From the NCBI RefSeq assembly GCF_012972705.2, contig NZ_JABCSC020000002.1, positions 1 through 64,000 of the forward strand: DNA of 64,000 nucleotides, written 5' to 3'. Origin of the DNA: Uliginosibacterium aquaticum (GTDB taxonomy: Bacteria > Pseudomonadota > Gammaproteobacteria > Burkholderiales > Rhodocyclaceae). Every line of letters starts with the position of its first letter. Position 1 is the first letter of the stretch. Below, piece after piece: positions 1 through 64,000 of the stretch. The notes beneath the pieces were generated by a model. It did not search any database, was not told the origin of the DNA, and saw nothing but the letters and a program-made list of their open reading frames with translations. Position numbers and translations under genes: made by a program.

Positions 1-103
1 ATTCATATGGACTTCCCCTTTCGCCATTCAGATTGAGTTTCGCAACCCCAATCTTGGCACTTTGATGCCGGCGAGGCTTACGCCTCCGGCGACTGTGGGA
101 AGT

Positions 104-197
104 CCCTTTTTAGTCCGTCGAGAGGGACGGTTTGAAGCTGCGCTTGTGGTTCCCTCCGCGCTTCGCGCTACGGCGTCCGCTTACTTCCACGTTAGGC
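104..197 (+). other. Decayed attC recombination site (integron cassette)
   Basis: Imperfect palindrome of the kind that ends integron gene cassettes. The right core GTTAGGC is at 191-197. The arms share TCGAGAGGGACG and GGTTCCCTCCGC with the clean site at 19943-20035. The left core, expected near 104-110, is no longer recognisable. The site sits immediately before the cassette gene at 218. Confidence 0.6.
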
Positions 198-217
198 GAA
201 CTCACAAGGAGACAGCA

Positions 218-514
218 ATGGGATTTTACATTGGCAACAAAGTCATTAATACAACACAACGCATTAGTGGGTTTCACATTGGAAACATCGCAATTGCGCC
301 TGCTTCAACTCTCACTGTTGATGGCTTTATCATTGGGAACATCCATGTTGATTTAAATGCAAAACTTATAGTCAATGGCTTCGTGATCGGAAACATTACA
401 GGCCACATCGAGTTTGCAGATATCAACGGATTTTTAATCGGCAACAAGCGCTCAAAGCAGAAGAATCTCCGAAAAATTTCGATCCCAATCAGGGAAGAGA
501 ACAAAATCCGGTGA
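218..514 (+). CDS. Cassette-borne GFxIGN-repeat protein
   Basis: This 98-residue protein consists largely of five GF-x-IGN repeats, at about residues 2, 18, 36, 54 and 71, spaced 16-18 residues apart. Such regular short beta-type repeats suggest a small beta-helix or bactofilin-like fold, which is inference; I do not recognise the family. The start is the ATG at 218 because AAGGAGA lies 5-10 bases upstream and the repeats begin at residue 2; a longer upstream reading runs through the attC site and is discarded. A basic tail (residues 77-98) follows the last repeat. The gene lies between attC-like sites, so it is an integron cassette. No signal peptide is visible. Confidence 0.7.
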   Translation: MGFYIGNKVINTTQRISGFHIGNIAIAPASTLTVDGFIIGNIHVDLNAKLIVNGFVIGNITGHIEFADINGFLIGNKRSKQKNLRKISIPIREENKIR

Positions 515-639
515 TACGAGGCGTCTTGATTGCTGTTTTTTTTTGCAAACGCTTATACCGCCCGGCATTTTGTTGGCGAAAAATCTTGCTTGATCGCTCG
601 TGTCACTTGGCCTGTGATAATTTGCGGTCAGTGCCGTGT

Positions 640-738
640 GGGCTGTGTGCGCCGCACGTTGTTTCACCGGTGGCGCGTCCAGGCGAGCCGCGATTATTTC
701 TAAGTGGTTGCCTTCGCTGTGCGGCGCATTCGTTGGGC
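640..738 (+). other. Degenerate attC-like site
   Basis: TGCGCCGCAC (647-656) pairs with GTGCGGCGCA (719-728), and a right-core-like GTTGGGC follows at 732-738. The left core is not recognisable. This is probably the eroded attachment site closing the cassette that starts at 218. The stretch 515-765 holds no other convincing gene. Confidence 0.4.
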
Positions 739-765
739 GTGAAATGCCGGTTTCTTCACCCATCC

Positions 766-858
766 GCCTAACAATTCGCTCAATAGGGACAGCCCAAAGC
801 TACGCTTTGGGTTCCCTCCGCCTGCGGCTCCGGCAGCCCCTCATGTCAAACGTCAGGC
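766..858 (+). other. attC site
   Basis: Left core GCCTAAC (766-772) and right core GTCAGGC (852-858, one change from GTTAGGC) flank an imperfect palindrome containing GGTTCCCTCCGCC. The palindrome closely matches the attC at 19943-20035, including the right-arm segment GCCCCTCA-GTCAAACG. It precedes the DUF5519 cassette gene. Confidence 0.8.
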
Positions 859-913
859 CGCACACATCGCGCACGCCTTGCACCTTCGCTTCGAGAACCG
901 GTACAAGATCGTC

Positions 914-1228
914 ATGGTCACCCCCAAACAGCAGTTGCTTACATTGCTCGCCTCCATCGAAGGTGTCACGGCGGAGCCATCGCCTGTCGCTGGAGGCACC
1001 GCGCTGTTCTTCCGTAGCAAAGAGTTCGGGCACTTCCACAACGACAATGAGTTGGACTTGCGCCTGACTCGCAAGGTCATCGCCTCGCTCGGTCTGGCGC
1101 ACCCGCCGGGCTCGTTTCATCATCCCACTCGCTCGGTCACTTCGCCTTGGATTGAGGTTCGATTCAAGTCTTCCAGCGAGGTACTCCAAGCAGCAGAGTT
1201 GGTCAAACTGGCCGTAGCGCAGTTGTAA
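914..1228 (+). CDS. DUF5519 (luciferase-domain-like) cassette protein
   Basis: The 104-residue product resembles the small proteins annotated as luciferase family or DUF5519. It carries the family's pattern: an FHNDNELDLRL segment, a RKVI-LGL helix, an HP-S-HHPTRS turn, then a W-IEVRF strand and a C-terminal ELVKLAV helix. The biochemical role of the family is unknown to me. I chose ATG 914; an in-frame TTG at 878 would add 12 residues but overlaps the end of the attC region. No strong ribosome site is visible, as is common in cassettes. The gene lies between the attC sites at 766-858 and 1284-1333. Confidence 0.7.
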   Translation: MVTPKQQLLTLLASIEGVTAEPSPVAGGTALFFRSKEFGHFHNDNELDLRLTRKVIASLGLAHPPGSFHHPTRSVTSPWIEVRFKSSSEVLQAAELVKLAVAQL

Positions 1229-1283
1229 TGATCAGCTCTACCCAGCTATTCCTTCAATCCTGCAGTCCCAGGCAATACGTGCT

Positions 1284-1333
1284 GCCTAACGTGTCAGTCA
1301 ACCGGAGGCACACCGGTTAGCTCTACGTTAGAC
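1284..1333 (+). other. Short attC site
   Basis: GCCTAAC (1284-1290) and GTTAGAC (1327-1333) bracket a 50-bp palindrome whose stem is AACCGG/CCGGTT. The segment CCGGTTAGCTCTACGTTAG is identical to the right arm of the attC ending at 19213, which links the two arrays. From here to 1488 I see no gene: 1386-1394 ACCCGCGCG pairs with 1430-1438 CGCGCGGGT, and an isolated GCCTAAC lies at 1448-1454. Confidence 0.75.
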
Positions 1334-1488
1334 CTTACGGCCAAGACCGATCCTCACGTACTAGCCAGGCAGGGCAGGTCAATTGACCCGCGCGGACAAA
1401 CCTTCCGGACAGACAGGACACACCTATTTCGCGCGGGTTACAGCAGCGCCTAACCCGCCCTAAGCCTGAACGTCTGTTTCCGGATATT

Positions 1489-1524
1489 TCGACCGGCAGC
1501 AGCGGTCGATAGCGGCTATTTTTT
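1489..1524 (+). terminator. Hairpin plus T-run at the array boundary
   Basis: TCGACCG (1489-1495) pairs with CGGTCGA (1503-1509); after GCGGCTA comes a run of six T. Read on the plus strand this looks like an intrinsic terminator that would stop transcription leaving the cassette array before the minus-strand genes. Confidence 0.45.
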
Positions 1525-1691
1525 CAATCCGGCGTCATGTCTGGATGCAGGATCACTTCATCGGGCAGGCCGCCTTCGTTGGCTTGCAGACTGAGGCCGC
1601 CGAGGGGCGAGTAGCCGGCGTCGCCTTCGAGCAGCACGCTGGCTTCCGGCGGATAGGTCTGCAGCAGGGCGAGCAGTTGGCGGACGTTCAT
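1524..1691 (-). CDS. Small nif-cluster protein of unknown function (55 aa)
   Basis: A 55-residue acidic protein beginning MNVRQLLALLQTYPP and ending DMTPD, with a Gly/Asp-rich middle. It is too short for family assignment and I do not recognise it. It follows the gene at 1699-2049 by 7 bases on the same strand, so it is probably the last gene of the three-gene operon that starts near 2562. The opening VRQLLALLQ-YP-EASV pattern resembles small proteins that hold an L-x-x-YP-D-A-V motif; this is only a resemblance. Coding support is the tight spacing and clean start and stop. Confidence 0.5.
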   Translation of the reverse strand: MNVRQLLALLQTYPPEASVLLEGDAGYSPLGGLSLQANEGGLPDEVILHPDMTPD

Positions 1692-1698
1692 GTGCGCT

Positions 1699-2049
1699 TT
1701 ACATCTCGTCCAGCAACTCGCGCACGCGGCTCTGGAGTGTCACTGCGTCGAGTGGCGCGCCGGCGCCGAGGCTGATTTCGGCTTCACTGAGGTTTTGCAG
1801 GGCAGCGGCGACCATCAAGGCGGCGCAGTGCTCGCGCGGATCGCCTGACCAGCGCAGGCTCAGGCCATCGCCTTCCTGGCTCACCGAGAAGCCGGCATCT
1901 TCGCCATCGAGCACGCAGCCCTGGAAGCCGCTGGCACTGGCTAGGTCCAGGCCTTCGAGATCCAGCTTGTAGCCAAGTGCTTTCAAGCCGCCCTGCAGCT
2001 CGGCAGGGGGAGGCAGGCTGGCGAGACGGATGCGGCAGGTGCGGGACAT
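1699..2049 (-). CDS. Hypothetical protein, nif-associated operon
   Basis: A 116-residue soluble protein of unknown function. It begins MSRTCRIRLASLPPP and contains LGYKLDLEGLDL and a C-terminal helix LQSRVRELLDEM. Two short beta-type segments flank a Gly/Asp-rich middle. The start at 2049 is preferred over an upstream in-frame start because it lies 17 bases after the preceding gene (2067-2441). No transmembrane segment or metal motif is visible; one Cys is at residue 5. It lies in a minus-strand operon of three unknown genes next to the nifB operon, so a nitrogen-fixation role is inferred from location only. Confidence 0.6.
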   Translation of the reverse strand: MSRTCRIRLASLPPPAELQGGLKALGYKLDLEGLDLASASGFQGCVLDGEDAGFSVSQEGDGLSLRWSGDPREHCAALMVAAALQNLSEAEISLGAGAPLDAVTLQSRVRELLDEM

Positions 2050-2066
2050 CGGTGGGCTCCGAAAGA

Positions 2067-2441
2067 TCAGGCGGCGAAGCTGAACAGCTCCGGCTGGTTG
2101 TGGCGATAGGTACGCAGCCACATCAGGGTGGCCGGGACCAGCGAGAGCACGGCAAACCACAGCGCTTCGTCGCAAGGCTGGCCGGTTTGTTGCAATTGGC
2201 GGGCGGTGCTGCGCCAGCCATCCCAGGCCAGCTCCGGCATGGCCTCATGCAGTTCGGGGGGCAGTTGCGCGAGGCATTCCGCCAGCACCTGCAGCAGGCG
2301 CGTGGCTTCGACGCGGGTGATGCGCGAGTGAAGCAGCTCCTCCTTCTCCAGCCCTTCGGCCAGGATCAGCACAGAGCTGCCGGCCTCTTCGATGTTGGCG
2401 AGGGTAGCGGCATTGAAGAGGGCATTGGCGGGGGCGTTCAT
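2067..2441 (-). CDS. Hypothetical helical protein, first gene of a small nif-linked operon
   Basis: A 124-residue, mostly helical protein with a leucine- and glutamate-rich middle (EEAGSSVLILAEGLEKEELL) and a C-terminal part rich in Trp and Leu (DEALWFAVLSLVPATLMWL). I do not recognise a family. The start at 2441 (MNAPANALFN) is chosen because it opens the conserved-looking helical region; earlier in-frame codons extend into non-coding sequence. A sigma-54-type promoter at 2574-2589 would give a leader of about 120 bases. It appears to head the operon 2441 to 1524. Confidence 0.6.
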   Translation of the reverse strand: MNAPANALFNAATLANIEEAGSSVLILAEGLEKEELLHSRITRVEATRLLQVLAECLAQLPPELHEAMPELAWDGWRSTARQLQQTGQPCDEALWFAVLSLVPATLMWLRTYRHNQPELFSFAA

Positions 2442-2573
2442 GATCCGGGTTCCGGGTGTGAGGTGATCCTGCCGAGACTTGACCGCCGTTGCGGCTTCAG
2501 ACGGTAATACCTTTTTGACGTGCGGGCTCTGCCGGCTGAAAGCGCTTCTGATCGAGTTCAAGGGCCGGCCTTG

Positions 2574-2589
2574 CGCAAGCATGAGGCCA
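2574..2589 (-). promoter_or_regulatory. Sigma-54 (-24/-12) promoter candidate
   Basis: On the minus strand this reads TGGCCT-CATGC-TTGCG, with GG and GC ten bases apart as sigma-54 requires. Transcription would start near 2562, upstream of the gene ending at 2067. I saw no matching activator motif at the expected upstream distance, which lies inside the gene 2604-2846. Confidence 0.45.
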
Positions 2590-2603
2590 GGCCTTCAAAC
2601 CCT

Positions 2604-2846
2604 TCAGGCACCGATGCGATTGACGAAATTCAGCGGGCCTTCCTTCTGGCTGAGGGCGCCGCATTTCGTGCACTTCCAGTTCACATCAAAGGCCTGTTCG
2701 GAACAGCCTTCAACATAAGTCTGGCGGCAGCCGATGGTGGAGCAGGCGGTACAGCGATACAGCTGGCCGTTGCACTTGGCAGCCTGGCCGCCTTTGCGGT
2801 AGCCAGTGCACAGTTGGCGATCGGCCTTGATGGCGTCGTAGCTCAT
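2604..2846 (-). CDS. Small Cys-rich putative metal-binding protein
   Basis: An 80-residue protein with seven cysteines: C13, C25, C32, C35, C40, C48 and then a C-x2-C (CTKC) near residue 60. The spacing C-x2-C...C-x2-C resembles a zinc ribbon or small Fe-S scaffold, but the ligands cannot be assigned from sequence alone. It begins MSYDAIKADRQLC and ends NFVNRIGA. It follows the [2Fe-2S] ferredoxin gene by about 125 bases on the same strand and is probably the last gene of the long nifB operon. I do not know its function. Confidence 0.6.
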   Translation of the reverse strand: MSYDAIKADRQLCTGYRKGGQAAKCNGQLYRCTACSTIGCRQTYVEGCSEQAFDVNWKCTKCGALSQKEGPLNFVNRIGA

Positions 2847-2971
2847 GATGGGTTCTCTCTGTCGGGGTTGGTATTTTTGTTTTCAGCGGGGCGGAACGCT
2901 TCCGGGAAGCGCAGACGCACATGCGTCGAGCAGCACAGGATGGAGTCGCGCAGTAGCTTCCCGGATACGTT

Positions 2972-3268
2972 TCACATGAAGCTGAGAATTTCGATCGTTA
3001 CATCCTCTTCGCCCATCTTGGCCTGACAGGCCAGACGCGATTTGGAGCTGACACCGACCAGGCCATCGAGGGTGGCGTGCTCGGGGCGCTCTGCCTTGGA
3101 GAGGCTCTTGCGCCCTTCGAGCACGAAGACGTGGCTGGCTTCGCAGCCGCCAGTGCCACCACAGGTACAGCCGAGCTTTTCACCGCTGGCAAGGATGGTG
3201 GAGAGCAGGACGGTGCCGGAGGGGACTTCGGCGGTCTTGCCGGAGGGCATGAGGGTCAGAACGGGCAT
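2972..3268 (-). CDS. Adrenodoxin-like [2Fe-2S] ferredoxin with altered cysteine set
   Basis: A 98-residue ferredoxin of the adrenodoxin/isc type, inferred from the cluster-loop pattern followed by HVFVLEG and a late RLACQAK. Adrenodoxin-type proteins use C-x5-C-x2-C...C. Here C36, C42 and C81 align, but the third ligand position is Ser45 (codon AGC at 3134-3136), while an extra Cys sits at position 34. Cluster ligation could use C34 instead. The start at 3268 (MPVLTLMPSG) matches the first beta strand. It lies 19 bases after the SIR2-like gene in the nifB operon, so it probably passes electrons to a nif protein; the partner is unknown. Confidence 0.75.
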   Translation of the reverse strand: MPVLTLMPSGKTAEVPSGTVLLSTILASGEKLGCTCGGTGGCEASHVFVLEGRKSLSKAERPEHATLDGLVGVSSKSRLACQAKMGEEDVTIEILSFM

Positions 3269-3287
3269 GACAGGGCTCCTTGAGGGT

Positions 3288-4124
3288 TTAGGCTGCTTGA
3301 AGTTCAGCCGTGCTCGCCGTGAGTTGGGCGACGAACTCGGCAAGGGGAAGCGGAATACGGGTGATGTTCTGCTCGGCGATGAAGAGTTTCTCCATGCGGG
3401 TGAGCTCTTCGGGCATCACGGCCCAGTGCTGACCCGAGGAGCGCTTCATGATCTGGCGCGCGAAGCTGCGGGTGAGCTGATCGTTGAAACGGCAGCCAAC
3501 GAAGAGGAAATTCTTGCCTGTGCGCAGCCCCTGGATTTCGGCCGGGATCGGGGTCTGGATATCGATCTCGGTGAGTACTTCAACGTAATCGGTATCGGAG
3601 ACGAGGTAGTTGGCCGCCGGGTTGCTGCTGCCGATGGGCTTGTAGAGCAGGGTTTTCCATTCCGGCGCGCGTTCGGGTACGGCATTGCCGTTGCCGTCGT
3701 ACCAGCCGGTCCAGGTGCCGAAGTGTTCGGACTGCGACAGGCCCTGGACTTCGCCCCATTTCACCCCCTTGTCCTGCAGTGCGCGGGCCATGGCTTCGTC
3801 ATACCAGGTGTCGACGATCAGCGGGAAGCCCTGAGCGGCGAGCCAGTGATGAAAGGGTGAGGGCACCGGTTCGGCAAGAAAGGCGGCGTTCATCTGGTCG
3901 ATCAGGGTCTTGCGATGCTTGAAGTTTTCGATGAACTGGGCGGACTGGGTGAGCCGGGTGCGGATCTTGTGCGGCACCGAAACCTTGGCAGTGAGGAGCG
4001 CCACCAGGGCTTCCGGGGTGTTGGGCACGGCGTAGTCCGGTGCGAGCGAGAGCACGTCTGGCCCAAGGTAGGGAATCAGGGTGCCGGCACGCAGGCTGGC
4101 TTCGAGTTCGGTAGGGAGCGTCAT
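3288..4124 (-). CDS. SIR2-like domain protein
   Basis: A 278-residue protein of the SIR2_2-like superfamily. The N-terminus GTLIPYLGPDVLSL corresponds to the nucleotide-binding loop usually written L-P-LGAG-S, with a Pro-Asp change, and the segment NFLFVGCRFNDQLTRSF (about residues 205-221) matches the family's LF-G-S--D motif. Related domains bind or hydrolyse NAD+ or ADP-ribose derivatives in defence systems; here it sits in the nifB operon between a DegT-like gene and a ferredoxin, without defence genes nearby. A role in redox or ADP-ribose signalling for nitrogenase is only inference. No transmembrane segment is visible. Confidence 0.7.
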   Translation of the reverse strand: MTLPTELEASLRAGTLIPYLGPDVLSLAPDYAVPNTPEALVALLTAKVSVPHKIRTRLTQSAQFIENFKHRKTLIDQMNAAFLAEPVPSPFHHWLAAQGFPLIVDTWYDEAMARALQDKGVKWGEVQGLSQSEHFGTWTGWYDGNGNAVPERAPEWKTLLYKPIGSSNPAANYLVSDTDYVEVLTEIDIQTPIPAEIQGLRTGKNFLFVGCRFNDQLTRSFARQIMKRSSGQHWAVMPEELTRMEKLFIAEQNITRIPLPLAEFVAQLTASTAELQAA

Positions 4125-4157
4125 GGCTGTGTCCTTGGGAGAATGGAAGGGCGGATC

Positions 4158-5306
4158 TCAATAGATCGGCACGCCAGCGCCGACGTTGGTGGCAGCATCC
4201 TTGAGGGTGCCGACGACGAAACGGATTTCGTCCTCGTTCAGGAAGCTGTGAAAGGGCAGGGCCAGGGAACGATCGGCAATGCGCTCGGTGTTGGAAAGCT
4301 GGCCCTTGGCGTAGCCGTAGCTGGCGTAATGGAACTGCTGGTGCAGGGGCCGGCTGTAGGCGGCCACTTCCACCGCCTCGTCGTCCAGATCCTCGATGAG
4401 CTGGGTACGCGCGCTGGCCGTGAAGCGCTTGCCCAGGTGCACCACATAGAGCATCCAGTGCACTTCGGTGACGCCCTCAGCGATGTAGGGCGGCTTGATG
4501 CCTTCGAAGGTCTGCATGATCTGGTGGTAGAGGGTTTCGACCTGCTTGCGGCGCGCCAGAATCTCGTAGATGCGCTCGAGCTGGGCGATGCCGACGGCAG
4601 CCGCGATATCGCTCAGGCAGGCCTGCAGCGGCACGCGGCTGCCCACCGAGACGGACATCCGGTCGGCCAGCGAGTGCGAGCGCAAATAGCGCAGCTCGGA
4701 AGCCAGGCGGGCATCGTCGGTGAGCACCATGCCGCCTTCGCCGCAGGAGATCGCCAGCGGTTGTGAGAGATCGAAGATCGAAATGTCGCCGAAGCTGCCG
4801 ACCATGTCGTCGTAATAGCGCGAGGCGATGGCCTCGGAGGAGTCCTCGATCAGGCTCAGACCGTGCTGATCGGCCAGGGCGCGGAATTCGTTCCACGCCG
4901 CCGGATGCCCGTTGCAGTTGTTGACCAGGATGGCGCGGGTTTTCGGGCCGATCTTTTCGGCAGCCTTGGTGGGCGATAGGCAGCCAGACCAGTAGTCGAT
5001 ATCCGCCAGCACCGGGGTAGCGCCGACGTGGGCAATTGCGTGCGCAAGGTGATGCCAGCTGTAGGCGCTGGCAATGACTTCGTCGCCTGGCCCGATCCCC
5101 AGTGCCCGCAGCGCCATCCAGGCGCCCGCCATGCCGCTGGAGACCGCCACCGCATACTTGCGCTCGTGAAAATCGGCAAACACTGATTCGAAGGCTTCAA
5201 CCATGCTGCCACTGGACAGATGGCCCGAGAGCAGAGCGTGCTGCACCAGCTGCGTTTCGCGCTCGGCGGTGTCGGCTACCGAGAGGGGGATCCAGTCGCT
5301 GTCCAT
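4158..5306 (-). CDS. DegT/DnrJ/EryC1/StrS-family protein lacking the PLP lysine
   Basis: A 382-residue protein of the sugar aminotransferase fold. Recognisable are the family's GDEVIASAYSWHH segment (about residues 74-86), the VLADID strand, the pyridoxal-pocket IEDSSEA (about 153-159) and the GEGGM loop (189-193). Family members normally carry the cofactor lysine 5-6 residues before GEGG. The segment here is FDLSQPLAISC and there is no Lys between residues 160 and 205, so a normal internal aldimine cannot form. The protein may bind PLP noncovalently, act as a dehydratase like the histidine variants, or be a structural partner. It lies between the SIR2-like gene and a small nif gene in one operon. 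Confidence 0.8.
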   Translation of the reverse strand: MDSDWIPLSVADTAERETQLVQHALLSGHLSSGSMVEAFESVFADFHERKYAVAVSSGMAGAWMALRALGIGPGDEVIASAYSWHHLAHAIAHVGATPVLADIDYWSGCLSPTKAAEKIGPKTRAILVNNCNGHPAAWNEFRALADQHGLSLIEDSSEAIASRYYDDMVGSFGDISIFDLSQPLAISCGEGGMVLTDDARLASELRYLRSHSLADRMSVSVGSRVPLQACLSDIAAAVGIAQLERIYEILARRKQVETLYHQIMQTFEGIKPPYIAEGVTEVHWMLYVVHLGKRFTASARTQLIEDLDDEAVEVAAYSRPLHQQFHYASYGYAKGQLSNTERIADRSLALPFHSFLNEDEIRFVVGTLKDAATNVGAGVPIY

Positions 5307-5323
5307 GCTCAGACTCCTCGGGC

Positions 5324-5590
5324 TTACATTTTCTGGGTGAGGACGATGCCGGCTGCGAGCGCCGGATCGCGCGTTACCGACCAGCAGTGGCCATCGCTTT
5401 CCATCAGGAACAGGGCACGCTCGCCGATGTTCAGCGCGGGCTCTTCATGCTTCATGTCCATGGCATCGACCGATGAAACGCGCAGGCCCGGTAGCGTGGT
5501 GCGCACCGCACTCACGGCGGCGCCGAGGCTTTCGGCGGCGAGGGTGAGGCGGGCGACCTGGGTGAGTTGTTCGGCAGTGATGGCCATCAT
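5324..5590 (-). CDS. Small nif-associated protein (DUF6129-like)
   Basis: An 88-residue soluble protein that begins MMAITAEQLTQVARL and ends GIVLTQKM. It overlaps the nifT stop by four bases (start at 5590, nifT ends at 5587), a sign of translational coupling. The middle has short strands (PGLRVSSVDAMDM) and a LFLMESDGHCWSVTRDP segment. I tentatively associate it with the small DUF6129 proteins found beside nifT, with low certainty. Its function is unknown; position suggests a role in nitrogenase maturation. Confidence 0.6.
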   Translation of the reverse strand: MMAITAEQLTQVARLTLAAESLGAAVSAVRTTLPGLRVSSVDAMDMKHEEPALNIGERALFLMESDGHCWSVTRDPALAAGIVLTQKM

Positions 5591-5802
5591 GCTTCTCCCG
5601 ACAGGCGCTTGGCCTCCACCGTGATCGGCAGGCGGGTGTCTGCAGCCATCTCGGGCAGGGCCATTTCCCAGCCATTGCCGAGGGTGACCATGCCGCCCCA
5701 CATTTCCGGACGTTCCATCGACACGATGGGCTCTTCGAGGTCCTTCTTGGGGACGTAGAGGGAGAGTTCGCCCTTGGCGTTCTTGCGGATCATGACTTTC
5801 AT
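5587..5802 (-). CDS. nifT: NifT/FixU
   Basis: The 71-residue product matches NifT/FixU over its full length: it begins MKVMIRKN, then LYVPKKDLEEPIV, a PEMWGG turn, and ends LPITVEAKRL. The family's usual length is about 70 residues. NifT is a small cytoplasmic protein encoded near nifHDK or nifB in many diazotrophs; its exact role is unsettled. The start at 5802 is the ATG before KVMIRKN; an upstream in-frame reading overlaps the nifS-like gene end. Neighbours are the desulfurase gene (5829) upstream and the small gene 5324-5590 downstream, overlapping by four bases. Confidence 0.9.
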   Translation of the reverse strand: MKVMIRKNAKGELSLYVPKKDLEEPIVSMERPEMWGGMVTLGNGWEMALPEMAADTRLPITVEAKRLSGEA

Positions 5803-5828
5803 GGTGGCGTGCTCCCGTGGTGAGTGTG

Positions 5829-6968
5829 TTAGCCGAGGGCGGCTTCCGGCATGGGCTGTGAATGGCACATGCTCTGCAGTACTTCGGCAAGGCGTGAAAG
5901 CTGGTGGGCATCGGTATCGCTGCCCAGCGAAAGGCGCACCGCACCGAGCGCCAGTGCGGGCTCAACGCCCATCGCCAGCAGCACATGCGAGGGGTCCGAG
6001 CCGCCGGAGGAGCAGGCGGCGCCGGAGGATGCGCAGATGCCGGCACGGGCGAGTTCGCCGAGGATCTTCTCGGCAGACAGGCCGGCGATGCTGAGGCTGG
6101 TGGTGTTAGGCAGGCGGCGTGCGGCGCGGCCATGGATCACGCAGCCGGGAATCCTTGCCAGCACCGATTCAAGGCCTTCGCGCAGGCTGGCGAGGCGAGC
6201 AGCTTCGGCCACCTGGCTGGCCATGGCGTGGCGCGCGGCCGCTGCAAAGCCGGCGATACCTGGCAGGTTTTCAGTGCCACCCCGGCGAGCCCGCTCCTGC
6301 TGGCCCCCCAGCAGCACCGGCCAGCTGAGGCCTTTGCGGATCAGCAGGGCGCCCACGCCCTTGGGGCCATGAAACTTGTGCGCCGAGAAAGACACCAGAT
6401 CCACATGCCAGCGCGAGAAACTCAGGGGCAGCTTGCCCACCATCTGGGTGGCATCCACATGCACCGGCACGCCGCGACCGCGTGCCAGCTCGGCCAGGGT
6501 TTCTACCGGCTGAAGCACACCGGTTTCGTTGTTGGCGGCCATCACCGAAACCAGCGCAGCATCTTCATGCAGCGCATGCTGGAGGGATTCGGGGCGGATC
6601 CGGCCGGCGCCATCCACATCCAGCAACACCACCTCCACGCCCTGCTGGCGCAGTTGCAGGGCGGACTTCAGGTAGCCCGAGTGCTCGATGGCCGAGAGAA
6701 TCACGCGTTGCGGCGCACCCGGGCGGCGCAGTGCGCCGAGCAGTGCATGGTGATTGGATTCGCTGGCGCCGCTGGTGAAGATCAGCTCCACCGGCTGGGC
6801 ATCGACCAGTGCGGCCACCTGGGCGCGGGCGCCGGCGAGGAGGCGCTTGGCCTCTTCGCCGAGGGCGTGCTTGGAGGAGGGGTTGCCCCAGCAGGCCAGC
6901 GCGGCGGTCATGGCGTCCACGACTTCGGGGAGCGGGCGGGTGGTGGCGTTGTTGTCGAGATAAATCAT
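5829..6968 (-). CDS. nifS: NifS-type cysteine desulfurase
   Basis: A 379-residue class V PLP enzyme that removes sulfur from cysteine for Fe-S cluster building. Present are YLDNNATT at the N-terminus, the cofactor lysine in SFSAHKFHGPKG, the GGQQERARRGGTEN loop and the active cysteine in SSGAACSSG. This short Cys loop matches NifS rather than the longer SSGSACTS loop of the iscS at 28917-30128, so the window encodes two desulfurases. It overlaps the upstream DUF3024 gene by four bases. It belongs to the nifB operon and is likely the nitrogenase-dedicated sulfur donor, although no nifU is in the window. Confidence 0.9.
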   Translation of the reverse strand: MIYLDNNATTRPLPEVVDAMTAALACWGNPSSKHALGEEAKRLLAGARAQVAALVDAQPVELIFTSGASESNHHALLGALRRPGAPQRVILSAIEHSGYLKSALQLRQQGVEVVLLDVDGAGRIRPESLQHALHEDAALVSVMAANNETGVLQPVETLAELARGRGVPVHVDATQMVGKLPLSFSRWHVDLVSFSAHKFHGPKGVGALLIRKGLSWPVLLGGQQERARRGGTENLPGIAGFAAAARHAMASQVAEAARLASLREGLESVLARIPGCVIHGRAARRLPNTTSLSIAGLSAEKILGELARAGICASSGAACSSGGSDPSHVLLAMGVEPALALGAVRLSLGSDTDAHQLSRLAEVLQSMCHSQPMPEAALG

Positions 6969-7324
6969 GGCCAGAACACCCTTTCCTCGTCTTCACACAG
7001 GATCTTCAGCAATGCCTCGAGCCGGCTGGCAGTGGCGTGGATGAGCCAGCCACTGCGGCTTGCATCCCGCGCCAGCAGGCTCCATTCACCCTCATGCCGG
7101 CTGAGGCGGGCGATATCGATCACGCCCCCGTCCGGATCCACATTGCGCGAGCAACAGGGGCTGGTGATCAGCCAGCCTTCCTCGGTGGTGGTGACGGCTG
7201 GTTTCACATAGCGGTAGCGCTTGCGCTCACCCAGCGCACGGGCGATGCGCCGGCGCGTGAGCTCCCGTTCGCTGACGAGTGGATTCGCCGGCTTGAGGAG
7301 GCTGGGCAAGCGGGCCACGGCCAT
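6965..7324 (-). CDS. DUF3024-like protein
   Basis: A 119-residue protein with an arginine-rich N-terminal half (TRRRIARALGERKRYRYVKP), a central SPCCSRN motif with two adjacent cysteines, and a C-terminal LEALLKILCEDEERVFWP. The pattern resembles DUF3024, a family of unknown function often encoded near nif or Fe-S genes. The start at 7324 (MAVARLPS) is chosen because upstream codons overlap the NifZ-type gene region. Its stop overlaps the nifS start, so the two are translationally coupled. Whether the CC pair binds metal cannot be judged. Confidence 0.65.
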   Translation of the reverse strand: MAVARLPSLLKPANPLVSERELTRRRIARALGERKRYRYVKPAVTTTEEGWLITSPCCSRNVDPDGGVIDIARLSRHEGEWSLLARDASRSGWLIHATASRLEALLKILCEDEERVFWP

Positions 7325-7340
7325 GTGCCTGACTCGCGCC

Positions 7341-7598
7341 TCACAGAGGCGCGATCTCCTCTTCAAGCACCCCGATCACGCAGGGGCGATTGCCCGGCGT
7401 GTGGCCGCTGAACTCAACCATGTAGACCGGGATATTGGCCTCTTCGTGATGGCCGATCTGAACGATCTCGCCTTCGGTGCCGAGGCCGACCAGCAGCGCC
7501 TCGGCTTCCACCTCGGGGTAGGAACCATCATTGAAGATCTCGACCTGCGCAGTGACACGCTGGCCCCACTGGAATTTCGCTTCACGCAGCTCGAACAT
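7341..7598 (-). CDS. nifZ: NifZ-domain protein, short copy
   Basis: An 85-residue NifZ domain: WGQRVTAQVEIFNDGSYPE is the family's opening, followed by ADVGFVT-like GTEGEIVQIGHH and a PVYMVEF strand. NifZ assists P-cluster formation in the MoFe protein. This copy lacks the C-terminal tail of the preceding NifZ (7582-7989), overlaps it by 17 bases and has probably arisen by tandem duplication. In several diazotrophs two NifZ genes occur side by side. The stop is followed within 20 bases by the DUF3024 gene. Confidence 0.85.
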   Translation of the reverse strand: MFELREAKFQWGQRVTAQVEIFNDGSYPEVEAEALLVGLGTEGEIVQIGHHEEANIPVYMVEFSGHTPGNRPCVIGVLEEEIAPL

Positions 7599-7989
7599 GA
7601 TCGCGCGCTCCTTCTACAGAAAGGTTCTCTTCATCGGCCGCCTCCACGCCGGGGCGCAGATTCTTGAGGCGGGCGATCTTCTCTTCACCGAGCGCTTCCA
7701 TGACGTGCTCCGGCAGCTTGTCGATCGACACCAGCTCGCGCCCGCGCATGCCAACGCGATTGCCGGTTTCGATGAACTCGACGGCGTAGATGTAGTACTG
7801 CTGCAGGAAGTTGCCGATGCTCGTCACGAAGCCAACATCGCCCTTCTTGGCAAGGACTTCACCGATGTCCTTGCCGCAGTAAGTACCGTCATTACGGATC
7901 GTGTAGCGCGTAACCACGCGCTCGCCATAACTGAATTCGGGCGGTGCGGTGAGTTCCACCGTATCGCTGTCGCGGCTGATATCACCCAT
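7582..7989 (-). CDS. nifZ: NifZ
   Basis: The 135-residue product carries a full NifZ domain at residues 18-95: FSYGERVVTRYTIRNDGTY, AKKGDVGFVTSIG, and QQYYIYAVEF, followed by a charged C-terminal tail of about 40 residues. NifZ takes part in maturation of the second P-cluster of dinitrogenase, with the chaperone-like NifW. The start at 7989 overlaps the end of the LRV gene by eight bases. The following gene is a second, shorter NifZ. Confidence 0.9.
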   Translation of the reverse strand: MGDISRDSDTVELTAPPEFSYGERVVTRYTIRNDGTYCGKDIGEVLAKKGDVGFVTSIGNFLQQYYIYAVEFIETGNRVGMRGRELVSIDKLPEHVMEALGEEKIARLKNLRPGVEAADEENLSVEGARDHVRAA

Positions 7990-8773
7990 GGCAGGCTCCT
8001 TCGTGAATGCCCAGTTCCTCAAGGCGCGCACAGGCTGCGTGGCGCACCTCTTCTTCGTGATCGAGCGCGAGGCGGCGGGCCAGTGCCACACCGGCGCGCT
8101 GTGCCAGCTCCCAGCGCACTTCCCAGGCCGGATCGCCAGCCATGCGCTCCAGGAAACTCTCAGGCAAGCGCCGCACCACCTCGCGCCGGATCGCCAGTTC
8201 GCGGTCGTCGCACAGGCGCAGCAGCTCGGGCATTTCTAGGCGCTTGACCGCTTCCAGCCGAACCTCCCATTCGGAGTCCCGCAGCATGCGCGGCAGCAGG
8301 GCCTTGGGTAGGCGACGGGCAACGAGCTTGCGCACGTAGTAGTCCTCGTCATCGGCCATGGCCAGGAGCTCGCCGCCTTCCAGGCGCATCGCCACCCGGA
8401 TGCGGACCTCGCGGTGTGGATCGTGGCGCAGGCGCACCACCTGGTTCAGCGGCAGACGCACCGCCACAGACAGGCGAACGGTCTCATCCTCATCCCCGAT
8501 CAGGTGCTGCAGGCGGAACACATCGGCATGGCGGCAGGCAATCGCACGCACCTCGAAGTAGGGATGGTCGAGGTAATCGTTGCCAAGGCCCGGGTTCCAC
8601 TTGAAGAAGCGGTCGATGCGTTTGGCGTAACGATCATGCACGCAAGCGTGGCCGCGCTCGCAGCGCGCGGTGGATTCCGCTACCGGACAGCTTGCGCAAT
8701 CGAGTTCGCCACCTTCCCAGTCGAGCACCGGGATGTCCGGGTCGTCGGTATGCCATTCGCCATTGATCATCAT
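7982..8773 (-). CDS. Leucine-rich-repeat-variant (LRV) Fe-S protein
   Basis: A 263-residue protein with an N-terminal cysteine cluster (CASC at about residues 26-29, then C38 and C44) and about eight LRV helical repeats of the LR-D---EVR-EA-RR type. This matches the LRV protein of Azotobacter vinelandii, which has an N-terminal [4Fe-4S] cluster and is encoded near nifB. Its role is unknown; the repeat solenoid suggests protein binding. The start at 8773 overlaps the upstream TPR-like gene by four bases, and its end overlaps nifZ by eight. Confidence 0.85.
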   Translation of the reverse strand: MMINGEWHTDDPDIPVLDWEGGELDCASCPVAESTARCERGHACVHDRYAKRIDRFFKWNPGLGNDYLDHPYFEVRAIACRHADVFRLQHLIGDEDETVRLSVAVRLPLNQVVRLRHDPHREVRIRVAMRLEGGELLAMADDEDYYVRKLVARRLPKALLPRMLRDSEWEVRLEAVKRLEMPELLRLCDDRELAIRREVVRRLPESFLERMAGDPAWEVRWELAQRAGVALARRLALDHEEEVRHAACARLEELGIHEGACHG

Positions 8774-9342
8774 GCGATCACCTCGCTGCGTTCGTCCTCA
8801 TCCTCGTAATCGGCATCTTCACGGCCGATACGGGCGATCACGCCAGCCAGCACTTCGTGCCCCACCTTGTTGCGCGGATCGAGCTCGGCGAGCTTGGCGA
8901 CCATGGCGCGGCCAGCCTCGATCTCGCCCAGACGCAGGGAGAGATAGGCAAGGCCCTTGAGGCTGAAGAGGTAGAAGCGCGGCAAGGCTTCGAGTGCTGT
9001 GAAGCGCGGGTCAGGCTGAACCGTGCTCCATTCGCGTGCGACACCCAGCGCCGCGCTGGCCATGTCCAGCGCCCGCAGGGCAATTGCGCGCGCCTCCGCG
9101 AGGCGGTTGCCGTAGAAGTGGAAGCGATACAACGCGATCAGGGTGGCCGGGTGCTGCGGTGCCAGTTGATGGGCGCCTTCGAGCAAAGCCTGGGCTTCCG
9201 CCACCTGATGGCGAATCATGCCGGCCTGGGCGATCAGGAACTCGGCTTGCGCCGGCAGCCCGGCGCCCAGTACGGCGGCATCCAGCCCGCCGAAATCCAG
9301 GTCGTCGCCAGACAGTTCGTGATTCACCTGAGTGCCGGACAT
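8770..9342 (-). CDS. TPR-like helical protein
   Basis: A 190-residue protein predicted to be almost all helical. Residues 45-75 (ALLEGAHQLAPQHPATLIALYRFHFYGNRLAEA) and 120-165 (FYLFSLKGLAYLSLRLGEIEAG) look like tetratricopeptide-type repeats, and the C-terminus is acidic (EDADYEDEDERSE). A related protein is encoded at 50253-50750: both share RF-LFSLK-LA--LR and AKLAELDP-----GEV. No signal peptide is visible. It is probably an adaptor in the nif system, which is inference. It sits between the IscA-type gene and the LRV gene. Confidence 0.65.
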   Translation of the reverse strand: MSGTQVNHELSGDDLDFGGLDAAVLGAGLPAQAEFLIAQAGMIRHQVAEAQALLEGAHQLAPQHPATLIALYRFHFYGNRLAEARAIALRALDMASAALGVAREWSTVQPDPRFTALEALPRFYLFSLKGLAYLSLRLGEIEAGRAMVAKLAELDPRNKVGHEVLAGVIARIGREDADYEDEDERSEVIA

Positions 9343-9359
9343 GATTTCGTCTCCCTGAC

Positions 9360-9767
9360 TCAGCTGCGCCGGATCGAGGCGATGGACACGGTAGCCACCG
9401 CCGGTGCCGAGGCGCCATGACTGTGGCCATGCGCGTGATCGCTCGGGCCGCTGCTGCTGCAGGCGCAGGGCGCCTGGTTCGGGTTGATGAAGCTCAGCCC
9501 GCTTTTGGTCGGCGTATCCGTGAAGTCGATCGTCACGCCTTCCAGCAGGAGGCGCGAGGCCGAGGTGAAGAACATCTTCACGCCAGCGACTTCGACGATC
9601 GAGTCGCCCGCCTGCGGTGCGGCTTCGACGCTGAATTCGGCATTGAAGCCGGAGCAGCCGCCTTCCGTAACATGCAGGCGGAAGCCGGCGCCTTCAGGCT
9701 GACCGGAGAAGCGCACCATGCGCGAGATGAACTTGTTTGCTGCAGGGGTGAGCGTGACGTTGGTCAT
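9360..9767 (-). CDS. A-type Fe-S carrier, nif-specific (IscA-like) with His-rich tail
   Basis: A 135-residue HesB/IscA family protein that accepts and passes on Fe-S clusters. The three conserved cysteines are visible: one in TEGGCSGF and two in the CAC near residues 101-103. A C-terminal extension of about 30 residues is His-rich (DHAHGHSHG), which is uncommon and might bind metal. It lies between fdxN and the TPR-like gene in the nifB operon. Two further A-type carriers are encoded in the isc operon (27614 and 28043). Confidence 0.88.
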   Translation of the reverse strand: MTNVTLTPAANKFISRMVRFSGQPEGAGFRLHVTEGGCSGFNAEFSVEAAPQAGDSIVEVAGVKMFFTSASRLLLEGVTIDFTDTPTKSGLSFINPNQAPCACSSSGPSDHAHGHSHGASAPAVATVSIASIRRS

Positions 9768-9774
9768 GATTTCC

Positions 9775-9978
9775 TCAGGCGGTTACCAGTGGCAGGATGC
9801 ATTCATCGACCGGGCAAACCGCCAGGCACTGCGGGGTGTCGTAATCCCCTTCGCACTCGGTGCATTTATCCGGATCGATGATGAAATAGTTTTTCAGCTC
9901 GCTGATGGCTTCGTTGGGGCATTCCGGCTCGCAAGCCGAACAACCGGTACACAACTCGGCGATGATCTTGAGTGACAT
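9775..9978 (-). CDS. fdxN: FdxN, 2[4Fe-4S] ferredoxin
   Basis: A 67-residue bacterial-type ferredoxin. The first motif is C-x2-C-x2-C-x3-C in LCTGCSACEPECP; the second is CTEC followed by an insertion (EGDYDTPQ) and C-x3-C, the arrangement typical of nif-associated FdxN. It delivers low-potential electrons, in some diazotrophs to NifB or nitrogenase. It is the second gene of the nifB operon, about 50 bases after nifB. Confidence 0.92.
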   Translation of the reverse strand: MSLKIIAELCTGCSACEPECPNEAISELKNYFIIDPDKCTECEGDYDTPQCLAVCPVDECILPLVTA

Positions 9979-10029
9979 GGCAATCTCTCCTTTTCGGGGG
10001 GCGACGAGGGGGAGGGAGGGTGTGCTGGC

Positions 10030-11604
10030 TCAGGCCGCGGCGGTGTAAGCACCCTGGCGGATCGAGGCATCGCCCCGCGCCTGGTGCTCGATCTCGCCGC
10101 TGGCGATGCGCTTCCTGTAATCGGCGAACCAGGACAAAGCTGCCTTCTCGATGAACTCATCGACGTAGGCATCCACCGGTTCGATACCGGCGCCCTTGAG
10201 TTCGTCACGCGGGCAGGCACCGATCTTGGCCACCAGCACGGCGTGGCAATCGTTGATCGCGCGCACCACCGAGGGCAATTGCTCGTCCTCACCAAAGCCG
10301 CCCTGGCAGTACTGATCGACCCGGCGGTGGCCCACGAACAGCGCTTCCGCTGCGGAAACTTCGAAGACCTGGAATTCGGTGACGTGACCGAAGTGCTCAT
10401 TCACACGGCCGCCGCCCTTGGTAGCCACCGCCACCAGCACCTTGATGCTGTCATCAACTTCCAGCTCGCCTTGCGACGCCAGTGCTTCGACCTTGGCGGC
10501 GTGCTGGGCCTGGCGTTCGGTTTCGACCTTGTCCTGATAGCTGCGGCGACGGTCAAGGTCATACACCACTTCCATCTCCTCGATCTTGTCGAGGGTGAAT
10601 TCTTCGCTGCGGTCCTCGCCAAGCAGGCCGACGGCATCCGCACGGCACTGACGGCAGTGACGCATCAGGTTGGCGCCACCCATGCAGGCGTCCTGCACCG
10701 CCTTGAGCTCCTGGGCGCTCGGGCCGCGCTGGCCGTTGAGGCCGAAGTAGGTGCCGTGTTCCGGCTCGGAGATCAGCGGCATGATGTTGTGCAGGAAAGC
10801 GCCACGGGCCTTCACTGCCTTGTTCACCTCGATCATGTGCTCGTCATTCACGCCGGGGATCAGCACCGAGTTGATCTTGGTGAGCACGCCGCGTGCGGTG
10901 AGCATTTCGAGGCCTTTCATCTGCTGCTCGTGCAGGATGCGGGCGGCCTCGACGCCAGTGACGCGCTTGTGGTCCCAGAAAATCCACGGATAGATCTTGG
11001 CGCCGATCTCGGGATCGACCATGTTGATGGTGATGGTCACGTGATCGATGTTGTATTTGCAGATCTCGTCGACCAGATCAGGCAGGGCCAGACCGTTGGT
11101 GGAGAGGCACAGCTTGATGTCCGGCGCCTGCTCCTGAAGCATGCGGAAGGTTTCAAAGGTCTTCTTCGGGCTGGCGAGCGAATCACCCGGGCCGGCGATG
11201 CCGAGCACCGTCATCTGCGGGATCTCGCTGGCGACGGCCAGCACCTTCTTCACCGCCTGTTCGGGGGTCAGCTTCTGGCTCACCACGCCCGGACGCGATT
11301 CGTTGGAACAGTCGTACTTGCGGTTGCAGTAGTTGCACTGGATGTTGCAGGCCGGCGCTACCGCCACATGCATGCGGGCGTAATGGTGGTGAGCTTCTTC
11401 GGAGTAGCAGGGATGGTTTTTGACCTTGTCCCAGATTTCCTGCGGCATGTCATCCGGGCCGCCGGAGGAGCCGCAACTGGCTTTGCCTTCACCGCCATGG
11501 GTGCCACAACCACCGCCGGTGGCGGGCAGATCTGCGGGAGCCGCCAGGGCATTGCCACTGGACTTCAGGTCGGCGATGTTGATGTAACTGGCGGCAGCTT
11601 GCAT
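10030..11604 (-). CDS. nifB: NifB, FeMo-cofactor biosynthesis protein
   Basis: A 524-residue radical-SAM protein that builds the NifB-co precursor of FeMo-co from [4Fe-4S] units. The SAM cluster motif C-x3-C-x2-C is CNIQCNYC at about residue 84; further Fe-S ligands are in the [10 protein letters not shown] segment and a Cys-rich stretch near 330. A C-terminal NifX/dinitrogenase-iron-molybdenum cofactor domain follows from about residue 400. The N-terminus has an unusual Gly/Cys-rich segment ([20 protein letters not shown]) that may be disordered. The start at 11604 ([12 protein letters not shown]) is preferred over an in-frame ATG 17 codons upstream because it lies downstream of the sigma-54 start site at about 11646. 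Confidence 0.97.
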
Positions 11605-11657
11605 GGCGGACTCCTTGATCTTCTTGACGCGGGCATTGGGGCGGGTGATTCCCACAT

Positions 11658-11673
11658 AGCTAGTTCCGTGCCA
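11658..11673 (-). promoter_or_regulatory. Sigma-54 promoter of nifB
   Basis: Minus-strand TGGCAC-GGAAC-TAGCT; the GG and GC elements are separated by ten bases and the -24 box is perfect. Transcription should begin near 11646, about 42 bases before the nifB ATG. Confidence 0.8.
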
Positions 11674-11709
11674 CGCCTTTTATTTGCTTTAAATCAAACA
11701 CTTGAGAGG

Positions 11710-11761
11710 TTTTGTCGGAATTGCGCAGGCGCGACAAAACAGGCAATCGCGACGACAAAGC
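11710..11761. promoter_or_regulatory. Repeated TTTGTCG/CGACAAA motifs upstream of nifB
   Basis: TTTTGTCG (11710-11717), CGACAAAA (11732-11739) and CGACAAAGC (11753-11761) lie at 21-22 bp intervals, about two helical turns, on the upstream side of the nifB promoter. The last motif is about 80 bp from the -24 element. Similar motifs occur at matching distance before nifE, the gene at 43873 and nifV/nifQ. They are candidate NifA or enhancer-binding sites; no perfect TGT-N10-ACA was found here. Confidence 0.45.
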
Positions 11762-11820
11762 GAACAGGGCTGACAGGCATGCGTCAGCTTTGGCCGATCT
11801 GCGCCGCAGCAGAAATGAGA

Positions 11821-11840
11821 AGGCCGCCCGAAGGCGGCCT
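11821..11840 (-). terminator. Hairpin terminator after the amine oxidase gene
   Basis: AGGCCGCC (11821-11828) and GGCGGCCT (11833-11840) form a tight stem with a four-base loop, 24 bases beyond the stop at 11864. The minus-strand run after it is moderately T-rich (TCTCATTTCT). Confidence 0.55.
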
Positions 11841-11863
11841 CTGGCGTATTGCGGTTCCTGATT

Positions 11864-13447
11864 TCAGATCGGCTGGCTGGCAGCTTCCATGCGTTGCAAC
11901 AAGTCCTCGTTGAGCGCCAGCGCGAATTCGCGCCACAGCGCTGCCAGATCTCGGCGAATCGCTTGTACATAAGCGTGGTTCAGCGTCTGTTCCAGGGGAA
12001 AACCGGAGATGGCGCAGGAGCTGGCGTTATGCGTCTGGGCCTGGCTCAGCAGATCGGTCGAGAAGCCCATGAATGGCGCCAGCAAGGCGGGCGTGAGACT
12101 TGCACGGCCATTTTCAACAACGGCTTCGGCGAGTTCGAGCGGCAGCGTATGGAGGTATTCCAGGGCCTGTTTGTAGGTGCCCGCAACCACCTCGGTCAGC
12201 ACCAGTTGCGTGATGTCTTCACGTTGCTGCCGGATCAATGCCTGCTTGAAACCGAAGACATATTTGTCGATCGACTCCTCGCGCAACAAGGCCACCATGC
12301 GCGCAAATTTTTCAAGCCCGAGATGGTTGTCCCGCAGGTCGGCACGCGAGGAGTGGCGCAGAGCGGTGGGCGCCGAGAGTTGCTGCCAGATACGCGCGGC
12401 GGCATCCAGCGCACCTTCGAGATAGCCGGCTGATTGCCCGGCGGTTTCGCTGCCCCCAAAGATCAGTTTGTCGCCCCACTGGGGCGCGGCTAGCTCCGCT
12501 ACGCCATCCTGGGGATGGGCGGCAGGCTCGGCGATATCCAGCGCCGAGCAGGTAAAAGGCTCCTGAGCCCAGTCGCGCATGAACAGCTCTCCCTCGGCGG
12601 CGGCCGGGCCGAAGAGCTGGGCGAACTGGCTGAAGACCATCAGCTCATGTACCCGGCTGACGGCGATGCGTACCGCTGGGGGGAGGGCCGAGATGCCGCC
12701 CAGCGCGGCAGGGCTGCCGTTCTCGCCGCAGGCATCGAAGACTTCGCCCAGCACGGCCTGGGCGTGGGTCACGAAGGCGTTGCCGGCCAGCCCGCTGCTG
12801 CGCCAGAACGGCAGCGGATAACGGGCCACGGCCTTGCACTGCGCGGCCATCCAGGTGGGTGTGGCGCGCAGTGTGGTGTGCAGGGCCGAGGCCAACTCAG
12901 GTGCGAAAGCGATGCGGGTGCTTGCAAGGCGTGGCGGCAGGGCCAGCACCACATGGCGGGCGGTGATGCGCAGCGCTTCAGTGCCGTTCCAGCACTCCGC
13001 CTCGATGTGATCCGGGTATGCCTGGAGCTTCTTCACTTCCAGCCCGAGGCGCACGCGCTCGGGTGCCAGGCGCTGGGCCAGGGCCTGGACCAGCGTGCCC
13101 ATACCGCCGCCAAGGCGCCGTGCCTGGATGTGCACACTGCTCTGTGGCAGCGGCTCGGGGCTGCCGTCGCCCTTGGCGAGATGCAGGATGGTGCCGCTGT
13201 CATGCTGCGGGAAGCTGGAGAGCCCCAGCTCGGCGACCAGGCGCGTGATGCGCGGCTGGGTGGCGGGCCAGAACCAGGTCGGGCCGAGATCGGCGGCGGC
13301 TGCCGTGGCGGTTTCAGGCACGCTCTCGATACGCCCGCCAAGGCGCTGTCGTGCATCGATCAGCAGATAGTCATGCCCGGCAGACTGCAGTTTTCCGGCC
13401 AAGCTCAGCCCACAGAGCCCGGCACCAACGACAAGCGTATCCAGCAT
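11864..13447 (-). CDS. Flavin-containing amine oxidase-like protein with C-terminal extension
   Basis: A 527-residue FAD-dependent oxidoreductase. The N-terminal dinucleotide-binding motif is VVGAGLCGLSLAGKL, followed by the LIDARQRLGGRIES second strand of monoamine-oxidase type enzymes, and a C-terminal flavin segment GDKLIFGGSETAGQSAGYLEGA near residue 360. After about residue 380 there is a helical extension of roughly 150 residues that I do not recognise. The substrate cannot be told from sequence. The gene is transcribed away from the Ohr-like gene at 13736, and its neighbours are nif genes, so a role in oxygen or amine metabolism of nitrogen-fixing cells is only conceivable. Confidence 0.75.
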   Translation of the reverse strand: MLDTLVVGAGLCGLSLAGKLQSAGHDYLLIDARQRLGGRIESVPETATAAAADLGPTWFWPATQPRITRLVAELGLSSFPQHDSGTILHLAKGDGSPEPLPQSSVHIQARRLGGGMGTLVQALAQRLAPERVRLGLEVKKLQAYPDHIEAECWNGTEALRITARHVVLALPPRLASTRIAFAPELASALHTTLRATPTWMAAQCKAVARYPLPFWRSSGLAGNAFVTHAQAVLGEVFDACGENGSPAALGGISALPPAVRIAVSRVHELMVFSQFAQLFGPAAAEGELFMRDWAQEPFTCSALDIAEPAAHPQDGVAELAAPQWGDKLIFGGSETAGQSAGYLEGALDAAARIWQQLSAPTALRHSSRADLRDNHLGLEKFARMVALLREESIDKYVFGFKQALIRQQREDITQLVLTEVVAGTYKQALEYLHTLPLELAEAVVENGRASLTPALLAPFMGFSTDLLSQAQTHNASSCAISGFPLEQTLNHAYVQAIRRDLAALWREFALALNEDLLQRMEAASQPI

Positions 13448-13735
13448 GATTCTGCTCCCCGTGTGAAGTTCATCAGGCTGCTACTTGCAAGCTTGATGCC
13501 ATGCCGGTGATTCCGGTTTGGCGTATAGCGGCGGCATGCGCAGGGTGTTGCTGCGTCACTTTTGTCACTTTCGGCTGAGCGCCCTGGAACATATCTTTCA
13601 GACAAGCAGGGCGTGCCTGAACGAAACCCCAGGCTCAGCCTGTTTTACTGCAAGGAGGGGCCTTGCGTACGAGTCTTGCTAGGAGAGCTGCGAGCCGCGT
13701 TTATCCAACCCCCTGTTTGCCTCCAAGGAGCTGTC

Positions 13736-14170
13736 ATGGATCTCGTCTACAAAACCCGTGTATTCAGCCAGGGTGGCCGCAATGGCCGCGTGCAGAGTGA
13801 AGACGGCCTGCTCAAGGTGGATCTGGCCCAACCCGCCGAAATGGGTGGTAAGAAGCCGGGGGCCAACCCCGAGCAGCTGTTTGCTGCGGCCTATGCGGCC
13901 TGCTTCGAGAATTCGGTGCGCCACATCATCCGTGCCGACCGCCTGCCGGTGAAGGGCTGCATGGTCGAAGCAGAAGTGTCGCTGTACAAGAATTTCGAAG
14001 ATGCCTACCGCTTCTCGCTGTCCTTCGCCACCATCCTGCACGGCATTGATCAGGTGACGGCCGATTCGCTGGTCGAGCGGGCGCTGAAGGTCTGCCCCTA
14101 CACCGATGCCACCAAGAACAACATCACCGTGAAGGCGGTGGCTGTACTTGAAGCCCCCGCAACCGCCTGA
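13736..14170 (+). CDS. Organic hydroperoxide resistance (Ohr/OsmC) protein
   Basis: A 144-residue OsmC/Ohr-family thiol peroxidase, which detoxifies organic peroxides. Two catalytic cysteines are visible: AACFENSV near residue 60 and the CPYTDATKNN near 122. The second loop (CPYT-ATKNN) points to the Ohr subgroup. An internal ALKVCPYT helix completes the pattern. The start at 13736 (MDLVYKTRVF) follows GGAG 9-12 bases upstream. It is the first gene of an operon with the nitroreductase fusion, which starts one base after its stop. Upstream, TTTTGTCAC at 13557-13565 resembles the nif motif, but no convincing sigma-54 promoter is seen. Confidence 0.85.
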   Translation: MDLVYKTRVFSQGGRNGRVQSEDGLLKVDLAQPAEMGGKKPGANPEQLFAAAYAACFENSVRHIIRADRLPVKGCMVEAEVSLYKNFEDAYRFSLSFATILHGIDQVTADSLVERALKVCPYTDATKNNITVKAVAVLEAPATA

Positions 14171-14171
14171 G

Positions 14172-16751
14172 ATGCAGGACACGCCGCCCGCCGAACTCCC
14201 GCCCGACCTGCCGCCACCCAGCGTGGCGGATCTCGTGCGGGCCTATCATCGCCGCACCAAGCATCGCTTCGAGCGTTATGCCGCCGGCCCGGAAACGCTG
14301 GATTGGGACGATCAGCCGGCTGCTTTCCGCCATTTCGAGGGCGTCCGAAGCATTCCCTTGCCACTCGCTGAGCCGACGCAGCAGGGCGCGCTTGGCGAGG
14401 CCTTGCGGCGGCCCTTTGCAGCGCCCGTGACGCAGCATGTACCGTTTGATCTGGCCAGCCTGGGGGCTTGTCTGCATCTGGCGCTGGGCATCACGGCCTG
14501 GAAGCGCTATGGCCCGGATCGCTGGGCGGTGCGCGCCAATCCTTCCAGTGGCAACCTGCATCCGGTGGAGGCCTACCTGATCGCCTGCGACGTGCCGGGC
14601 CTCGCCAATGGTCTCTATCACTACGAACCCGAGCAGCATGCGCTGGAGTGCCGCGCCCGCCATCTTTCGACTGGCTCCCTGCCACCCGGTCTGCATATTG
14701 CACTGAGCTCGGTGATGTGGCGGGAAGCCTGGAAATACGGTGAGCGCGCCTTCCGCTATTGCCAGCTCGATACCGGCCACGCCATGGCGGCACTGCGCTA
14801 TGCCTGCGCTGCCATGGGCTGGAGCCTCACCGCACAGCCTCAGCTCGATAATCACCTGCTGGCCAGCGTACTGGGCCTCGATCGGCTGGCAGACTTTCCC
14901 GCCCGCCGTGCGCAGGCGACCGAACTGGAGGAAGCCGAAGTACTGCTCAGCCTCGGCTTGGATAACTCACCCGCCCCAGTGCCCACGGCTCGTGCCCTGC
15001 GTGCAGCCAGCAGTTCAGCGGTTTGGATGGGAACGGCCAGCAGCATCGATCGCCACCCGATGTATCACTGGCCGGTGATCGCGGAAGTGGCAGCGCTGAC
15101 CCGCGAAGCCCTGTGCACCACGGCACGCCAGAGCAGCCTGGCCTTGCCGCCCGGGCAGGGCGGTGAGCACGAAGATGCGGCCTCAGGGAAGGGCCCGGGC
15201 TTTGCCGAAGTGGTGCTTGGGCGGCGCAGCGCGCAGCACTTCGATCCGGCTTTCCGCATGCCACGCACCGCCTTCATGCACCTGATGAGTCGCCTCATGG
15301 CGCAACCGGCGGCCCCCTGGGATGTGCTGCCAGCCGTATGGGAAATGCATCTGCTGCTTTTCGTGCACCGAGTTGAAGATTTGCCCTGCGGAGCCTATCT
15401 GCTCACCCGGGGGAAGGCCGGCAATGCCCTGCAGCAGCGCCTGAACCAGCACTACACCCTGAGTCCAGTCGCAGGCCTGCCGCCCGGCCTGGATCTGCAA
15501 CTCATCGCGGCCATGGAGGCGCCCGCTTTGCAGCGCCTCGCGCGCAGCCTGCATTGCCATCAGGACATCGCCGCCCACGCCAGCTTCGCGCTGGGCATGC
15601 TGTGCGAATTCGACCCGGCGCTGGAAGCCAGCCCCGCAAGCTACCGGGAGCTTTTCCGCCAGGCGGGTCTGCTCGGTCAGGTGCTGTATCTCGAAGCAGA
15701 GGCTATGGGCCTGCGTGGCACCGGAATCGGCTGCTATTTCGACGATGCGGTGCACGAGATGCTGGGCCTTGAAGACACGCATTACCAATCCCTCTACCAC
15801 TTCACTGTCGGCAAGCCACGGCTGGACGAGCGCATCGAGACACTCGCCGCCTATGCCGACAGGGAAACGGCCGTTTCAACCGCCCCCAACGTCACAGCAG
15901 AGCCCATCATGAGCACCACGGAAGAAGCCTCTCCGGAAATGTCCCCCCGATTTCAGCGCATCAGCGCCCAGCGCGCTGCCGAGCTGATCCAGCGCCATCG
16001 CCAGGCCAGCCCACCGACCCTGGCACTGTTCGATACACGTGATCGCATGAGCTTCGACGCGGGTCATATTGCCGGCGCCCAGTTTCTCAGTGACGCCAGC
16101 TTTGGCCAGATCATGGCCGGCCTGCCGCGCAGCACACCGATCATGCTGTACTGCTTCCGTGGCAATGCCAGCCAGACCTGGGCCGGCATGTTCGCGGATT
16201 TCCGCTACACCGAGGTGTATAGCGTCGATGGCGGCCACGATGCGCTGGCGGCGGCGCTGGCGCAGCCCGCAGCGCCCGTACCAGCAGGCCCGCCCGGTGA
16301 GCTCAGCGCGTCATTGCGCAATTTTCTCAGCGCCCGCGGCTTCACACCGGAGAAGCTCAACGAAGCCCGCGAACATGGGCTTACGCCACTGATGCATGCC
16401 GCCTGGCGCGGGGAGGTGGCCTTGCTCCGCGAGCTGATCGCGCTGGGTGCCGACGTGCAGTGCCGTAATGCCGATGGCAACACCGCTGTCTGGCTGGCCT
16501 GTGTGGCGGCGAGCGAAGAGGCTGTGCGCGCATTGGCCGAAGCCGGCGCGCAGCTCGATAGCCGTAACGACACCGGTGCTACCGCGCTGATGTACTGCGC
16601 CTCCAGTGCCAAGCCCGCGATGCTGGCTCTGCTGCTCGAGCTTGGCGCCGATCCAATGGTGACGAACTTTGACGATGCGCGTGCCGTGGATCTGTGTGCC
16701 AGCCTCGAGTGCCTGAATCTGCTGCGCCATACCGCCGATTTGCCCACCTGA
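14172..16751 (+). CDS. Nitroreductase-nitroreductase-rhodanese-ankyrin fusion (SagB/ThcOx-type)
   Basis: An 859-residue multidomain protein. Residues about 30-300 form a SagB-type flavin oxidoreductase domain (RANPSSGNLHPVEAYL and GLYHYEPEQHALE). A second, divergent nitroreductase-like domain covers about 300-570, ending in GIGCYFDDAVHEMLGL. Residues 580-700 form a rhodanese domain with its catalytic Cys661 in the YCFRGNAS loop. Residues 735-850 contain three ankyrin repeats (TPLMHAAWRGEVALL, AVWLACVAASEEAV, ALMYCASSAKPAML). SagB-type domains oxidise azolines in peptide maturation, but no peptide-cyclising partners are seen here. The start is ATG 14172, one base after the Ohr-like stop; a TTG at 14148 would overlap it. 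An internal ATG at 15909 could permit separate expression of the rhodanese-ankyrin part. Confidence 0.8.
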   Translation: MQDTPPAELPPDLPPPSVADLVRAYHRRTKHRFERYAAGPETLDWDDQPAAFRHFEGVRSIPLPLAEPTQQGALGEALRRPFAAPVTQHVPFDLASLGACLHLALGITAWKRYGPDRWAVRANPSSGNLHPVEAYLIACDVPGLANGLYHYEPEQHALECRARHLSTGSLPPGLHIALSSVMWREAWKYGERAFRYCQLDTGHAMAALRYACAAMGWSLTAQPQLDNHLLASVLGLDRLADFPARRAQATELEEAEVLLSLGLDNSPAPVPTARALRAASSSAVWMGTASSIDRHPMYHWPVIAEVAALTREALCTTARQSSLALPPGQGGEHEDAASGKGPGFAEVVLGRRSAQHFDPAFRMPRTAFMHLMSRLMAQPAAPWDVLPAVWEMHLLLFVHRVEDLPCGAYLLTRGKAGNALQQRLNQHYTLSPVAGLPPGLDLQLIAAMEAPALQRLARSLHCHQDIAAHASFALGMLCEFDPALEASPASYRELFRQAGLLGQVLYLEAEAMGLRGTGIGCYFDDAVHEMLGLEDTHYQSLYHFTVGKPRLDERIETLAAYADRETAVSTAPNVTAEPIMSTTEEASPEMSPRFQRISAQRAAELIQRHRQASPPTLALFDTRDRMSFDAGHIAGAQFLSDASFGQIMAGLPRSTPIMLYCFRGNASQTWAGMFADFRYTEVYSVDGGHDALAAALAQPAAPVPAGPPGELSASLRNFLSARGFTPEKLNEAREHGLTPLMHAAWRGEVALLRELIALGADVQCRNADGNTAVWLACVAASEEAVRALAEAGAQLDSRNDTGATALMYCASSAKPAMLALLLELGADPMVTNFDDARAVDLCASLECLNLLRHTADLPT

Positions 16752-16777
16752 TACGCAGTACCGCAAGGAGAAGCACC

Positions 16778-17224
16778 ATGAGTGACTTGCTGCAAACCAA
16801 CCGCGTGATCCTGGCGCATTTCGATTCCTACAGCGCCGCCTTGCTGTTCGCACGCTGGGAGCATGGCCTGCTGGGTCCGGCCGCACTGCCAGTCACGGCA
16901 ACGCCGGCGGCGGCTCCCGCACAGATCGCGCCTGAGCATCAAGGCGCGGCGGTGCTCCAAGCTGCAATCGTGCATTACGGTCTGAATCCGGCTGAAGTCA
17001 CCCGCATGGAGGATTTCGATGCCTGGTATCAGGAAGAGGGCCAGCTGATCCGTGTGCATGTGCTGCGCTTTACCGGCTTCGAAGCGCCGGTGGAGCTGAT
17101 CGCAGAGCAGGGCGGTGTCATGCGCGCCATCAGTGCCCTGCGCGGCGCCGCGATGAGCGAGCTACTCTTGCTGCGCGAGGTTTTCAATATCCTGGTCGGC
17201 GGCGCCCAGCGCGCCACGACCTAA
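16778..17224 (+). CDS. Hypothetical protein between fusion gene and flavodoxin
   Basis: A 148-residue soluble protein beginning MSDLLQTNRVILAHFDSYSA, with a proline/alanine-rich linker (about residues 38-52) and a C-terminal helical region (AMSELLLLREVFNILVGG). I do not recognise the family. The start at 16778 has AAGGAG 7-12 bases upstream. It lies 26 bases after the fusion gene and 18 bases before the flavodoxin gene, so it is almost certainly co-transcribed with them. The dominant DAWYQEEGQLIRVHVLRFTGFEAPV region suggests an alpha/beta fold. No metal-binding motif is present. Confidence 0.6.
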   Translation: MSDLLQTNRVILAHFDSYSAALLFARWEHGLLGPAALPVTATPAAAPAQIAPEHQGAAVLQAAIVHYGLNPAEVTRMEDFDAWYQEEGQLIRVHVLRFTGFEAPVELIAEQGGVMRAISALRGAAMSELLLLREVFNILVGGAQRATT

Positions 17225-17242
17225 TCAGCAAGGGGCTGGATC

Positions 17243-17809
17243 ATGAGCAGAATCGGCATTTTCTTCGGCACCGAAACCGGCACGACGCGCCTGATTGCCA
17301 AGAAACTTCACAAACTGCTGGGCGACGAGATCGCCGACAAGCCGCTCAATGTCAATCGGATAGCGCCTGCCCAGATGCTGGCGTACGACTGTTTGCTGCT
17401 TGGCACACCCAGCTATGGCGTGGGGCAGATTCCCGGGCGCAGCGCGGGCTGCCTCGAATCGAGCTGGGAAGAGTTTCTCGCCGAGCTGCCGGAGGACCTT
17501 AGCCTCGCCGGCAAGCGGATCGCCTTCTTCGCGCTCGGCGCCCAGGAACGCTATGCCGAGCGTTTCGCGAGTTCGCTGCGACTCGTGCATGACGCATTCA
17601 AGAAGCGGGGTGCCGAAATCGTCGGCCAATGGAGCACCGAAGGCTATGTGTTCGAGCATTCGGCTTCAGTGGAAGATGGAAAATTTCTCGGCCTGATTCT
17701 TGATCAGCGCACCCAGAGCCAGCTCACCGATACGCGCCTCGCGGCCTGGCTGGAAGAGTTGAGGCCCTTGCTGCTGGAGAAGATTGCGCTTGAGGGTATG
17801 ACGAACTAG
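17243..17809 (+). CDS. Flavodoxin (NifF-like), first copy
   Basis: A 188-residue long-chain flavodoxin. The FMN phosphate loop is FFGTETGTTR at residues 7-16, and the isoalloxazine loops are around GTPSYGVGQIPGR and FALGAQERYAERF. Long-chain flavodoxins carry electrons to nitrogenase under iron limitation or nif induction. The start at 17243 has AAGGGG 9-14 bases upstream. A second flavodoxin is encoded at 40780-41328; this one differs in the loop near 55-62 and has an extra C-terminal helix. It ends the operon that begins with the Ohr-like gene. Confidence 0.85.
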   Translation: MSRIGIFFGTETGTTRLIAKKLHKLLGDEIADKPLNVNRIAPAQMLAYDCLLLGTPSYGVGQIPGRSAGCLESSWEEFLAELPEDLSLAGKRIAFFALGAQERYAERFASSLRLVHDAFKKRGAEIVGQWSTEGYVFEHSASVEDGKFLGLILDQRTQSQLTDTRLAAWLEELRPLLLEKIALEGMTN

Positions 17810-17844
17810 CACGCGTTATTTGAGGCAAGGTAAATCAAAGAGTG

Positions 17845-17870
17845 ATCAAGCCCGCAGCAAGGGGCTTGAT
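17845..17870 (+). terminator. Hairpin after the flavodoxin gene
   Basis: ATCAAGCCC (17845-17853) pairs with GGGCTTGAT (17862-17870); a second small hairpin, CCATCAATTGATGG, follows at 17874. No T-run is present, so the hairpin may be a barrier or processing element rather than a strict intrinsic terminator. Confidence 0.4.
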
Positions 17871-18313
17871 GCGCCATCAATTGATGGTGGATCACCCGTT
17901 CTGAAATAGCATGCTCACGCTGCTGTTGATATGATCTCAGCGTATTGGATGCCATGATCAGTCGGCGGCAATCGGCCACAAGCGGACGATCAGGTTTGCG
18001 GCTTCAAAGCAGCCGTTCAACGCACCGAAACTGAAATCTGTAGAGTGAGGTTTTTGTCGATTCTGTTAATGCTGTTCATCTTTACAGCGGAATCGTGGAG
18101 AGCCGCTCTGGAAGCCAATCTTCGCTGGTCGGTCGTGCCATGTTAGGGAGCACGCGCCGATGTTAGGCGGCAAAACTGATCCCTATAACACGTTGGGCCT
18201 CTTGAGCTTATGACGCAGTTTCTTCGTTGGTCGTGTTCTTCGGTAGCCGTGTCACCACGGCTGACTTTGGTTTGCCTACGCTCCACAGCTCCGACAAGGG
18301 CACCCCGGTAATC
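17871..18313. other. Non-coding left end of the second cassette array
   Basis: No convincing gene. Integron core-like sequences occur at 18142-18148 (GTTAGGG), 18162-18168 (GTTAGGC), 18183-18189 (CTATAAC) and 18192-18198 (GTTGGGC), but no complete attC palindrome is obvious. This may be a decayed recombination site or an eroded first cassette. No integrase gene is present. Confidence 0.4.
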
Positions 18314-18601
18314 ATGCTTGCCCTACTTACGTTCTTTCCGACTATCGTTGCCGTCCTCGTTCTCGGGCTGTCCTTTACATTCGGCCACCCTGTCGAGTTG
18401 GGCCAAGTTGGGTGGCTAATTTCCGAAGCTCAGGCAGTGTTTCTTGCAATTGGCGCTGTCGCAATACTCTTGTCGCGGAAGTCTGCTCGTCCGCTGCCTC
18501 CTTGGCGGGCTATCGCAAATCTCTGGGTGGGGCGTGTCTTGGCCGCATCTGCGATCTTCTACCTTATTGCGTTCGCTCTAGTTACTTACCATGGCCCGTA
18601 A
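18314..18601 (+). CDS. Small membrane protein of unknown function (cassette)
   Basis: A 95-residue integral membrane protein with three probable transmembrane segments: residues 4-25 (LLTFFPTIVAVLVLGLSFTF), 36-54 and 74-92. It ends ALVTYHGP. Between segments two and three lies a basic loop (SRKSARPLPPW). I do not recognise it. The start at 18314 opens the first hydrophobic segment; a longer in-frame reading from 18227 adds 29 residues without a visible ribosome site. It lies in the second cassette array, ahead of the attC at 18616-18682. Confidence 0.5.
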   Translation: MLALLTFFPTIVAVLVLGLSFTFGHPVELGQVGWLISEAQAVFLAIGAVAILLSRKSARPLPPWRAIANLWVGRVLAASAIFYLIAFALVTYHGP

Positions 18602-18615
18602 GCAAAGCAATCGAG

Positions 18616-18682
18616 GCCCAACCCATCATTCCACCGGACCTGCGCGAAAAGCCGCGCAGGCCGGTGAATTCAAACGTTAGGG
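18616..18682 (+). other. attC site
   Basis: Left core GCCCAAC (18616-18622) and right core GTTAGGG (18676-18682). The long arms CACCGGACCTGCGCG and CGCGCAGGCCGGTG form a nearly perfect stem. It closes the cassette carrying the gene 18314-18601 and leads into the gene at 18691. Confidence 0.85.
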
Positions 18683-18690
18683 CTCAAAGC

Positions 18691-19125
18691 ATGGGCGCCA
18701 TGTATTCGGTTTATCCCTTGACCGCGGAAATCAAGCCTTGGCTTGATGAAATGTCTGTCGAGTACCCGCCAAGTCCAGAAGGGCGCAATCCGCACCTTGC
18801 GGAAATACAATCTGCACTCGCCCAACTCGAAGGCTATTCCATCAAAGCCCTCACTGCCGAGGTCGGAAAGACCTGGCAGGCCCTCCTAGAGAGCACGCAA
18901 GGGCCAGAAGAAAATGGCTGGACACTTCTCAGCATCATCCAGGTAACCGATGGCCCCAATGACTTCTACTTTGAGAAAGGCTGGCCTGATCTGATCGTGA
19001 AAATCATGCATCTCATCAGCAGTTTCACCGGGCCGTTGGTTCTTATTTGCGATGCAGGTGACCCACCCCTAGTTGTTAGTGCTGATGCCGATCCTTCTGC
19101 CTTATATGAGGCGTGGGGCACATGA
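18691..19125 (+). CDS. Cassette gene of unknown function
   Basis: A 144-residue acidic protein beginning MGAMYSVYPLTAEIKPWLDE and ending ALYEAWGT. Predicted alternating helices and strands (GWTLLSIIQVTDGPNDFYFEKGWPD, GPLVLICDAG) suggest a soluble alpha/beta protein. No family is recognised. It starts 8 bases after the attC right core, as is usual for cassettes, and ends where the next attC begins (19127). No ribosome site is obvious; translation may rely on leaderless or upstream-coupled initiation. Confidence 0.65.
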   Translation: MGAMYSVYPLTAEIKPWLDEMSVEYPPSPEGRNPHLAEIQSALAQLEGYSIKALTAEVGKTWQALLESTQGPEENGWTLLSIIQVTDGPNDFYFEKGWPDLIVKIMHLISSFTGPLVLICDAGDPPLVVSADADPSALYEAWGT

Positions 19126-19126
19126 A

Positions 19127-19213
19127 CCCTAACATGGCGCTCAACCCCGCTCCTTTCAGTCGCTGGACGCTGCGCGATAGAGCCGCGCAGCGCCGGTTAG
19201 CTCTACGTTAGGC
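19127..19213 (+). other. attC site
   Basis: CCCTAAC (19127-19133) and GTTAGGC (19207-19213). The arms GGCGCTCAACC and GGTTAGCTC and a GCTGCGCG/CGCGCAGC stem form the palindrome. Its right arm CCGGTTAGCTCTACGTTAG is identical to that of the attC at 1284-1333. Confidence 0.85.
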
Positions 19214-19243
19214 CAGGCCAAGTGCATACCACGAATTCAAACA

Positions 19244-19948
19244 ATGAAACATAATAATGAACTTTCTTTCCTGCAAGGAAGTGCTGTTGTTTTTCTGTCC
19301 ATTTCCGTGGCTTACGTAATCCATGAAATATTTCCAATCATTGATATTGGAAATTTATCAATTATTTTTTTGATAGTATTTTTTCTATTTAGATTAATCT
19401 TCATGCTGTCCAGCAAAAGAATACGAGAGTCGAGAGGGATGCCGACTCGAGATCACAAGGATATTAATAAAACTATAAAAATAAGACATCCTTTGGATGG
19501 TGCAATAGGTGGCCCAGTTATAACTGCAATACTTGCATATATTTTGTTTTATCCAGAAATGATTGGCTTATCACTCGCTGATGCACCAACACCCGAGATA
19601 TATTTAATTGTTTTTTTAACATTCCTTCCTGGGGTTTTAGGGGGCTGTGCGATGATTAACTGTCGAACATCCATAGAGCTTACAAGAAATGAAATAAAAA
19701 TATTTAGACCGAAAAGAAATAGAAAGACAATCCACCTGTCTGACATTAATGACTTATTTGTGCCGCCAAAAGACCCGACCCCGATTTCATACGAGCCTGG
19801 TTCTTGCGAGCCTGATTTATTAATAATTCATTTAAGCATCTCTGGGGCTGCGGAAGAGATAAATTTTGCCGGTCTCAATAGAAGCGCAGATGATTTTGCT
19901 GCAGATATTTCTATGCGTATAGAGGCTTTAAATGACTATCGAGCCTAA
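19244..19948 (+). CDS. AT-rich multi-pass membrane protein (cassette)
   Basis: A 234-residue membrane protein with four probable transmembrane segments: residues 10-30, 36-56, 83-103 and 112-134, followed by a charged cytosolic domain (about 140-234, with RNEIKIFRPKRNRKTIHL). Its codons are distinctly AT-rich against the GC-rich surroundings, a sign of recent transfer. No family is recognised. The start ATG at 19244 follows the attC right core by about 30 bases. The stop (19946-19948) overlaps the left core of the next attC. Confidence 0.75.
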   Translation: MKHNNELSFLQGSAVVFLSISVAYVIHEIFPIIDIGNLSIIFLIVFFLFRLIFMLSSKRIRESRGMPTRDHKDINKTIKIRHPLDGAIGGPVITAILAYILFYPEMIGLSLADAPTPEIYLIVFLTFLPGVLGGCAMINCRTSIELTRNEIKIFRPKRNRKTIHLSDINDLFVPPKDPTPISYEPGSCEPDLLIIHLSISGAAEEINFAGLNRSADDFAADISMRIEALNDYRA

Positions 19949-20035
19949 CCATTTCGTCGAGAGGGACGTCCGCAAGCTGCGCTTGCGGTTCCCTCCGCCT
20001 GCGGCTCCGGCCGCCCCTCACGTCAAACGTTATGC
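19943..20035 (+). other. attC site
   Basis: GCCTAAC (19943-19949) and GTTATGC (20029-20035). The arms contain CAAGCTGCGCTTGCGG and GGTTCCCTCCGCCTGCGG, closely like the sites at 104-197 and 766-858. The right core contains the ATG of the next gene. Confidence 0.9.
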
Positions 20036-20586
20036 CTAGCGATACTCGATCCGCCGAAATATCAAAGCAGCACGTCAAACAACTCTCTCGCCTTATCGGT
20101 TTAGAGTTTTGGCGCATCTATGCCAGTCCATTTGAAGTCGACTCCCGAGAAGGCATTCTTCGGTCATTCTGGGTTGGTATTCCAGCTTCTGAACGCAGTA
20201 TTCTCGTGATAAAGAACGAAAATTATTTCGTAACGCAGAACGTGCTGCTCAATTATTTCGACATAACAGTCACAGAAGAATCGTGGAAGCCTGAGACACC
20301 TCAGGAGCAGTCTTGGTCTTTTCTACATGTTGTACACAAAGATGGCTCCGCCTCACCAATCCTGAGGTCGATTGAAATATATGAGGAAACTTCCGAGGAC
20401 GAAAACATTCTCGGCGATAGAGATACTGTGACTTACGACAAGGCCCTCTTATTTTGCGCGGACAACGATTTGCGCATCTGCGTACGACTAGAGGACACAA
20501 TTGCAGCTAGATTTGAGATCTTGATAAATGCCGATCAAATTCGAATGGGTCTGTCTGGCCTCTCCAAGAGAAATACAATCGCATAA
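20032..20586 (+). CDS. Cassette gene of unknown function
   Basis: A 184-residue soluble acidic protein beginning MPSDTRSAEISKQHV. Its ATG (20032) lies inside the attC right core GTTATGC, and its stop TAA (20584-20586) lies inside the left core of the next site, so the whole cassette is coding. Alternating strands (FWVGIPASERSILVIKNENYF, QSWSFLHVVHKDGS) suggest an alpha/beta fold. I recognise no family. Its codon use is less GC-rich than that of neighbouring nif genes. Confidence 0.7.
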   Translation: MPSDTRSAEISKQHVKQLSRLIGLEFWRIYASPFEVDSREGILRSFWVGIPASERSILVIKNENYFVTQNVLLNYFDITVTEESWKPETPQEQSWSFLHVVHKDGSASPILRSIEIYEETSEDENILGDRDTVTYDKALLFCADNDLRICVRLEDTIAARFEILINADQIRMGLSGLSKRNTIA

Positions 20587-20670
20587 CAAGTCCGTCAACG
20601 GGACGCCAAACTGCTGCGCAGTTTGGTTCCCTCCGCTGCGCTCCGGCGCCCGTTACGTCCAACGTTGAAC
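20581..20670 (+). other. attC site
   Basis: GCATAAC (20581-20587) and GTTGAAC (20664-20670), with arms CGGGACGCCAAACTGCTGC and GCAGTTTGGTTCCCTCC. Immediately after it, TGAACGTCTGCTTTCCG (20666-20682) repeats a sequence found at 1467-1482 beside the first array. Confidence 0.85.
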
Positions 20671-20723
20671 GTCTGCTTTCCGAGAGACTGAGCGTCCGCA
20701 CGGGGTCGAAAGCTGCTCAGCGG

Positions 20724-20795
20724 AGTGCGCAGATACCGCCAGCGCGGTCATCCAGTGAGCCCTGCAGGCGCTCGCGGATGACCCAATTGCGCACT
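20724..20795. repeat. Nested inverted repeat at the array border
   Basis: Outer arms AGTGCGC (20724-20730) and GCGCACT (20789-20795) enclose inner arms GGTCATCC (20746-20753) and GGATGACC (20776-20783). This long stem lies between the last attC and the gene 20844-21350. It may be a bidirectional terminator or a leftover recombination site. Confidence 0.5.
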
Positions 20796-20843
20796 AGGGC
20801 AATGAAGCCACCGTTGACCCTGGGTTTGGGACCGTTCGGCGTT

Positions 20844-21350
20844 TCAGATGAGCTGACAGCCTGCTTCGAGCAGACGCGGGATGGCGTGAATCTCGCAGTC
20901 CAGGCCTACTTCGTCGAGCACCTGTTCGGCGGCGACCGGGCTGGCAAAAACGTATTGCCAGATGCTGCCTTCGCCAGCGTGCTCGAACCAGTTGCCCTCG
21001 GGCTGCCGGTGCAGCAGGCCCAGCACATAGCCTGCGCCTGCGAGACGCAGGCCGGCGCGCCCCATGTCGGCCTCGAAGGCGGTGTATTGCCCGCCCTCGA
21101 GTTCGGCGATGATTTCCCAGGCATGTGCTTCGTCGGTGACTTGCTGGTAGTCCTGCACCGGATCGCTGGCCGCGCGGCCGAGCGTTTCGCCACGCCCGGC
21201 GATACAGGCCTGCATCAGTGCCGCCAGGGAGGCTGCTGCCTGCGCCTGAAGGCCGTCGATGGCCAGCACACAATTGTCATCCTGGTCAAAAGCGTAGAGA
21301 TGTACGCCGGTGGCGTTTTCGATGGCCTGTACGGTGACGATGCTGGGCAT
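20844..21350 (-). CDS. Hypothetical soluble protein
   Basis: A 168-residue protein beginning MPSIVTVQAIENATGVHLY and ending LEAGCQLI. The middle contains EGGQYTAFEADMGRAGL, LGLLHRQPEGNW and a QYVFASPVAAEQVLDEVGLDC helix-strand pattern. Three cysteines are present (about residues 27, 50 and 154) with no clear metal motif. No family is recognised. The start at 21350 is preferred over one 12 codons upstream. It lies between the second cassette array and the GNAT/DUF938 gene, transcribed toward the array. Confidence 0.55.
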   Translation of the reverse strand: MPSIVTVQAIENATGVHLYAFDQDDNCVLAIDGLQAQAAASLAALMQACIAGRGETLGRAASDPVQDYQQVTDEAHAWEIIAELEGGQYTAFEADMGRAGLRLAGAGYVLGLLHRQPEGNWFEHAGEGSIWQYVFASPVAAEQVLDEVGLDCEIHAIPRLLEAGCQLI

Positions 21351-21420
21351 GGTGCGGCTCCTGTGAGAGATGCCTTCTTCTAGCAAGATCCGAACCGCGT
21401 CGGGCTACAGCCTTGGCGGC

Positions 21421-22581
21421 TCAGAAGGTCCACACCAGACAGCGATTGTTGGCCGGCATGGCCCGATCTTCAATGAGTGTCAGACCCTGTGCATCCGCCA
21501 GGGCGCAGACGGCTTCGAAATCACGGATGCCCCGATGCGCACCGCCAGCCTTGAGCCACTGGTCGAACTCGGCATTGCTGGGGCTGCTGTACTGGCCGCC
21601 GTAGTTGAATGGGCCGTAGATCACGAGGCGAGCAGGGCGCTCCAGCGCGTCCGGCAGGCGGACGAAGAACTGCTCCACCTCATGCCAGGCCATGATGTGG
21701 AGCGTGTTGGATGAAAACACAGCGTCATAGCCGCTGGCCGGCCAGGGCTTGCTCACATCCAGCTGTAGTGGTGGCAAAGTGTTAGGCAGAGCTGCACTGG
21801 CCAGCCAGGCTTCGATGCCGGGCAGGGTTTCGGTTCGTTCGCTGCATTGCCAAGCCAGATGCGGCAGGGCTGCGGCGAAGTGGATGGCATGCTGGCCGGT
21901 GCCACTGCCAATCTCGAGTACCTTGCGGCAAGCGGCGAAGTGTTCGCGCAGCACCTCAAGAATGGGCTCGCGGTTGCGGGCGACAGAGGGCGCGTCGGGT
22001 CTGGAATGATTCATTTTCGGATACGAAAGGGGCGGGTCGCCATTGTCGCTGCGGGTGATCGCGTACAGAAGCATGTCGCGTGGCCGACTCGAAATATTGG
22101 GGTGCAGGGTGTGGCTTGCCAGGCGCCCTTCTTGGCGCAGTCCGGCTTTCTCGAGCATGCGCGCCGAGGCGAGATTATCCACATCACATAGCGCCTCGAT
22201 GCGTTGCAAGGAGGGCTGACGGAAGGCTGTGGCGAGCAGGGCGCGCAAGGCTTCGCTCATCAGACCGCGCCCCCAGTGAGTGGGGGTGAGCATGCAGCCC
22301 AGACGCAGCAGGTGGGGCTCGATTCGGGCGAGCTGAAGCAGACCGATGACGGAGCCGTCTTCCTCGATGAGCCAGCTCCAGCCGGCCCCACGATCCCAAC
22401 GCAGCAGATCGAGGCTGATCTGCTGGCGGGTCTGGCGTAGCTCGGCGTGTGGCGTCCAGCCCAGGTAGCGGGTCACCTGAGTTTCGCCTGAAAGGCGCGC
22501 GAAGACGGCTTCGGCGTCGGACGGCAGGGGCTTGCGTAGCAGCAGGCGCGGCGTACGCAGTTCGGCAGGCGGCCAGTTCAT
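21421..22581 (-). CDS. GNAT acetyltransferase / DUF938 methyltransferase-like fusion
   Basis: A 386-residue protein with two domains. Residues 1-185 form a RimJ/RimL-type N-acetyltransferase (LRTPRLLLRKP, then HWGRGLMSEALRALL acetyl-CoA loop). Residues 195-386 match DUF938, an SAM-dependent methyltransferase-like family (VLEIGSGTGQHAIHFAA, then PLQLDVSKPW and YGPFNYGG). DUF938 proteins usually begin near SRPDAPS-ARN; that sequence follows an internal Met at residue 190 (YPKMNHSRPDA), so separate translation is possible. No substrate can be inferred. It is the gene immediately downstream of nifA. Confidence 0.75.
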   Translation of the reverse strand: MNWPPAELRTPRLLLRKPLPSDAEAVFARLSGETQVTRYLGWTPHAELRQTRQQISLDLLRWDRGAGWSWLIEEDGSVIGLLQLARIEPHLLRLGCMLTPTHWGRGLMSEALRALLATAFRQPSLQRIEALCDVDNLASARMLEKAGLRQEGRLASHTLHPNISSRPRDMLLYAITRSDNGDPPLSYPKMNHSRPDAPSVARNREPILEVLREHFAACRKVLEIGSGTGQHAIHFAAALPHLAWQCSERTETLPGIEAWLASAALPNTLPPLQLDVSKPWPASGYDAVFSSNTLHIMAWHEVEQFFVRLPDALERPARLVIYGPFNYGGQYSSPSNAEFDQWLKAGGAHRGIRDFEAVCALADAQGLTLIEDRAMPANNRCLVWTF

Positions 22582-22626
22582 CTGAAGACCGAGCCTGCCT
22601 GACGTGCCCGGCTTGCCGGCAACCGA

Positions 22627-24270
22627 TCAGAAGCGCGGCACGTTGATGTCGTACTTCTTCAGCGCGTAGCCCATCTGGCGGCCGGTGATGTTGAGCAGGC
22701 GCGCGGCCTTGGCGCGCACGCCGCGGGCTTGCTCCATGGCCCAGATCAGGCGCTCGCGCTCGCCCTCGGGCTTGCCGTCGCCGACGGCCGGCTCGGCGGG
22801 CCGTGCGCCTGCCTGGCCGGGCGCTTGCGGTGCTTCGTAGCTGATCATCTCGGTTTCCGCCGGGGCGACAGCGTCATCCTTCTTCACGAAGTGCAGAACC
22901 TGCGTCAGGCAGCGGTTGTGGGTACAGGGGAAATCCTGCATGTCGACCCGGTCGTTGCGGGTCATGGTGGCCACGCGCTCGATACAGTTTTCGAGCTCGC
23001 GCACATTGCCTGGCCAGTAACAGTGCTGCAGCACGGACTGTGCTGAGTCCGTGAGCGCGATGTGGCGATCATTCTCGGCATTGAAGCGTTGAATGAAGTG
23101 ACTGGCCAGCGCAGGAATGTCGTTCGGGCGCTCACGCAGGGCGGGCAGGAAGATGCTGATCACGTTGATGCGGAAATACAGGTCGGAGCGGAAGGTGCCG
23201 GCGCTGACCATCTTTTCAAGGTTGCGGTTGGTGGCGCAGATCAGGCGCACATCGACCTTGATCGGTTTGCTGCCGCCCACCCGCTCGAACTCGCGCTCCT
23301 GCAGCACACGCAGCAGCTTGGTCTGGAACGCAGCGGAGATGTCGCCGATCTCGTCCATGAACAGGGTGCCGCCATCGGCCATCTCGAAGCGCCCCTTGCG
23401 CACGCCGGCGGCACCGGTGAAGGCGCCTTTCTCATGGCCGAAGAGTTCGGATTCGAGCAGGGTTTCGGACAGCGCCGCACAGTTGACCTTGATGAAGGGC
23501 TGATCCTTGCGGGGGGACAGCTCGTGGATCGCGCGGGCGATCACTTCCTTGCCGGTGCCGCTCTCGCCGCGCAGCAGCACGGTGGAGCGTGAAGGTGCGA
23601 CCAGGTGGGCTTCGGCAAAAACCTGCTGCATGCGATCGGAAGCGCCCACTACATTGTCGAGCGTGAAGCCGGCCGGGCGGGCGTCTCGCTCCTGCTCGGT
23701 TTTCAGCACCAGGCGCTCGCGCTCTTCGGTGACGATGCGGCGCAGGGCGACGGCCTGACCGACCAGATTGGCCACCATGCTGAGCAGGCGCACATCGCGG
23801 CCGAAACCGCCGTTACCGTCTTCGTCCTTGCGGTCGATCGTGAGCACGCCGATCACATTGGTGGTGGCGCGGATCGGCACGCCAATGAAGGCTGTCGGCA
23901 CCACATCGGTTTCGCTGAGCGACTGGGTGCGGTTCAGGAACAGGGGCTCCTGTGAAATATCCGGGATCACATTGGGCGAGCCAAGCGAGTAGATCCGCCC
24001 GATGACCCCTTCGCCGGGGCGATAGCGCGCAGCCTGCGCCTCGGCCACAGTGAGGCCGACCGAGACCGCCAGCTCCAGATCCTCGGCCTCGTCATCCTTG
24101 AGCAGCACCATGCTGCGGCGAAACCCGAGCAGGGACTGGAGCACGTTAAGGGATTCGCGCAAGGTCCGGCTGACATCCAGGGATGAACTGAGGATCTTGC
24201 TGATCTCATAGATGGTGACCAGCTCGAGCGAGGCTCGTTTGTCCACCAGGTTTCCTGTCGTCGCAATCAT
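22627..24270 (-). CDS. nifA: NifA, sigma-54 activator of nif genes
   Basis: A 547-residue enhancer-binding protein. Residues about 20-180 form a GAF domain; 205-440 form the AAA+ domain with GESGTGKE (Walker A), GAFTGA (sigma-54 contact) and the DEIGD motif; residues about 505-547 form the Fis-type helix-turn-helix (ARLLNITGRQMGYALKKY). Between the AAA+ and helix regions the cysteines follow C-x11-C-x19-C-x4-C exactly, the hallmark of oxygen-sensitive NifA that works without NifL. A sigma-54-like promoter lies at 24372-24387. It should activate the GG-N10-GC promoters found through the window. Confidence 0.97.
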   Translation of the reverse strand: MIATTGNLVDKRASLELVTIYEISKILSSSLDVSRTLRESLNVLQSLLGFRRSMVLLKDDEAEDLELAVSVGLTVAEAQAARYRPGEGVIGRIYSLGSPNVIPDISQEPLFLNRTQSLSETDVVPTAFIGVPIRATTNVIGVLTIDRKDEDGNGGFGRDVRLLSMVANLVGQAVALRRIVTEERERLVLKTEQERDARPAGFTLDNVVGASDRMQQVFAEAHLVAPSRSTVLLRGESGTGKEVIARAIHELSPRKDQPFIKVNCAALSETLLESELFGHEKGAFTGAAGVRKGRFEMADGGTLFMDEIGDISAAFQTKLLRVLQEREFERVGGSKPIKVDVRLICATNRNLEKMVSAGTFRSDLYFRINVISIFLPALRERPNDIPALASHFIQRFNAENDRHIALTDSAQSVLQHCYWPGNVRELENCIERVATMTRNDRVDMQDFPCTHNRCLTQVLHFVKKDDAVAPAETEMISYEAPQAPGQAGARPAEPAVGDGKPEGERERLIWAMEQARGVRAKAARLLNITGRQMGYALKKYDINVPRF

Positions 24271-24371
24271 GGGGGCGATCCTCTGCTAGGCGAGACAGCT
24301 GGGGGCTGGCGCTGTCTCTTTTCCGGTGCAGGTCTGGAAGAAAACGTGCCTGGATCCGGTGACTAATCTCT

Positions 24372-24387
24372 AGCAAATGATGTGCCG
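24372..24387 (-). promoter_or_regulatory. Sigma-54 promoter of nifA
   Basis: Minus-strand CGGCAC-ATCAT-TTGCT: GG and GC ten bases apart, only the first base differing from TGGCAC. Transcription would begin near 24360, about 90 bases before the nifA ATG. It suggests nifA is under sigma-54 control, perhaps autoregulated. Confidence 0.7.
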
Positions 24388-24426
24388 AAAGGGCTGGAAA
24401 ATGACCTTATAAATCCTAAGGCCTTG

Positions 24427-24442
24427 TGTGACGGGCTTCACG
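24427..24442. promoter_or_regulatory. CRP/FNR-type palindrome near the nifA promoter
   Basis: TGTGA-CGGGCT-TCACG matches the TGTGA-N6-TCACA pattern with one change. It also reads as TGT-N10-ACG, one base off a NifA upstream activator sequence. Its centre is about 74 bases before the predicted nifA start, a typical position for an activator of either type. Confidence 0.4.
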
Positions 24443-24577
24443 CCGGATACGCACGTTTCGCGTCAGCGCTGCAGCCGGGCAGGGCTATGCATCAGAGCGG
24501 GGCAACACGCACCGGGATGGTCCTCGTCCTCTGCTCTTGAACAGGCCAAACGCTTTTCTGGTAACCCAAAAGTGACA

Positions 24578-24589
24578 TTGTGGACACAA
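24578..24589. promoter_or_regulatory. TTGTGGACACAA palindrome before the RseC-like gene
   Basis: TTGTGGACA at this position recurs before rnfA (30329-30337). Both lie 75-97 bases upstream of a sigma-54 -24 element and both are followed closely by TCCGGCAC. It is a candidate activator site. Confidence 0.4.
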
Positions 24590-24661
24590 CAATCCGGCAC
24601 GGACTCAACAGACCGTCGGCTTACATGCCCGAAGACCGCCTCACGGGGGGCAAACACGGCC

Positions 24662-24677
24662 TGGCACAAGGCTTGCG
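24662..24677 (+). promoter_or_regulatory. Sigma-54 promoter of the RseC-like gene
   Basis: TGGCAC-AAGGC-TTGCG, with a perfect -24 box and GG-N10-GC spacing. Start site near 24689, about 20 bases before the ATG at 24709. Confidence 0.75.
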
Positions 24678-24708
24678 CTAAGGCGGACAGATTCAGGTGG
24701 AGAACATC

Positions 24709-25140
24709 ATGGCTTCCCAGCAAGTTCGCATTCTGGCCATTCGTGGCAACACCCTCTTGGTGGAGAGCAGCGCGGCTTCGGCCTGCGGCAGTTGCCATAG
24801 CAAGCAGCAGTGCGGGCAGGACGCCGGCGCGCCGCATGAAATCCGGGTAGCTCCGGAGCAGATGGCTTCGCTGAGAGTGCTGGACACGATCAGCGTGAGC
24901 CTGCCTTCCGGCCAGTTGCTGCGCATGGCCATGAGCGCTTATCTGCCATCGCTGGCGGGTTTACTGGCGGGACTGTTGATTGGCAGTGCCAGCGGCAGTG
25001 ATGGCCTGACTGCGCTGAGCGGGGCGATCGGGTTCTGTACAGGCCTGGGCCTGACCCGCCTGCTCGGGCACAAGGCGCGCACCGTTCTTCACGAGGTGCG
25101 AGCGGTGCAAGGCGCTGCGCGCACTGGCTGTGCAGGTTGA
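24709..25140 (+). CDS. rseC: RseC/MucC-like Rnf-associated protein
   Basis: A 143-residue protein of the RseC/MucC type. The N-terminal domain has a CGSCHSKQQC cysteine set (C27-x2-C-x5-C), as in RseC. Two transmembrane segments follow at about residues 80-98 and 101-120. RseC belongs to the SoxR-reducing Rsx complex, and nif-linked homologues accompany rnf, whose operon lies 5.7 kb away. A sigma-54 promoter immediately precedes it. The start is ATG 24709 (GGTGGAGA 6-13 bases upstream); a GTG at 24697 is an alternative. Confidence 0.82.
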   Translation: MASQQVRILAIRGNTLLVESSAASACGSCHSKQQCGQDAGAPHEIRVAPEQMASLRVLDTISVSLPSGQLLRMAMSAYLPSLAGLLAGLLIGSASGSDGLTALSGAIGFCTGLGLTRLLGHKARTVLHEVRAVQGAARTGCAG

Positions 25141-25233
25141 GGGGATTGCCTTCCCAGAGTCAGGCCTGAAAGGGTGATGGGGCCTGTGCGGCTGAATCTG
25201 CAGCCGGGGGACCAGCCTGTGTACAGGGATTCT

Positions 25234-25256
25234 GTAGGGGCGGCTTAAGCCGGCCG
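25234..25256 (+). repeat. Single REP-like palindrome
   Basis: GTAGGGGCGGCTTAAGCCGG is like the arms of the two paired repeats at 49794-49960. Here only one arm is present, in the gap between the convergent RseC-like and fdx genes. Confidence 0.5.
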
Positions 25257-25321
25257 GGCCCAAAAGCTTAAGGAAGTCCATGCAGCCAGCGCTGCAGTTG
25301 CCCGAGCCGGCTCCGGGAGCC

Positions 25322-25654
25322 TCACTCGCGGGCGTGATTGCGCGTATGCACCGGCAATTCCACGGTGAGATCGCTCTCGCCCAGCTTCACGCAACAGGCC
25401 AGACGCGAGCTCGCTTCCAGCCCCCAGGCGTCGTCAAGCTGGTCCTCTTCCTCATCACTCGGGGCTGCAAGGCTGGCTCCCCCGGCGCGCACATACACAT
25501 GGCAGGTGGCGCAGGCGGCGACTTTCTCGCAGGCATGCTCGATTTCGATACCGGCGCCGAGCAGGGCATCACACAGGCTGCTGCCATGGCGGGCTTCGAT
25601 ACGGGCGCCCGTCGGGCACAGTTCCGGATGTGGCAGCAGGGTGATGGTGCTCAT
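25322..25654 (-). CDS. fdx: Isc-type [2Fe-2S] ferredoxin
   Basis: A 110-residue adrenodoxin-like ferredoxin. The cluster cysteines follow C-x5-C-x2-C ([16 protein letters not shown]), with the fourth in [10 protein letters not shown]. It supplies electrons for cluster assembly on IscU. It overlaps the end of hscA by four bases, so the two are coupled. Contrast the ferredoxin at 2972-3268, which has Ser in place of the third Cys. The acidic [12 protein letters not shown] segment matches the family's usual IscS-binding surface. Confidence 0.9.
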
Positions 25655-27528
25655 GCGGATAGCTCCGTCAGCAAGGTGCCGGCGAGTGCGCTGCGGATGC
25701 TGGCATCCATGCGTCGCTCGGCAAAGGTGGTCGAGGCGGCATTGAGGCCTTCGGTGACACGCTTGAGGGCGGCCGTATCGTTTTCGCTCTCGAGCGCTTC
25801 GGCCAGTGCGTACAGCGCTTGCTGCACCCTGGCGTACTCGTCGTGACTGAGCAGGGCATGGCCGTTTTCGGCCAGCGCCGCTTCGGTGGCGTCGAGCAGG
25901 CGGCGTGCATCCACCTGGGCTTCGCGCAGCATGCGGGTGGCCATGTCGGTATCGGCCTTGCCGAAGGCATCCATCAACATGCCGGCCACCTGTTCATCGC
26001 TGAGGCCGTAAGAGGGCTTGACCTGGATCTGCGCCTCGACACCGGAGATCATCTCGCGCGCTGCCACCGACAGCAGGCCATCCGCGTCGATCTGGAAGGT
26101 GACGCGGATGCGCGCTGCGCCCGCCACCATGGGCGGTATGCCGCGCAGATCGAAGCGCGCCAGCGAGCGGCAGTCCGCCACCAGCTCGCGCTCGCCCTGC
26201 AGCACATGAATGGCCATGGCGGTCTGGCCATCCTTGAAGGTGGTGAATTCCTGTGCGCGCGCCGTGGGGATGGTGGAATTGCGCGGAATGATCTTCTCAA
26301 CCAGCCCGCCCATGGTCTCCAGGCCCAGCGACAGCGGGCACACGTCGAGCAGCAGCCAGTCATCTCCGGTGCCGCGATTGCCGGCGAGGATATTGGCCTG
26401 CACGGCAGCGCCAAGGGCCACCACTTCGTCCGGATTGAGATTGTTAAGTGGCGCGCGGCCGAACAGCTTCGCCACGGCTTCCTGCACCTGCGGCATGCGC
26501 GTGGAGCCTCCCACCATCACCACGCCATCAACGTCTTCGGCCGTCACGCCCGCATCGCGCAGGGCCTTGCGCACCGGCGCGAGACTGCGTCCGATCAGAT
26601 CGCGGGTCATGCTTTCAAACTGAGCTCTGGCGAGCTCCAGCGAGAAGGCGCGGCCATCGGCCAGCTCGCCGCGAATGACGGTGCTGGCAGCATTCGAAAG
26701 CGACTCCTTGGCGCGCCGTGCCAGCGCCATCAGCAGCCGGGTATCCTGCGGGGTCTGTGTCTCCAGACCGATTTCGGCGCGCATCCAGTCAGCGATGCGA
26801 TGATCGAAATCGTCGCCACCGAGGGCAGCGTCGCCCGAGGTGGCGAGCACTTCGAACACGCCACGGGTGAGTTTGAGAATGGAGATATCGAAGGTGCCGC
26901 CGCCCAGATCGTAGATCGCGAACGTGCCTTCGGATGCGTTGTCCAGCCCATAGGCGATCGCCGCCGCAGTAGGCTCGTTGAGCAGACGCAATACGTTCAG
27001 GCCGGCGAGCTTCGCTGCATCTTTGGTGGCTTGACGCTGGGCATCATCGAAATAGGCGGGCACCGTGATCACCGCCCCGACCAGTTCGCCCCCCAGTGAG
27101 GCCTCGGCACGGTTGCGCAAGGCTCTCAATATCTCGGCCGAGACTTCGACCGGGCTCTTGGCCCCGGCACGCGTATTCAGACTCAGCATGCCCGGCGTGT
27201 CCAGCAGCTCGTAAGGCGTGCTGCCGGAGGCCGTGAGATCTGCCAACTGGCGGCCCATGAAGCGCTTCACCGAAACGATGGTATTGCGCGGATCGGTGAC
27301 CTGTTCGGCCTGGGCCGCATAGCCCACCGTGATGGCGCCGGCCTCGTCACCATAACGCACCACTGAGGGCAGGAGCATCTTGCCGGCCTCGTCAGGCATG
27401 ACCGTAGTCACCCCACTGATCACGCTGGCAACCAGCGAATTGGTCGTACCAAGATCAATGCCTACAGCCAGACGATGCTGGTGCGGGGCAGCGCTCAGGC
27501 CGGGTTCAGCAATTTGCAGCAAGGCCAT
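25651..27528 (-). CDS. hscA: HscA, Fe-S assembly Hsp70
   Basis: A 625-residue Hsp70-family chaperone. Visible are the ATPase signature [14 protein letters not shown] (about residue 24), [10 protein letters not shown], the [11 protein letters not shown] motif and the substrate-binding domain from about residue 400. HscA helps move clusters from IscU to target proteins. Its partner HscB normally lies just upstream, but only 85 bases separate hscA from iscA here, so hscB is missing from this operon. It may use a housekeeping HscB encoded elsewhere. Confidence 0.93.
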
Positions 27529-27575
27529 GATTCATCTCCATCGAGGCGCCCTTGGCGCGACGCTTCCAGCGCCGT

Positions 27576-27601
27576 GTCATGCCTGCATGCGCAAGCATGA
27601 C
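27576..27601. repeat. Inverted repeat in the iscA-hscA gap
   Basis: GTCATGC (27576-27582) pairs with GCATGAC (27595-27601). It occupies the gap where hscB would normally lie and may set mRNA processing between iscA and hscA. Confidence 0.45.
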
Positions 27602-27613
27602 GGCGGCGTTCAC

Positions 27614-27934
27614 TCAGACCGCGAAACTCTCACCGCAGCCGCAGGCTGCCTTGGCGTTCGGGTTGTTGAACTTGAAGCCTTCGTTGAGTCCTTCGCGTAC
27701 GAAGTCCAGCTCGGTGCCATCAAGGAAGACGTGGCTCTTCGGATCGATCACGATGGTCACGCCATTGCTCTCGAAGAGCTGGTCTTCCGCTTCGGGCTGA
27801 TCCACAAACTCCAGGGAATAGGCGAGGCCCGAGCAACCGCTGGTCTTGACGGCCAGACGCAGGCCGATGCCGCCACCACGTTTGGCGAGGCTCTTCTGCA
27901 CATGGCGGGCAGCTTTTTCGCTGACGGTGATCAT
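27614..27934 (-). CDS. iscA: IscA, A-type Fe-S carrier
   Basis: A 106-residue A-type carrier with the conserved cysteines in TSGCSGLAY and ACGCGESF. It accepts clusters from IscU and delivers them to apo-targets. The start at 27934 ([11 protein letters not shown]) is chosen because it opens the conserved domain; an in-frame start 11 codons upstream lies in spacer. It is the fourth gene of the iscS operon and one of three A-type carriers in the window. Confidence 0.92.
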
Positions 27935-28042
27935 GGTCTTGTCCTCACTACACAGATGAATTTGCACAAAAATTAATCGCAGTGTTCTGGCCGCACGGGG
28001 CGAAGCGCTGCCACCACAAGGCCAGAGGCGTTCTCTCAGCTC

Positions 28043-28393
28043 TCAAACCGAGAAGGAGCTTCCGCAGCCACAGGTGGAGGTGGCGTTCGGATTGCGGATG
28101 ATGAAGCGCGAGCCTTCAAGGCTGTCCTCGTAGTCGATCTCGGCGCCCATCAGGTATTGCATGCTGATGCCGTCAATGACCAGCTTCACGCCCCCCTTTT
28201 CGATGGCCAGATCGTCTTCCTTGTCTTCTTCCTCGAAGGCGAAGCCGTATTGGAAACCCGAGCAGCCGCCACCATTCACATACACGCGCAGCTTGAGTGC
28301 GGGATTGCCTTCATCGGCAATCAGCTCGGCCACCTTGGCCGCGGCCGCGTCGGAGAAGAAAACAGGGGAGGGGATTTCAGTTGGTGCATTCAT
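28043..28393 (-). CDS. erpA: ErpA-like A-type Fe-S carrier
   Basis: A 116-residue A-type carrier closer to ErpA by its [19 protein letters not shown] core and CGCGSSFSV ending; cysteines at about 44, 108 and 110. An acidic EEEDKEDD segment follows the first Cys. It lies between iscU and iscA, where most isc operons have a single IscA. It may serve a subset of nitrogenase-related targets. Confidence 0.88.
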
Positions 28394-28404
28394 GATGATT
28401 CCTT

Positions 28405-28845
28405 TCAGGCGGCGGCTTTTTCGACGACGACGGCCGGGCAGGCGCCGCTTTCGGTTTCTTCAACAAATCCCTGCTTGGCGCGGTAGTCAGCCACGGCTGC
28501 TTTGATGGCATCCTCGGCGAGGATCGAGCAGTGGATCTTCACCGGAGGCAGGGCCAGTTCTTCGGCGATCGCGGTGTTCTTGATTTCGAGCGCTTCAGCC
28601 AGGCTCTTGCCCTTCACCCATTCGGTGACCAGCGAAGAGGAGGCGATGGCCGAGCCACAGCCATAAGTCTTGAACTTGGCGTCCTCGATGATGCCTTCAG
28701 CATTGACCTTGATCTGCAGCTTCATCACATCGCCGCAGGCCGGTGCGCCGACCATGCCAGTACCGACATCGTCATCGCCGGCCGACATCGAGCCGACGTT
28801 CCGAGGGTTGTCGTAGTGGTCCAGAACCTTGTCGCTGTATGCCAT
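28405..28845 (-). CDS. iscU: IscU, Fe-S scaffold
   Basis: A 146-residue IscU scaffold. Three cluster cysteines are present: [24 protein letters not shown], and the [10 protein letters not shown] motif. The HscA-binding sequence LPPVKIHC is intact. A short C-terminal extension ([18 protein letters not shown]) goes beyond the usual length of about 128 residues. It lies 71 bases after iscS. Confidence 0.95.
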
Positions 28846-28916
28846 GATGATTCTCCGTTGTGTGGGTTGGGGGCTGTCGTGGGGGCTTCAGCCTGGGGTT
28901 TGTTCCGTTTGCGGGC

Positions 28917-30128
28917 TCAGTGAGCGGCCCACTGCACGGTGGAGAGATCGATGCCGTCGCGGTGCATATCCCACAAGGGTGAGAGCTCGCGCAGCTTGCT
29001 GACCGAGGCGCTGATCTTCTCGATCACCGCATCGATCTCGTCCTGAGTGGTGAAGCGGCCGATCGAGAAGCGGATCGAGCTGTGTGCCAGTTCGTCCGAG
29101 CGGCCCAGTGCGCGCAGCACGTAGGAGGGCTCAAGGCTGGCCGAGGTACAGGCCGAGCCTGAGGACACGGCGACATCCTTGATGCCCATCAGCAGCGACT
29201 CGCCTTCGACGAAATTGAAGGACAGGTTCAGGTTGTGTGGCACGCGCTGATCCATGTCGCCATTCACGAACACCTGGTCGAGTTTCATCAGGCCTTGCAT
29301 CAGGCGATCGCGCAGCCAGCGGGCGCGTTCGTTGTCGGCACCCATGTTTTCGCGGGCGATCCAGTAGGCTTCCCCCATGCCGACGATCTGGTGGGTGGGC
29401 AGGGTGCCTGAGCGCATGCCGCGCTCATGGCCGCCGCCATGGATCAGTGCATCGATCCGCACGCGCGGCTTGCGGCTGACATACAAAGCGCCGATGCCTT
29501 TGGGGCCGTAAGTCTTGTGCGCCGAGAGCGACATCATGTCTACCGGCAGGCTGGCCAGATCGATGGCTACCTTGCCAGTGGCCTGGGCGGCATCCACATG
29601 GAAGATCACCCCTTTTTCGCGACACAGCGTGCCGAGCCGGGCGATATCCTGGATCACGCCGATCTCGTTATTCACCAGCATCACCGAAGCGAGAATGGTG
29701 TCCGGGCGGATCGCGGCAGCAAACACGTCGAAATCGATCAGGCCGTTTTCCTGCACATCCAGCCAGGTGATCTCGAAGCCGTCGCGCTCCAGTTCGCGAC
29801 AGGTATCGAGCACCGATTTGTGTTCGGTCTTCACCGTGATCAGATGCTTGCCGCGCGCTGAGTGAAAGCGCGCAGCCCCCTTGATGGCGAGGTTGTTGGA
29901 TTCGGTGGCGCCGGAGGTCCACACAATCTCGCGCGGGTCTGCCCCGATCAGCGAGGCCACCTGCTCACGGGCAATCTCCACCGCTTCCTCTGCCGCCCAG
30001 CCATAGGCATGCGAGCGGCTGGCCGGATTGCCGAAATTTTCGGAGAGCCAGGGAATCATTTTTGCAAGCACTCGCGGATCGACCGGCGTGGTCGCGGAGT
30101 AATCCAGATATATGGGGCGGGGCATCAT
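28917..30128 (-). CDS. iscS: IscS, cysteine desulfurase
   Basis: A 403-residue group I desulfurase. The PLP lysine lies in [12 protein letters not shown] and the mobile Cys loop reads [21 protein letters not shown], the IscS signature. It ends ALGRSDE...TVQWAAH. The starts at 30128 and 30125 (MM) are both possible. It heads the operon that continues through fdx. It lacks the usual iscR upstream; instead a sigma-54-like sequence at 30173-30188 suggests nif control. Confidence 0.95.
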
Positions 30129-30172
30129 GCTGCTTCTCCTGCGTCTGGCTTGTGGGGGCTTGCAGGAGCTAC

Positions 30173-30188
30173 AGCAAATATCGAACCA
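30173..30188 (-). promoter_or_regulatory. Sigma-54-like promoter of the isc operon
   Basis: Minus-strand TGGTTC-GATAT-TTGCT: GG-N10-GC spacing kept, two changes in the -24 box. Start site about 30161, 33 bases before iscS. Divergent from the rnfA promoter, 240 bp away. Confidence 0.5.
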
Positions 30189-30251
30189 GTTTTTGAATAC
30201 CCCGCCAGATCGGCGTTTGCGGCTAGCTTGCGGTGATTGGTCGGTGTGCAG

Positions 30252-30289
30252 CTGTCAGAAATGTTGAAGCAAATGTAGCAACTGTCAGA
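30252..30289. repeat. CTGTCAGA direct repeats in the isc-rnf divergent region
   Basis: CTGTCAGA occurs at 30252-30259 and again at 30282-30289, exactly 30 bp apart, in the shared upstream region of isc and rnf. It may bind a regulator that serves both operons. Confidence 0.4.
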
Positions 30290-30328
30290 GTTGTGTTCGG
30301 ACCCTGGCGGCGCGGCCTGCACCGGCCG

Positions 30329-30337
30329 TTGTGGACA
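30329..30337. promoter_or_regulatory. TTGTGGACA motif before rnfA
   Basis: Same motif as at 24578-24586, placed 89-97 bases before the rnfA -24 element. Candidate enhancer site. Confidence 0.4.
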
Positions 30338-30425
30338 TTCCGGCACTTCAAGAATGACAAAAGCGACCTCCCGCGAAATCCCTTGAACTGAGCCAAAGCG
30401 CTTGCCACAAGGGCTTTCCAGCCGA

Positions 30426-30441
30426 TGGCACGAAGCATGCA
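30426..30441 (+). promoter_or_regulatory. Sigma-54 promoter of the rnf operon
   Basis: TGGCAC-GAAGC-ATGCA: perfect -24 box and GG-N10-GC spacing. Start site near 30453, 17 bases before the rnfA ATG at 30470. Confidence 0.78.
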
Positions 30442-30469
30442 ACGGCGTGGCCAGACAGGAGACCGTGCC

Positions 30470-31057
30470 ATGCGTGAAATGCTTTTGACCATCGTTGCCA
30501 TCGTGCTCGTGAATAACGTAGTGCTGGTGAAGTTCCTCGGCTTGTGTCCCTTCATGGGGGTGTCAACCAAAGTCGACAGCGCCGTAGGAATGGGGCTGGC
30601 CACCACCTTCGTCATGACTTTGTCTTGCGCCGCAGCGTGGGCCATCGAGCATCTGTTGCTGCAGGCTTTCGATCTGGGCTACCTGCGCATCCTGACCTAC
30701 ATCGTGGTGATTGCCGCTGTGGTTCAGTTTGTCGAAATGGTGATCAAGAAGAGTTCTCCGGAGCTGCATCGCGTACTGGGGATCTATCTGCCGCTGATCA
30801 CCACCAACTGTGCCGTGCTGGGCATTCCGCTGCTTAACGCGCAGGGCAACGCAGGCCTCGTCATGAGTGTGGTGCAGGGCTTCGCGTCGGGCCTCGGTTT
30901 CATCATGGTGATGGTGATTTTTGCCGGCCTGCGCGAGCGCCTGGCGCTGGTTCGGGTGCCGGCGACATTCAGTGGCGCCCCGATTGCCTACATCACGGCC
31001 AGTTTGCTGGCGCTGGCTTTCATGGGCTTCGCCGGCCTGGTTCCGGCCGCGCATTAG
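30470..31057 (+). CDS. rnfA: RnfA membrane subunit
   Basis: A 195-residue, very hydrophobic protein with about six membrane segments, matching RnfA: it begins with the [28 protein letters not shown] signature and ends [10 protein letters not shown]. RnfA carries membrane-embedded cysteines and forms, with RnfE, the centre of the Rnf complex that uses an ion gradient to reduce ferredoxin with NADH. The start at 30470 has AGGAGA 7-12 bases upstream; a start before it would lie inside the promoter. Confidence 0.95.
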
Positions 31058-31067
31058 GAGAGGAAAG

Positions 31068-31592
31068 ATGCTTACCGCTGTCATCAGTCTCGCCGCCATC
31101 AGTTCCGGTCTGGGCCTCGCGCTGGGGCTGGCTTCACGCAAGTTCCATGTCGAAGGCAACAGCCTTGTTGCAGAGGTGCAAGCCATGCTGCCGGCTGCCA
31201 ATTGCGGGCAATGCGGTTTCCCTGGTTGCGCCGGCGCGGCTGAGGCCATCGTGGATGGCAGCGCCGCACCGACCTGCTGCCCACCTGGCGGCAAGGTGGT
31301 AGCCCAGGCCATTGCTGATCATCTGGGCATCACGCTGGCGGCAGGAGAGGACATCCGCCCGACCATCGCCCTGATCCAGGATCACCTGTGCATCGGCTGC
31401 ACCAAGTGCATCAAGAACTGTCCTTCGGACGCCATCATCGGCGCCACCAAACAGCTTCACATCGTGATGGACGAGGCCTGCACCGGCTGTAATCAGTGTG
31501 CCGAGAAGTGTCCGACTGGCGCCATCGAGATGCTGGAGCTGCCGCAGAGCATCCATAACTGGGTGATGCCGCAGCCGGCTCGTTACTCCTGA
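31068..31592 (+). CDS. rnfB: RnfB Fe-S subunit
   Basis: A 174-residue protein with an N-terminal membrane anchor (residues 3-22), a CGQCGFPGC four-cysteine motif near 46, and two [4Fe-4S] motifs CIGCTKCIKNCP and CTGCNQCAEKCP. RnfB passes electrons toward ferredoxin within the Rnf complex. It starts 11 bases after rnfA. It is shorter than some RnfB proteins because it has only two C-terminal clusters. Confidence 0.95.
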   Translation: MLTAVISLAAISSGLGLALGLASRKFHVEGNSLVAEVQAMLPAANCGQCGFPGCAGAAEAIVDGSAAPTCCPPGGKVVAQAIADHLGITLAAGEDIRPTIALIQDHLCIGCTKCIKNCPSDAIIGATKQLHIVMDEACTGCNQCAEKCPTGAIEMLELPQSIHNWVMPQPARYS

Positions 31593-31603
31593 GGACTCGA
31601 GAG

Positions 31604-33124
31604 ATGCCTACCATCGTCATCCCGCCGCTGCGCCGCCTGCTCCAACGCTGGGGCGTGCATCCGGACAGCCACAAGTACCCGGCTGCCGGGCTCGATATAG
31701 AAGACGCCGGCCTGCCGGACATGCTGCGCTTGCCACTGTCGCAACACGTTGGCGCTCCGGCCAAGGTGATCGTGGAAGTGGGCGAGCGCGTACTGCGCGG
31801 CCAGCTGATCGCGTCCACCGGCGGCAAGATCTCGGCGCCCTTGCATGCGCCAACTTCCGGCACCATCGTGGCCATCGACGAAGCCGTGGTGCCACATCCG
31901 GCCGCGCTGACCGATGTGGCCATCCATCTGCGCCCGGACGGGCTCGACGAATGGATCCCGCTCAAGAGCGAGCTTTACCCGATCAACCTCAGCGAACGCG
32001 AGATTTCGGATCGCGTGGAGGATGCCGGTATCGTCGGCATGGGCGGCGCAAGCTTCCCTTCAGCGGTAAAGCTTTCACTGGGCCATCGCAGCAAGGTCAC
32101 CACCCTGATGCTCAACGGCAGCGAGTGTGAGCCTTATCTTTCCTGTGACGACCGGCTGATGCAGGAAAACGCCCACGCCATCATCGAAGGGGCACGCCTG
32201 ATTCTCAAGGCAACCGGCGCCACGCGGGTGCTGGCGGGGATTGAAGACAACAAGCCCGAAGCCATCCTGGCCATGAAGCTCGCGGCCAAGCCTTTCCCGG
32301 AAGTGCACATCGTAAAGATTCCGAGCCGCTATCCGATGGGAGCGGATCGCCAGCTGATCAAGATGCTCACCGGCATTGAAGCACCTGCCGACGGACGTGC
32401 CGCGGATGTGGGCGTGCTGGTGCATAACGTGGGCACTGCCTATGCGGTCTATCGCGCGTTGCGCTACGGCGAACCGCTGACTGAGCGGGTCGTGACCGTC
32501 GCGGGAGGCGCCGTGAGCGCGCCGCGCAATCTGCGGGTTCGCCTGGGAACTCCCATGGCATATCTGTTCGAACGCTGCGGAGGTCTGCGCGTGCCGCCTG
32601 CGCGCGTGGTGAGCGGCGGCCCGATGATGGGGATCGGTGTACAGAACCTCGATACGCCCGTGGTGAAGGGCACCAGCGGCGTGCTGGCGCTCGCGGCAGC
32701 GGAGGTGGGCGAGCGCGAGGCCAGTGCCTGCATCCGCTGCGGCAGCTGCGTGGAGGCCTGCCCGGTAGGGCTGCTGCCACTGGAAATGGCCGCCCGCATT
32801 CATGCCAATGCACTGGGCGAAGCCGAGGAGATCGGTCTCGACGATTGCCTCACCTGCGGCGCCTGCGGCTTCATCTGTCCGTCGCGGATTCCGTTGGTGC
32901 AGTACTTCCAGCACGCCAAAGGCGAGCTCGCCTCGCGCAGCCGGGAGCAGAAGCGGCTCGACACAATCAAGGAGCTCACTGAAGCCAAGGCCGCGCGCAT
33001 CGAGCGTGAAGCGCGTGAGAAGGCCGAGATTCACGCCCGACGCAAAGCCGAACGTGAGCGCGCCCAGGCGGCAGAAGCAGCCGCCAAGGCCGCCAGGGCT
33101 GCTGAAAAGGAGACCGAAGCATGA
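31604..33124 (+). CDS. rnfC: RnfC, NADH-binding subunit
   Basis: A 506-residue subunit. Residues about 140-300 form the flavin/NADH domain (MGGASFPSAVKL and ESEPYLSCDDRL-type loop), and two [4Fe-4S] motifs CIRCGSCVEACP and CLTCGACGFICP lie at 370-425. A charged Ala/Glu/Lys-rich tail (about 445-506) probably forms a coiled coil. RnfC accepts electrons from NADH. It overlaps rnfD by four bases. Confidence 0.95.
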   Translation: MPTIVIPPLRRLLQRWGVHPDSHKYPAAGLDIEDAGLPDMLRLPLSQHVGAPAKVIVEVGERVLRGQLIASTGGKISAPLHAPTSGTIVAIDEAVVPHPAALTDVAIHLRPDGLDEWIPLKSELYPINLSEREISDRVEDAGIVGMGGASFPSAVKLSLGHRSKVTTLMLNGSECEPYLSCDDRLMQENAHAIIEGARLILKATGATRVLAGIEDNKPEAILAMKLAAKPFPEVHIVKIPSRYPMGADRQLIKMLTGIEAPADGRAADVGVLVHNVGTAYAVYRALRYGEPLTERVVTVAGGAVSAPRNLRVRLGTPMAYLFERCGGLRVPPARVVSGGPMMGIGVQNLDTPVVKGTSGVLALAAAEVGEREASACIRCGSCVEACPVGLLPLEMAARIHANALGEAEEIGLDDCLTCGACGFICPSRIPLVQYFQHAKGELASRSREQKRLDTIKELTEAKAARIEREAREKAEIHARRKAERERAQAAEAAAKAARAAEKETEA

Positions 33125-34188
33125 TCCACGCATCCCCCCACGCCGTGACCAGTCGCACCACTGGCCAGATCATGGGCCTGGTTTTGCTTGCGCTCGCTCC
33201 GGCGGTGCTGGCTGGATTCTGGCAGTTTGGCTGGCCCGCTTTCATCCTGTGGCTGGTGTGCGTTGTGAGCTGCCTTGCTTGTGAAGCGGCCTGTCTCCAC
33301 TGGAGCGGCAAGCCGGTACTGCCCGTGTTGTGGGATGGCTCAGCAGTGCTCACCGCCACACTGCTCGCCATGTCGCTGCCGCCTTACCTCCCGGCCTGGC
33401 TGGCGATGCTCGGCAGCGTGTGCGCCATCGTGCTGGCCAAGCAGGTTTTCGGCGGACTCGGTTGCAACCTCTTCAATCCGGCCATGGTGGGGCGCACCAT
33501 CCTGCTGGTGTCTTTCCCGGTGCACATGACGCAGTGGATCAATCCGCATGCGCTGACGAACGCAATGAGCTTCAGTGAGGCCCTGGCCATCAGTTTCCAG
33601 GGCCTGCCGATACCGGATGCACTGACCAGTGCCTCGTTGCTCGGGCATGTGAAAACCGAAATCGGACGCGGCATCGACCTGCTCGATTCGCTGCAGCCCT
33701 TTGCCAATGATTCGGCCTGGAGTGGTGCGCGCGCCGGCAGTCTCGGTGAGACCTCGGCGCTGCTGATTCTCGCCGGCGGTTTGTTTCTCGCCGCCAAGCG
33801 CATCATCGGTCTGCGCATCCCGCTAGGCTTTCTGCTCGGCGTAGCAGTACCCGCCCTAATCGCGCACGGACTTGCGCCGCAGACTTATCTTCCGGCCGCT
33901 ACTCATCTGCTCTCGGGCGGGGTAATGCTGGGCGCCTTCTTCATTGCTACCGATTACGTCACTTCCCCCAGCTCACCGACCGGGCAATGGATATTCGCCC
34001 TCGGCGCTGGCTTCCTAAGCTGGCTGATCCGCACCTGGGGCGGTTATCCAGAGGGCGTGGGGTTTGCCATCCTGCTCATGAATGCCATCGCACCGCTGCT
34101 GGACCTGTGGCTGCGTCCGCGCATCTTTGGCCGTAGCCTCACCGGTAAATCGCTGCCCGCGCGGCGCGTAGAGGAGGGCTTGTCATGA
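33121..34188 (+). CDS. rnfD: RnfD, flavin-bearing membrane subunit
   Basis: A 355-residue membrane protein with about ten transmembrane segments. The covalent-FMN threonine lies in the GETSALLILAG segment, the RnfD/NqrB signature, and GLGCNLFNPAMVGR is also family-typical. It overlaps rnfC and rnfG by four bases each. Confidence 0.95.
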   Translation: MIHASPHAVTSRTTGQIMGLVLLALAPAVLAGFWQFGWPAFILWLVCVVSCLACEAACLHWSGKPVLPVLWDGSAVLTATLLAMSLPPYLPAWLAMLGSVCAIVLAKQVFGGLGCNLFNPAMVGRTILLVSFPVHMTQWINPHALTNAMSFSEALAISFQGLPIPDALTSASLLGHVKTEIGRGIDLLDSLQPFANDSAWSGARAGSLGETSALLILAGGLFLAAKRIIGLRIPLGFLLGVAVPALIAHGLAPQTYLPAATHLLSGGVMLGAFFIATDYVTSPSSPTGQWIFALGAGFLSWLIRTWGGYPEGVGFAILLMNAIAPLLDLWLRPRIFGRSLTGKSLPARRVEEGLS

Positions 34189-34841
34189 GCACACACGCCG
34201 AACGCCTGAATGCAGTGTGGTACCAAGGGGTGTCGCTGGGCATCATCGTGGTGGGCATCACCATCGCACTGGCCGCGGCCTACACCAGCACCCGTGAAGA
34301 AGTGGCTGCGGCGGTGGAGAGCGATACGCGCCAGACCCTGGAGCAAGTGCTGCCGCCTGGCTACGCCGATAACAATCTGCTCAAGGACAGCCTCGAACTC
34401 ACGGATGCGGAGGGACAGGCTGTCACCGTGTATCGCGCACGCAAGAGCGGCACCGTGCGCGCCGTGCTCTTCGAGCAACGTGGCAAGGGCTATAGCGGCG
34501 TGATCAAGCTGATCATGGCGGTGGATGCCGAAGGGGTGGTGCAGGGGGTGCGCGTGACAACCCACACCGAGACACCAGGCCTTGGCGACAAAATTGAAGC
34601 AGCCAAGAATGACTGGATCCATTCCTTTGAAGGCAAGTCGCTGGTCGCGCCAGGTGAAAAAGCCTGGGCGGTGAAAAAGGATGGCGGCGTGTTCGATCAG
34701 TTCGCCGGTGCCACCATCACGCCGCGTGCGGTGGTGGCTACCGTCAAGCGTGGTCTGGAGTTCTTCGCCAACCATCGTGCCCAACTTCTCGATAACCCGG
34801 CCACTTCAGCCGGAAAAGCCAAGGAGCCCAGCCATGAGTGA
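34185..34841 (+). CDS. rnfG: RnfG, FMN-binding subunit
   Basis: A 218-residue protein with one N-terminal membrane anchor (about 15-35) and an FMN-binding domain. The covalent-FMN sequence is GATITPRAV, preceded by FDQFA. It overlaps rnfD by four bases and rnfE by eight. Confidence 0.95.
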   Translation: MSTHAERLNAVWYQGVSLGIIVVGITIALAAAYTSTREEVAAAVESDTRQTLEQVLPPGYADNNLLKDSLELTDAEGQAVTVYRARKSGTVRAVLFEQRGKGYSGVIKLIMAVDAEGVVQGVRVTTHTETPGLGDKIEAAKNDWIHSFEGKSLVAPGEKAWAVKKDGGVFDQFAGATITPRAVVATVKRGLEFFANHRAQLLDNPATSAGKAKEPSHE

Positions 34842-35535
34842 CAGCAAGGACAAAGGGCCGGACACCCGGGCCATCGTGCGTGACGGCCTGTGGGACAACA
34901 ATGTGGTGCTGGGCCAGATGCTCGGGATGTGCCCGGTGATGGCAGTCACCAGCAGTGCCACCAACGGCCTCGGCATGGGGCTGGCGACCATGGTGGTGCT
35001 GATCGTGTCGAACGCCATGATTGCCAGCATCAGGAACTGGGTCAGCGATACCGTGCGCATCCCGGTTTTCATCGCCCTCATTGCAGGCCTGGTGACCCTG
35101 GTCGATATTTGCCTGAATGCCTGGCTACATGAGCTTTACAAGGTGCTGGGCATTTACATTGCGCTGATCGTGGTGAACTGTGCGGTTCTGGGGCGTGCAG
35201 AAGCCTTTGCTTCGCGCAATACGGTCGCAGCCTCGGCGCTGGACGGCACGGCGATGGGCCTGGGCTTCACGCTGGCACTGGTGGTGATGGGGGGCATCCG
35301 CGAGATCCTTGGTGCCGGCACTCTCTTTGCAAATGCCCACATCCTGCTCGGTGCGCATTTCGCCTTTCTGGAAATGCGAGTTCTGCCCGAAGCGGCCAGC
35401 ACCCTGTTCATGATCCTGCCACCCGGGGGCTTCCTGACTCTCGGCCTGCTGATCGCTGCCCGCCGCCGCATCCAGGACGGGTTGGAGGCGCGCGCCGCCG
35501 CCAGCGCTTCCACGTCCGCCGTACTCGCCAACTGA
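34834..35535 (+). CDS. rnfE: RnfE membrane subunit
   Basis: A 233-residue membrane protein with about six transmembrane segments, the partner of RnfA. It has the GLWDNNVVLGQMLGMCPVMAVT signature and a conserved Cys in VVNCAVLGRAEAF. The start at 34834 (MSDSKDKG) overlaps the rnfG stop and keeps the normal N-terminus. A polar Ala/Ser tail ends the protein. Confidence 0.94.
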   Translation: MSDSKDKGPDTRAIVRDGLWDNNVVLGQMLGMCPVMAVTSSATNGLGMGLATMVVLIVSNAMIASIRNWVSDTVRIPVFIALIAGLVTLVDICLNAWLHELYKVLGIYIALIVVNCAVLGRAEAFASRNTVAASALDGTAMGLGFTLALVVMGGIREILGAGTLFANAHILLGAHFAFLEMRVLPEAASTLFMILPPGGFLTLGLLIAARRRIQDGLEARAAASASTSAVLAN

Positions 35536-35546
35536 GGAGAAATGCC

Positions 35547-35828
35547 ATGCAGATTGCCGTGGCCTATGCGAACACCTTCAAGAAATACTGGCTGCGTCTT
35601 GAGGTGCCGGACACCTGCACGGTGGCCGAAGGCCTTGAGCGCTCGGGCATCCTCGCCATCTGCCCGGATATCAAGCTCGAGAACCAGAAGGTCGGTGTTT
35701 TCGGCAAGGTGGTGAAGCTCGATGCCGGCCTCCATCCGGGCGACCGGATCGAGATCTATCGCCCCATCGTCTGCGATCCGGCCAAGGTGCCACGCAAGAA
35801 TGCCGCAGACGACGATGATGATGAGTAG
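35547..35828 (+). CDS. rnfH: RnfH, ubiquitin-like-fold accessory protein
   Basis: A 93-residue RnfH-family protein beginning MQIAVAYANTFKKYWL, with the characteristic VAEGLERSGIL helix, the GVFGKVVKLDAGLHPGDRIEIYRP core and an acidic tail. RnfH is encoded with rnf in nitrogen-fixing bacteria; its role in the complex is not defined. It starts 11 bases after rnfE. Confidence 0.92.
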   Translation: MQIAVAYANTFKKYWLRLEVPDTCTVAEGLERSGILAICPDIKLENQKVGVFGKVVKLDAGLHPGDRIEIYRPIVCDPAKVPRKNAADDDDDE

Positions 35829-35891
35829 CCGCAAAATCAGCGCAGCTCCGGTATGGAGCAGAACGAATCGCTCATCCAGGAGGGCAGGGGC

Positions 35892-36221
35892 GTGAGCTAC
35901 CAGACACTCTGCAAGAAAAGCATGTTGTTCCCAGGCGAAATGCTGCCTTGCAAGCTGGGTTCGACGGAAATCGTTGTGCTCTGGCCCGAACGTGGACGGC
36001 CGCGGGCATTCGATGCGCGCTGCCCGCATGAGGATGTGTCTTTGCTGCAGGGCGTGTTCGAAGGCAATATGCTGATCTGCAGTGCGCACGGCTGGGTGTT
36101 CGACAGCCATAGCGGCGAAGGCTTGTCACCCACGGGCTGTGAGCTTCGCGAATACCCGATCCGGGTGGCTGGCGAGCATATCGAAGTCGATCTGGATGAT
36201 GAGGGCGCCGAGCCGGCCTGA
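35892..36221 (+). CDS. Rieske-type [2Fe-2S] ferredoxin
   Basis: A 109-residue single-domain Rieske ferredoxin. The ligands are in CPHEDVSLLQGVF and CSAHGW, that is C-x-H and C-x2-H, spaced 17 residues apart as the family requires. It likely carries electrons for an unknown partner. I chose the GTG at 35892 because AGGAGG lies 8 bases upstream; ATG 35853 would add 13 residues with no visible ribosome site. It is the last gene of the rnf operon, about 60 bases after rnfH. Confidence 0.82.
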   Translation: MSYQTLCKKSMLFPGEMLPCKLGSTEIVVLWPERGRPRAFDARCPHEDVSLLQGVFEGNMLICSAHGWVFDSHSGEGLSPTGCELREYPIRVAGEHIEVDLDDEGAEPA

Positions 36222-36283
36222 ACGGAAGCTCGCCAGCTGCGGGGGGCGTATTTGCGACCTGGAAAACGCGCGGCCCCCGATGC

Positions 36284-39200
36284 TTACTCTGGGGGCTCCT
36301 TGCGCAAGGGCTTGCCCTCCTGATAGAGCGCGGCAAAGGCAGTGGCGGGGAGCGGGCGGGCGAAGTAGTAGCCCTGGATTTCGTCACAGCCTTGGGCGCG
36401 CAGACACTCCAGTTGCGCCTGAGTTTCGACCCCCTCGCCGACCACCTTGAGCCCCAGGCGGTGCGCCAGATCGATGATGGCGGCAGCGATCACGGCGGCA
36501 CCTTGATCGCTGCTGATGTCGCGGACGAAGGACTGATCGATCTTGAGGGCATCGATCGGGAAGCGCTGCAGGTAGCCGAAGCTGGAGTAACCTGTGCCGA
36601 AGTCGTCCAGTGACAGGCGTACGCCCAGCTGTTTGAGGGTCTGAAGCACTTCGATGGTGTGTTGCGGGTCATCCATCAGCATGCTCTCGGTGAGCTCCAG
36701 CTCCAGACTGCCGGCGTCTAGGCGATGCCGCACCAGCGCTTCCTCCACCACCGCCGGCAGGTTGCCGGCGTGAAACTGGCGTGCCGAAACATTCAGTGCG
36801 AGGCGGCACTCCGTCATGCCTTCATCATGCCAGGCACGCAGCTGGCGGCAGCTCTCGTCGATCACCCAGGCGCCGATCGGCACGATCAGGCCGGTGGCCT
36901 CGGCGAGCGGGATGAACTCGCCCGGCGACACCAGGCTGCCGTCAGCCTGGCGCCAGCGGATCAGGGCTTCGGCACCGCAGATGCAGCCGCTGTGCAGCTC
37001 AGCCTTGGCCTGGTAATGCAGTACGAATTCCTGCCGCTCGATGGCCTTGCGTAGTGCGGCATCAAGTTCCAGTTTCTGCAGGGCTTCGGCGTTCATTGCA
37101 GCTGCGTAGAAGCAGAAGCGATTGCGCCCCTGGGCCTTGGCCTGATGCAGGGCGGTGTCGGCGTTGCGTAATAGCTCATTGGCATCCATGCCGTCATCGG
37201 GATGGATGCTGATGCCGATGCTTGCGCCGATGTAGAGCTCGGCGCTGTCTGGCAGGTTGAAGGGCGCCGCGAGGGCGGCGAGAATCGCGTGCGCCACTTC
37301 GGCGGCAGCTTCCGGGCCGCCGATGGACTCCAGAATCAGCATGAATTCGTCGCTCCCCAGGCGCCCCAGGGTATCTTCGCGCCGCACCCGCTGGCGCAGG
37401 CGCGCGCCCACCTCGACCAGTACCTGATCGCCGGCCTTGTGCCCGAGACTGTCGTTGACCGTCTGAAAGCGATCCAGATTCACGAACAGCACTGCCACGC
37501 GGCGGCGCGAACGTGCGGCCTGGCTGAGCGAATGCTCCAGGCGAGACTGCAGCAGCAGGCGATTGGGCAGATCGGTCAGCGGGTCATAGTGGGCAAGATG
37601 GGCCAGTTGCTCCTCGCTGCGGCGTTGCTGGCTGATGTCCGTCATCAGAGCCACGTAGCGGCTGGCCTGGTGATTTTCGTCGAGCACCGGCGAGATGGTC
37701 ATGCGGCACAGATAGATTTCGCCACTCTTGTGACGGTTCCAGATTTCGCCCTGCCATTGCCCCGTGCGCCGCAGGCTGGCCCACAGGCCCTGAAAGAATT
37801 CCGGCCCGTGCCGGTCTGAGCGCAGGATGCGGGGGTTATGACCCAGTACCTCGGCTTCGGCATAACCGGTGATGTCGGTGAAGGCCTGATTCACTGCCAA
37901 GATTTCGCCGCTCAGACCTGCAATGATCACGGCCTCGCGCGCACTTTCAAAGACGGTCGCGGCCTGGCGCAGGCGCTCGTCGGCCTGGCGGCTGTCGGTC
38001 ACGTCGTGGGCTATGCCCACATAGCGGCCCACCGGGCCGTGCCGCGTGACGACCGGACGGCTGCTCTCATGCACCCAGCGGCGGCTGCCGTCAGGGCGCA
38101 CAACCCGATACTCCAGCTCGAAGGGGCGCCCCGCGTCCATGGCTTGCTGTTTGATCTGGCCGACCCGTTCGCGATCGGCCTCGTCGATCGCCTGCAGTTT
38201 GGCGAGCGGGTTTTCGTAGAGCGCCTTGCGCGGGCGTTGCCAGATGCTTTCATAGGCGGGACTGACATAGACGTAGCGTAGCGGCGAGGATTCGATCAAC
38301 CAGATCACCTCGGGAATCGTTGCGGCAATCAGGCGGAAGCGCTCCTCGCTCTCCTGCAAGGCCTGTTCGGCAGCCTTGCGCGGGCTGATGTCTTCGACCA
38401 CCGAAATGAAGTACTCGGCCGCGCCGTCTTCGTTGCGTACCAGTGCCACCGTCAGCTTGATCCATACGATCTGCCCGCTCTTGGTGATGTAGCGTTTCTC
38501 CAACTCATAGCTGCCCAGCTCGCCGCTGAGCACCTGGCCGACCAGTCCGATATCCAGATCCAGATCGTCCGGGTGAGTAATGTCCTGGAAGGTGAGCTTG
38601 AGCAGCTCGGCGTAGCTGTAGCCGACGATTTCGCACAGCTTGCGATTGACCCGCAGCCAGCGCCCGTCCGGCGCCACATGAGCGATGCCGACGGCGGCTT
38701 GCTCGAAGGTCGCCCGGAAGCGTTCTTCCAGGCTCAGCAATTGGCGTCCGACCCGGCGGCGCTCCTTGAGCAGGCCGGCGATACGCGCCTGCAGATCGTC
38801 TACGGTGAAAGGCTTCTGGATGTAATCCTGCACACCGTGACGCAAGAGCTTGGCACGCAGTGCGTCGTCGGCCTTGGCCGTGAGCATGATGATCGGCGTG
38901 TCGTCGAGATCAGGATGCTGGCGGATGATGTCGACCAGCCGGTCACCGCTCATGCCGGGCATCATCACATCCGAGAGGATCAACGCGGGCAACAGGTCTA
39001 GTGCCAGTTGCAAGCCTGTGTTGCCGTCAAAGGCATTCGCCACCTGATAACGCCCGGCCAGCGCCGAGCTGATGAAGGCGTTCATGTCCGGGTTGTCTTC
39101 GATCACCAGGATCAGCGGCGCATCGGCTTGCCCGCTCGCCAGCTCGGATGGCTGGCGCGGGGGGCGGGCTTCCTCGACCAGCAGAGCGCTGTTGCTGGCC

Positions 39201-40516
39201 TCGTTGGCGGCCAAGCGGGCAATCATCACGCTGCCCGGCGGCGCCCGATCCGGCAGGCGCACCAAGAAGGCCGCTCCGCCCTCGGGCGCTCTCGTCACGG
39301 TGACGGAGCCATGCTGCAGGGCGACGAATTCCCGCACGATGGACAAGCCCAGCCCGGTGCCGCCGACCCGCCGCTCGGCACTGTCTTCAAGCTGACGGAA
39401 CCGCTCGAAGACGGTTTCACGCATGTCCTCCGGAATGCCGGGGCCGCTGTCGCGGATTTCCAGCACGACTTCGTCTGCAGCCTGATGCAGGCTGATCCGG
39501 ATGATGCCGCCATCGGGCACGAACTTGAAGGCGTTCGAGAGCAGGTTCAGCAGAATCCGCTCACATTTCTGCACGTCGGCCTGTATTTTCAGCTGTGGCG
39601 GACAATCCAGCTCGTACAGGATCTTGCGGTCGGCGGCGAGCGTATCGAAATTGGACGCAAACACCCGCAGCAGGCCAGCCAGATCAAACTCGGCGTAATG
39701 CAGGCTCATGTGGCCGGCATCGAGCTTGGCGAGATCCAGCAGGTTATCGACCTGGCGGTGCAGCAGCCGCGCATTGCGTTGTACCACCTGCAGGCTGCGC
39801 CGCTCCACATCGTTCAGGCGTGAGGATTCGAGCAGGCTCACCAGTGGGCCCAGAATCAGGGTCAGTGGGGTGCGCAGTTCGTGGCTGACATTGGCGAAGA
39901 AGCGGGTCTTCAGTTCATCGAGTTCGCGGGTCTTGTGATACAGGCGGTCCAACTCCTCGTTGGCGCTCTTGAGTTGTGCGCTGGCCTCGGCCACTTCGCG
40001 AGCACGCGCGAAGACCTCGGTTTCCATGCGTAGCGCCTGCTGGCGCAAGGTGTCGTTGAGACGACTCTCCTCGATTCCCTGTTGCTTGAGACGCACGAAC
40101 TCAGTGACATCCTCGACGCGATGGATGATGTAGGCGAGCTGACCGTCATCGCCGAGTACCGGGCTATTGAGCGGGCTCCAGTAGCGCGCCTCGAAACCGC
40201 CACCTTCCTCTACCGGCTTGCGGATGTCGTATTTCTGCACCGGCATCGCGTCGGCCTGGCCGGTCTGCAGTACGCGCAGCAAAGAAACGCGCAGATTCCT
40301 GACTCCCTCTGCCTCGGGATCATCCGGGTTATCCGGAAACACTTCGAACATGCCCTTGCCGAGAATGTCCTCGCGACGGGTCATGGTGGCCGTGGCGTAG
40401 GCCTGATTGACGGCCACGATCCGCAGCTCTGGATCGAGCACAAGGTACAAGCCCGGCGCCGCATCGAAGAGGCGCTGATATTCGGGCAAAGGAATGGTTG
40501 GCCTCGCGGACGGCAC
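36284..40516 (-). CDS. Giant hybrid sensor: PAS-HK-REC-PAS3-GGDEF-EAL
   Basis: A 1410-residue cytoplasmic signalling protein. Domains in order: PAS (about 10-135), coiled coil (145-205), histidine-kinase dimerisation with His212 in FFANVSHELRTP, HATPase (about 320-430), receiver (about 470-590, with ILSDVMMPG and KPF), three PAS domains (about 605-720, 730-850, 860-975), GGDEF (about 985-1145) and EAL (about 1155-1400). The GGDEF signature is GSDEF, with an intact RxxD inhibitory site before it; the EAL motif and DDFGTGYS loop look intact, so it may both respond to and degrade cyclic-di-GMP. No membrane segment is visible. It is convergent with the rnf/Rieske genes; a GCCCCC/GGGGGC hairpin spans the junction at 36273-36296. 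Confidence 0.85.
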   Translation of the reverse strand: MPSARPTIPLPEYQRLFDAAPGLYLVLDPELRIVAVNQAYATATMTRREDILGKGMFEVFPDNPDDPEAEGVRNLRVSLLRVLQTGQADAMPVQKYDIRKPVEEGGGFEARYWSPLNSPVLGDDGQLAYIIHRVEDVTEFVRLKQQGIEESRLNDTLRQQALRMETEVFARAREVAEASAQLKSANEELDRLYHKTRELDELKTRFFANVSHELRTPLTLILGPLVSLLESSRLNDVERRSLQVVQRNARLLHRQVDNLLDLAKLDAGHMSLHYAEFDLAGLLRVFASNFDTLAADRKILYELDCPPQLKIQADVQKCERILLNLLSNAFKFVPDGGIIRISLHQAADEVVLEIRDSGPGIPEDMRETVFERFRQLEDSAERRVGGTGLGLSIVREFVALQHGSVTVTRAPEGGAAFLVRLPDRAPPGSVMIARLAANEASNSALLVEEARPPRQPSELASGQADAPLILVIEDNPDMNAFISSALAGRYQVANAFDGNTGLQLALDLLPALILSDVMMPGMSGDRLVDIIRQHPDLDDTPIIMLTAKADDALRAKLLRHGVQDYIQKPFTVDDLQARIAGLLKERRRVGRQLLSLEERFRATFEQAAVGIAHVAPDGRWLRVNRKLCEIVGYSYAELLKLTFQDITHPDDLDLDIGLVGQVLSGELGSYELEKRYITKSGQIVWIKLTVALVRNEDGAAEYFISVVEDISPRKAAEQALQESEERFRLIAATIPEVIWLIESSPLRYVYVSPAYESIWQRPRKALYENPLAKLQAIDEADRERVGQIKQQAMDAGRPFELEYRVVRPDGSRRWVHESSRPVVTRHGPVGRYVGIAHDVTDSRQADERLRQAATVFESAREAVIIAGLSGEILAVNQAFTDITGYAEAEVLGHNPRILRSDRHGPEFFQGLWASLRRTGQWQGEIWNRHKSGEIYLCRMTISPVLDENHQASRYVALMTDISQQRRSEEQLAHLAHYDPLTDLPNRLLLQSRLEHSLSQAARSRRRVAVLFVNLDRFQTVNDSLGHKAGDQVLVEVGARLRQRVRREDTLGRLGSDEFMLILESIGGPEAAAEVAHAILAALAAPFNLPDSAELYIGASIGISIHPDDGMDANELLRNADTALHQAKAQGRNRFCFYAAAMNAEALQKLELDAALRKAIERQEFVLHYQAKAELHSGCICGAEALIRWRQADGSLVSPGEFIPLAEATGLIVPIGAWVIDESCRQLRAWHDEGMTECRLALNVSARQFHAGNLPAVVEEALVRHRLDAGSLELELTESMLMDDPQHTIEVLQTLKQLGVRLSLDDFGTGYSSFGYLQRFPIDALKIDQSFVRDISSDQGAAVIAAAIIDLAHRLGLKVVGEGVETQAQLECLRAQGCDEIQGYYFARPLPATAFAALYQEGKPLRKEPPE

Positions 40517-40726
40517 TTCTCGTCACTCCACAGAGTCAGGACAGAGCAGACTTGCGCACGTGCGGAAGAAGCTTCGCCAAGTATCAGAAGCTCATCGGCA
40601 AGTTTCGCTCAAGCCTTAGTTTTTTTGATTCATTAAAGTTAGTTCGGCAGGACTGCCTGTCTGCAAAGGCAGCCCCCTTGGGCAAGGCGAAGCCATAACC
40701 AGGCAGGAATCCTGGCGTACAAAGAA

Positions 40727-40754
40727 AAGGGGCAAGGCGCGCGCCTTGCCCCTT
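40727..40754 (-). terminator. Perfect-palindrome terminator after nifF
   Basis: AAGGGGCAAGGCGC (40727-40740) and its exact complement (40741-40754) form a 14-bp stem; on the minus strand TTTTCTTTG follows. It is a strong intrinsic terminator 26 bases beyond the nifF stop at 40780. Confidence 0.8.
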
Positions 40755-40779
40755 GAGGCCGATCGAAGAGGTGACCTGC

Positions 40780-41328
40780 TCAGGCTGCTACGGTCAGCCC
40801 GAACTCCGGAGCGATCAGTGCCAGCCAGCCATCAAGGCGCTCGGTGTTGAGGTCCGGCTGGGTGTCGTTGTCGAGTGCGAGGCCGACGAACTTGTCGTCG
40901 ATCACCGATTGCGAAACGCTGAAGCTGTAGCCCTCTGTCGGCCAGTAACCCACCATCTTGGCGCCCGCATCCTGGAAAAAATCGTGCAACAGGATCAGGC
41001 CATCGACGAACTCGTGGCCGTAGGTTTCCTGATCGCCGAGACCGAACAAGGCGATGGTCTTGCCGGCGAAACTCACGCCCTGGAGCTTGTCCAGCGCCTC
41101 GGCCCAGCTTTCTTCATCGCACTCGGCTTCGATGCCGGGCAGCAGGCCATCGCCCAGGGTCGGCGTGCCGAGGATCAGGTAGTCATAGGCAAGCAGGCTC
41201 TCGGCGCTGGCCTTGTTGATGTTGACCGGGTCGGCCATGGTGTCGTCGTCGAAGCGTTTCTTGATCTGCTTGGCGATCTTGCGGGTGCTGCCGCTGTTGG
41301 TGCCGAAGAAGATGCCGATGCGTGCCAT
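40780..41328 (-). CDS. nifF: NifF, long-chain flavodoxin
   Basis: A 182-residue flavodoxin. The FMN loop is FFGTNSGSTRKIA, followed by LGTPTLGDGLLPG and FGLGDQETYGHEFV, all typical of nif-type flavodoxins. It feeds electrons to the iron protein. The window carries a second flavodoxin at 17243-17809 whose isoalloxazine loop differs. The gene lies 45 bases after the AAA+ ATPase gene and ends in a strong terminator. Confidence 0.93.
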   Translation of the reverse strand: MARIGIFFGTNSGSTRKIAKQIKKRFDDDTMADPVNINKASAESLLAYDYLILGTPTLGDGLLPGIEAECDEESWAEALDKLQGVSFAGKTIALFGLGDQETYGHEFVDGLILLHDFFQDAGAKMVGYWPTEGYSFSVSQSVIDDKFVGLALDNDTQPDLNTERLDGWLALIAPEFGLTVAA

Positions 41329-41373
41329 GATTTTTTCCTTTGTCGGGTGTTGAGGTTGAGTGGGGAGACGGCT

Positions 41374-43161
41374 TCAGCCGGGAAGCAGCTGGATATCCAT
41401 GCCGCGAAAGATCGCGCAGCGTGAGAAAACTTCGGTACTCGGGGCAAGCTGCTTGTGGCGACAGAATTTCGCCGCGAGTTTGGCGAGGCCCTTGATATCG
41501 CGCCCGGTCGCGCTCGGGAACTGGTCGGTCAGCTGATCGAGCATCGCGTCATCGAGCGCCAGGCCAAACTGGCCTGACATCACCTGCCAGATGCGGCGGC
41601 GGGCCAGCGCATCGGGCGGGGCGTACTTGATCAGCGCGATGCAGCGCGAAATGATCGCCTCGTCGATATCGTCCATGCGATTGGTGGTGAGAAAGAGCAG
41701 GCCGTTGAAGTACTCCAGCACGCGCAAGAAAACGCCCACCACCGCGTTGGCGGTCATGTCGTTATCGCGCCGCTTGATATACACGTCCGCTTCATCGATC
41801 AGCACCACCGCCCCCCAGCGCTGAGCGCGGGTGAGTACATCCTTGAGGGCGTTTTCCATGGTGGATACGCTGAGCCCGAGCTGGCCCGAGTGCACGCGGT
41901 AGAGCGGGCGGCCGATGATCTCGGAATAGACCTCGGCGGTAAGCGTCTTACCCACACCGGCCGGGCCGGCACACAACACCGTGGTGCCGCCGGACTTGCC
42001 GGCCACGATATCGTCCATCAGCACATCCATCTCGGCGGTGAGCAGGTCGATCAGCTCGGTCTGCTCGCCCGGCAGCACCAGCTTTTCCTTGAGCTCGGGC
42101 TGGTAGGCGTAGGGCTGGATATCAGCCACGTGCACCCACAGGTAGTGATGCAACTCGAGGTGGAACATCAGGATGTAGGGATGGATCGGCAATTGCGAGA
42201 ACAGATCCGGCGGCAGGGCTGCGCGCTCGCGTTCGGTTTCGTCACCCGCCTCGTACTTATCGCTGCGCGCCGCGCGCCGCAAGTAAGGGCCGAGGATGTC
42301 GCCGGGCGCATCCAGCGTCAGGGTGCGCGTGGTGATGATGCCTTCATCATTGACGAGGCGAGCCTGGCCGCCGCTGCTGGAGAGCACCACAACATCCTTG
42401 CGCGCCCAGTCGGTATCGCGGCGGGCGGCATTCGGGTCGTCGGCATAGAAGCCGGTGCCCTGGCCGGAGAACTGCTCGCCATAGCGCCCACGCCAGTCGT
42501 AGTAGGTGTTGACGGTGCGGTCGTACTGCTCGATCAGCCCCGGCGTCTCCTTGATGAAGCCCTTGCTGGCGAAGATCTCGGCCACCGTTTTTCCGGCTAC
42601 GTCACTGGCGTAGAGACGGATGGTCTGGATGCTGACCGTGCCCTTGGCATTGGCCTTGATTTCGATCATCACCTTGGCAATGTCTTCATTGCTCTGCGGC
42701 GTGTAATCCAGGCGCGTGATCACATAGGGCAGGGCGTGCCGGCTCAGTGAAATAGCAAACAGCCAGCCACGAATCGCGTTCTTCGCGATGTAGCGAGCGA
42801 TTGCCGGAACGGCCGATTCAAGGGCGCCATCCTCAAGGCGAGGGCCGTCGTCGGCCAGCGTATCGCGCAAGGTGGATAAGCGCAGGGCGTGCTCGCGCGT
42901 CGCAGCACCGCCCTGGGCGTAGAGCTCAGCCAAATCATCCAGTGCCTCGCTGGAGAGCTGGCCCAGTCCGATCTCGACGCGCTCGGCGAGGCGCAGCTGG
43001 TCTTTCAGCGAGGCGAGCGGCGGGAAGCGAGCGATCAGGATCTCGGCGTACTTGCGCTCGATGGTGATCTTCACGGACGAAGCCTTGTCGACCGGCGGCA
43101 AGGGAGCCTTGCTGGTGCGCGGCAGGGGTGTTTCGAGCATGGCTGAACAGGAGGATGACAT
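41374..43161 (-). CDS. AAA+ ATPase encoded with nifF and a pseudo-receiver
   Basis: A 595-residue AAA+ protein. Walker A is GPAGVGKT at 399-406, Walker B is VVLIDEAD (about 452-459), and a sensor-like TTNRMDDIDEAIISR segment follows near 500. The N-terminal 380 residues have no recognisable domain, though ITIERKYAEILIARFPPL and IPVVV-like strands occur. The start at 43161 (MSSSCS) has GAGG 7-10 bases upstream. The gene follows the pseudo-receiver gene by eight bases and precedes nifF. Its target is unknown; AAA+ remodelling of a nitrogenase-related partner is inference. Confidence 0.75.
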   Translation of the reverse strand: MSSSCSAMLETPLPRTSKAPLPPVDKASSVKITIERKYAEILIARFPPLASLKDQLRLAERVEIGLGQLSSEALDDLAELYAQGGAATREHALRLSTLRDTLADDGPRLEDGALESAVPAIARYIAKNAIRGWLFAISLSRHALPYVITRLDYTPQSNEDIAKVMIEIKANAKGTVSIQTIRLYASDVAGKTVAEIFASKGFIKETPGLIEQYDRTVNTYYDWRGRYGEQFSGQGTGFYADDPNAARRDTDWARKDVVVLSSSGGQARLVNDEGIITTRTLTLDAPGDILGPYLRRAARSDKYEAGDETERERAALPPDLFSQLPIHPYILMFHLELHHYLWVHVADIQPYAYQPELKEKLVLPGEQTELIDLLTAEMDVLMDDIVAGKSGGTTVLCAGPAGVGKTLTAEVYSEIIGRPLYRVHSGQLGLSVSTMENALKDVLTRAQRWGAVVLIDEADVYIKRRDNDMTANAVVGVFLRVLEYFNGLLFLTTNRMDDIDEAIISRCIALIKYAPPDALARRRIWQVMSGQFGLALDDAMLDQLTDQFPSATGRDIKGLAKLAAKFCRHKQLAPSTEVFSRCAIFRGMDIQLLPG

Positions 43162-43169
43162 CGGGAACC

Positions 43170-43595
43170 TCAGCGCACGACAACCGGAATTTCGAGCGCC
43201 GTGCGCCGGCCAAGCTGGGCATCCACCTTGCGGCGCACGTTCTCCAGCTTGAGCGGACGCAGCAGGGTGCTGGCGGCGCCAAGCGCCAGGGCTTCCTTCA
43301 CCAGGGCATCGTCGGAATCGAAACACACCACCAGAATGCGTAGCTGCGGCAAGGCTTCACGCAACTGACTGATCACGGCAGCGCCTTCCTGCTCAAGCAG
43401 TGCTGCCCCCACGATGGCCAGCTCCGGTGGCCAACTCCTGGCCTTGACGAGCGCCTCTGCGCTACTGGCGAAAACATGGGTTTCCATCTCGTCAGCCAGC
43501 ATGAATTGCAGGCCGGCACTGACGACATCGTCACTATCGATGACGAACACACGCCGGTTTTCAACCGCACGCTGGGTATCTACGCCGATCTGCAT
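43170..43595 (-). CDS. Response-regulator pseudo-receiver
   Basis: A 141-residue receiver-like domain (FVIDSDDVVSAGLQFML) without an output domain. The phosphoacceptor Asp of the third strand is missing: the segment reads AIVGAALLEQEG where active receivers have a D before MPG. The usual C-terminal Lys is replaced (TLLRPLKLENV). It is therefore unlikely to be phosphorylated and may act as a protein partner for the ATPase encoded eight bases downstream. A sigma-54-like promoter lies at 43644-43659. Confidence 0.7.
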   Translation of the reverse strand: MQIGVDTQRAVENRRVFVIDSDDVVSAGLQFMLADEMETHVFASSAEALVKARSWPPELAIVGAALLEQEGAAVISQLREALPQLRILVVCFDSDDALVKEALALGAASTLLRPLKLENVRRKVDAQLGRRTALEIPVVVR

Positions 43596-43643
43596 GGGGA
43601 ACCTCGCAAAGCCTGGTCGAAAGAAAGTCTTCAGGCCTGCTCA

Positions 43644-43659
43644 GCAAACTTCGTTCCTG
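43644..43659 (-). promoter_or_regulatory. Sigma-54-like promoter of the pseudo-receiver/ATPase/nifF operon
   Basis: Minus-strand AGGAAC-GAAGT-TTGCT: GG-N10-GC spacing kept, two changes in the -24 box. Start near 43632. Confidence 0.4.
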
Positions 43660-43706
43660 CCCGCCAAACGCGGACCAAGTGCGGATCAGGGCGGGTTTGA
43701 CTGTCC

Positions 43707-43715
43707 GCTTTGTCG
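43707..43715. promoter_or_regulatory. GCTTTGTCG motif
   Basis: Located between divergent promoters; 100 bp from the -24 element of the plus-strand promoter at 43815. It matches the core of the motifs before nifB, nifE and nifV/nifQ. Confidence 0.4.
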
Positions 43716-43814
43716 CGCGTGCTGTCCGGAATGTCCGGGCGGCTGTCGATTTCGAAGCCCCGGCCGGGTGCCTTGCGCGCAGCGCTACTTGCTGCAGCAA
43801 GCGGAACTGTGAAG

Positions 43815-43830
43815 CGGCACGCAAGCTGCT
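43815..43830 (+). promoter_or_regulatory. Sigma-54 promoter candidate before the gene 43873-44190
   Basis: CGGCAC-GCAAG-CTGCT keeps GG-N10-GC; one change in each box. Start site near 43842, 31 bases before the ATG at 43873. Confidence 0.55.
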
Positions 43831-43872
43831 AAGTCAGCTCACCCAACCCCGTCTTATTGCCAGGAGAAGAAC

Positions 43873-44190
43873 ATGACCGGCACATTGATCCGCATCACCT
43901 CGGATGGCCGCCGCATCGAAGTCATCGACGGTGCCGTCTGCCTTGACGGCCGTGTGGAAACACGCGAACTGGTGGCTCTGATCGAACACCCGAATTGCCA
44001 GGCCATCCTGCGCGTGCTGCCACGCGCCACGCACATGGCCGGGCGGCTCGCGCTGACCATGGAGGAGGCCAACCAGGTACAGGACCTGCTGGCTGAATCG
44101 CGGCGCGAGCTGGATCTCTCGCCCGCCGCGCTTCACCGGCGCATGCAGGACGTGATGATGCACCGGGCCAAGATGGAAGGCGTCGAATAG
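43873..44190 (+). CDS. Hypothetical protein upstream of nifE
   Basis: A 105-residue protein beginning MTGTLIRITSDGRRIEVIDG, an N-terminal beta region, then a helical C-terminal half (EEANQVQDLLAESRRELDLS, ending MMHRAKMEGVE). I recognise no family. The start is ATG 43873 with AGGAGA 6-11 bases upstream, behind its own sigma-54 promoter. It lies 267 bases before nifE, which has a separate promoter. Co-regulation with nif suggests a role in nitrogen fixation. Confidence 0.65.
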   Translation: MTGTLIRITSDGRRIEVIDGAVCLDGRVETRELVALIEHPNCQAILRVLPRATHMAGRLALTMEEANQVQDLLAESRRELDLSPAALHRRMQDVMMHRAKMEGVE

Positions 44191-44298
44191 GTAAGGCCCG
44201 AAAAAATGCCGCTTGCGGCGTTGCTACCGCCTTGCCCGCGCCACTTTTAGGACCTTGCTGTGCTGGCTGTTGCGTCTGATGAAGCAGTCTGCCAATCC

Positions 44299-44321
44299 GG
44301 ACAAAACGGAACACGACAAAG
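44299..44321. promoter_or_regulatory. GACAAAAC / ACACGACAAAG motif pair before nifE
   Basis: GGACAAAAC at 44299-44307 and ACACGACAAAG at 44311-44321; the second reads CTTTGTCGTGT on the other strand, identical over 11 bases to 53967-53977 between nifV and nifQ. It lies about 81-91 bp before the nifE -24 element. Confidence 0.45.
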
Positions 44322-44401
44322 CATTCAAAGCGCGCAGCAACTGCTGGTCATGACAGCGGCCGAAATCCGGAAAAGTCCGCCCAGCGGGCCTTGCAAGCGA
44401 A

Positions 44402-44417
44402 TGGCATCAATCCTGCT
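44402..44417 (+). promoter_or_regulatory. Sigma-54 promoter of nifE
   Basis: TGGCAT-CAATC-CTGCT with GG-N10-GC spacing. Start site near 44429, 28 bases before the ATG. Confidence 0.72.
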
Positions 44418-44456
44418 GAAAGCAGTTCAGCCAGCAGGCGCAAAGAGAGGTGCAGC

Positions 44457-45857
44457 ATGGATGCGCGAGTGTCAGCCAAGATTCAGGACGTGTTCGAAGA
44501 ACCGGCCTGCGAGCACAACCAGAACAAGTCCGCCAAGGAAAAGAAGAAGGGCTGCACCAAGCAGCTCTCGCCCGGCGCGGCCGCGGGGGGCTGTGCTTTT
44601 GACGGTGCCAAGATTGCCTTGCAGCCCATCGTAGATGTAGCGCACCTGGTGCACGGCCCGATCGCCTGCGAAGGCAATTCCTGGGATAACCGCACATCGT
44701 TCTCGAGCGGCTCGAAGCTCTATCGCACCGGCTTTACGACCGACATCAACGAGCTGGACGTGATCTACGGTGGCGAGAAGCGCCTGTTCAAATCGGTGAA
44801 GGAAATCATCGAGAAATACGATCCGCCGGCCGTGTTCGTGTACCAGACCTGCGTCACCGCCCTGATCGGGGATGACATCGAGGCGGTGTGCAAGAAGGCC
44901 AGCGAGAAGTTCGGCAAGCCGGTGATTCCGGTGAACGCGCCGGGCTTCGTCGGCCCCAAGAACCTTGGTAACAAGCTCGGCGCAGAAGCGCTGCTCGATT
45001 ACGTGATCGGCACCGAAGAGCCGGACTACACCACGCCCTACGACATCAACATCATCGGCGAGTACAACCTGTCCGGTGAGCTGTGGCAGATCAAGCCGCT
45101 CCTCGATGCCTTGGGCGTGCGCATCCTCTCGTGCATCTCGGGCGACGGGCGCTACAAGGAAGTGGCCTACAGCCATCGCGCCAAGGCCTCGATGATGGTG
45201 TGCTCGAAGTCGATGATCAACATCGCGCGCAAGATGGAAGAGCGCTACGACATCCCCTTCTTCGAGGGCTCGTTCTACGGCATCGGCGACATGAGCGAGA
45301 CCCTGCGCGAGATCGCCCGCCTGCTGATCCAGAAGGGTGCACCGGAGGACTTGCGTGATCGCACCGAGGCCCTGATCGCCATCGAGGAGAAGCGTGCCTT
45401 CGAACGCATCGCCGCCTACCGGCCGCGCCTCGAAGGCAAGAAGGTGCTCTTGATCACAGGTGGCGTGAAGAGCTGGTCAGTGGTGGCCGCGCTGCAGGAG
45501 GCCGGGCTTGAAGTGGTGGGCACCAGCGTCAAGAAATCGACCAAGGAAGACAAGGAAAAGATCCTCGAGATCATGGGGCAGGACGCCCACATGATCGACG
45601 ACATGACCCCGCGCGAGATGTACAAGATGCTCAAGGATGCGCAGGCGGACATCATGCTTTCAGGCGGGCGAAGCCAGTTCATCGCGCTGAAAGCGAAGAT
45701 GCCCTGGCTGGACATCAATCAAGAGCGGCATCACGCCTATGCCGGGTATGAAGGCATGGTCGAGCTGGTGCAGGAAATCGACAAGGCGCTCTACAACCCG
45801 ATCTGGGAACAGGTGCGCAAACCGGCTCCGTGGGAACTTGCCACGGCCAGCATCTGA
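44457..45857 (+). CDS. nifE: NifE, FeMo-cofactor scaffold alpha subunit
   Basis: A 466-residue subunit of the NifEN scaffold on which NifB-co is converted to FeMo-co. The conserved cysteines are near GGCAFDGAKIAL (about residue 45), IACEGNSWDN (about 70) and VYQTCVTALIGDD (about 132). GGVKSWSVVAALQEAGLEV and SGGRSQFIALKAKMPWLD are further NifE-type segments. The start at 44457 (MDARVSAKIQ) follows GAGAGG 8-13 bases upstream; a longer in-frame start overlaps the promoter. Confidence 0.97.
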   Translation: MDARVSAKIQDVFEEPACEHNQNKSAKEKKKGCTKQLSPGAAAGGCAFDGAKIALQPIVDVAHLVHGPIACEGNSWDNRTSFSSGSKLYRTGFTTDINELDVIYGGEKRLFKSVKEIIEKYDPPAVFVYQTCVTALIGDDIEAVCKKASEKFGKPVIPVNAPGFVGPKNLGNKLGAEALLDYVIGTEEPDYTTPYDINIIGEYNLSGELWQIKPLLDALGVRILSCISGDGRYKEVAYSHRAKASMMVCSKSMINIARKMEERYDIPFFEGSFYGIGDMSETLREIARLLIQKGAPEDLRDRTEALIAIEEKRAFERIAAYRPRLEGKKVLLITGGVKSWSVVAALQEAGLEVVGTSVKKSTKEDKEKILEIMGQDAHMIDDMTPREMYKMLKDAQADIMLSGGRSQFIALKAKMPWLDINQERHHAYAGYEGMVELVQEIDKALYNPIWEQVRKPAPWELATASI

Positions 45858-45867
45858 GAAGCCGGCC

Positions 45868-46095
45868 ATGAATGAGCCTGTCACCCTGCTCTTTGCTGCC
45901 TTGCTGCTTGCAGGCAGTGCCGGTCTGCCCGGCCTGCGCGTGATCGTGATGGAGAGAGAGGTGCTCGTCATCCGCCGCGCTGCGGGTTGGGTACAGCCGG
46001 GCGGGAGTCCGGTGGCGGAGATGGCCGCAGAGAGACGCCGAACTCCCGCTGTCGCGGGTCGCATGCAAAGGGGAGGGGCATCATGGCAAGCGTGA
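45868..46095 (+). CDS. Small protein overlapping the start of nifN
   Basis: A 75-residue reading frame between nifE and nifN. It begins MNEPVTLLFAALLLAGSAGLPGL, a hydrophobic segment that could span the membrane, followed by a basic, Ala/Arg-rich tail. It overlaps the nifN start by 13 bases. I do not recognise it, and the tail resembles noise in GC-rich sequence. Either a real nif small protein or a chance frame; the start close to the nifE stop (10 bases) favours expression. Confidence 0.35.
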   Translation: MNEPVTLLFAALLLAGSAGLPGLRVIVMEREVLVIRRAAGWVQPGGSPVAEMAAERRRTPAVAGRMQRGGASWQA

Positions 46096-47543
46096 GCGAA
46101 TCGAAGAAGGCCTGTACCGTCAATCCGCTCAAGATGAGCCAGCCTCTGGGCGCCTGCTTTGCTTTTATGGGCATGGACAACTGCATGCCCATGATGCACG
46201 GCTCGCAGGGCTGCACTTCCTTTGGCCTGGTGCTGCTGGTGCGCCATTTCAAGGAAGCCATTCCGCTGCAGACCACGGCCATGAACGAGGTCAGCACCAT
46301 CCTTGGCGGCCTGGAGAATATCGAGCAGGCGGTGCTTAACATCAAGAAGCGCGCAAACCCCTCCTTCATCGCCATTGCCTCCACCGGGCTGACCGAAACC
46401 AAGGGCGATGATGTGGATGGCTATCTCAAGCTGATCCACCGCAAGCATGGTGAAACACTGGCAGGCACCCGGATCGTGTACGTTTCCACGCCCGATTACG
46501 TGGGCGCTTTCGAGGATGGCTGGGCGAAAGCCGTGACCTGTGTCGTTGATGCCTTTGCTGAACCCTGCGAGGCACGTGACCCGCAGCAGATCAACCTGCT
46601 GCCTGGTTGCCATCTCACCGCGGCAGATATCGACGAGCTGCGCGAGATCATCGCTTCCTTCGGCCTGAAGGCCATCGTGCTGCCGGACATCTCGGGCTCA
46701 CTTGACGGCCACATCCCCGAAAACTTCACACCGACCACGCTGGGTGGCACCACGCTGGCGGAAATGCAGCGCATGGGCGCCTCGGTCGCCACGCTGGCCA
46801 TTGGCAGCCACATGAGTGCGGCGGCCATGGCGCTGGAAGAGCGCAGCGGCGTGCCTTACCGCGTCTTCGAGCGACTCACCGGGCTTGGCGCGGTGGACGA
46901 GCTGATGGGCTACCTGAGCGAGCTCTCGGGCCAGCCGGTCGCCGCAAAATACCGTCGCCAGCGCGGCCAGCTGCAGGATGCAATGCTCGACGCGCATTTC
47001 TGGATCGGCAGCCGCAAGTTCGCCATCGGGGCTGAGCCGGACCTGCTCGCTGCGCTCACCTGGACGGCCTATGAAATGGGCGGTGAGGTACTGGCCGCGG
47101 TGACCACCACCCCGTCACCCGTCCTCGCTGGCCTGCCGTGTGCAGAAGTGCTGATCGGCGATCTGGAAGACCTCGAAACCCGCGCCAAGGCCAGCGGCTG
47201 CGAGATCTTGCTAACCCATTCGCATGGCCGCCAGGCTGCCGAGCGCCTTGCCATTCCACTGCTGCGCACCGGCCTGCCGATGTTCGATCGCCTAGGCGCC
47301 TCACATGTACTGATGGTGGGCTATCGCGGCACCCGCGAACTGATCACCCACTGGGCCAACAGCCTGCTGGAGGCCGAACATCAGGCCAAACCGGAAGACT
47401 GGCCGCTCAACGCCGAAAGCCTGGCTGCCGCCCGGGGCATGAGCCCACCAGCCAGCAGTTGTGGCAGTGGCGGCTGCGGCTGCGCCGCCAGCCCCTCCCA
47501 CGAGCAATCCGAGACTCACCTTTCACAGGAGCTCCAGCCATGA
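46083..47543 (+). CDS. nifN: NifN, FeMo-cofactor scaffold beta subunit
   Basis: A 486-residue NifN. The N-terminal Cys motif CFAFMGMDNCMPMMHGSQGCTSFG (about residues 25-48) holds the NifEN cluster ligands. The core repeats (LGGTTLAEMQRMGASVA, GSHMSAAAMALEER) are typical. A Gly/Cys-rich C-terminal tail (SSCGSGGCGC) is unusual for NifN and may bind metal. The start at 46083 has GGGGAG 8-13 bases upstream. The stop overlaps the nifX start by four bases. Confidence 0.97.
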   Translation: MASVSESKKACTVNPLKMSQPLGACFAFMGMDNCMPMMHGSQGCTSFGLVLLVRHFKEAIPLQTTAMNEVSTILGGLENIEQAVLNIKKRANPSFIAIASTGLTETKGDDVDGYLKLIHRKHGETLAGTRIVYVSTPDYVGAFEDGWAKAVTCVVDAFAEPCEARDPQQINLLPGCHLTAADIDELREIIASFGLKAIVLPDISGSLDGHIPENFTPTTLGGTTLAEMQRMGASVATLAIGSHMSAAAMALEERSGVPYRVFERLTGLGAVDELMGYLSELSGQPVAAKYRRQRGQLQDAMLDAHFWIGSRKFAIGAEPDLLAALTWTAYEMGGEVLAAVTTTPSPVLAGLPCAEVLIGDLEDLETRAKASGCEILLTHSHGRQAAERLAIPLLRTGLPMFDRLGASHVLMVGYRGTRELITHWANSLLEAEHQAKPEDWPLNAESLAAARGMSPPASSCGSGGCGCAASPSHEQSETHLSQELQP

Positions 47544-47941
47544 AAGTCGCCTTTGCAACGCAAGACAAACAGCGTGTGGACGCCCACTTCGGCTGGGCCA
47601 AGCACATCGCCATCTACGAAGTCGGTAAGGAGGGCTCGAGCTACATCGAGACCTTCGATTTCGGCGGCAAGCTCGACGAGGATGGCGATGAAGACAAGCT
47701 CGCGCCCAAGCTCGAAGCCATCCATGACGTAGCGATTGTGTACGTGGCTGCCATCGGCGGCTCGGCCGCTGCCCGCGTGGTGGCCAGCAAGATCCATCCG
47801 ATCAAGGTGAGCCAGCCGGAACCGATCATGGACATTCTCGAAAAGCTGCAGGATGTGCTCAAGGGCACACCGCCCCCGTGGTTGCGCAAGGTCATGACCA
47901 AGGACCAGACGCGCGAGTTCGATTTTGAAGACGAGGCCTGA
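47540..47941 (+). CDS. nifX: NifX, FeMo-cofactor carrier
   Basis: A 133-residue NifX. It begins [22 protein letters not shown], with the HFG-AK motif of the dinitrogenase-cofactor-binding domain, and ends in an acidic FDFEDEA tail. NifX binds and carries NifB-co or the VK-cluster between NifB and NifEN. The ATG overlaps the nifN stop. NifX and the C-terminal domain of NifB in this window share the fold. Confidence 0.95.
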
Positions 47942-47943
47942 AA

Positions 47944-48420
47944 ATGACTGAAATTCTGGATAGCACTGCCGAAGATGCGGCCGCCCTGGCAACACCCTAC
48001 CTGATCCAGCTCGCCAAGCAGTTCCGCGCGCAGGACACCCACGGCGTATGGGATGGCAAGAGCGACGCAACCTTGCTCGAGCCCTTCATCCTGACCGCCG
48101 AAGCGCGTCGCGCACTGCCCATCATGGGCGACCCGGACCCGGAAACCCTCTGGCGCGTGGAGCAGTTCTTCAGCGCCGTGGGCCTGTGCATCGAGCGCCG
48201 CACCAAGGCCATGGTCACTCCGATGATGAAGATGTCGCACGAAGGCTTTGGCCGTCAGGTGCTCATCGCTGGGCGTCTGGTGGTAGTGAACAAGCAGTTG
48301 CGCGATGTGCATCGCTTCGGTTTTCCCTCACTCGCCAAGCTGGCTGAAGCCGGCACCAAGCATGTCGAGGATGGGGTGGCGATGATCGAAAAATTCCGTG
48401 AAGTGGCGGACTGGGGCTGA
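47944..48420 (+). CDS. NifX-associated protein (DUF269)
   Basis: A 158-residue protein of the NifX-associated nitrogen fixation family (DUF269): it contains [16 protein letters not shown], a [17 protein letters not shown] helix and [24 protein letters not shown] near 100-125. It is nearly always downstream of nifX, as here two bases away. Biochemical role is unknown. Confidence 0.9.
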
Positions 48421-48464
48421 GCGCCGCGTCCATCACTCTGTATACCGAAACCAAGGAGATAGCC

Positions 48465-48662
48465 ATGGATGACCTGGATACGCTCAAGGCCCGGGTAAAG
48501 AAGCTCAACGCTCAAGCCACCCAGGCCAAGATGGATCTGCACGACCTCTCGGAAGACCTTCCCACCAACTGGGAGAAGATCCTTGTAGTGGCGCAGATCG
48601 CTTACGACGCCCATCAATCGCTGATCGCCGCGCGCCAGGCGCTGGCCAGCGCCACCGCCTGA
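48465..48662 (+). CDS. DUF683 / CCE_0567-type small metalloprotein
   Basis: A 65-residue helical protein that matches the nif-associated DUF683 family: DTLKARVKKLNAQATQAKMDLHDLSEDLP followed by NWEKILVVAQIAYDAHQSL. Family members form helical hairpins and bind metal near the central Asp/Glu region. AAGGAG lies 10-15 bases before the ATG. Sits 44 bases after the DUF269 gene and before fdxB. Confidence 0.88.
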   Translation: MDDLDTLKARVKKLNAQATQAKMDLHDLSEDLPTNWEKILVVAQIAYDAHQSLIAARQALASATA

Positions 48663-48719
48663 ACCCGGAGTACGCAGCGCGCCGGCTATGAGTTGTTCGC
48701 GCTGCGTCTGGAGCCTGAC

Positions 48720-49028
48720 ATGAGTACCTATTCGATCACCTTGCCCAGCGGCGCGGTATGGACCCCGCACTTCGTCGCCGAACTCGATCAGAACAAATGC
48801 ATTGGTTGTGCACGCTGTGTGAAGGTGTGCGCCAACAATGTGCTGGCGCTGGCCGGCATGACTGAAGACGGCGATATCGTGCTGGTCGATCCGGAGAATG
48901 AGGACGACGACGATGAGTTCGAGCGCAAGGTCATGACCATCGCCACTCAGGCCAATTGCATAGGCTGCCAGGCCTGTTCCAAGGTCTGTCCGAAGAAGTG
49001 CTACACGCACGCCCCGGCTGAAGTCTGA
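48720..49028 (+). CDS. fdxB: FdxB, nif-specific ferredoxin III
   Basis: A 102-residue 2[4Fe-4S] ferredoxin. The motifs are CIGCARCVKVCA and CIGCQACSKVCP, separated by about 50 residues, the long spacing of the nif-specific ferredoxin III group; an acidic insert (ENEDDDDEFE) lies between. The start at 48720 (MSTYSITLPSGAVW) is family-typical. It is the last gene of the nifE operon and is convergent with the GST gene. Confidence 0.93.
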   Translation: MSTYSITLPSGAVWTPHFVAELDQNKCIGCARCVKVCANNVLALAGMTEDGDIVLVDPENEDDDDEFERKVMTIATQANCIGCQACSKVCPKKCYTHAPAEV

Positions 49029-49064
49029 GCGGTGGCGCAAGTGGCCGCCTGCGGCCGCCAGCCC

Positions 49065-49697
49065 TCACTCCGCCTGATGAAAAGTGCCATCACCGTGTGG
49101 CGCCGCCTTGAAGGCCGGCAGGGCTTCGGCAGCAGCCGAGAAAGCCACGAGCTGCGGATAGTGCTCGGCGGGCAGTAGCCCGGGCAGCATTTGCTGGCTG
49201 AAATGCCAGGCCACGGCCAGCGTCACGCCTGCCTGGCTCAGGCCCTCGCCGGAAGCGAGCGGCTGGCGTGCCAGCTCGGCCTCGAGCAGCCCATAGGCGG
49301 TGCGCATTTGCCCGCTCACGCGTTCGAGCCAGGGCTCGTAGAGCTTCTCCGGCGGACGCAATTCGCGTTCATACACGATCTGCACACTCTTCTCGCATGC
49401 AGCCAGCGCCAGGCCGATCAAGTGCAGCTCGCGTTGCAGGGCTTTCAGCTCACTGGGCATCAGGCTGCGCGGCCGCGCCAAGGCCTCGGCATACGCCAGG
49501 ATCAGGGTCGAATCCATCAGCAGTTCGCCGTCGTCACACACCAGCGTAGGCGCCTTGACCACCGGATTGATCTGGTGGAAATCCTCGAAAGTGCGGAAGA
49601 CCGAGAGGGACCGGTGCTCAAAGTGCAAGCCGAGCAACTGTAGTGAGATCGCAACGCGCCGGACATAGGGCGAATCGAGCATGCCGATGAGCTTCAT
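49065..49697 (-). CDS. Glutathione S-transferase family protein
   Basis: A 210-residue GST. The N-terminal thioredoxin-like domain has MKLIGMLDSPYVRRVAISL with the catalytic Ser-Pro-Tyr region, and KAPTLVCDDGELLMDSTLIL (cis-Pro and glutathione loop). An all-helical domain follows. The specific substrate cannot be inferred. It lies between the nifE operon and the REP pair and may not be part of the nif system. Confidence 0.85.
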   Translation of the reverse strand: MKLIGMLDSPYVRRVAISLQLLGLHFEHRSLSVFRTFEDFHQINPVVKAPTLVCDDGELLMDSTLILAYAEALARPRSLMPSELKALQRELHLIGLALAACEKSVQIVYERELRPPEKLYEPWLERVSGQMRTAYGLLEAELARQPLASGEGLSQAGVTLAVAWHFSQQMLPGLLPAEHYPQLVAFSAAAEALPAFKAAPHGDGTFHQAE

Positions 49698-49793
49698 GGC
49701 GTCTCCTGAGAGCTGATGAGTGCAAGAGTCGCAATCCTAGCCTGGATGCAGCACGGTGTGCCTGTGTCGCACAGGAGCGACCCAGTCCCCCAC

Positions 49794-49861
49794 GTAGGTG
49801 CGGCTTCAGCCGCATCCACCCAATCTGAGAATCAGGCTCCGCCGGCTAAAGCCGGCCCTAC
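49794..49861. repeat. REPIN-like paired palindrome, copy 1
   Basis: GTAGGTGCGGCTTCAGCCGC and GCCGGCTAAAGCCGGCCCTAC lie in inverse orientation around CAATCTGAGAATCAGG. A second copy follows 99 bp on, and a single arm is at 25234. No REP transposase is in the window. 49698-49793 holds nothing recognisable. Confidence 0.75.
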
Positions 49862-49892
49862 AAGCCCTTGCGGTGCCGGCCGGGTGCTCCTC

Positions 49893-49960
49893 GTAGGTGC
49901 GGCTTTAGCCGCATCCGCCCAATCTGAGAGTCAGGCCCCGCTGGCTGAAGCCGGCCCTAC
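49893..49960. repeat. REPIN-like paired palindrome, copy 2
   Basis: Same 68-bp unit as copy 1, with GCGGCTTTAGCCGC and GCTGGCTGAAGCCGG arms; period 99 bp. Located between the GST gene and the FmdB-like gene. Confidence 0.75.
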
Positions 49961-49998
49961 AAACCCAATGCAATACCGGCCAGCCCCCGTGTGCGCTG

Positions 49999-50241
49999 CT
50001 ACTTCAGCAGGCTGGCCCGCTCGCTTGCCGAGCAGTTGCTGAAGTGGCCTTCCTTGTTGGCCTGGGCACGCTGGCGTGCAAGAAAGCCCTTGATCTTGCC
50101 CGGTGCGCTGGGCAGGGACAGCAGCTTGCTGAGTTGGCTGCTGCCACATTTCGGACAAGCCGGGGCGCAGGCATCACTGGCGCGCACCATGAGTTCGCTG
50201 GTGGCGTCACAGGCTTCGCAGTGAAAGTCGTAGAGCGGCAT
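49999..50241 (-). CDS. FmdB-family zinc-ribbon protein
   Basis: An 80-residue protein beginning MPLYDFHCEACDA, with C-x2-C at 8-11 and CPKC at about 29-32, the FmdB-type zinc ribbon, followed by a basic KGFLARQRAQANKEG tail. The family is proposed to bind DNA or regulate, without firm evidence. It is the last gene of the nifV operon, 11 bases after the TPR-like gene. Confidence 0.85.
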   Translation of the reverse strand: MPLYDFHCEACDATSELMVRASDACAPACPKCGSSQLSKLLSLPSAPGKIKGFLARQRAQANKEGHFSNCSASERASLLK

Positions 50242-50252
50242 GACAAGCTCCT

Positions 50253-50750
50253 TCAGGTGGGAGGACGGGTGGTGTTTGAGCCCTCGAGCAAGGCGGCGAT
50301 GACTTCGCCGCCCAGCCCGTGGCCGGGATCAAGCTCAGCGAGCTTGGCGATCAATTCGCGTGAGGCTTCGTGGCGGCTTGATCGCAGATAGATGAAGGCC
50401 AGCGCCTTGAGGCTGAATAGCCAGAAGCGGGCAGGGCCGGTGGCAGCAAAATCGGCATCGCTGACCACCACCTCACGCCAGTCCTTCGCCAGTCCGGCCT
50501 GGGCACCGGCAGTTGCAATCCCTTTCAGGGCGGCCTGCTCAGCCTGCGGATACTGGCGCAGGCGGGCGTGAAACTTGTAGAGCAGGTAATACACCGGCAG
50601 GCATTCCGGCGAGCAGATCTGCGCGGTCCATAACAGGGACTCCATCTGGCGCGGCGGCGCGTTACGCGCCTCGTCGAGCAGGCGTCGAACCTGCGGCGGC
50701 ACTTCGCCGCCGAAGAATTCGTCGGAGGATGAGCCGGTGAAGAGATTCAC
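50253..50750 (-). CDS. TPR-like helical protein, second member
   Basis: A 165-residue helical protein with a TPR-like arrangement (VPPQVRRLLDEA, LPVYYLLYKFHARLRQYPQAEQAALKGI, FWLFSLKALAFIYLRSSRHEASRELIAKLAELDP). It shares the last segment with the protein at 8770-9342, so the two are paralogues in separate nif operons. Probably a protein-protein adaptor. It overlaps the [2Fe-2S] gene by four bases. Confidence 0.65.
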   Translation of the reverse strand: MNLFTGSSSDEFFGGEVPPQVRRLLDEARNAPPRQMESLLWTAQICSPECLPVYYLLYKFHARLRQYPQAEQAALKGIATAGAQAGLAKDWREVVVSDADFAATGPARFWLFSLKALAFIYLRSSRHEASRELIAKLAELDPGHGLGGEVIAALLEGSNTTRPPT

Positions 50751-51070
50751 CAGATCTCTCCCGGGGTGCGCAGGCGTGCCACCGGGATGCCACCAAGCAA
50801 ATGCGAATCAAATATTTCGCTGACGTCCGCCGGAGTTACCTGGCTGTACATCACGCCTTCCGGATAGACCAGTACATTCGTGCCGCGATCACAGGGGCCG
50901 AGGCAGCCAGAGTAAGTGATGGCAACCTTGTCCCAGCAGTTGCGGTTCTGCAGTTCGCCCCAGAAAGCTTGCAGCACATCGCTGCCGCCCTTGTGCTGGC
51001 AGGCACCGCGCGGGTGGCCGGCAGGGCGGTTCTGGGAACATACGAAAACATGGCGGGCAGGTTTGCTCAT
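50747..51070 (-). CDS. Thioredoxin-fold [2Fe-2S] ferredoxin
   Basis: A 107-residue ferredoxin of the thioredoxin-like (Shethna I type) family: it begins RHVFVCSQNRPAG, has a second Cys 12 residues on (GAC), and C-x3-C in YSGCLGPCDRGTNVLVYPEGVMY. These are the four cluster ligands. Proteins of this family occur in nif clusters of Azotobacter. The gene overlaps the TPR-like gene by four bases. Confidence 0.85.
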   Translation of the reverse strand: MSKPARHVFVCSQNRPAGHPRGACQHKGGSDVLQAFWGELQNRNCWDKVAITYSGCLGPCDRGTNVLVYPEGVMYSQVTPADVSEIFDSHLLGGIPVARLRTPGEIW

Positions 51071-51089
51071 GGTGACTTCTCTCTGTTGT

Positions 51090-51545
51090 TCAAGTGGTCA
51101 AACGATTGATCCAGTGTTCCATCGCGCCAATGTGGGCGCTGTGTTCGCGCTCGAAGCCTGCAGCGCGCTGGCGCAGCCTCGCATCCTCGGCCATCACCGC
51201 AATGCTGGCGTAGTAGGCGTGGCTGCGCCGCACCAGGCTCAGTGCGCAGGCCATCGCGCAGTGCACGCCTAGCAGCGCGGCATGGCCACTGCGTGGCTGG
51301 CGGCCGGGCAGACTCAGCAGGCACTCACTGATCGGCCGCACTTCCAGTGTGGCGTGGCGGCGCTCAGCCCCCTCGGCAAGCGCATCGGCGATATCCAGAT
51401 GCGCGCTTTCCACCACACTCAGGAAGAAGGCCTCCAGCTCCTCGTCACCAGCCGCCAGCGCTACATCCGCCAGGCGCTTGCAATGCCTGGCCGTTTCCTC
51501 TTCCAGCAGGATCATGTTGGCGAGGAAACGGGCATGCTCGCTCAT
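51090..51545 (-). CDS. Ferritin-like (rubrerythrin-type) diiron protein candidate
   Basis: A 151-residue helical protein. ESAH in the second helix (about 46-49) and EREHSAHIG near the C-terminus give two E-x2-H motifs, and EEETARH lies in the first helix, consistent with a four-helix diiron fold. It could scavenge oxygen or peroxide near nitrogenase, which is inference. The ATG at 51545 (MSEHARF) is chosen over a GTG two codons earlier. It lies between nifW and the [2Fe-2S] gene. Confidence 0.6.
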   Translation of the reverse strand: MSEHARFLANMILLEEETARHCKRLADVALAAGDEELEAFFLSVVESAHLDIADALAEGAERRHATLEVRPISECLLSLPGRQPRSGHAALLGVHCAMACALSLVRRSHAYYASIAVMAEDARLRQRAAGFEREHSAHIGAMEHWINRLTT

Positions 51546-51551
51546 GAGCAC

Positions 51552-51887
51552 TCACGCCGCGGAGGGCAGGGTGGCGCGCAGGCTGTCGAGGGTGACGCTT
51601 TGCTTGCCGTCGCTGTCCTGGAACACCTTGAAAACCTTTTCCTGGGCCGGTGTGGAGTTCACGAAATCCTCATAGGCTTGGACCAGCAGGGCACGGTAGC
51701 GGGCATACAGAGCACCTTCGCCCAGCCCACCGGAGATCTCGGTATCACGCCGAAGGTACTGGTAGAAGCGCTTGAGAATGTGCAGGCGACTCACATTCAC
51801 AACGCTCTGCTCGTACGGTACCGAGAAGAAGTCCAGGAAGTCTTCGGCCGAAGAAAGGCTGGCCAGCCTTTGGGTGAGTTCATCCAT
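51552..51887 (-). CDS. nifW: NifW, nitrogenase stabilising protein
   Basis: A 111-residue Nif[39 protein letters not shown], then an [20 protein letters not shown] segment. NifW interacts with the MoFe protein during P-cluster maturation and oxygen protection. The start at 51887 overlaps the cysE end by eight bases. Confidence 0.95.
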
Positions 51888-52695
51888 TTTTTGCTCCTTG
51901 TTTTGGCTCTTTCGGGCCGCTATCGAATTCAGGTTGGGAACAGCTGTCGTCACAGGCGCGACAGGCCGCTTGTTCGGGCAGAGGATCGCCCTTGAGGCGC
52001 TGCACTTCACGCTCCAGATCAGCAATGCGTTCGAGCAGACAGCTGATGGCCTTGCCGACCGGGTCAGGAATCTGGTGGTGATCAAGATCGATGCCGATCC
52101 CGCCCGGCATCACACGGCGCTGCTCCTTGGGCAACACGGCACGACCCGGAATACCGACCACCGTTACCCCGGGCTTTACGTCGTCAATCACCACCGAGTT
52201 GGCCGCAACCCGCACGCGATCTCCCACGCTGATGGCTCCCAGAATCTTGGCGCCCGCACCGACCACCACACCGTTACCGAGCGTGGGGTGGCGTTTGCCG
52301 GCGCGCCAGGTCGTGCCGCCGAGGGTGACCCCGTGATAGAGCGTGACGTCTTCACCAACTTCGGCGGTTTCGCCAATCACCACTCCCGCGCCGTGATCGA
52401 TGAAGAAACGCCGGCCGAGGGTAGCGCCGGGATGGATATCGATATTGGTCAGGAACCGGCTCAGGAAGGACAGCAGTCGGGGCAGGTAACGCCAGCCCCG
52501 GCGCCACAGCACATGTGCAAAACGATGCAATACGAGGGCCTGGATGCCGGGATAGATGGTGAGCAATTCAAGCGTGCTGCGCGCAGCCGGATCTCGCTGG
52601 AACACGCAGGCCACATCTTCTCGCAGCATCGCCAGGAGGCCCGGCAGCGGGGCAGGGGGAGCAAGCTGGCGAAGGAGTTCGGCTTCAGCCTTCAT
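51880..52695 (-). CDS. cysE: Serine O-acetyltransferase (CysE/NifP)
   Basis: A 271-residue acetyltransferase of the left-handed beta-helix type. Hexapeptide repeats run from [18 protein letters not shown] to [28 protein letters not shown]. It makes O-acetylserine for cysteine, supporting high Fe-S demand; nif-linked copies are called NifP. The C-terminal tail (about 225-271) has a CRACDDSC Cys cluster not usual in CysE. It overlaps nifV by four bases. Confidence 0.92.
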
Positions 52696-53831
52696 CCTGC
52701 TTCTCCAGCGGGCAATGCAGTTTCAAGATAGAAGCGGGTGAGCTCATCCGAACCGGGCTCGCGCTTGGTCGCCATAGCGAAATCACGGATGCGCTCAATG
52801 ATCTGTGCCATCTGCCGCGGTGTGGGACTCAGCCCCAGGCGCCCGCAAGCCATCTGCACGGCATGCGAGCCGGAATGTTTGCCCAATACGAGCTGATGCA
52901 CGCGCCCCAGCTCATCCGGGTCAAAGCCTTGATAGTTGCGCTGATCCTTCAGCAAGCCATCCACATGAATGCCGGATTCATGCGTAAACACCGCTTCGCC
53001 AACGATGCTCTTGTTCGCTGCGACGGGACGCCGTGAAGCCCGTGCCACCAGGCGTGAGATATCCAGCAGGGCATGCGTATCCACGCCGAGATCGGCGCCG
53101 TGGGTATGGCGCATGGCCATCACCACCTCTTCCAGCGGCGCATTGCCGGCACGCTCCCCCAGGCCATTCACCGTGGTGTTGGCATGGGTAGCGCCGGCGC
53201 GAAAAGCGGCTAGGGTATTGGCTGTAGCGAGCCCCAGATCATCATGGGCGTGAATCTCGATTTCGATATCTACGGCCGGGCGCAGACGGCTGATCACTTC
53301 GAAAGTGGCAAAGGGATCCAGGATGCCCAGGGTGTCCGCAAAGCGGATCCGGCGTGCGCCGGCCGCTTGAGCCACCTCAGCGACCCGGCACAGGAATGCC
53401 GGATCGGCCCGGGAAGCGTCCTCCATACCGACGCTGACCTCCATGCCAGCCTCAAGGGCCAAGGTCACCACGGGCTGGATCTGCGCCAGCACCCATTCCC
53501 GGTCGCGGCGCAACTTGGCGTCGATGTGAATATCCGAAACCGGAATTGAGAGGTGTGCAATGTCTGCATGGCAGCGCTTGGCCGCCTCTACATCGGCCGC
53601 CACCATGCGCCCCCACACCATCGTGCGGGCAGATAGGCCCAGCATGGCGATGGCATTGATCGCTTCGATCTCTGAAGCGCCCATGGCCGGAATACCGATC
53701 TCGAGCTCAGCCACCCCGGCAGCTGCCAAGGCAGCTGCGATGCTGCACTTTTCCTCGACGGTAAAGGCAACTCCGGCGGTCTGTTCGCCGTCGCGCAGAG
53801 TGGTGTCATTGATCGTAAAAGCGGTTTGCAT
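52692..53831 (-). CDS. nifV: NifV, homocitrate synthase
   Basis: A 379-residue homocitrate synthase. Present are [17 protein letters not shown] at the N-terminus (acetyl-CoA/metal loop), the metal-binding HAHDDLGLA (about 205), and [15 protein letters not shown]. It makes the homocitrate ligand of FeMo-co. The start at 53831 ([11 protein letters not shown]) has GAGGAG upstream; it heads the operon to FmdB and is preceded by a sigma-54 promoter. Confidence 0.95.
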
Positions 53832-53859
53832 GGCGTAACGCTCCTCTCGGAACGAGCTC

Positions 53860-53875
53860 AGCAATTACCGTGCCG
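53860..53875 (-). promoter_or_regulatory. Sigma-54 promoter of the nifV operon
   Basis: Minus-strand CGGCAC-GGTAA-TTGCT, GG-N10-GC spacing exact, one change from TGGCAC. Start near 53848, 17 bases before nifV. Confidence 0.72.
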
Positions 53876-53966
53876 AATTGGTTTTCTATTTTATTTCATG
53901 CAGATAGAGAGGATCTCGTCGCAATCCGTTTCGCTATCCACCTGACCTAGCTGTGAGCAATGTGCA

Positions 53967-53977
53967 CTTTGTCGTGT
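53967..53977. promoter_or_regulatory. CTTTGTCGTGT motif between nifV and nifQ
   Basis: Eleven bases identical (opposite strand) to the motif before nifE. It lies 92-107 bp from the nifV -24 element and 142-152 bp from that of nifQ, so it could serve both. Confidence 0.45.
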
Positions 53978-54118
53978 CCATCTTGGCGTCTTCGGCGTCG
54001 GCATAGCTGGCATGCGGCGCTAAAAAAGGGCGAGGAAAACCGCGAAATGCCCATGTTTGCGAGCTTCCGGTGAGGGCCCGGCGCATCCACGTCAGAGCAT
54101 CTCCTGGTGGCTTCAAAC

Positions 54119-54134
54119 TGGCCTGTTCCTTGCG
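54119..54134 (+). promoter_or_regulatory. Sigma-54 promoter of nifQ
   Basis: TGGCCT-GTTCC-TTGCG; GG-N10-GC kept. Start site near 54146, directly before the GCGGAGG ribosome site. Confidence 0.55.
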
Positions 54135-54158
54135 AAGAAAAATGCGGAGGACCGAACC

Positions 54159-54695
54159 ATGAATGCACCTGAGTTGATTGCGCCCGAACTTGCCTTGCTG
54201 GAGCCGCTCGACGCACTGGATCTGCTGGTCATTCGCTGTGGCTTGGCTGAGTCCCGGCGCATTGGAGCGCAACCGCTGATTCGCGGCCTTGGTCCAACAT
54301 CCTTCGAAGGCTTGCGTGCGCTGTGTGCACCTGAGCAGGATTTAGAGAACGGTGCTGCAGCGGATCGCTTCGACGAATTCGAAGATCTGTTTGAGCTCCT
54401 CCTTGATCACGCCGCGCCGCTGGACCAGATGGGAATCTGGCTTGCGGCCACCATTGCCACAGCGGCCCAGCGTGACAATCATCTGTGGCAGGACATGGGC
54501 CTGCCGTCACGCCGCGAACTCAACGCTGTCCTGCGTCAGCGTTTCCCGACCCTCGCCACACTGAACGTTGGCGACATGAAGTGGAAGAAATTCTTCTACC
54601 GCCAGCTTTGCGGGCGGGCAGGTGTACCAATCTGCAAATCGCCCAATTGCGCCGATTGCATCGATCATGCGATCTGCTTCGGCCCTGAAGAGTAA
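54159..54695 (+). CDS. nifQ: NifQ, molybdenum donor
   Basis: A 178-residue NifQ, which binds a [Mo-Fe-S] cluster and supplies molybdenum for FeMo-co. The ligands lie near the C-terminus in the exact C-x4-C-x2-C-x5-C pattern (ICKSPNCADCIDHAIC). The body contains FEDLFELLLDHAAPLDQMGIWLA and WQDMGLPSRRELN. The start at 54159 has GCGGAGG 7-13 bases upstream. It is divergent from nifV and lies just before the prophage junction. Confidence 0.95.
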   Translation: MNAPELIAPELALLEPLDALDLLVIRCGLAESRRIGAQPLIRGLGPTSFEGLRALCAPEQDLENGAAADRFDEFEDLFELLLDHAAPLDQMGIWLAATIATAAQRDNHLWQDMGLPSRRELNAVLRQRFPTLATLNVGDMKWKKFFYRQLCGRAGVPICKSPNCADCIDHAICFGPEE

Positions 54696-54709
54696 GGCTT
54701 GCCAGTGCA

Positions 54710-55192
54710 TCAACAGATGAGGGGCCAACGCCTTTCTCTAGCTTGGCTTTTTCTACCCCGCAACTTTACATAATAAAAACTGGCTGAGTGGTTACTGCTA
54801 GGCGTGGTGCGGCTTTCGGTGGGGTAGGTGTCAAAAGTTTTGGCTTCTGACCTTGGGCTATACCCTGCCATCATCGCCACTGCAAACAGGCTCAAAACCC
54901 ATGTTGCGGCCACGCCTGTGGCGGTCGCTGAGTATTTTGCAATCCTCTCCCAGTAGGTGCGAGCTTCCGACGTCTTCGCTCGGTGGGCTGCTGCTTCTGC
55001 CATCAGTTCAATTTCTGGCTTTCCGATCAGTCGGGCAAGTGCAATGGCTTGCTCGTCGTCTGGTGCGGTCTTCCCGTTCCTCCACGCCGATACGCTTGCC
55101 CTTGATAGGCCTAGCTTTGCCGCTAGTTCTGAGTCGTTTTTTACGGCCCCCATCTCTATGGCTTCGTCCATGTACATGTAGATCGGTTTCAT
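54710..55192 (-). CDS. XRE-type phage regulator, C-terminus set by the att junction
   Basis: A 160-residue protein with an N-terminal helix-turn-helix (ELAAKLGLSRASVSAWRNGKT, residues 22-42) followed by a membrane segment (about 96-113). It resembles DUF3693-type proteins of filamentous phages and is divergent from the phage genes, a position suited to a repressor. The reading frame crosses attL: the last 18 or so codons come from host DNA (ending RRWPLIC). In a circular phage genome the frame would continue into phage sequence before 61175 and end after about 29 different residues (ending LCQI). So integration changes the C-terminus. Confidence 0.75.
   Translation of the reverse strand: MKPIYMYMDEAIEMGAVKNDSELAAKLGLSRASVSAWRNGKTAPDDEQAIALARLIGKPEIELMAEAAAHRAKTSEARTYWERIAKYSATATGVAATWVLSLFAVAMMAGYSPRSEAKTFDTYPTESRTTPSSNHSASFYYVKLRGRKSQARERRWPLIC
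54763..54790 (+). other. attL: phage-chromosome dif junction
   Basis: XerD arm ACTTTACATAA (54763-54773), centre TAAAAA (54774-54779), then CTGGCTGAGTG (54780-54790), which does not match the XerC arm and is presumably phage-derived. It sits inside the 3' end of the XRE-type gene. Confidence 0.8.
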
Positions 55193-55343
55193 CGTTCCTT
55201 CTCCTTTCTTGATCTGATCTAAGTGTAAGTCGTTCGCTTACGCTTGACAAAAGAGTTAGTCGGCTTCTAACATTCGATTACGTTGTCAGTTGGCAACTAA
55301 CAAGCCCGCTAACGCGAGGCGCTACTTACCGAAAGGGTTTGAA

Positions 55344-55643
55344 ATGTCCAACGTCTATCGCTTGCAAGTGTTCGCCTCTGAAATCAAGGCCTCCCAGAAG
55401 GATGCCTCCCGCAAGTATCAAGTTCTGCAATGCGGCCTGCATGCCGAAACTTTCGTGGTCGGTGAAATCCGCGTCTATGGCGATCTGGCTAAGGAACCCA
55501 TCCAGCCCGGCGACTACTTCGCTGAATTCAATTGGGGCAAGGGCTTCGGCGATAACGCCGGCCAGTTGATTCCTCGTCTGGTGGGTTTGAATCCTGCCCC
55601 GCGCGGTGCCGCTTCGAAGCCTGCTCAAGCCCCTGCTGCCTAA
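55344..55643 (+). CDS. Phage single-stranded DNA-binding protein (pV-like)
   Basis: A 99-residue protein with a beta-barrel-like pattern (VYRLQVFASEIK, KYQVLQCGLHAETFVVGEIRVYGD, GDYFAEFNWGKG) and a Pro/Ala-rich tail, as in filamentous-phage ssDNA-binding proteins. It would coat the single-stranded progeny genome. The start at 55344 follows GAAAGGG 7-13 bases upstream. It lies before rather than after the replication gene. Confidence 0.65.
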   Translation: MSNVYRLQVFASEIKASQKDASRKYQVLQCGLHAETFVVGEIRVYGDLAKEPIQPGDYFAEFNWGKGFGDNAGQLIPRLVGLNPAPRGAASKPAQAPAA

Positions 55644-55650
55644 TAAAGTA

Positions 55651-55685
55651 AAAGCCCGGAACCTTTGGCGAGGTATCCGGGCTTT
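55651..55685 (+). terminator. Terminator between ssb and rep
   Basis: AAAGCCCGGA (55651-55660) pairs with TCCGGGCTTT (55676-55685), followed by CTATT. It would limit readthrough from the abundant ssDNA-binding protein gene into rep. Confidence 0.75.
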
Positions 55686-55718
55686 CTATTCCACACAAGT
55701 CTGATTTGCGGGGAACTG

Positions 55719-56669
55719 ATGACAAACCTAGCTGTTGCTGAACACTTTGTCAATGATGACGAAAGCATTCCCTTCGAACTGCCCGAAAGAAACTATTTTA
55801 TGAAGATCCGAACCTTTCAAAACGGAACCTTGGAGGGCTGTGTTCAAGCCGTCCGGCCCATGGCAATGGATGCCATGAAGGATCGTTTTGAAAGCTCCGG
55901 CACTCATGCCCCCGGCTTCGGCGCAAAGCCTCTCACTGATGAGGAGGAGGCCGAAAAGAGGGAACGTAATCACAAGCGCGCAGTGCGTCGCGCCAAGCAA
56001 TCCGCCCGTTGGCTCGTCAAGCAAATTTCAGCCGATCGGCTGCTGACGCTGACCTACCGGGAAAACATGCAGGACCGGGAAAGGCTCTACGACGACTTCA
56101 AGCGCTTCGTTCGCCTTCTCCGGAAAGAACTCAAGGGCCGTCCGTGGCCTTATGTGGCGGTCCCTGAGTTGCAAGACCGGGGCGCGTTCCACATCCATCT
56201 GGCCGTTAAGGGGTGGCAACCCTATAGCGTGATTCGTCGCTGCTGGTATCAGGCCCTTGGGGGCAGGGGTGACGAAAAAGGCGCTGAGACCCCGGGTCAA
56301 GTTGATGTGACTTCCCCCAGGGCAAAACAGGGCATGGGTGGGGCAGGGCGTCAATGGGATAGCAGCAGGCTCAGCGGCTATATCGTCAAGTACATGGAAA
56401 AGACTTTCGACGATCTGACCGACGCTGAAAAGAAACGCTATTGGCATAGCGCGGATGCCAAAAAGCCGACCGTGCATCGCGTCTGGCTTGGCGCTGTTGA
56501 TGTCATTGAAGCATGTCCGGAAGCAATCGGTGTTTTGCAGACCTTCTACGGCCTCGTAGGTGCGCAGTTCGACATGTGGCTAAGCCCGGATGGAACCACG
56601 TTTTGGGTGTCTGGCAAAAACACTGTGCAAATTGATGTTGAGCATGACGGCGAAGAACCGCCTTTTTAA
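55719..56669 (+). CDS. HUH-type rolling-circle replication initiator
   Basis: A 316-residue Rep protein. The metal-binding motif is FHIHL (H158 and H160), and two candidate catalytic tyrosines lie in GYIVKYMEKTF (Y221 and Y225). It would nick the phage origin to start rolling-circle replication, like pII. LTLTYRENMQDRERLYDDFKRFVRLL near 110-135 is also typical. The start at 55719 (MTNLAVAEHF) has GGGG 9-12 bases upstream. Confidence 0.85.
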   Translation: MTNLAVAEHFVNDDESIPFELPERNYFMKIRTFQNGTLEGCVQAVRPMAMDAMKDRFESSGTHAPGFGAKPLTDEEEAEKRERNHKRAVRRAKQSARWLVKQISADRLLTLTYRENMQDRERLYDDFKRFVRLLRKELKGRPWPYVAVPELQDRGAFHIHLAVKGWQPYSVIRRCWYQALGGRGDEKGAETPGQVDVTSPRAKQGMGGAGRQWDSSRLSGYIVKYMEKTFDDLTDAEKKRYWHSADAKKPTVHRVWLGAVDVIEACPEAIGVLQTFYGLVGAQFDMWLSPDGTTFWVSGKNTVQIDVEHDGEEPPF

Positions 56670-56687
56670 CTTTTTGAGGGCTGCTTA

Positions 56688-56882
56688 ATGTCTTCTTTTG
56701 TTTCTGGTTACGTCTCTGGTCTCGACTTCTTTCTCGGCGTTCTCGGGATGGGGCTGGCTTTTGTCACCGTCTTGATTTCTGTTGTTTTCGGCTTCTGGCT
56801 TGGCGCCTATGTATTTGGGATTTTTCGCTATCGCTGCGAATACGGCTCTTGGGCTTTCAGCGTTTCCGAAATTTTCGATTGA
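56688..56882 (+). CDS. Small phage membrane protein
   Basis: A 64-residue protein with two hydrophobic segments (about 13-33 and 34-50: LGVLGMGLAFVTVLISVVFGFWLGAYVFG). It has the size of minor coat or assembly proteins of filamentous phages, but the specific role is unknown. It lies 18 bases after rep. Confidence 0.6.
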   Translation: MSSFVSGYVSGLDFFLGVLGMGLAFVTVLISVVFGFWLGAYVFGIFRYRCEYGSWAFSVSEIFD

Positions 56883-56893
56883 TTTTCCCGTCA

Positions 56894-56917
56894 CGCCAGT
56901 GATTGCCCTAGCTGGCG
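56894..56917 (+). terminator. Hairpin before the major coat gene
   Basis: CGCCAG (56894-56899) pairs with CTGGCG (56912-56917). It may be a partial terminator or mRNA-processing site between the replication genes and the highly expressed coat gene. Confidence 0.45.
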
Positions 56918-56946
56918 CGGCTTAAACCTTGGGCTCGGAGTTTCAA

Positions 56947-57153
56947 ATGTTCAAAAATCGCATCAATGCTATCCGTTCCGTGGTTGCCGTCGGCGCTCTG
57001 ACCATCGCTGGCGCTGCCTCCGCTGCTGTGCCTGCTGAGGTCAAGACCGCTGTGAGCGATATGAAGACCGACACCCTCGAGATTGCTGCGGCCTTCCTGA
57101 TCGTCGGCATCTTGGTTGCCTCTTACATGTACATGAAGAAGGGCGCCAAGTAA
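56947..57153 (+). CDS. Major coat protein (pVIII-like)
   Basis: A 68-residue precursor. A signal peptide of 26 residues (ending ASA before AVPAEV) leaves a mature coat of 42 residues: an acidic N-terminal part, a membrane helix (LEIAAAFLIVGILVASYMYM) and a basic KKGAK end that contacts DNA. This is the standard filamentous-phage coat layout. The start at 56947 (MFKNRIN) fits a signal peptide with basic N-terminus. Confidence 0.88.
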   Translation: MFKNRINAIRSVVAVGALTIAGAASAAVPAEVKTAVSDMKTDTLEIAAAFLIVGILVASYMYMKKGAK

Positions 57154-57503
57154 TGGACGGGCTGCGCGTGGATGGGCGCTGTATGTCTCCTGAGGATGCT
57201 CTAAGCAAGCACTTCAGCGCCCAGCCTCGTGCAGCCGCCTTGCTGCCTTCTGGTGACACTTTGGAGACCTCGTATGTTCCCTGTACCGCTCTCGACTCTC
57301 AGTCTATGTGGTGTCGTCGTGTCGAGCATTTTGATACTGCTGGTGGCCTTATTGCCGCCACCACTCAAGCTGCGCAAGCGCCTGCGTTCTCTTCGTGCGA
57401 CCCGCTTGAAGGCTTCTGGGATGGTCAAGCCATCGGTTGGGGCTTCGCGTCGGCCTTGATCTGTGTGGCCTGCTACCGAATGATGGGGGAGGCCGCTAAA
57501 TGA
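57153..57503 (+). CDS. Phage protein of unknown function with C-terminal membrane helix
   Basis: A 116-residue protein that begins at the last base of the coat stop (TAATG), so it is coupled to coat translation. It has five cysteines (about 10, 44, 54, 82, 107) and a C-terminal hydrophobic helix (WGFASALICVACYRMM). It may be a minor coat or assembly factor; I do not recognise it. Confidence 0.5.
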   Translation: MDGLRVDGRCMSPEDALSKHFSAQPRAAALLPSGDTLETSYVPCTALDSQSMWCRRVEHFDTAGGLIAATTQAAQAPAFSSCDPLEGFWDGQAIGWGFASALICVACYRMMGEAAK

Positions 57504-57583
57504 GTTTTTACGATCCCGGATTTTGGGTGTCATTTGTGCCCCTGGTCGTCTTCGCCCTGATTGTTTCGTGGCCAAGATCATGA
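57500..57583 (+). CDS. Tiny minor coat protein (pVII/pIX-like)
   Basis: A 27-residue reading frame, MSFYDPGFWVSFVPLVVFAL followed by IVSWPRS, overlapping the preceding stop and the next start by four bases each. Such a short single-helix protein between the coat and attachment genes is what pVII or pIX of filamentous phages look like. The double overlap is strong evidence of real translation. Confidence 0.65.
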   Translation: MSFYDPGFWVSFVPLVVFALIVSWPRS

Positions 57584-58791
57584 AGTATTTACTTATTTTT
57601 ATTGTCCTGTTTTTTTCCAGTGCATCTTTTGCTTTGCCTCTTGGCTATTCTACAAACGGTAGTAGCTATATCTACTCATCTGGTGCCGAGGTTTGTAAGG
57701 CTATGGTTACATCAAGTACGCCTTACGCTGGGGCTTCTGTTTCTGACTTTAACCGATCAGAAAATCTGGCTGCTTCTTCTATTGGATCTGGTCAAGTTAA
57801 ATGTTATTACGGTAAGTCTTTGGTTTGCTCTGATTGTTTTAATCTTTTCGCTTATTACGCGAAAGTTTGTAATGGTGTCGCTGCTAGCGCTCAACAAGTC
57901 GCGGCTGATTCGTGTTCTTCGTCTTCGTCCTCTGCTGCATCATCCGCGCCCGGTTGTGCTCCATTAAAAGGGACTGTTGCAAATAGCGGTCTATATTCCT
58001 GCGGCGGTTCTGCTGAAGCCTGTTATCAATCGTTTCCCCTTTTTGCATGTAATAACAATTGCGCCGCTACGTTCGGAGGTACCGCGTCCGGTTCGACCGG
58101 CTCTGTGCCGGCCAAGTACGGCATGCAAAATGGCCAACGCGTTTTTTATGCCTATGGCGCGTATTGGTATAACGGCGAGACATGCACGGGTGGTGCTGGT
58201 GTCGGTAATCCGATGGCTGCTGTACCGCCTGATACATGCGCCGCTGGACAAACTCTGACCAGCATCAATGGTTCGCCTAGGTGCGTTGGCTCGGCTTCCT
58301 CGTCTGCTTCCGGCTCTGCGTCTTCTGCTGATTCCTCTGCCGCGTCCTCCGGGTCTGCCACTTCAAGTGCCGCCACGTCCGGGGCTGCAACGTCTGGTGC
58401 TGCTACGTCTTCAGGAACTGTTCCTGGGACTGTTATTGGCGGTTCTGGTAGTAGCGCTACTTCTACTTCGGCTTCCGGCGCGGCGACATCTAAAACCGGG
58501 CAAGCCGAGTTGTGCTCTACAAACCCAAAAGCCGATGACTGCCAAAGCGCGGCCAAGTACACAAACATTAGCGATGTTGATTTGAAGACAGAAAAAGCCG
58601 GCGTTGCGAATCTCACGCCTATCTTTGTTTCCAGCGCCTCCGGTTGTCCTTCTGGTGGCTCACTTAATGTGTTGGGCGAGTCCGTCAATATCTTCTTGCC
58701 TGCCTGTGATTTTGTCGTTGCCTTGCGCCCGCTCATTCTCGCGCTAGCGTGGCTTTCTGCTGCGTACATCGTCTTTGGAGCTAAAACCTAA
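57580..58791 (+). CDS. Attachment/minor coat protein (pIII-like)
   Basis: A 403-residue precursor with a signal peptide (cleavage near residue 18, SASFA before LPLG). Two Cys-rich N-terminal regions (C-KAMVT to CSDCFN, then CAPLKG to CNNNC) are followed by a Ser/Ala/Thr-rich low-complexity linker (about 255-320) and a C-terminal membrane anchor (LILALAWLSAAYIVFGAKT). This is the layout of phage tip proteins that bind host pili and secondary receptors. It starts with the ATGA overlap on the 27-residue gene. Confidence 0.82.
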   Translation: MKYLLIFIVLFFSSASFALPLGYSTNGSSYIYSSGAEVCKAMVTSSTPYAGASVSDFNRSENLAASSIGSGQVKCYYGKSLVCSDCFNLFAYYAKVCNGVAASAQQVAADSCSSSSSSAASSAPGCAPLKGTVANSGLYSCGGSAEACYQSFPLFACNNNCAATFGGTASGSTGSVPAKYGMQNGQRVFYAYGAYWYNGETCTGGAGVGNPMAAVPPDTCAAGQTLTSINGSPRCVGSASSSASGSASSADSSAASSGSATSSAATSGAATSGAATSSGTVPGTVIGGSGSSATSTSASGAATSKTGQAELCSTNPKADDCQSAAKYTNISDVDLKTEKAGVANLTPIFVSSASGCPSGGSLNVLGESVNIFLPACDFVVALRPLILALAWLSAAYIVFGAKT

Positions 58792-59099
58792 TGGCCCTTC
58801 CAGCCCTTGGCGCCATCGCTGTTGGCGCGCTCGTCACATGGCTTGCGGATAACTTCGCTGGCCTCGTAAAACGCGCTCTGATCGCCGTCGGCATTGGTGC
58901 GGTGTCCTATGCCGCGTTGTCGTCACTCTCCGATGCTGTGACCGGCTATGTGGTCGGCTATTACGGGCAATTGCCCGCGAATATTGCTCAGTTGCTCGGC
59001 CTTGGTGGAATTCCTCAAGCAATCGGTATAGTCCTCTCTGCCTTCGTTGCCCGCGCAGCCATGATGGCCGCCTCTAAGTTGGAGTACATCGCAAAATGA
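58791..59099 (+). CDS. pVI-like minor coat protein (DUF2523)
   Basis: A 102-residue hydrophobic protein with three probable membrane segments (about 3-20, 27-48, 72-92) and an LPANIAQLLGLGGIPQAIGIVLS region typical of DUF2523. It would join the tip complex with pIII. Its ATG overlaps the pIII stop by one base, and its stop overlaps zot. Confidence 0.82.
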   Translation: MALPALGAIAVGALVTWLADNFAGLVKRALIAVGIGAVSYAALSSLSDAVTGYVVGYYGQLPANIAQLLGLGGIPQAIGIVLSAFVARAAMMAASKLEYIAK

Positions 59100-60142
59100 T
59101 CACGTTAATCACCGGTGTGCCCGGTACTGGCAAGACCTTGCATGTCGTCAAATGGCTGTCAGAACTTGAACAGGGCAAGCGCCCTGTTTTCGTACATGGC
59201 ATTCGCGACTTGGTTGTGCCGCATGAAGTTGCGCCAGATGTCATGGGCTGGCCGGATTGGGCCCCAGATGGCGCGCTCATTGTTATTGACGAGTGCCAGC
59301 AGTTTTTCCGACCGCGTGCGTCGTCTGCTGCTGTCCCGCCTGCTGTGGCTCAGCTCGAAGTGCACCGCCATCGCGGTCTCGATTTCTGGCTGATCACCCA
59401 ACATCCCAATTTGCTGGATGGCAACATTCGACGTTTGATTACTCGGCATGTGCACTTCCGTCGTACGTGGCGAGGTCGTGAGCAGCTAGAGTGGTCCGAG
59501 GTCGGGAATCCGGACCAGCCTCGTAGTCGTGAGCTTTCTGCTCGAAAGAAGGTTGCTCTTCCGAAAAAAGCTTTCGATCTCTACAAGTCTGCCGAGGTGC
59601 ATACAAAGACCCCGCTTGCTGTTCCAAAGTACGTCTATGTTTTTGCGATCTTCTTGGTGCTCGCTGTGGGCGCGTTTTTTGTCGTTAAGCGGAATATCGA
59701 TCCGGCATCGCATGGTGCATCTGCTGAATCAAAGACTGCCGCGCCTGTTGGTCAGTCTGCTGCCGGCTCAAACGGTGGTAGCAGGCCTTCGTCTGGTCCT
59801 GCTCCTATGACTGTTGAGGAGTACGCCGCTACGACTGTGCCGCGTATGGCTAACATGCCTCAGACTGCCCCCAGGTACGACCAGCTCACGCAAGCTAAGA
59901 CTGCTCCCCGGCCTGCCGCGTGTGTCTATACCAAAACGAAGCCTTGCCGCTGCTATACGCAACAAGCCACGCCGTTTGCGATTGATCCGGACCTATGCAA
60001 AGAGATTGCCGACAAGGGCTATTTCGTCGATTGGGAATCTGACCGTGGTCAAGTGGTGAAAAGTGACGCGCCTATCGTTCAAGGTGCGCCGGCTGCGGGG
60101 CAGGGTGGTCATGACTGGAACGGTCAAAAGCGTGTCCTTTGA
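59096..60142 (+). CDS. zot: Zot/pI phage assembly ATPase
   Basis: A 348-residue protein. Walker A is GVPGTGKT at residues 7-14 and Walker B is ALIVIDECQ near 67. A single membrane helix lies at about 186-206 (YVYVFAIFLVLAVGAFFVV), followed by a periplasmic Pro/Ala/Ser-rich part with a CVYTKTKPCRCY cysteine set. It powers extrusion of the phage through the inner membrane. Confidence 0.92.
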   Translation: MITLITGVPGTGKTLHVVKWLSELEQGKRPVFVHGIRDLVVPHEVAPDVMGWPDWAPDGALIVIDECQQFFRPRASSAAVPPAVAQLEVHRHRGLDFWLITQHPNLLDGNIRRLITRHVHFRRTWRGREQLEWSEVGNPDQPRSRELSARKKVALPKKAFDLYKSAEVHTKTPLAVPKYVYVFAIFLVLAVGAFFVVKRNIDPASHGASAESKTAAPVGQSAAGSNGGSRPSSGPAPMTVEEYAATTVPRMANMPQTAPRYDQLTQAKTAPRPAACVYTKTKPCRCYTQQATPFAIDPDLCKEIADKGYFVDWESDRGQVVKSDAPIVQGAPAAGQGGHDWNGQKRVL

Positions 60143-60357
60143 GTAGGGAAAAATAGGTACATGAAAAAGAACTGTTTTTGAAGATCGTTTTTTGGCGTGT
60201 ATTGCTCGGCTTTCGGGGCGCATCTCTTCAGGTGTGCCCTGAGTGCTTTTAGGACTGGCAGAACTGCTGCAACGGTCTTGCGTGCGCGGATGGCGAAGTC
60301 AAAGCAAAGCTGCTTAGCGAGAAATTCCGCCTTTTGCATGTACGCTCTGTTCGCCAT
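60124..60357 (-). CDS. Possible small minus-strand phage gene
   Basis: A 77-residue basic protein reading MANRAYMQKAEFLAKQLCFD and then RARKTVAAVLPVLKALRAHL. An AAAGG ribosome-like site precedes the ATG. It overlaps the end of zot by 19 bases on the other strand. It may be real, but the same stretch is part of the non-coding end region, so support is weak. Confidence 0.35.
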   Translation of the reverse strand: MANRAYMQKAEFLAKQLCFDFAIRARKTVAAVLPVLKALRAHLKRCAPKAEQYTPKNDLQKQFFFMYLFFPTQRTRF

Positions 60358-60420
60358 GGTTTTTGCCTTTCATCTGACCGGAGCCCCGAGTTGGAGCCCA
60401 TCGTGTTTTTCACTTCCCGA

Positions 60421-60806
60421 ATCCGGGCGGACCTCCCTTTAAGATCCGCCGTCTGCCCGTCGCCTTCGCCCGTAGCGCAACGGGCCGAAAAGTGAAGCAA
60501 TGGTCTGCTCGATCTGTCGGATTAATCCGTCAGGCGGGCGGCCATTGCGTAACGTTCGGCTAGAGTGCAGCGGAGGCGAAGCGAACGGGCAGACCGTGAT
60601 ACGGGGCCGCTTGGATTCGGGCCTGTGGAATCGCTAGATTCCACCTGTATGCCGTAGCGCTTGCGCGTAGGCGGTGACTTCATCGCTCTTATGGCTATGC
60701 CAGTAGGATATTGCGTAGCGGATAGCCCCAACGGGTGAGCTTGCGAGCCCGGGCGGGCGGCCGCGAAGCGGTCCGGGCGGCGAAGCCGCCTAGATTTATA
60801 ACTAGG
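60421..60806. other. Candidate phage origin and packaging hairpin region
   Basis: No gene. Strong hairpins: GGCGGA/TCCGCC (60426-60450), GTGGAATC/GATTCCAC with a GCTA loop (60625-60644), GGCGGC/GCCGCC (60776-60790), and CCTAG/CTAGG (60789-60806). Filamentous phage plus- and minus-strand origins and packaging signals are such hairpins downstream of the assembly gene. Confidence 0.55.
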
Positions 60807-60860
60807 ACACATCAGAACCAACGCACCGTCTAGGACGTGCCCGGATATCATCACGGGCCC

Positions 60861-61169
60861 ATGGAATCTAGAACCCCTCGGGCTGTCGTGCCTGGACACA
60901 TGCAGCATTGGGCCTTCAGGCTCGTGCATCAAGAATTCAAACCCTACTGGCGTTTGCGCTCCGCGTACTGGCGTATCAGAGCCTCTAGGTGGCCTCGGCA
61001 AGCTCGCCGGTGGTATCGGGTAGCGAGGGCCGAAAAAAAGCGCCTTGCGGCGCTTGGAGTGGATCGGGAAGCCTTGCGGCTGTATTGCCTATATCTGGCA
61101 CAACCTCGGAAGAGTGAGCGACTCTTGAAGTGTGCGCAGTACCTTGCGCAAGGTCGCCTTGATCTGTAG
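60861..61169 (+). CDS. Possible basic phage protein before dif
   Basis: A 102-residue, strongly basic, Trp- and Arg-rich frame (HMQHWAFRLVHQEFKPYW, RIRASRWPRQARRWYRVARAEKK, a C-terminal LLKCAQYLAQGRL). No ribosome site precedes ATG 60861; a GTG at 60837 with TAGGA just upstream is an alternative. It ends five bases before attR. Function unknown, perhaps an accessory gene; it may also be chance. Confidence 0.4.
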   Translation: MESRTPRAVVPGHMQHWAFRLVHQEFKPYWRLRSAYWRIRASRWPRQARRWYRVARAEKKRLAALGVDREALRLYCLYLAQPRKSERLLKCAQYLAQGRLDL

Positions 61170-61174
61170 TGCCA

Positions 61175-61202
61175 ACTTAACATAATAAAAATTATGCGCA
61201 CT
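61175..61202 (+). other. dif site (attR), chromosome dimer resolution
   Basis: ACTTAACATAA-TAAAAA-TTATGCGCACT: XerD arm, 6-bp centre and XerC arm, closely matching the E. coli dif (reverse orientation). The XerC arm matches nearly completely. It marks the replication terminus. Confidence 0.9.
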
Positions 61203-61273
61203 TTTGGTTGTTCTGCAAGTGTTGCGCAAATGACTGAAATACGCGCAACACTCCAGCGCCCCAAAGTCTGTCT

Positions 61274-61990
61274 TCAGGAGTTGCCTGCCACCGGAATAAC
61301 GCTGATACCGGCCAGCACATGGCGCACGAAAGCCAGGCTGTTCTGACTGGCGCGAGGCAGGATCTCCTCGAAATTCGAGACCGCGTCCTCATCGGCCATG
61401 TCCGAGATCGTACGCACCACGAGATAAGGAACCCGGTTCAGCGAGCACACCAGCGCCACGGCTGCCCCCTCCATTTCCACCGCGTCACCAGCCAGCTCGC
61501 TGTGCAGATAAGCATGACTCTTCATCTCACGATGGGTGATGAACTGATCGCCAGTGCAGATACGCCCCAAATGCACCCGGCCTTCGACCGGCTGATAGCC
61601 CTGCCCCAAGGCCAACAAGGCCGGATCGGGGGTCAGGAAGCGGATGTCCGAAAACGGGATCTGACCGCGCGGTAGCCCCAGCACCACGCTTTCCAGATCG
61701 TGCTGCACCAAATCGCGGCCAATCACGGTGTCGCCAATCCGGATATCCAGCTTCAGGCTACCTGCCAGTCCAGTGAACAACAATGCCTGTGGCGCCACCT
61801 TGTCAATGAAGTGCTGGGTACGCATGGCAGCCATGGCCTTGCCCACTCCGGTCTTGCTGACCAGCACGCGATGCCCGTCGATCAGCCCGCGATGTTCCTC
61901 AATGCCTTGCCAGACAGAAGTGTCGCGCGCCTCCATCACCGACAGGAATTCGGCGATCTCGGTATCCATGGCCCCAAGAATGACGATCAA
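61274..61990 (-). CDS. mtnN: 5'-methylthioadenosine/S-adenosylhomocysteine nucleosidase
   Basis: A 238-residue nucleosidase. The N-terminal ILGAMDTEIAEF, the GVGKAMAAM loop, the VEMEGAAVALVC motif (purine-ribose binding) and VVRTISDMAD (catalytic Asp) are all present. It recycles methylthioadenosine and S-adenosylhomocysteine, by-products of SAM enzymes. An ordinary chromosomal gene flanking dif. Confidence 0.92.
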   Translation of the reverse strand: MIVILGAMDTEIAEFLSVMEARDTSVWQGIEEHRGLIDGHRVLVSKTGVGKAMAAMRTQHFIDKVAPQALLFTGLAGSLKLDIRIGDTVIGRDLVQHDLESVVLGLPRGQIPFSDIRFLTPDPALLALGQGYQPVEGRVHLGRICTGDQFITHREMKSHAYLHSELAGDAVEMEGAAVALVCSLNRVPYLVVRTISDMADEDAVSNFEEILPRASQNSLAFVRHVLAGISVIPVAGNS

Positions 61991-62229
61991 GATGTTCTCC
62001 CCAGTAAATCTGTTGCCGGCAAAGACGCTGACGATGCCGACTCCACTGCCCGTTAATACGCCAAGGCTATATCAGATGTCAGCAGCAAGGCTTGATCTGC
62101 ATGAGGCATCAAGAATAAGTGTCATGAGTGCCTTGCTGAGGCCAAAATGATGCCTGCCATTCTGGTTTCTGTTTTGACAGCGCACTACCGCCCCCCTTCC
62201 ATTGGACATTTAACTACAGGAGTATTCCG

Positions 62230-62988
62230 ATGATCGTATTTGTCACTGGCGCCACCGCCGGTTTTGGTGCCGCGATTACCCGCCGTTATCTGCGCGAAGG
62301 CCACAAGGTGATTGCCGTCGGCCGCCGCGCCGAGCGCCTGCAAGCCCTGCAGGACGAGTTTCCTGGCCTGCCGCTGCATACCGCCGTGCTGGATGTCTGC
62401 GACAAGCAGGCGGTTCAGGAGGTCATCGCGAATCTGCCGGCCGATTTTGCGCAAGTCGACATCCTGGTCAATAACGCCGGCCTGGCGCTCGGCGTCAGCC
62501 CCGCCCACCAGGCTTCGCTGGATGACTGGGAGCGCATGATCGATACCAATGTGAAGGGGCTGATCTATGTCACCCATGCCCTATTGCCGGGCATGGTGGC
62601 ACGGGGCCGCGGCCACATCGTCAATCTTGGTTCGGTGGCCGGCCACTACCCTTATCCGGGCGGCAACGTGTATGGCGGCACCAAAGCCTTCGTGCGGCAG
62701 TTCAGCCTGAACCTGCGTGCGGATCTGGCTGGCACAGGCGTGCGCGCCACCGACATCGCCCCCGGTCTGTGCGGTGGCACCGAATTCTCGACCGTGCGCT
62801 TTCATGGCGATCAGGCCAAAGCCGACGGCGTGTATGCCAATACGGACTTCCTCACCGCCGACGACATCGCCGAAACGGTTTACTGGAGCACCAGCCTGCC
62901 ACGCCATGTGAATATTAACTTCATCGAGCTGATGCCCGGCAGCCAGGCCAGTGGGCCTTTCAACATCGTGCGTAATAAACAGGCCTGA
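62230..62988 (+). CDS. ydfG: Short-chain dehydrogenase, YdfG-like
   Basis: A 252-residue SDR. Residues 6-12 read TGATAGFG; NNAGLAL, the SVAGHYPYPGGNVYGGTKAF active-site segment (Ser, Tyr-x3-Lys) and a FIELMPGSQASGPFNIVR C-terminus match YdfG, an NADP-dependent 3-hydroxy acid dehydrogenase. AGGAG precedes the ATG by 7-11 bases. Confidence 0.9.
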   Translation: MIVFVTGATAGFGAAITRRYLREGHKVIAVGRRAERLQALQDEFPGLPLHTAVLDVCDKQAVQEVIANLPADFAQVDILVNNAGLALGVSPAHQASLDDWERMIDTNVKGLIYVTHALLPGMVARGRGHIVNLGSVAGHYPYPGGNVYGGTKAFVRQFSLNLRADLAGTGVRATDIAPGLCGGTEFSTVRFHGDQAKADGVYANTDFLTADDIAETVYWSTSLPRHVNINFIELMPGSQASGPFNIVRNKQA

Positions 62989-63005
62989 ACGCCTGCCAGG
63001 GATAG

Positions 63006-63029
63006 GGCTTAGCCGGCGCAAAGCCCTGC
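63006..63029 (+). terminator. Hairpin after the YdfG-like gene
   Basis: AGGGCTT pairs with AAGCCCT around AGCCGGCGC, 18 bases past the stop at 62988, with no T-run. The following 63030-63374 holds no gene I can support. Confidence 0.5.
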
Positions 63030-63374
63030 CTGAGCTCCTCTGCCGTAGCGCTGGCACCAGGGCATACGCAGGCGCTGCAGCAAGACGATCTACAGCGCAC
63101 TCAATCTTGTTGCCGGCAGCGCTCAGTAGTGCCTGTCTTTATGCCCGCCACGCTGCTGCGGGTGGTCAAGGAGCCCTCAAACAATTTGGACACATTGGGC
63201 ACATGGCGGAAATCTGCCGTGGCAGCAGCAGTCCGGCACCAGTAAACAATTTCTTATGTCTTCCAGCAGACCAGGAACTCAGCCGATAGCAATGCCGGGG
63301 CATTTGCTTCCTGCGTCAATCGCCGAGCGATGCTCACTCGGTCAGCGCAAAGGGCTCTGCCCCCTGACAAAATT

Positions 63375-64000
63375 CTAGGCACTTTTTCCTGATGTAGCCT
63401 TCGCCAGAAACTCCATGAATTCTTCAATAGGCAAGGGGCGAGCAAAGAAATACCCCTGTCCATACTGGACGCCCATATCCCTCAACCGATTCGCCTGCTG
63501 CTCGTTCTCCACCCCTTCGGCAATAAGCTCAGCATTGACCGCTCGGGCTATTGCAACGATTTCCGGTATCAGGCTGGAGCGCAGGGAATCATCCTCCATA
63601 TCAAACACGAAAGATTTGTCGATTTTCAAGAAGTCCGGCGAGAGGCACTTGACCGTACCGAGGTTGGAGTAGCCAGTACCGAAATCATCTACAGAGATTA
63701 GGTAATCAGCCTCCCGCAAGCACCTGACCTCTTCAAACAAATCATCGCTCATGCCGTATTCGGTCACCTCAACATTCAAGCTCACGCCTTCCGGCCTTAT
63801 CGGCGTGAGCAGTGCAGTCAGTTTTTCGAAACGAATGTTTTCAGGGAAAAAATTGATCGCCACTTTAAAGAGACGCGCATCCGTAGAAACCGGATTTTTC
63901 GGCAGCGCATCGGCCAGCTCTCTCAGTGCGCGCAGAGAGACCGCCTGATCCAGTTGCCAACCCAGGCTACGCTCAAGAATCAGTGGGATCACCTTGTCGG
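63375..64000 (-). CDS. EAL-domain protein, partial (runs off the window)
   Basis: The C-terminal part of an EAL phosphodiesterase domain, at least 208 residues; the gene starts beyond 64000. Visible are a SVDDFGTGYSNLG loop, DFLKIDKSFV, IAEGVENEQQANRL and a GQGYFFARPLP ending. The family degrades cyclic-di-GMP. The N-terminal portion, including the EAL motif itself, is outside the window. The last reading-frame codon inside the window is in mid-domain. Confidence 0.85.
   Translation of the reverse strand, partial: DKVIPLILERSLGWQLDQAVSLRALRELADALPKNPVSTDARLFKVAINFFPENIRFEKLTALLTPIRPEGVSLNVEVTEYGMSDDLFEEVRCLREADYLISVDDFGTGYSNLGTVKCLSPDFLKIDKSFVFDMEDDSLRSSLIPEIVAIARAVNAELIAEGVENEQQANRLRDMGVQYGQGYFFARPLPIEEFMEFLAKATSGKSA

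Follow-up and report, generated by a model that had tools for sequence, protein, structure and literature searches.

A cassette array on an attI head without an adjacent integrase gene, one copy of a dispersed head family, in Uliginosibacterium aquaticum

Introduction

A textbook integron has one integrase, one attI and one array, and in MITE-flanked integron mobilisation units inverted repeats lie around the cassette array. Chromosomal integrons of the class 1 type (IntI1/attI1; genomes G096, G107 and G036 in our set) contain intI, and their layout of attI and intI promoter is in register with the locus described here, whereas the latter lacks intI together with its start codon and occurs in several copies per genome. 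CALINs are, like this locus, attC arrays with no intI nearby, but the present array has a real attI head and that head belongs to a dispersed family. In Xanthomonas, CALINs away from ilvD are clusters of cassettes spread over several loci of the chromosome within a single genus, as is the case here, although the accessible sections of that report note no dispersed attI heads (PMC12444791). The Delta-attI-type cassettes of mobile integrons also have attI outside its usual place, but, according to the available text, within cassettes and behind the gene (PMC12901181), whereas here attI leads the array.

In this work, we analyse a window of 64,000 nucleotides from U. aquaticum, in which four attC sites follow a class-1-type attI head without an adjacent integrase; the same head is present in multiple copies at different loci.

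Results and Discussion

The cassette array

A sequence-only reading of this DNA had proposed an array with four intact attC sites. The array is real, and the covariance-model check supports all four sites at 38.6-64.5 bits, against a background of at most 11.6 bits in the window, both arrays left aside. The model (R1) was built from 42 attC of arrays adjoining intI, all in other genomes, which were chosen by eye from attC-finder output; the window was outside the training set.

18193-18676, + strand, cassette 1: 124-aa hydrophobic protein (18227-18601) and attC1
18616-18682, + strand, attC1, 64.5 bits
18677-19207, + strand, cassette 2: reading frame 18691-19125 and attC2
19127-19213, + strand, attC2, 38.6 bits
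19208-20029, + strand, cassette 3: AT-rich gene 19244-19948 for a putative membrane protein, and attC3
19943-20035, + strand, attC3, 52.2 bits
20030-20664, + strand, cassette 4: gene 20032-20586 and attC4
20581-20670, + strand, attC4, 42.4 bits

For the bottom strands of attC1 to attC4, folding is better than in dinucleotide-shuffled sequences (z = -5.0, -2.7, -3.0 and -3.4, with 0, 2, 1 and 0 per 200 shuffles folding as well as the native site), but attC3 and attC4, in their minimum-energy folds, leave the outer core boxes unpaired, so that the canonical hairpin is incomplete; in the centroid fold of attC3 some outer core box bases are paired. Close relatives of these sites exist elsewhere: arrays of other genera contain attC with 100% identity to attC1 over 64 bases and with 97.6% identity to attC2 over 85 bases, and attC4 matches dfrA22/fosI cassette attC on plasmids (96.6-100% over 83-88 bases in the 20 listed of 23 matching records), with complete identity to the dfrA22 cassette attC over 83 bases.

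Genes that start or stop inside core sites were correctly noticed by the earlier reading: the TAA stop of gene 3 (19946-19948) falls within the first core of attC3, and gene 4 starts at ATG 20032 within the last core of the same site and stops within the first core of attC4. The AT-rich gene that it singled out is gene 3, with a GC content of 36.6% vs 61.1% for the window, and its product is predicted to be a membrane protein. The cassette proteins have no reliable match in Pfam, those of cassettes 3 and 4 have none in plasmids, and scanning the window with Rfam at gathering thresholds returned none. The array combines the at least two attC without intI nearby by which CALINs are recognised with the attI beside the first cassette by which complete integrons are recognised.

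An attI head without intI

The head at the left end of the array escaped the sequence-only reading, and the boundary that it drew at 17871 has to be moved.

17971-18036, + strand, left end of the head: homology between copies begins about here, and 17982-18018 is an inverted copy of the right end
18037-18136, + strand, remnant of the intI start and promoter, in register with intact class-1-type integron heads; also covered by an alignment of 19 copies of the head
18137-18198, + strand, attI, with the crossover between G18192 and T18193, identified by homology to intI-adjacent attI
20665-20709, + strand, right end: inverted copy of the left end, beginning at the crossover

The array opens at an attI without an integrase gene, and is not a bare attC cluster. 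This attI is homologous to attI beside intact class-1-type intI, with 84-85% identity to the one beside intI in G096 and 86% to that of G107. The attI-intI loci of both genomes were recovered (E = 9.6e-15) by a head model (R2) trained without those loci on 19 heads, out of 22 identified by that stage (left aside were G002_C109, G003_C35 and the second, diverged copy of G002_C98). Compared with attI1, the site has the same layout, the parts of which we take to be those named DR1, DR2, L and R, and aligns across its whole length but is diverged; the orphan-head model gives attI1-type loci 23-31 bits.

The promoter remnant contains a conserved block at about 18037-18069, followed at 18072-18087 by CTGTTCATCTTTACAG, the single occurrence of CTGTN8ACAG in the window, which resembles a LexA box. 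At the position of the intI start codon, CAT has become GTC, and there is no intI reading frame; to the left of attI, neither inspection of the translations by eye nor tblastn revealed an integrase-like frame.

The genome-wide integrase search that the earlier reading had suggested yielded no intact integron integrase over the TIGR02249 cut-off in the 13-contig draft assembly, from which the intI1 gene of class 1 integrons is also absent. Its only integrase-related sequences are two genes that we take for xerC and xerD and a 34-residue C-terminal fragment (C8:607468-607569) on a different contig from the array. Several contigs end inside attC arrays (C7, C8, C10 and C11 stop within or next to one), so an intI may lie in an assembly gap. 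Elsewhere in the genus there are two intact intI (G001 and G004), both of another kind, that of G001 being 56-58% identical to the class-1-type ones.

A dispersed family of heads

The integrase-less head was found in at least 24 copies in seven of the eight genomes of the genus, including three further places in the U. aquaticum genome and six of the seven other genomes, and at least 13 additional heads were found in other genera. The family searches sampled 297 genomes drawn evenly from a larger group, and the head counts may be too low because nine candidates were scored per genome (two in another family search). No intI adjoins the heads of the genus, for 21 of which (out of 24) at least 2 kb is readable on the intI side, and the intI start codon is missing from its place in all 19 aligned heads. 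Head DNA has no match in plasmids, and no report of dispersed integrase-less attI heads was found among the titles and abstract openings screened in the open-licence literature.

Downstream of 13/24 heads, within 2.5 kb and in the same orientation, lies an attC of at least 20 bits; upstream this holds for 1/24 (three have no upstream sequence). Four of the 11 heads without attC at this cut-off are short of cassette-side sequence (less than 600 bases for G001_C78, G007_C2 and the U. aquaticum C11 head, about 1.5 kb for G006_C27), and G003_C9 has attC-like stretches that are all under the cut-off. On the left, a similar, non-intI sequence extends to -204 or beyond in 14 of the 18 heads outside G006. 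Rightward, similarity between heads stops before the crossover or within 0 to +11 bases, except in the pair G001_C78/G007_C5, where it runs to +24/+27. The window head is 94% identical to the C4 head of G007, around which otherwise only the short right end matches the window.

The core GTT has been lost in 6/22 heads (the second copy of G002_C98, G002_C109, G003_C2, G004, G003_C33 and G003_C9), which indicates that part of the family is decaying. A conserved 23-base block in the heads is at odds with simple decay. An incomplete intI adjoins heads in G085, G161 and G167 (its second head). Moreover, G107 has two intact intI together with five heads lacking an adjacent intI, and is thus a ready test system.

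Origin of the array

Taken together, these observations make it probable that we are dealing with a small integron array seated on an orphan attI, that intI was first lost in cis, that the head then spread, and that its copies were loaded in trans. A class-1-like integron in an ancestor of the genus would have lost intI from the start codon onwards. What remained would be a head of about 160-230 bp with the intI promoter region, its LexA-like box and attI, and this head would then have been copied to numerous sites on the chromosome. An integron integrase from elsewhere in the cell, or transiently present, could have inserted circular cassettes by attI x attC recombination; one head would have landed beside the flavodoxin gene and gained four cassettes of the type circulating among the integrons of the family, and the array would now be frozen in its own genome unless an integrase arrives. 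The left side shared by 14/18 heads implies that the deletion of intI preceded the spread, and the sequence that differs from head to head right of the crossover implies insertion or exchange of cassettes at heads that had already lost intI in cis. The genomes of the genus yielded no intact integrase of the matching clade; this weighs against loading in trans, and the trans enzyme is not in hand. Other observations at odds with the preferred account are the broken cores, the 11 heads without attC at the cut-off, the 23-base block, which is unfit for simple decay, and the failure to find a clean empty site or a target duplication; in the empty-site search, the right-flank gene of the C6 array of U. 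aquaticum was conserved in relatives and the left flank had no match.

A further-reaching version, which we put forward tentatively, is a distributed integron, in which mobile, integrase-free attI landing pads seed arrays chromosome-wide and one integrase serves them in trans. The pads, of about 160-230 bp, are possibly a non-autonomous element with inverted ends, and the conserved remnant of the intI promoter would owe its persistence to a separate function, e.g. cassette expression. If so, cassettes could come to lie next to host operons of very different kinds, in this case nif.

Two alternatives concern how the heads arose and spread. That they are parts of a MITE-like non-autonomous transposable element with terminal inverted repeats, attI and cassettes being its cargo, strikes us as rather doubtful. 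The left and right ends of the array are mutually inverted copies, as in the MITE-flanked mobilisation units, and a two-part end motif, its pattern written from these two ends, has exactly two exact matches in the 4.09-Mb genome, which are the ends themselves. A right end lies at the crossover in C7 (the motif source), in C6 of the same genome, in G003 C1 and in G007 C4 (2, 2 and 3 mismatches per 16 for the latter three) and, by position, in G004, where, however, the motif (5 of 16 positions mismatched) fits no better than it does in control stretches (best 3-9). In G006, copies share left modules, and four also share right modules, around different cassettes. Against this, and unlike the mobilisation units, no target-site duplication was seen by eye in the five units and no helper transposase was identified; furthermore, no right end was found in 17/22 units, several of them ended by a contig end. 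The MITE-like reading addresses the spread of heads and is compatible with the preferred account. We consider it unlikely that the arrays are ordinary CALINs left by independent, repeated loss of intI from several complete integrons, attI remaining each time. Loss of intI is among the published routes to CALINs (PMC8618304), and the incomplete intI of G085, G161 and G167, the integrase fragment on C8 and the six broken cores fit such a history. However, the copies of the genus have in common the same lost start codon and, in 14 of the 18 outside G006, a similar non-intI left side, which independent deletions are not expected to yield, and several heads occur per genome with no intI left at any.

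It is highly improbable that the cassettes entered at secondary chromosomal (attG) sites, without attI. Such insertion is known (Nat Microbiol 2024, cited in PMC11023631 and mentioned in PMC12444791), and for the attC pair at C8:303556-305708 the head model found no head in the 9 kb searched (L142). At the window array, the full attI at the left junction rules this route out; for head-less arrays it is possible.

Multiple integrase-less copies of attI with different sequences past the crossover imply integrase action in trans at distant attI, and their dispersal suggests that many docking sites can be filled by an enzyme acting from a distance. Orphan heads give cassettes many chromosomal addresses and could account for part of the CALINs of unknown origin. 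Standard annotation would miss them because IntegronFinder, in its available description, does not detect attI outside class 1 (PMC9024848).

Genomic surroundings and the first array

The array separates a flavodoxin gene from a regulator gene, as the sequence-only reading had it, and Pfam identifies both neighbours.

17243-17809, + strand, flavodoxin gene (Flavodoxin_1, E = 1.5e-17), left neighbour on the strand of the cassettes
22627-24270, - strand, right neighbour, regulator called nifA-type from its domains (GAF, sigma-54 activator, Fis-type HTH)

The cassettes lie downstream of the flavodoxin gene on the same strand, so read-through into them is possible. A promoter scan gave one match, located outside the head, vs 2.4 in shuffles, and no terminator-like site was found between the flavodoxin stop and 18244. 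Conservation of the cassette genes with nif as ordinary operon genes, which would have spoken against an array, was not observed: none of 67 flavodoxin loci compared has a match to a cassette gene, including those of relatives in which flavodoxin adjoins nifB or genes 45-47% similar to this nifA (L047, L056, L066 and L068). Among the matches returned, congeners match this stretch only in the head, in attC pieces and, elsewhere, in the sigma-54 domain. With attC matches at seven places in the genome and the same head at other loci, there is nothing special about the nif location as such.

The array had been described as the second one of the window, and there is indeed another at 1-1333.

104-1333, + strand, first cassette array: attC at 1284-1333, 766-858 (degenerate) and 104-197

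Its upstream end is off the contig, as contig C7 starts at window position 1. An attC-model search of contig ends and small contigs gave nothing above 20 bits besides known sites, and one weak new match (L141:3207-3263, 17.7 bits). The best site of the first array (1284-1333) scores 33.6 bits with R1; that at 766-858 scores 28.8 bits, with a degenerate last core and a fold z of only -1.5. The stretch at 104-197 is at background level (11.4 bits), yet resembles attC ends at C8 and C11 (92-99%).

attC sites in the nif region and across the genome

The sequence-only reading had placed four attC sites between the nif flavodoxin gene and nifA, and this is borne out by a covariance model, which recovers all four, with scores of 64.5 bits for attC1, 52.2 for attC3, 42.4 for attC4 and 38.6 for attC2. 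The model was built from an alignment of 42 attC sites, all from arrays beside integron integrases in other genomes, and its base pairs covary (92 cells changed on both sides versus 32.7 in shuffles). With filters off, the other array of the window (1-1333) yields two sites at 33.6 and 28.8 bits, and the remaining window matches, at 11.6 bits or less, lie far below the four sites. attC1 and attC2 are near-identical to attC sites in arrays of other genera of the same family, and attC4 (window 20581-20666) equals the attC of the dfrA22 cassette over 83 bases in 18 of the 20 plasmid records among the matches listed. There is thus a hint that the dfrA22 cassette may have drawn its attC from bacteria like these.

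In the whole genome, 15 matches to the model (E ≤1) are spread over seven places.

Places with attC matches in the U. aquaticum genome (covariance model, E ≤1)
Array under study
C7, contig start
C8, contig start
C8, 303-306 kb, a pair
C10, contig end
C11, contig end
C6, 602 kb

The C8 pair (303556-305708) is flanked on both sides by a 1.95-kb direct repeat, 89% identical (locus L142, G000 C8:300000-309000), and no array head of the kind described below was found in this locus.

Integron heads without an integrase gene

Window segment 17971-18194, in front of the cassettes, recurs at C10, C6 and C11, and when these pieces are compared with each other, similarity stops at or just past the GTT at 18192-18194. 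This head sequence is present in seven of the eight genomes of the genus. Outside it, in G096 and G107, the last 50-70 bases of the head occupy the attI position just upstream of an intact intI. Aligned with these two loci and with class-1-type integron heads of the same family (L075, L077-L080, L089), the orphan heads are in register with both over the intI start region, a LexA-type box and the whole attI; integrases from three of the aligned class-1-type loci, and two further ones, share 75-77% identity with the enzymes of G096 and G107. Where intI would start, with CAT on this strand, the six orphan heads displayed in the alignment read GTC, and the start codon is absent at its place in all 19 heads of alignment A2. 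A sequence model of these 19 heads, with no intI-adjacent locus included, recovers the G096 and G107 sites at E 9.6e-15 and class-1-type attI sites at E 4e-8 to 7e-6.

Two blocks are conserved in 22 heads, namely attI and the stretch TCTG...AGTGAGGTTTTTGTCGATTCTGTTA, which corresponds to the former intI start. The core GTT, as counted on the alignment, is kept in 16 of the 22 and lost in six, so that the head family is a mix of intact-looking and broken sites.

Among 297 sampled genomes of the family, the head model (E ≤1e-5) finds 51 heads, distributed over 24 genomes. The genus accounts for 24 of the heads, and none of these has an integrase next to it; 21 of them are properly testable, since for the other three (G006 C69, C70 and C9) the contig stops on the intI side. 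A 59-residue match (47%), 3.5 kb to the left of the head on G006 C27, is at the level of the xerC/xerD-like genes of U. aquaticum. The 27 heads outside the genus have a full intI nearby in 11 cases, an incomplete one in three and none in 13. A further head, in G305, has no intI in its 9-kb locus and is absent from the list obtained at E ≤1e-5.

Heads by genome and by state of intI
Genus, 24 heads: U. aquaticum 4; G003 5; G007 3; G002 4; G006 6; G001 1; G004 1; G005 none
Outside the genus, incomplete intI nearby: G085; G161; second head of G167
Outside the genus, no intI within 2.7 kb or more, 13 heads: G107 five; G108 three; G155 two; G147, G177 and G209 one each

The integrase-less heads are array heads: 13 of the 24 genus heads, and 10 of the 13 that lack an integrase outside the genus, are followed within 2.5 kb by an attC of at least 20 bits in the same orientation. 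By the same criterion, the upstream control gives one of 24 (three without upstream sequence) and one of 13.

Search for an integrase

A search of the rest of the genome for an integrase, proposed by the sequence-only reading, gave no TIGR02249 match above cut-off in this assembly. Below cut-off there were only two C6 genes, which we labelled xerC and xerD on account of their size and score, together with a piece of 34 residues at C8:607468-607569; a congener IntI as query returned the same matches plus one at chance level. Against that query the piece resembles the C-terminus of an integron integrase, its 34 residues being 74% identical, and the surrounding 20 kb (L125) yielded no attC. The C-terminal fragment (L005, about 1530-1606) is flanked by two genes named from their translations, one for a NodT-like outer-membrane protein and one for an ABC-transporter permease.

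With integrase matches at E ≤1e-60 in 175 of the 297 genomes (170 above cut-off), integrons are common in the family; the other 122, U. aquaticum included, have none at that level. Repeats 92-99% identical occur at contig ends, in one set holding attC (window 1-200, C8:1-200 and the C11 end) and also at C6:1-141, C11:1-135 and the C10 end. Since contig ends share attC-bearing repeats, the assembly is broken within cassette arrays, and the gaps hide more array.

Order of events

Pairwise comparison took in 22 genus heads, leaving out G002_C37. Outside G006, 14 of 18 heads are alike on the left to -204 or further, with a shorter shared side in G007_C5, G002_C109 and G003_C35. On the right, similarity ends between 0 and +11 relative to the crossover, or ahead of the crossover in copies with broken attI, the exception being the G001 C78 and G007 C5 pair, alike to +24/+27. 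Shared left sides and unlike right sides indicate that the state without intI is common to the copies, whereas the cassettes are not. Exact insertion or exchange at attI is the work of an integrase and, at copies already without intI, must have followed loss of the integrase in cis. With this post-loss insertion as the main argument, we infer that an integrase acted in trans on the heads. The trans-acting enzyme was not found in the genus genomes; their two intact intI genes, the G001 one sharing 56-58% identity with class-1-type integrases, appear, as far as compared, to belong to another clade.

Five head-cassette units of G006 (L207, L208, L217, L218 and L219) carry different cassettes between shared modules. 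The left modules (about 290-570 bp), longer than elsewhere, are common to all five, and right modules (about 120-340 bp) to four, as if whole units had been copied or cassettes exchanged inside units.

The window array itself resembles a unit bounded by inverted ends, possibly of transposon origin. Its right end, TTGAACGTCTGCTTTCC.., starts at the crossover and repeats the left end of the head in inverted orientation (76% across 41 bases). No further exact match in the genome was obtained with a two-part motif taken from these ends, and comparable right ends lie behind the core at C6 of U. aquaticum, G003 C1 and G007 C4 (2, 2 and 3 mismatches of 16); that of G004 is assigned by position only, its 5 mismatches being no better than controls. 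No right end was found in 17 of 22 units, several of them cut by contig ends, and no target duplications were seen in the five units with one.

Integron arrays without a nearby integrase gene (CALINs), intI loss and CALIN mobilisation in trans have been published (PMC8618304, PMC12444791), and IntegronFinder is described as detecting attI in class 1 only (PMC9024848). No title or abstract opening listed in searches of an open-licence library dealt with multi-copy integrase-less attI heads.

Genomic surroundings of the array

None of the congener matches returned for window 16600-24300 shows this nif neighbourhood, and the surroundings of the nearest head (G007 C4, 94%) do not match the window; the head therefore probably moved into the nif region and did not arrive together with it. 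Transcription of the flavodoxin gene could run on into the cassettes, as the stretch before 18244 showed no terminator-like site. Genes near this array and the other one include the following.

14148-16751, on the upstream side of the flavodoxin gene: reading frame of 867 aa encoding a SagB-type dehydrogenase domain, plus a below-cut-off rhodanese-like match (GlpE)
21421-22581, minus strand, adjoining the nifA-type gene: GNAT acetyltransferase domain fused to a DUF938 domain
3288-4124, minus strand, near the other array: protein with a SIR2-like domain (Pfam SIR2_2, E 7.4e-21), possibly a defence gene
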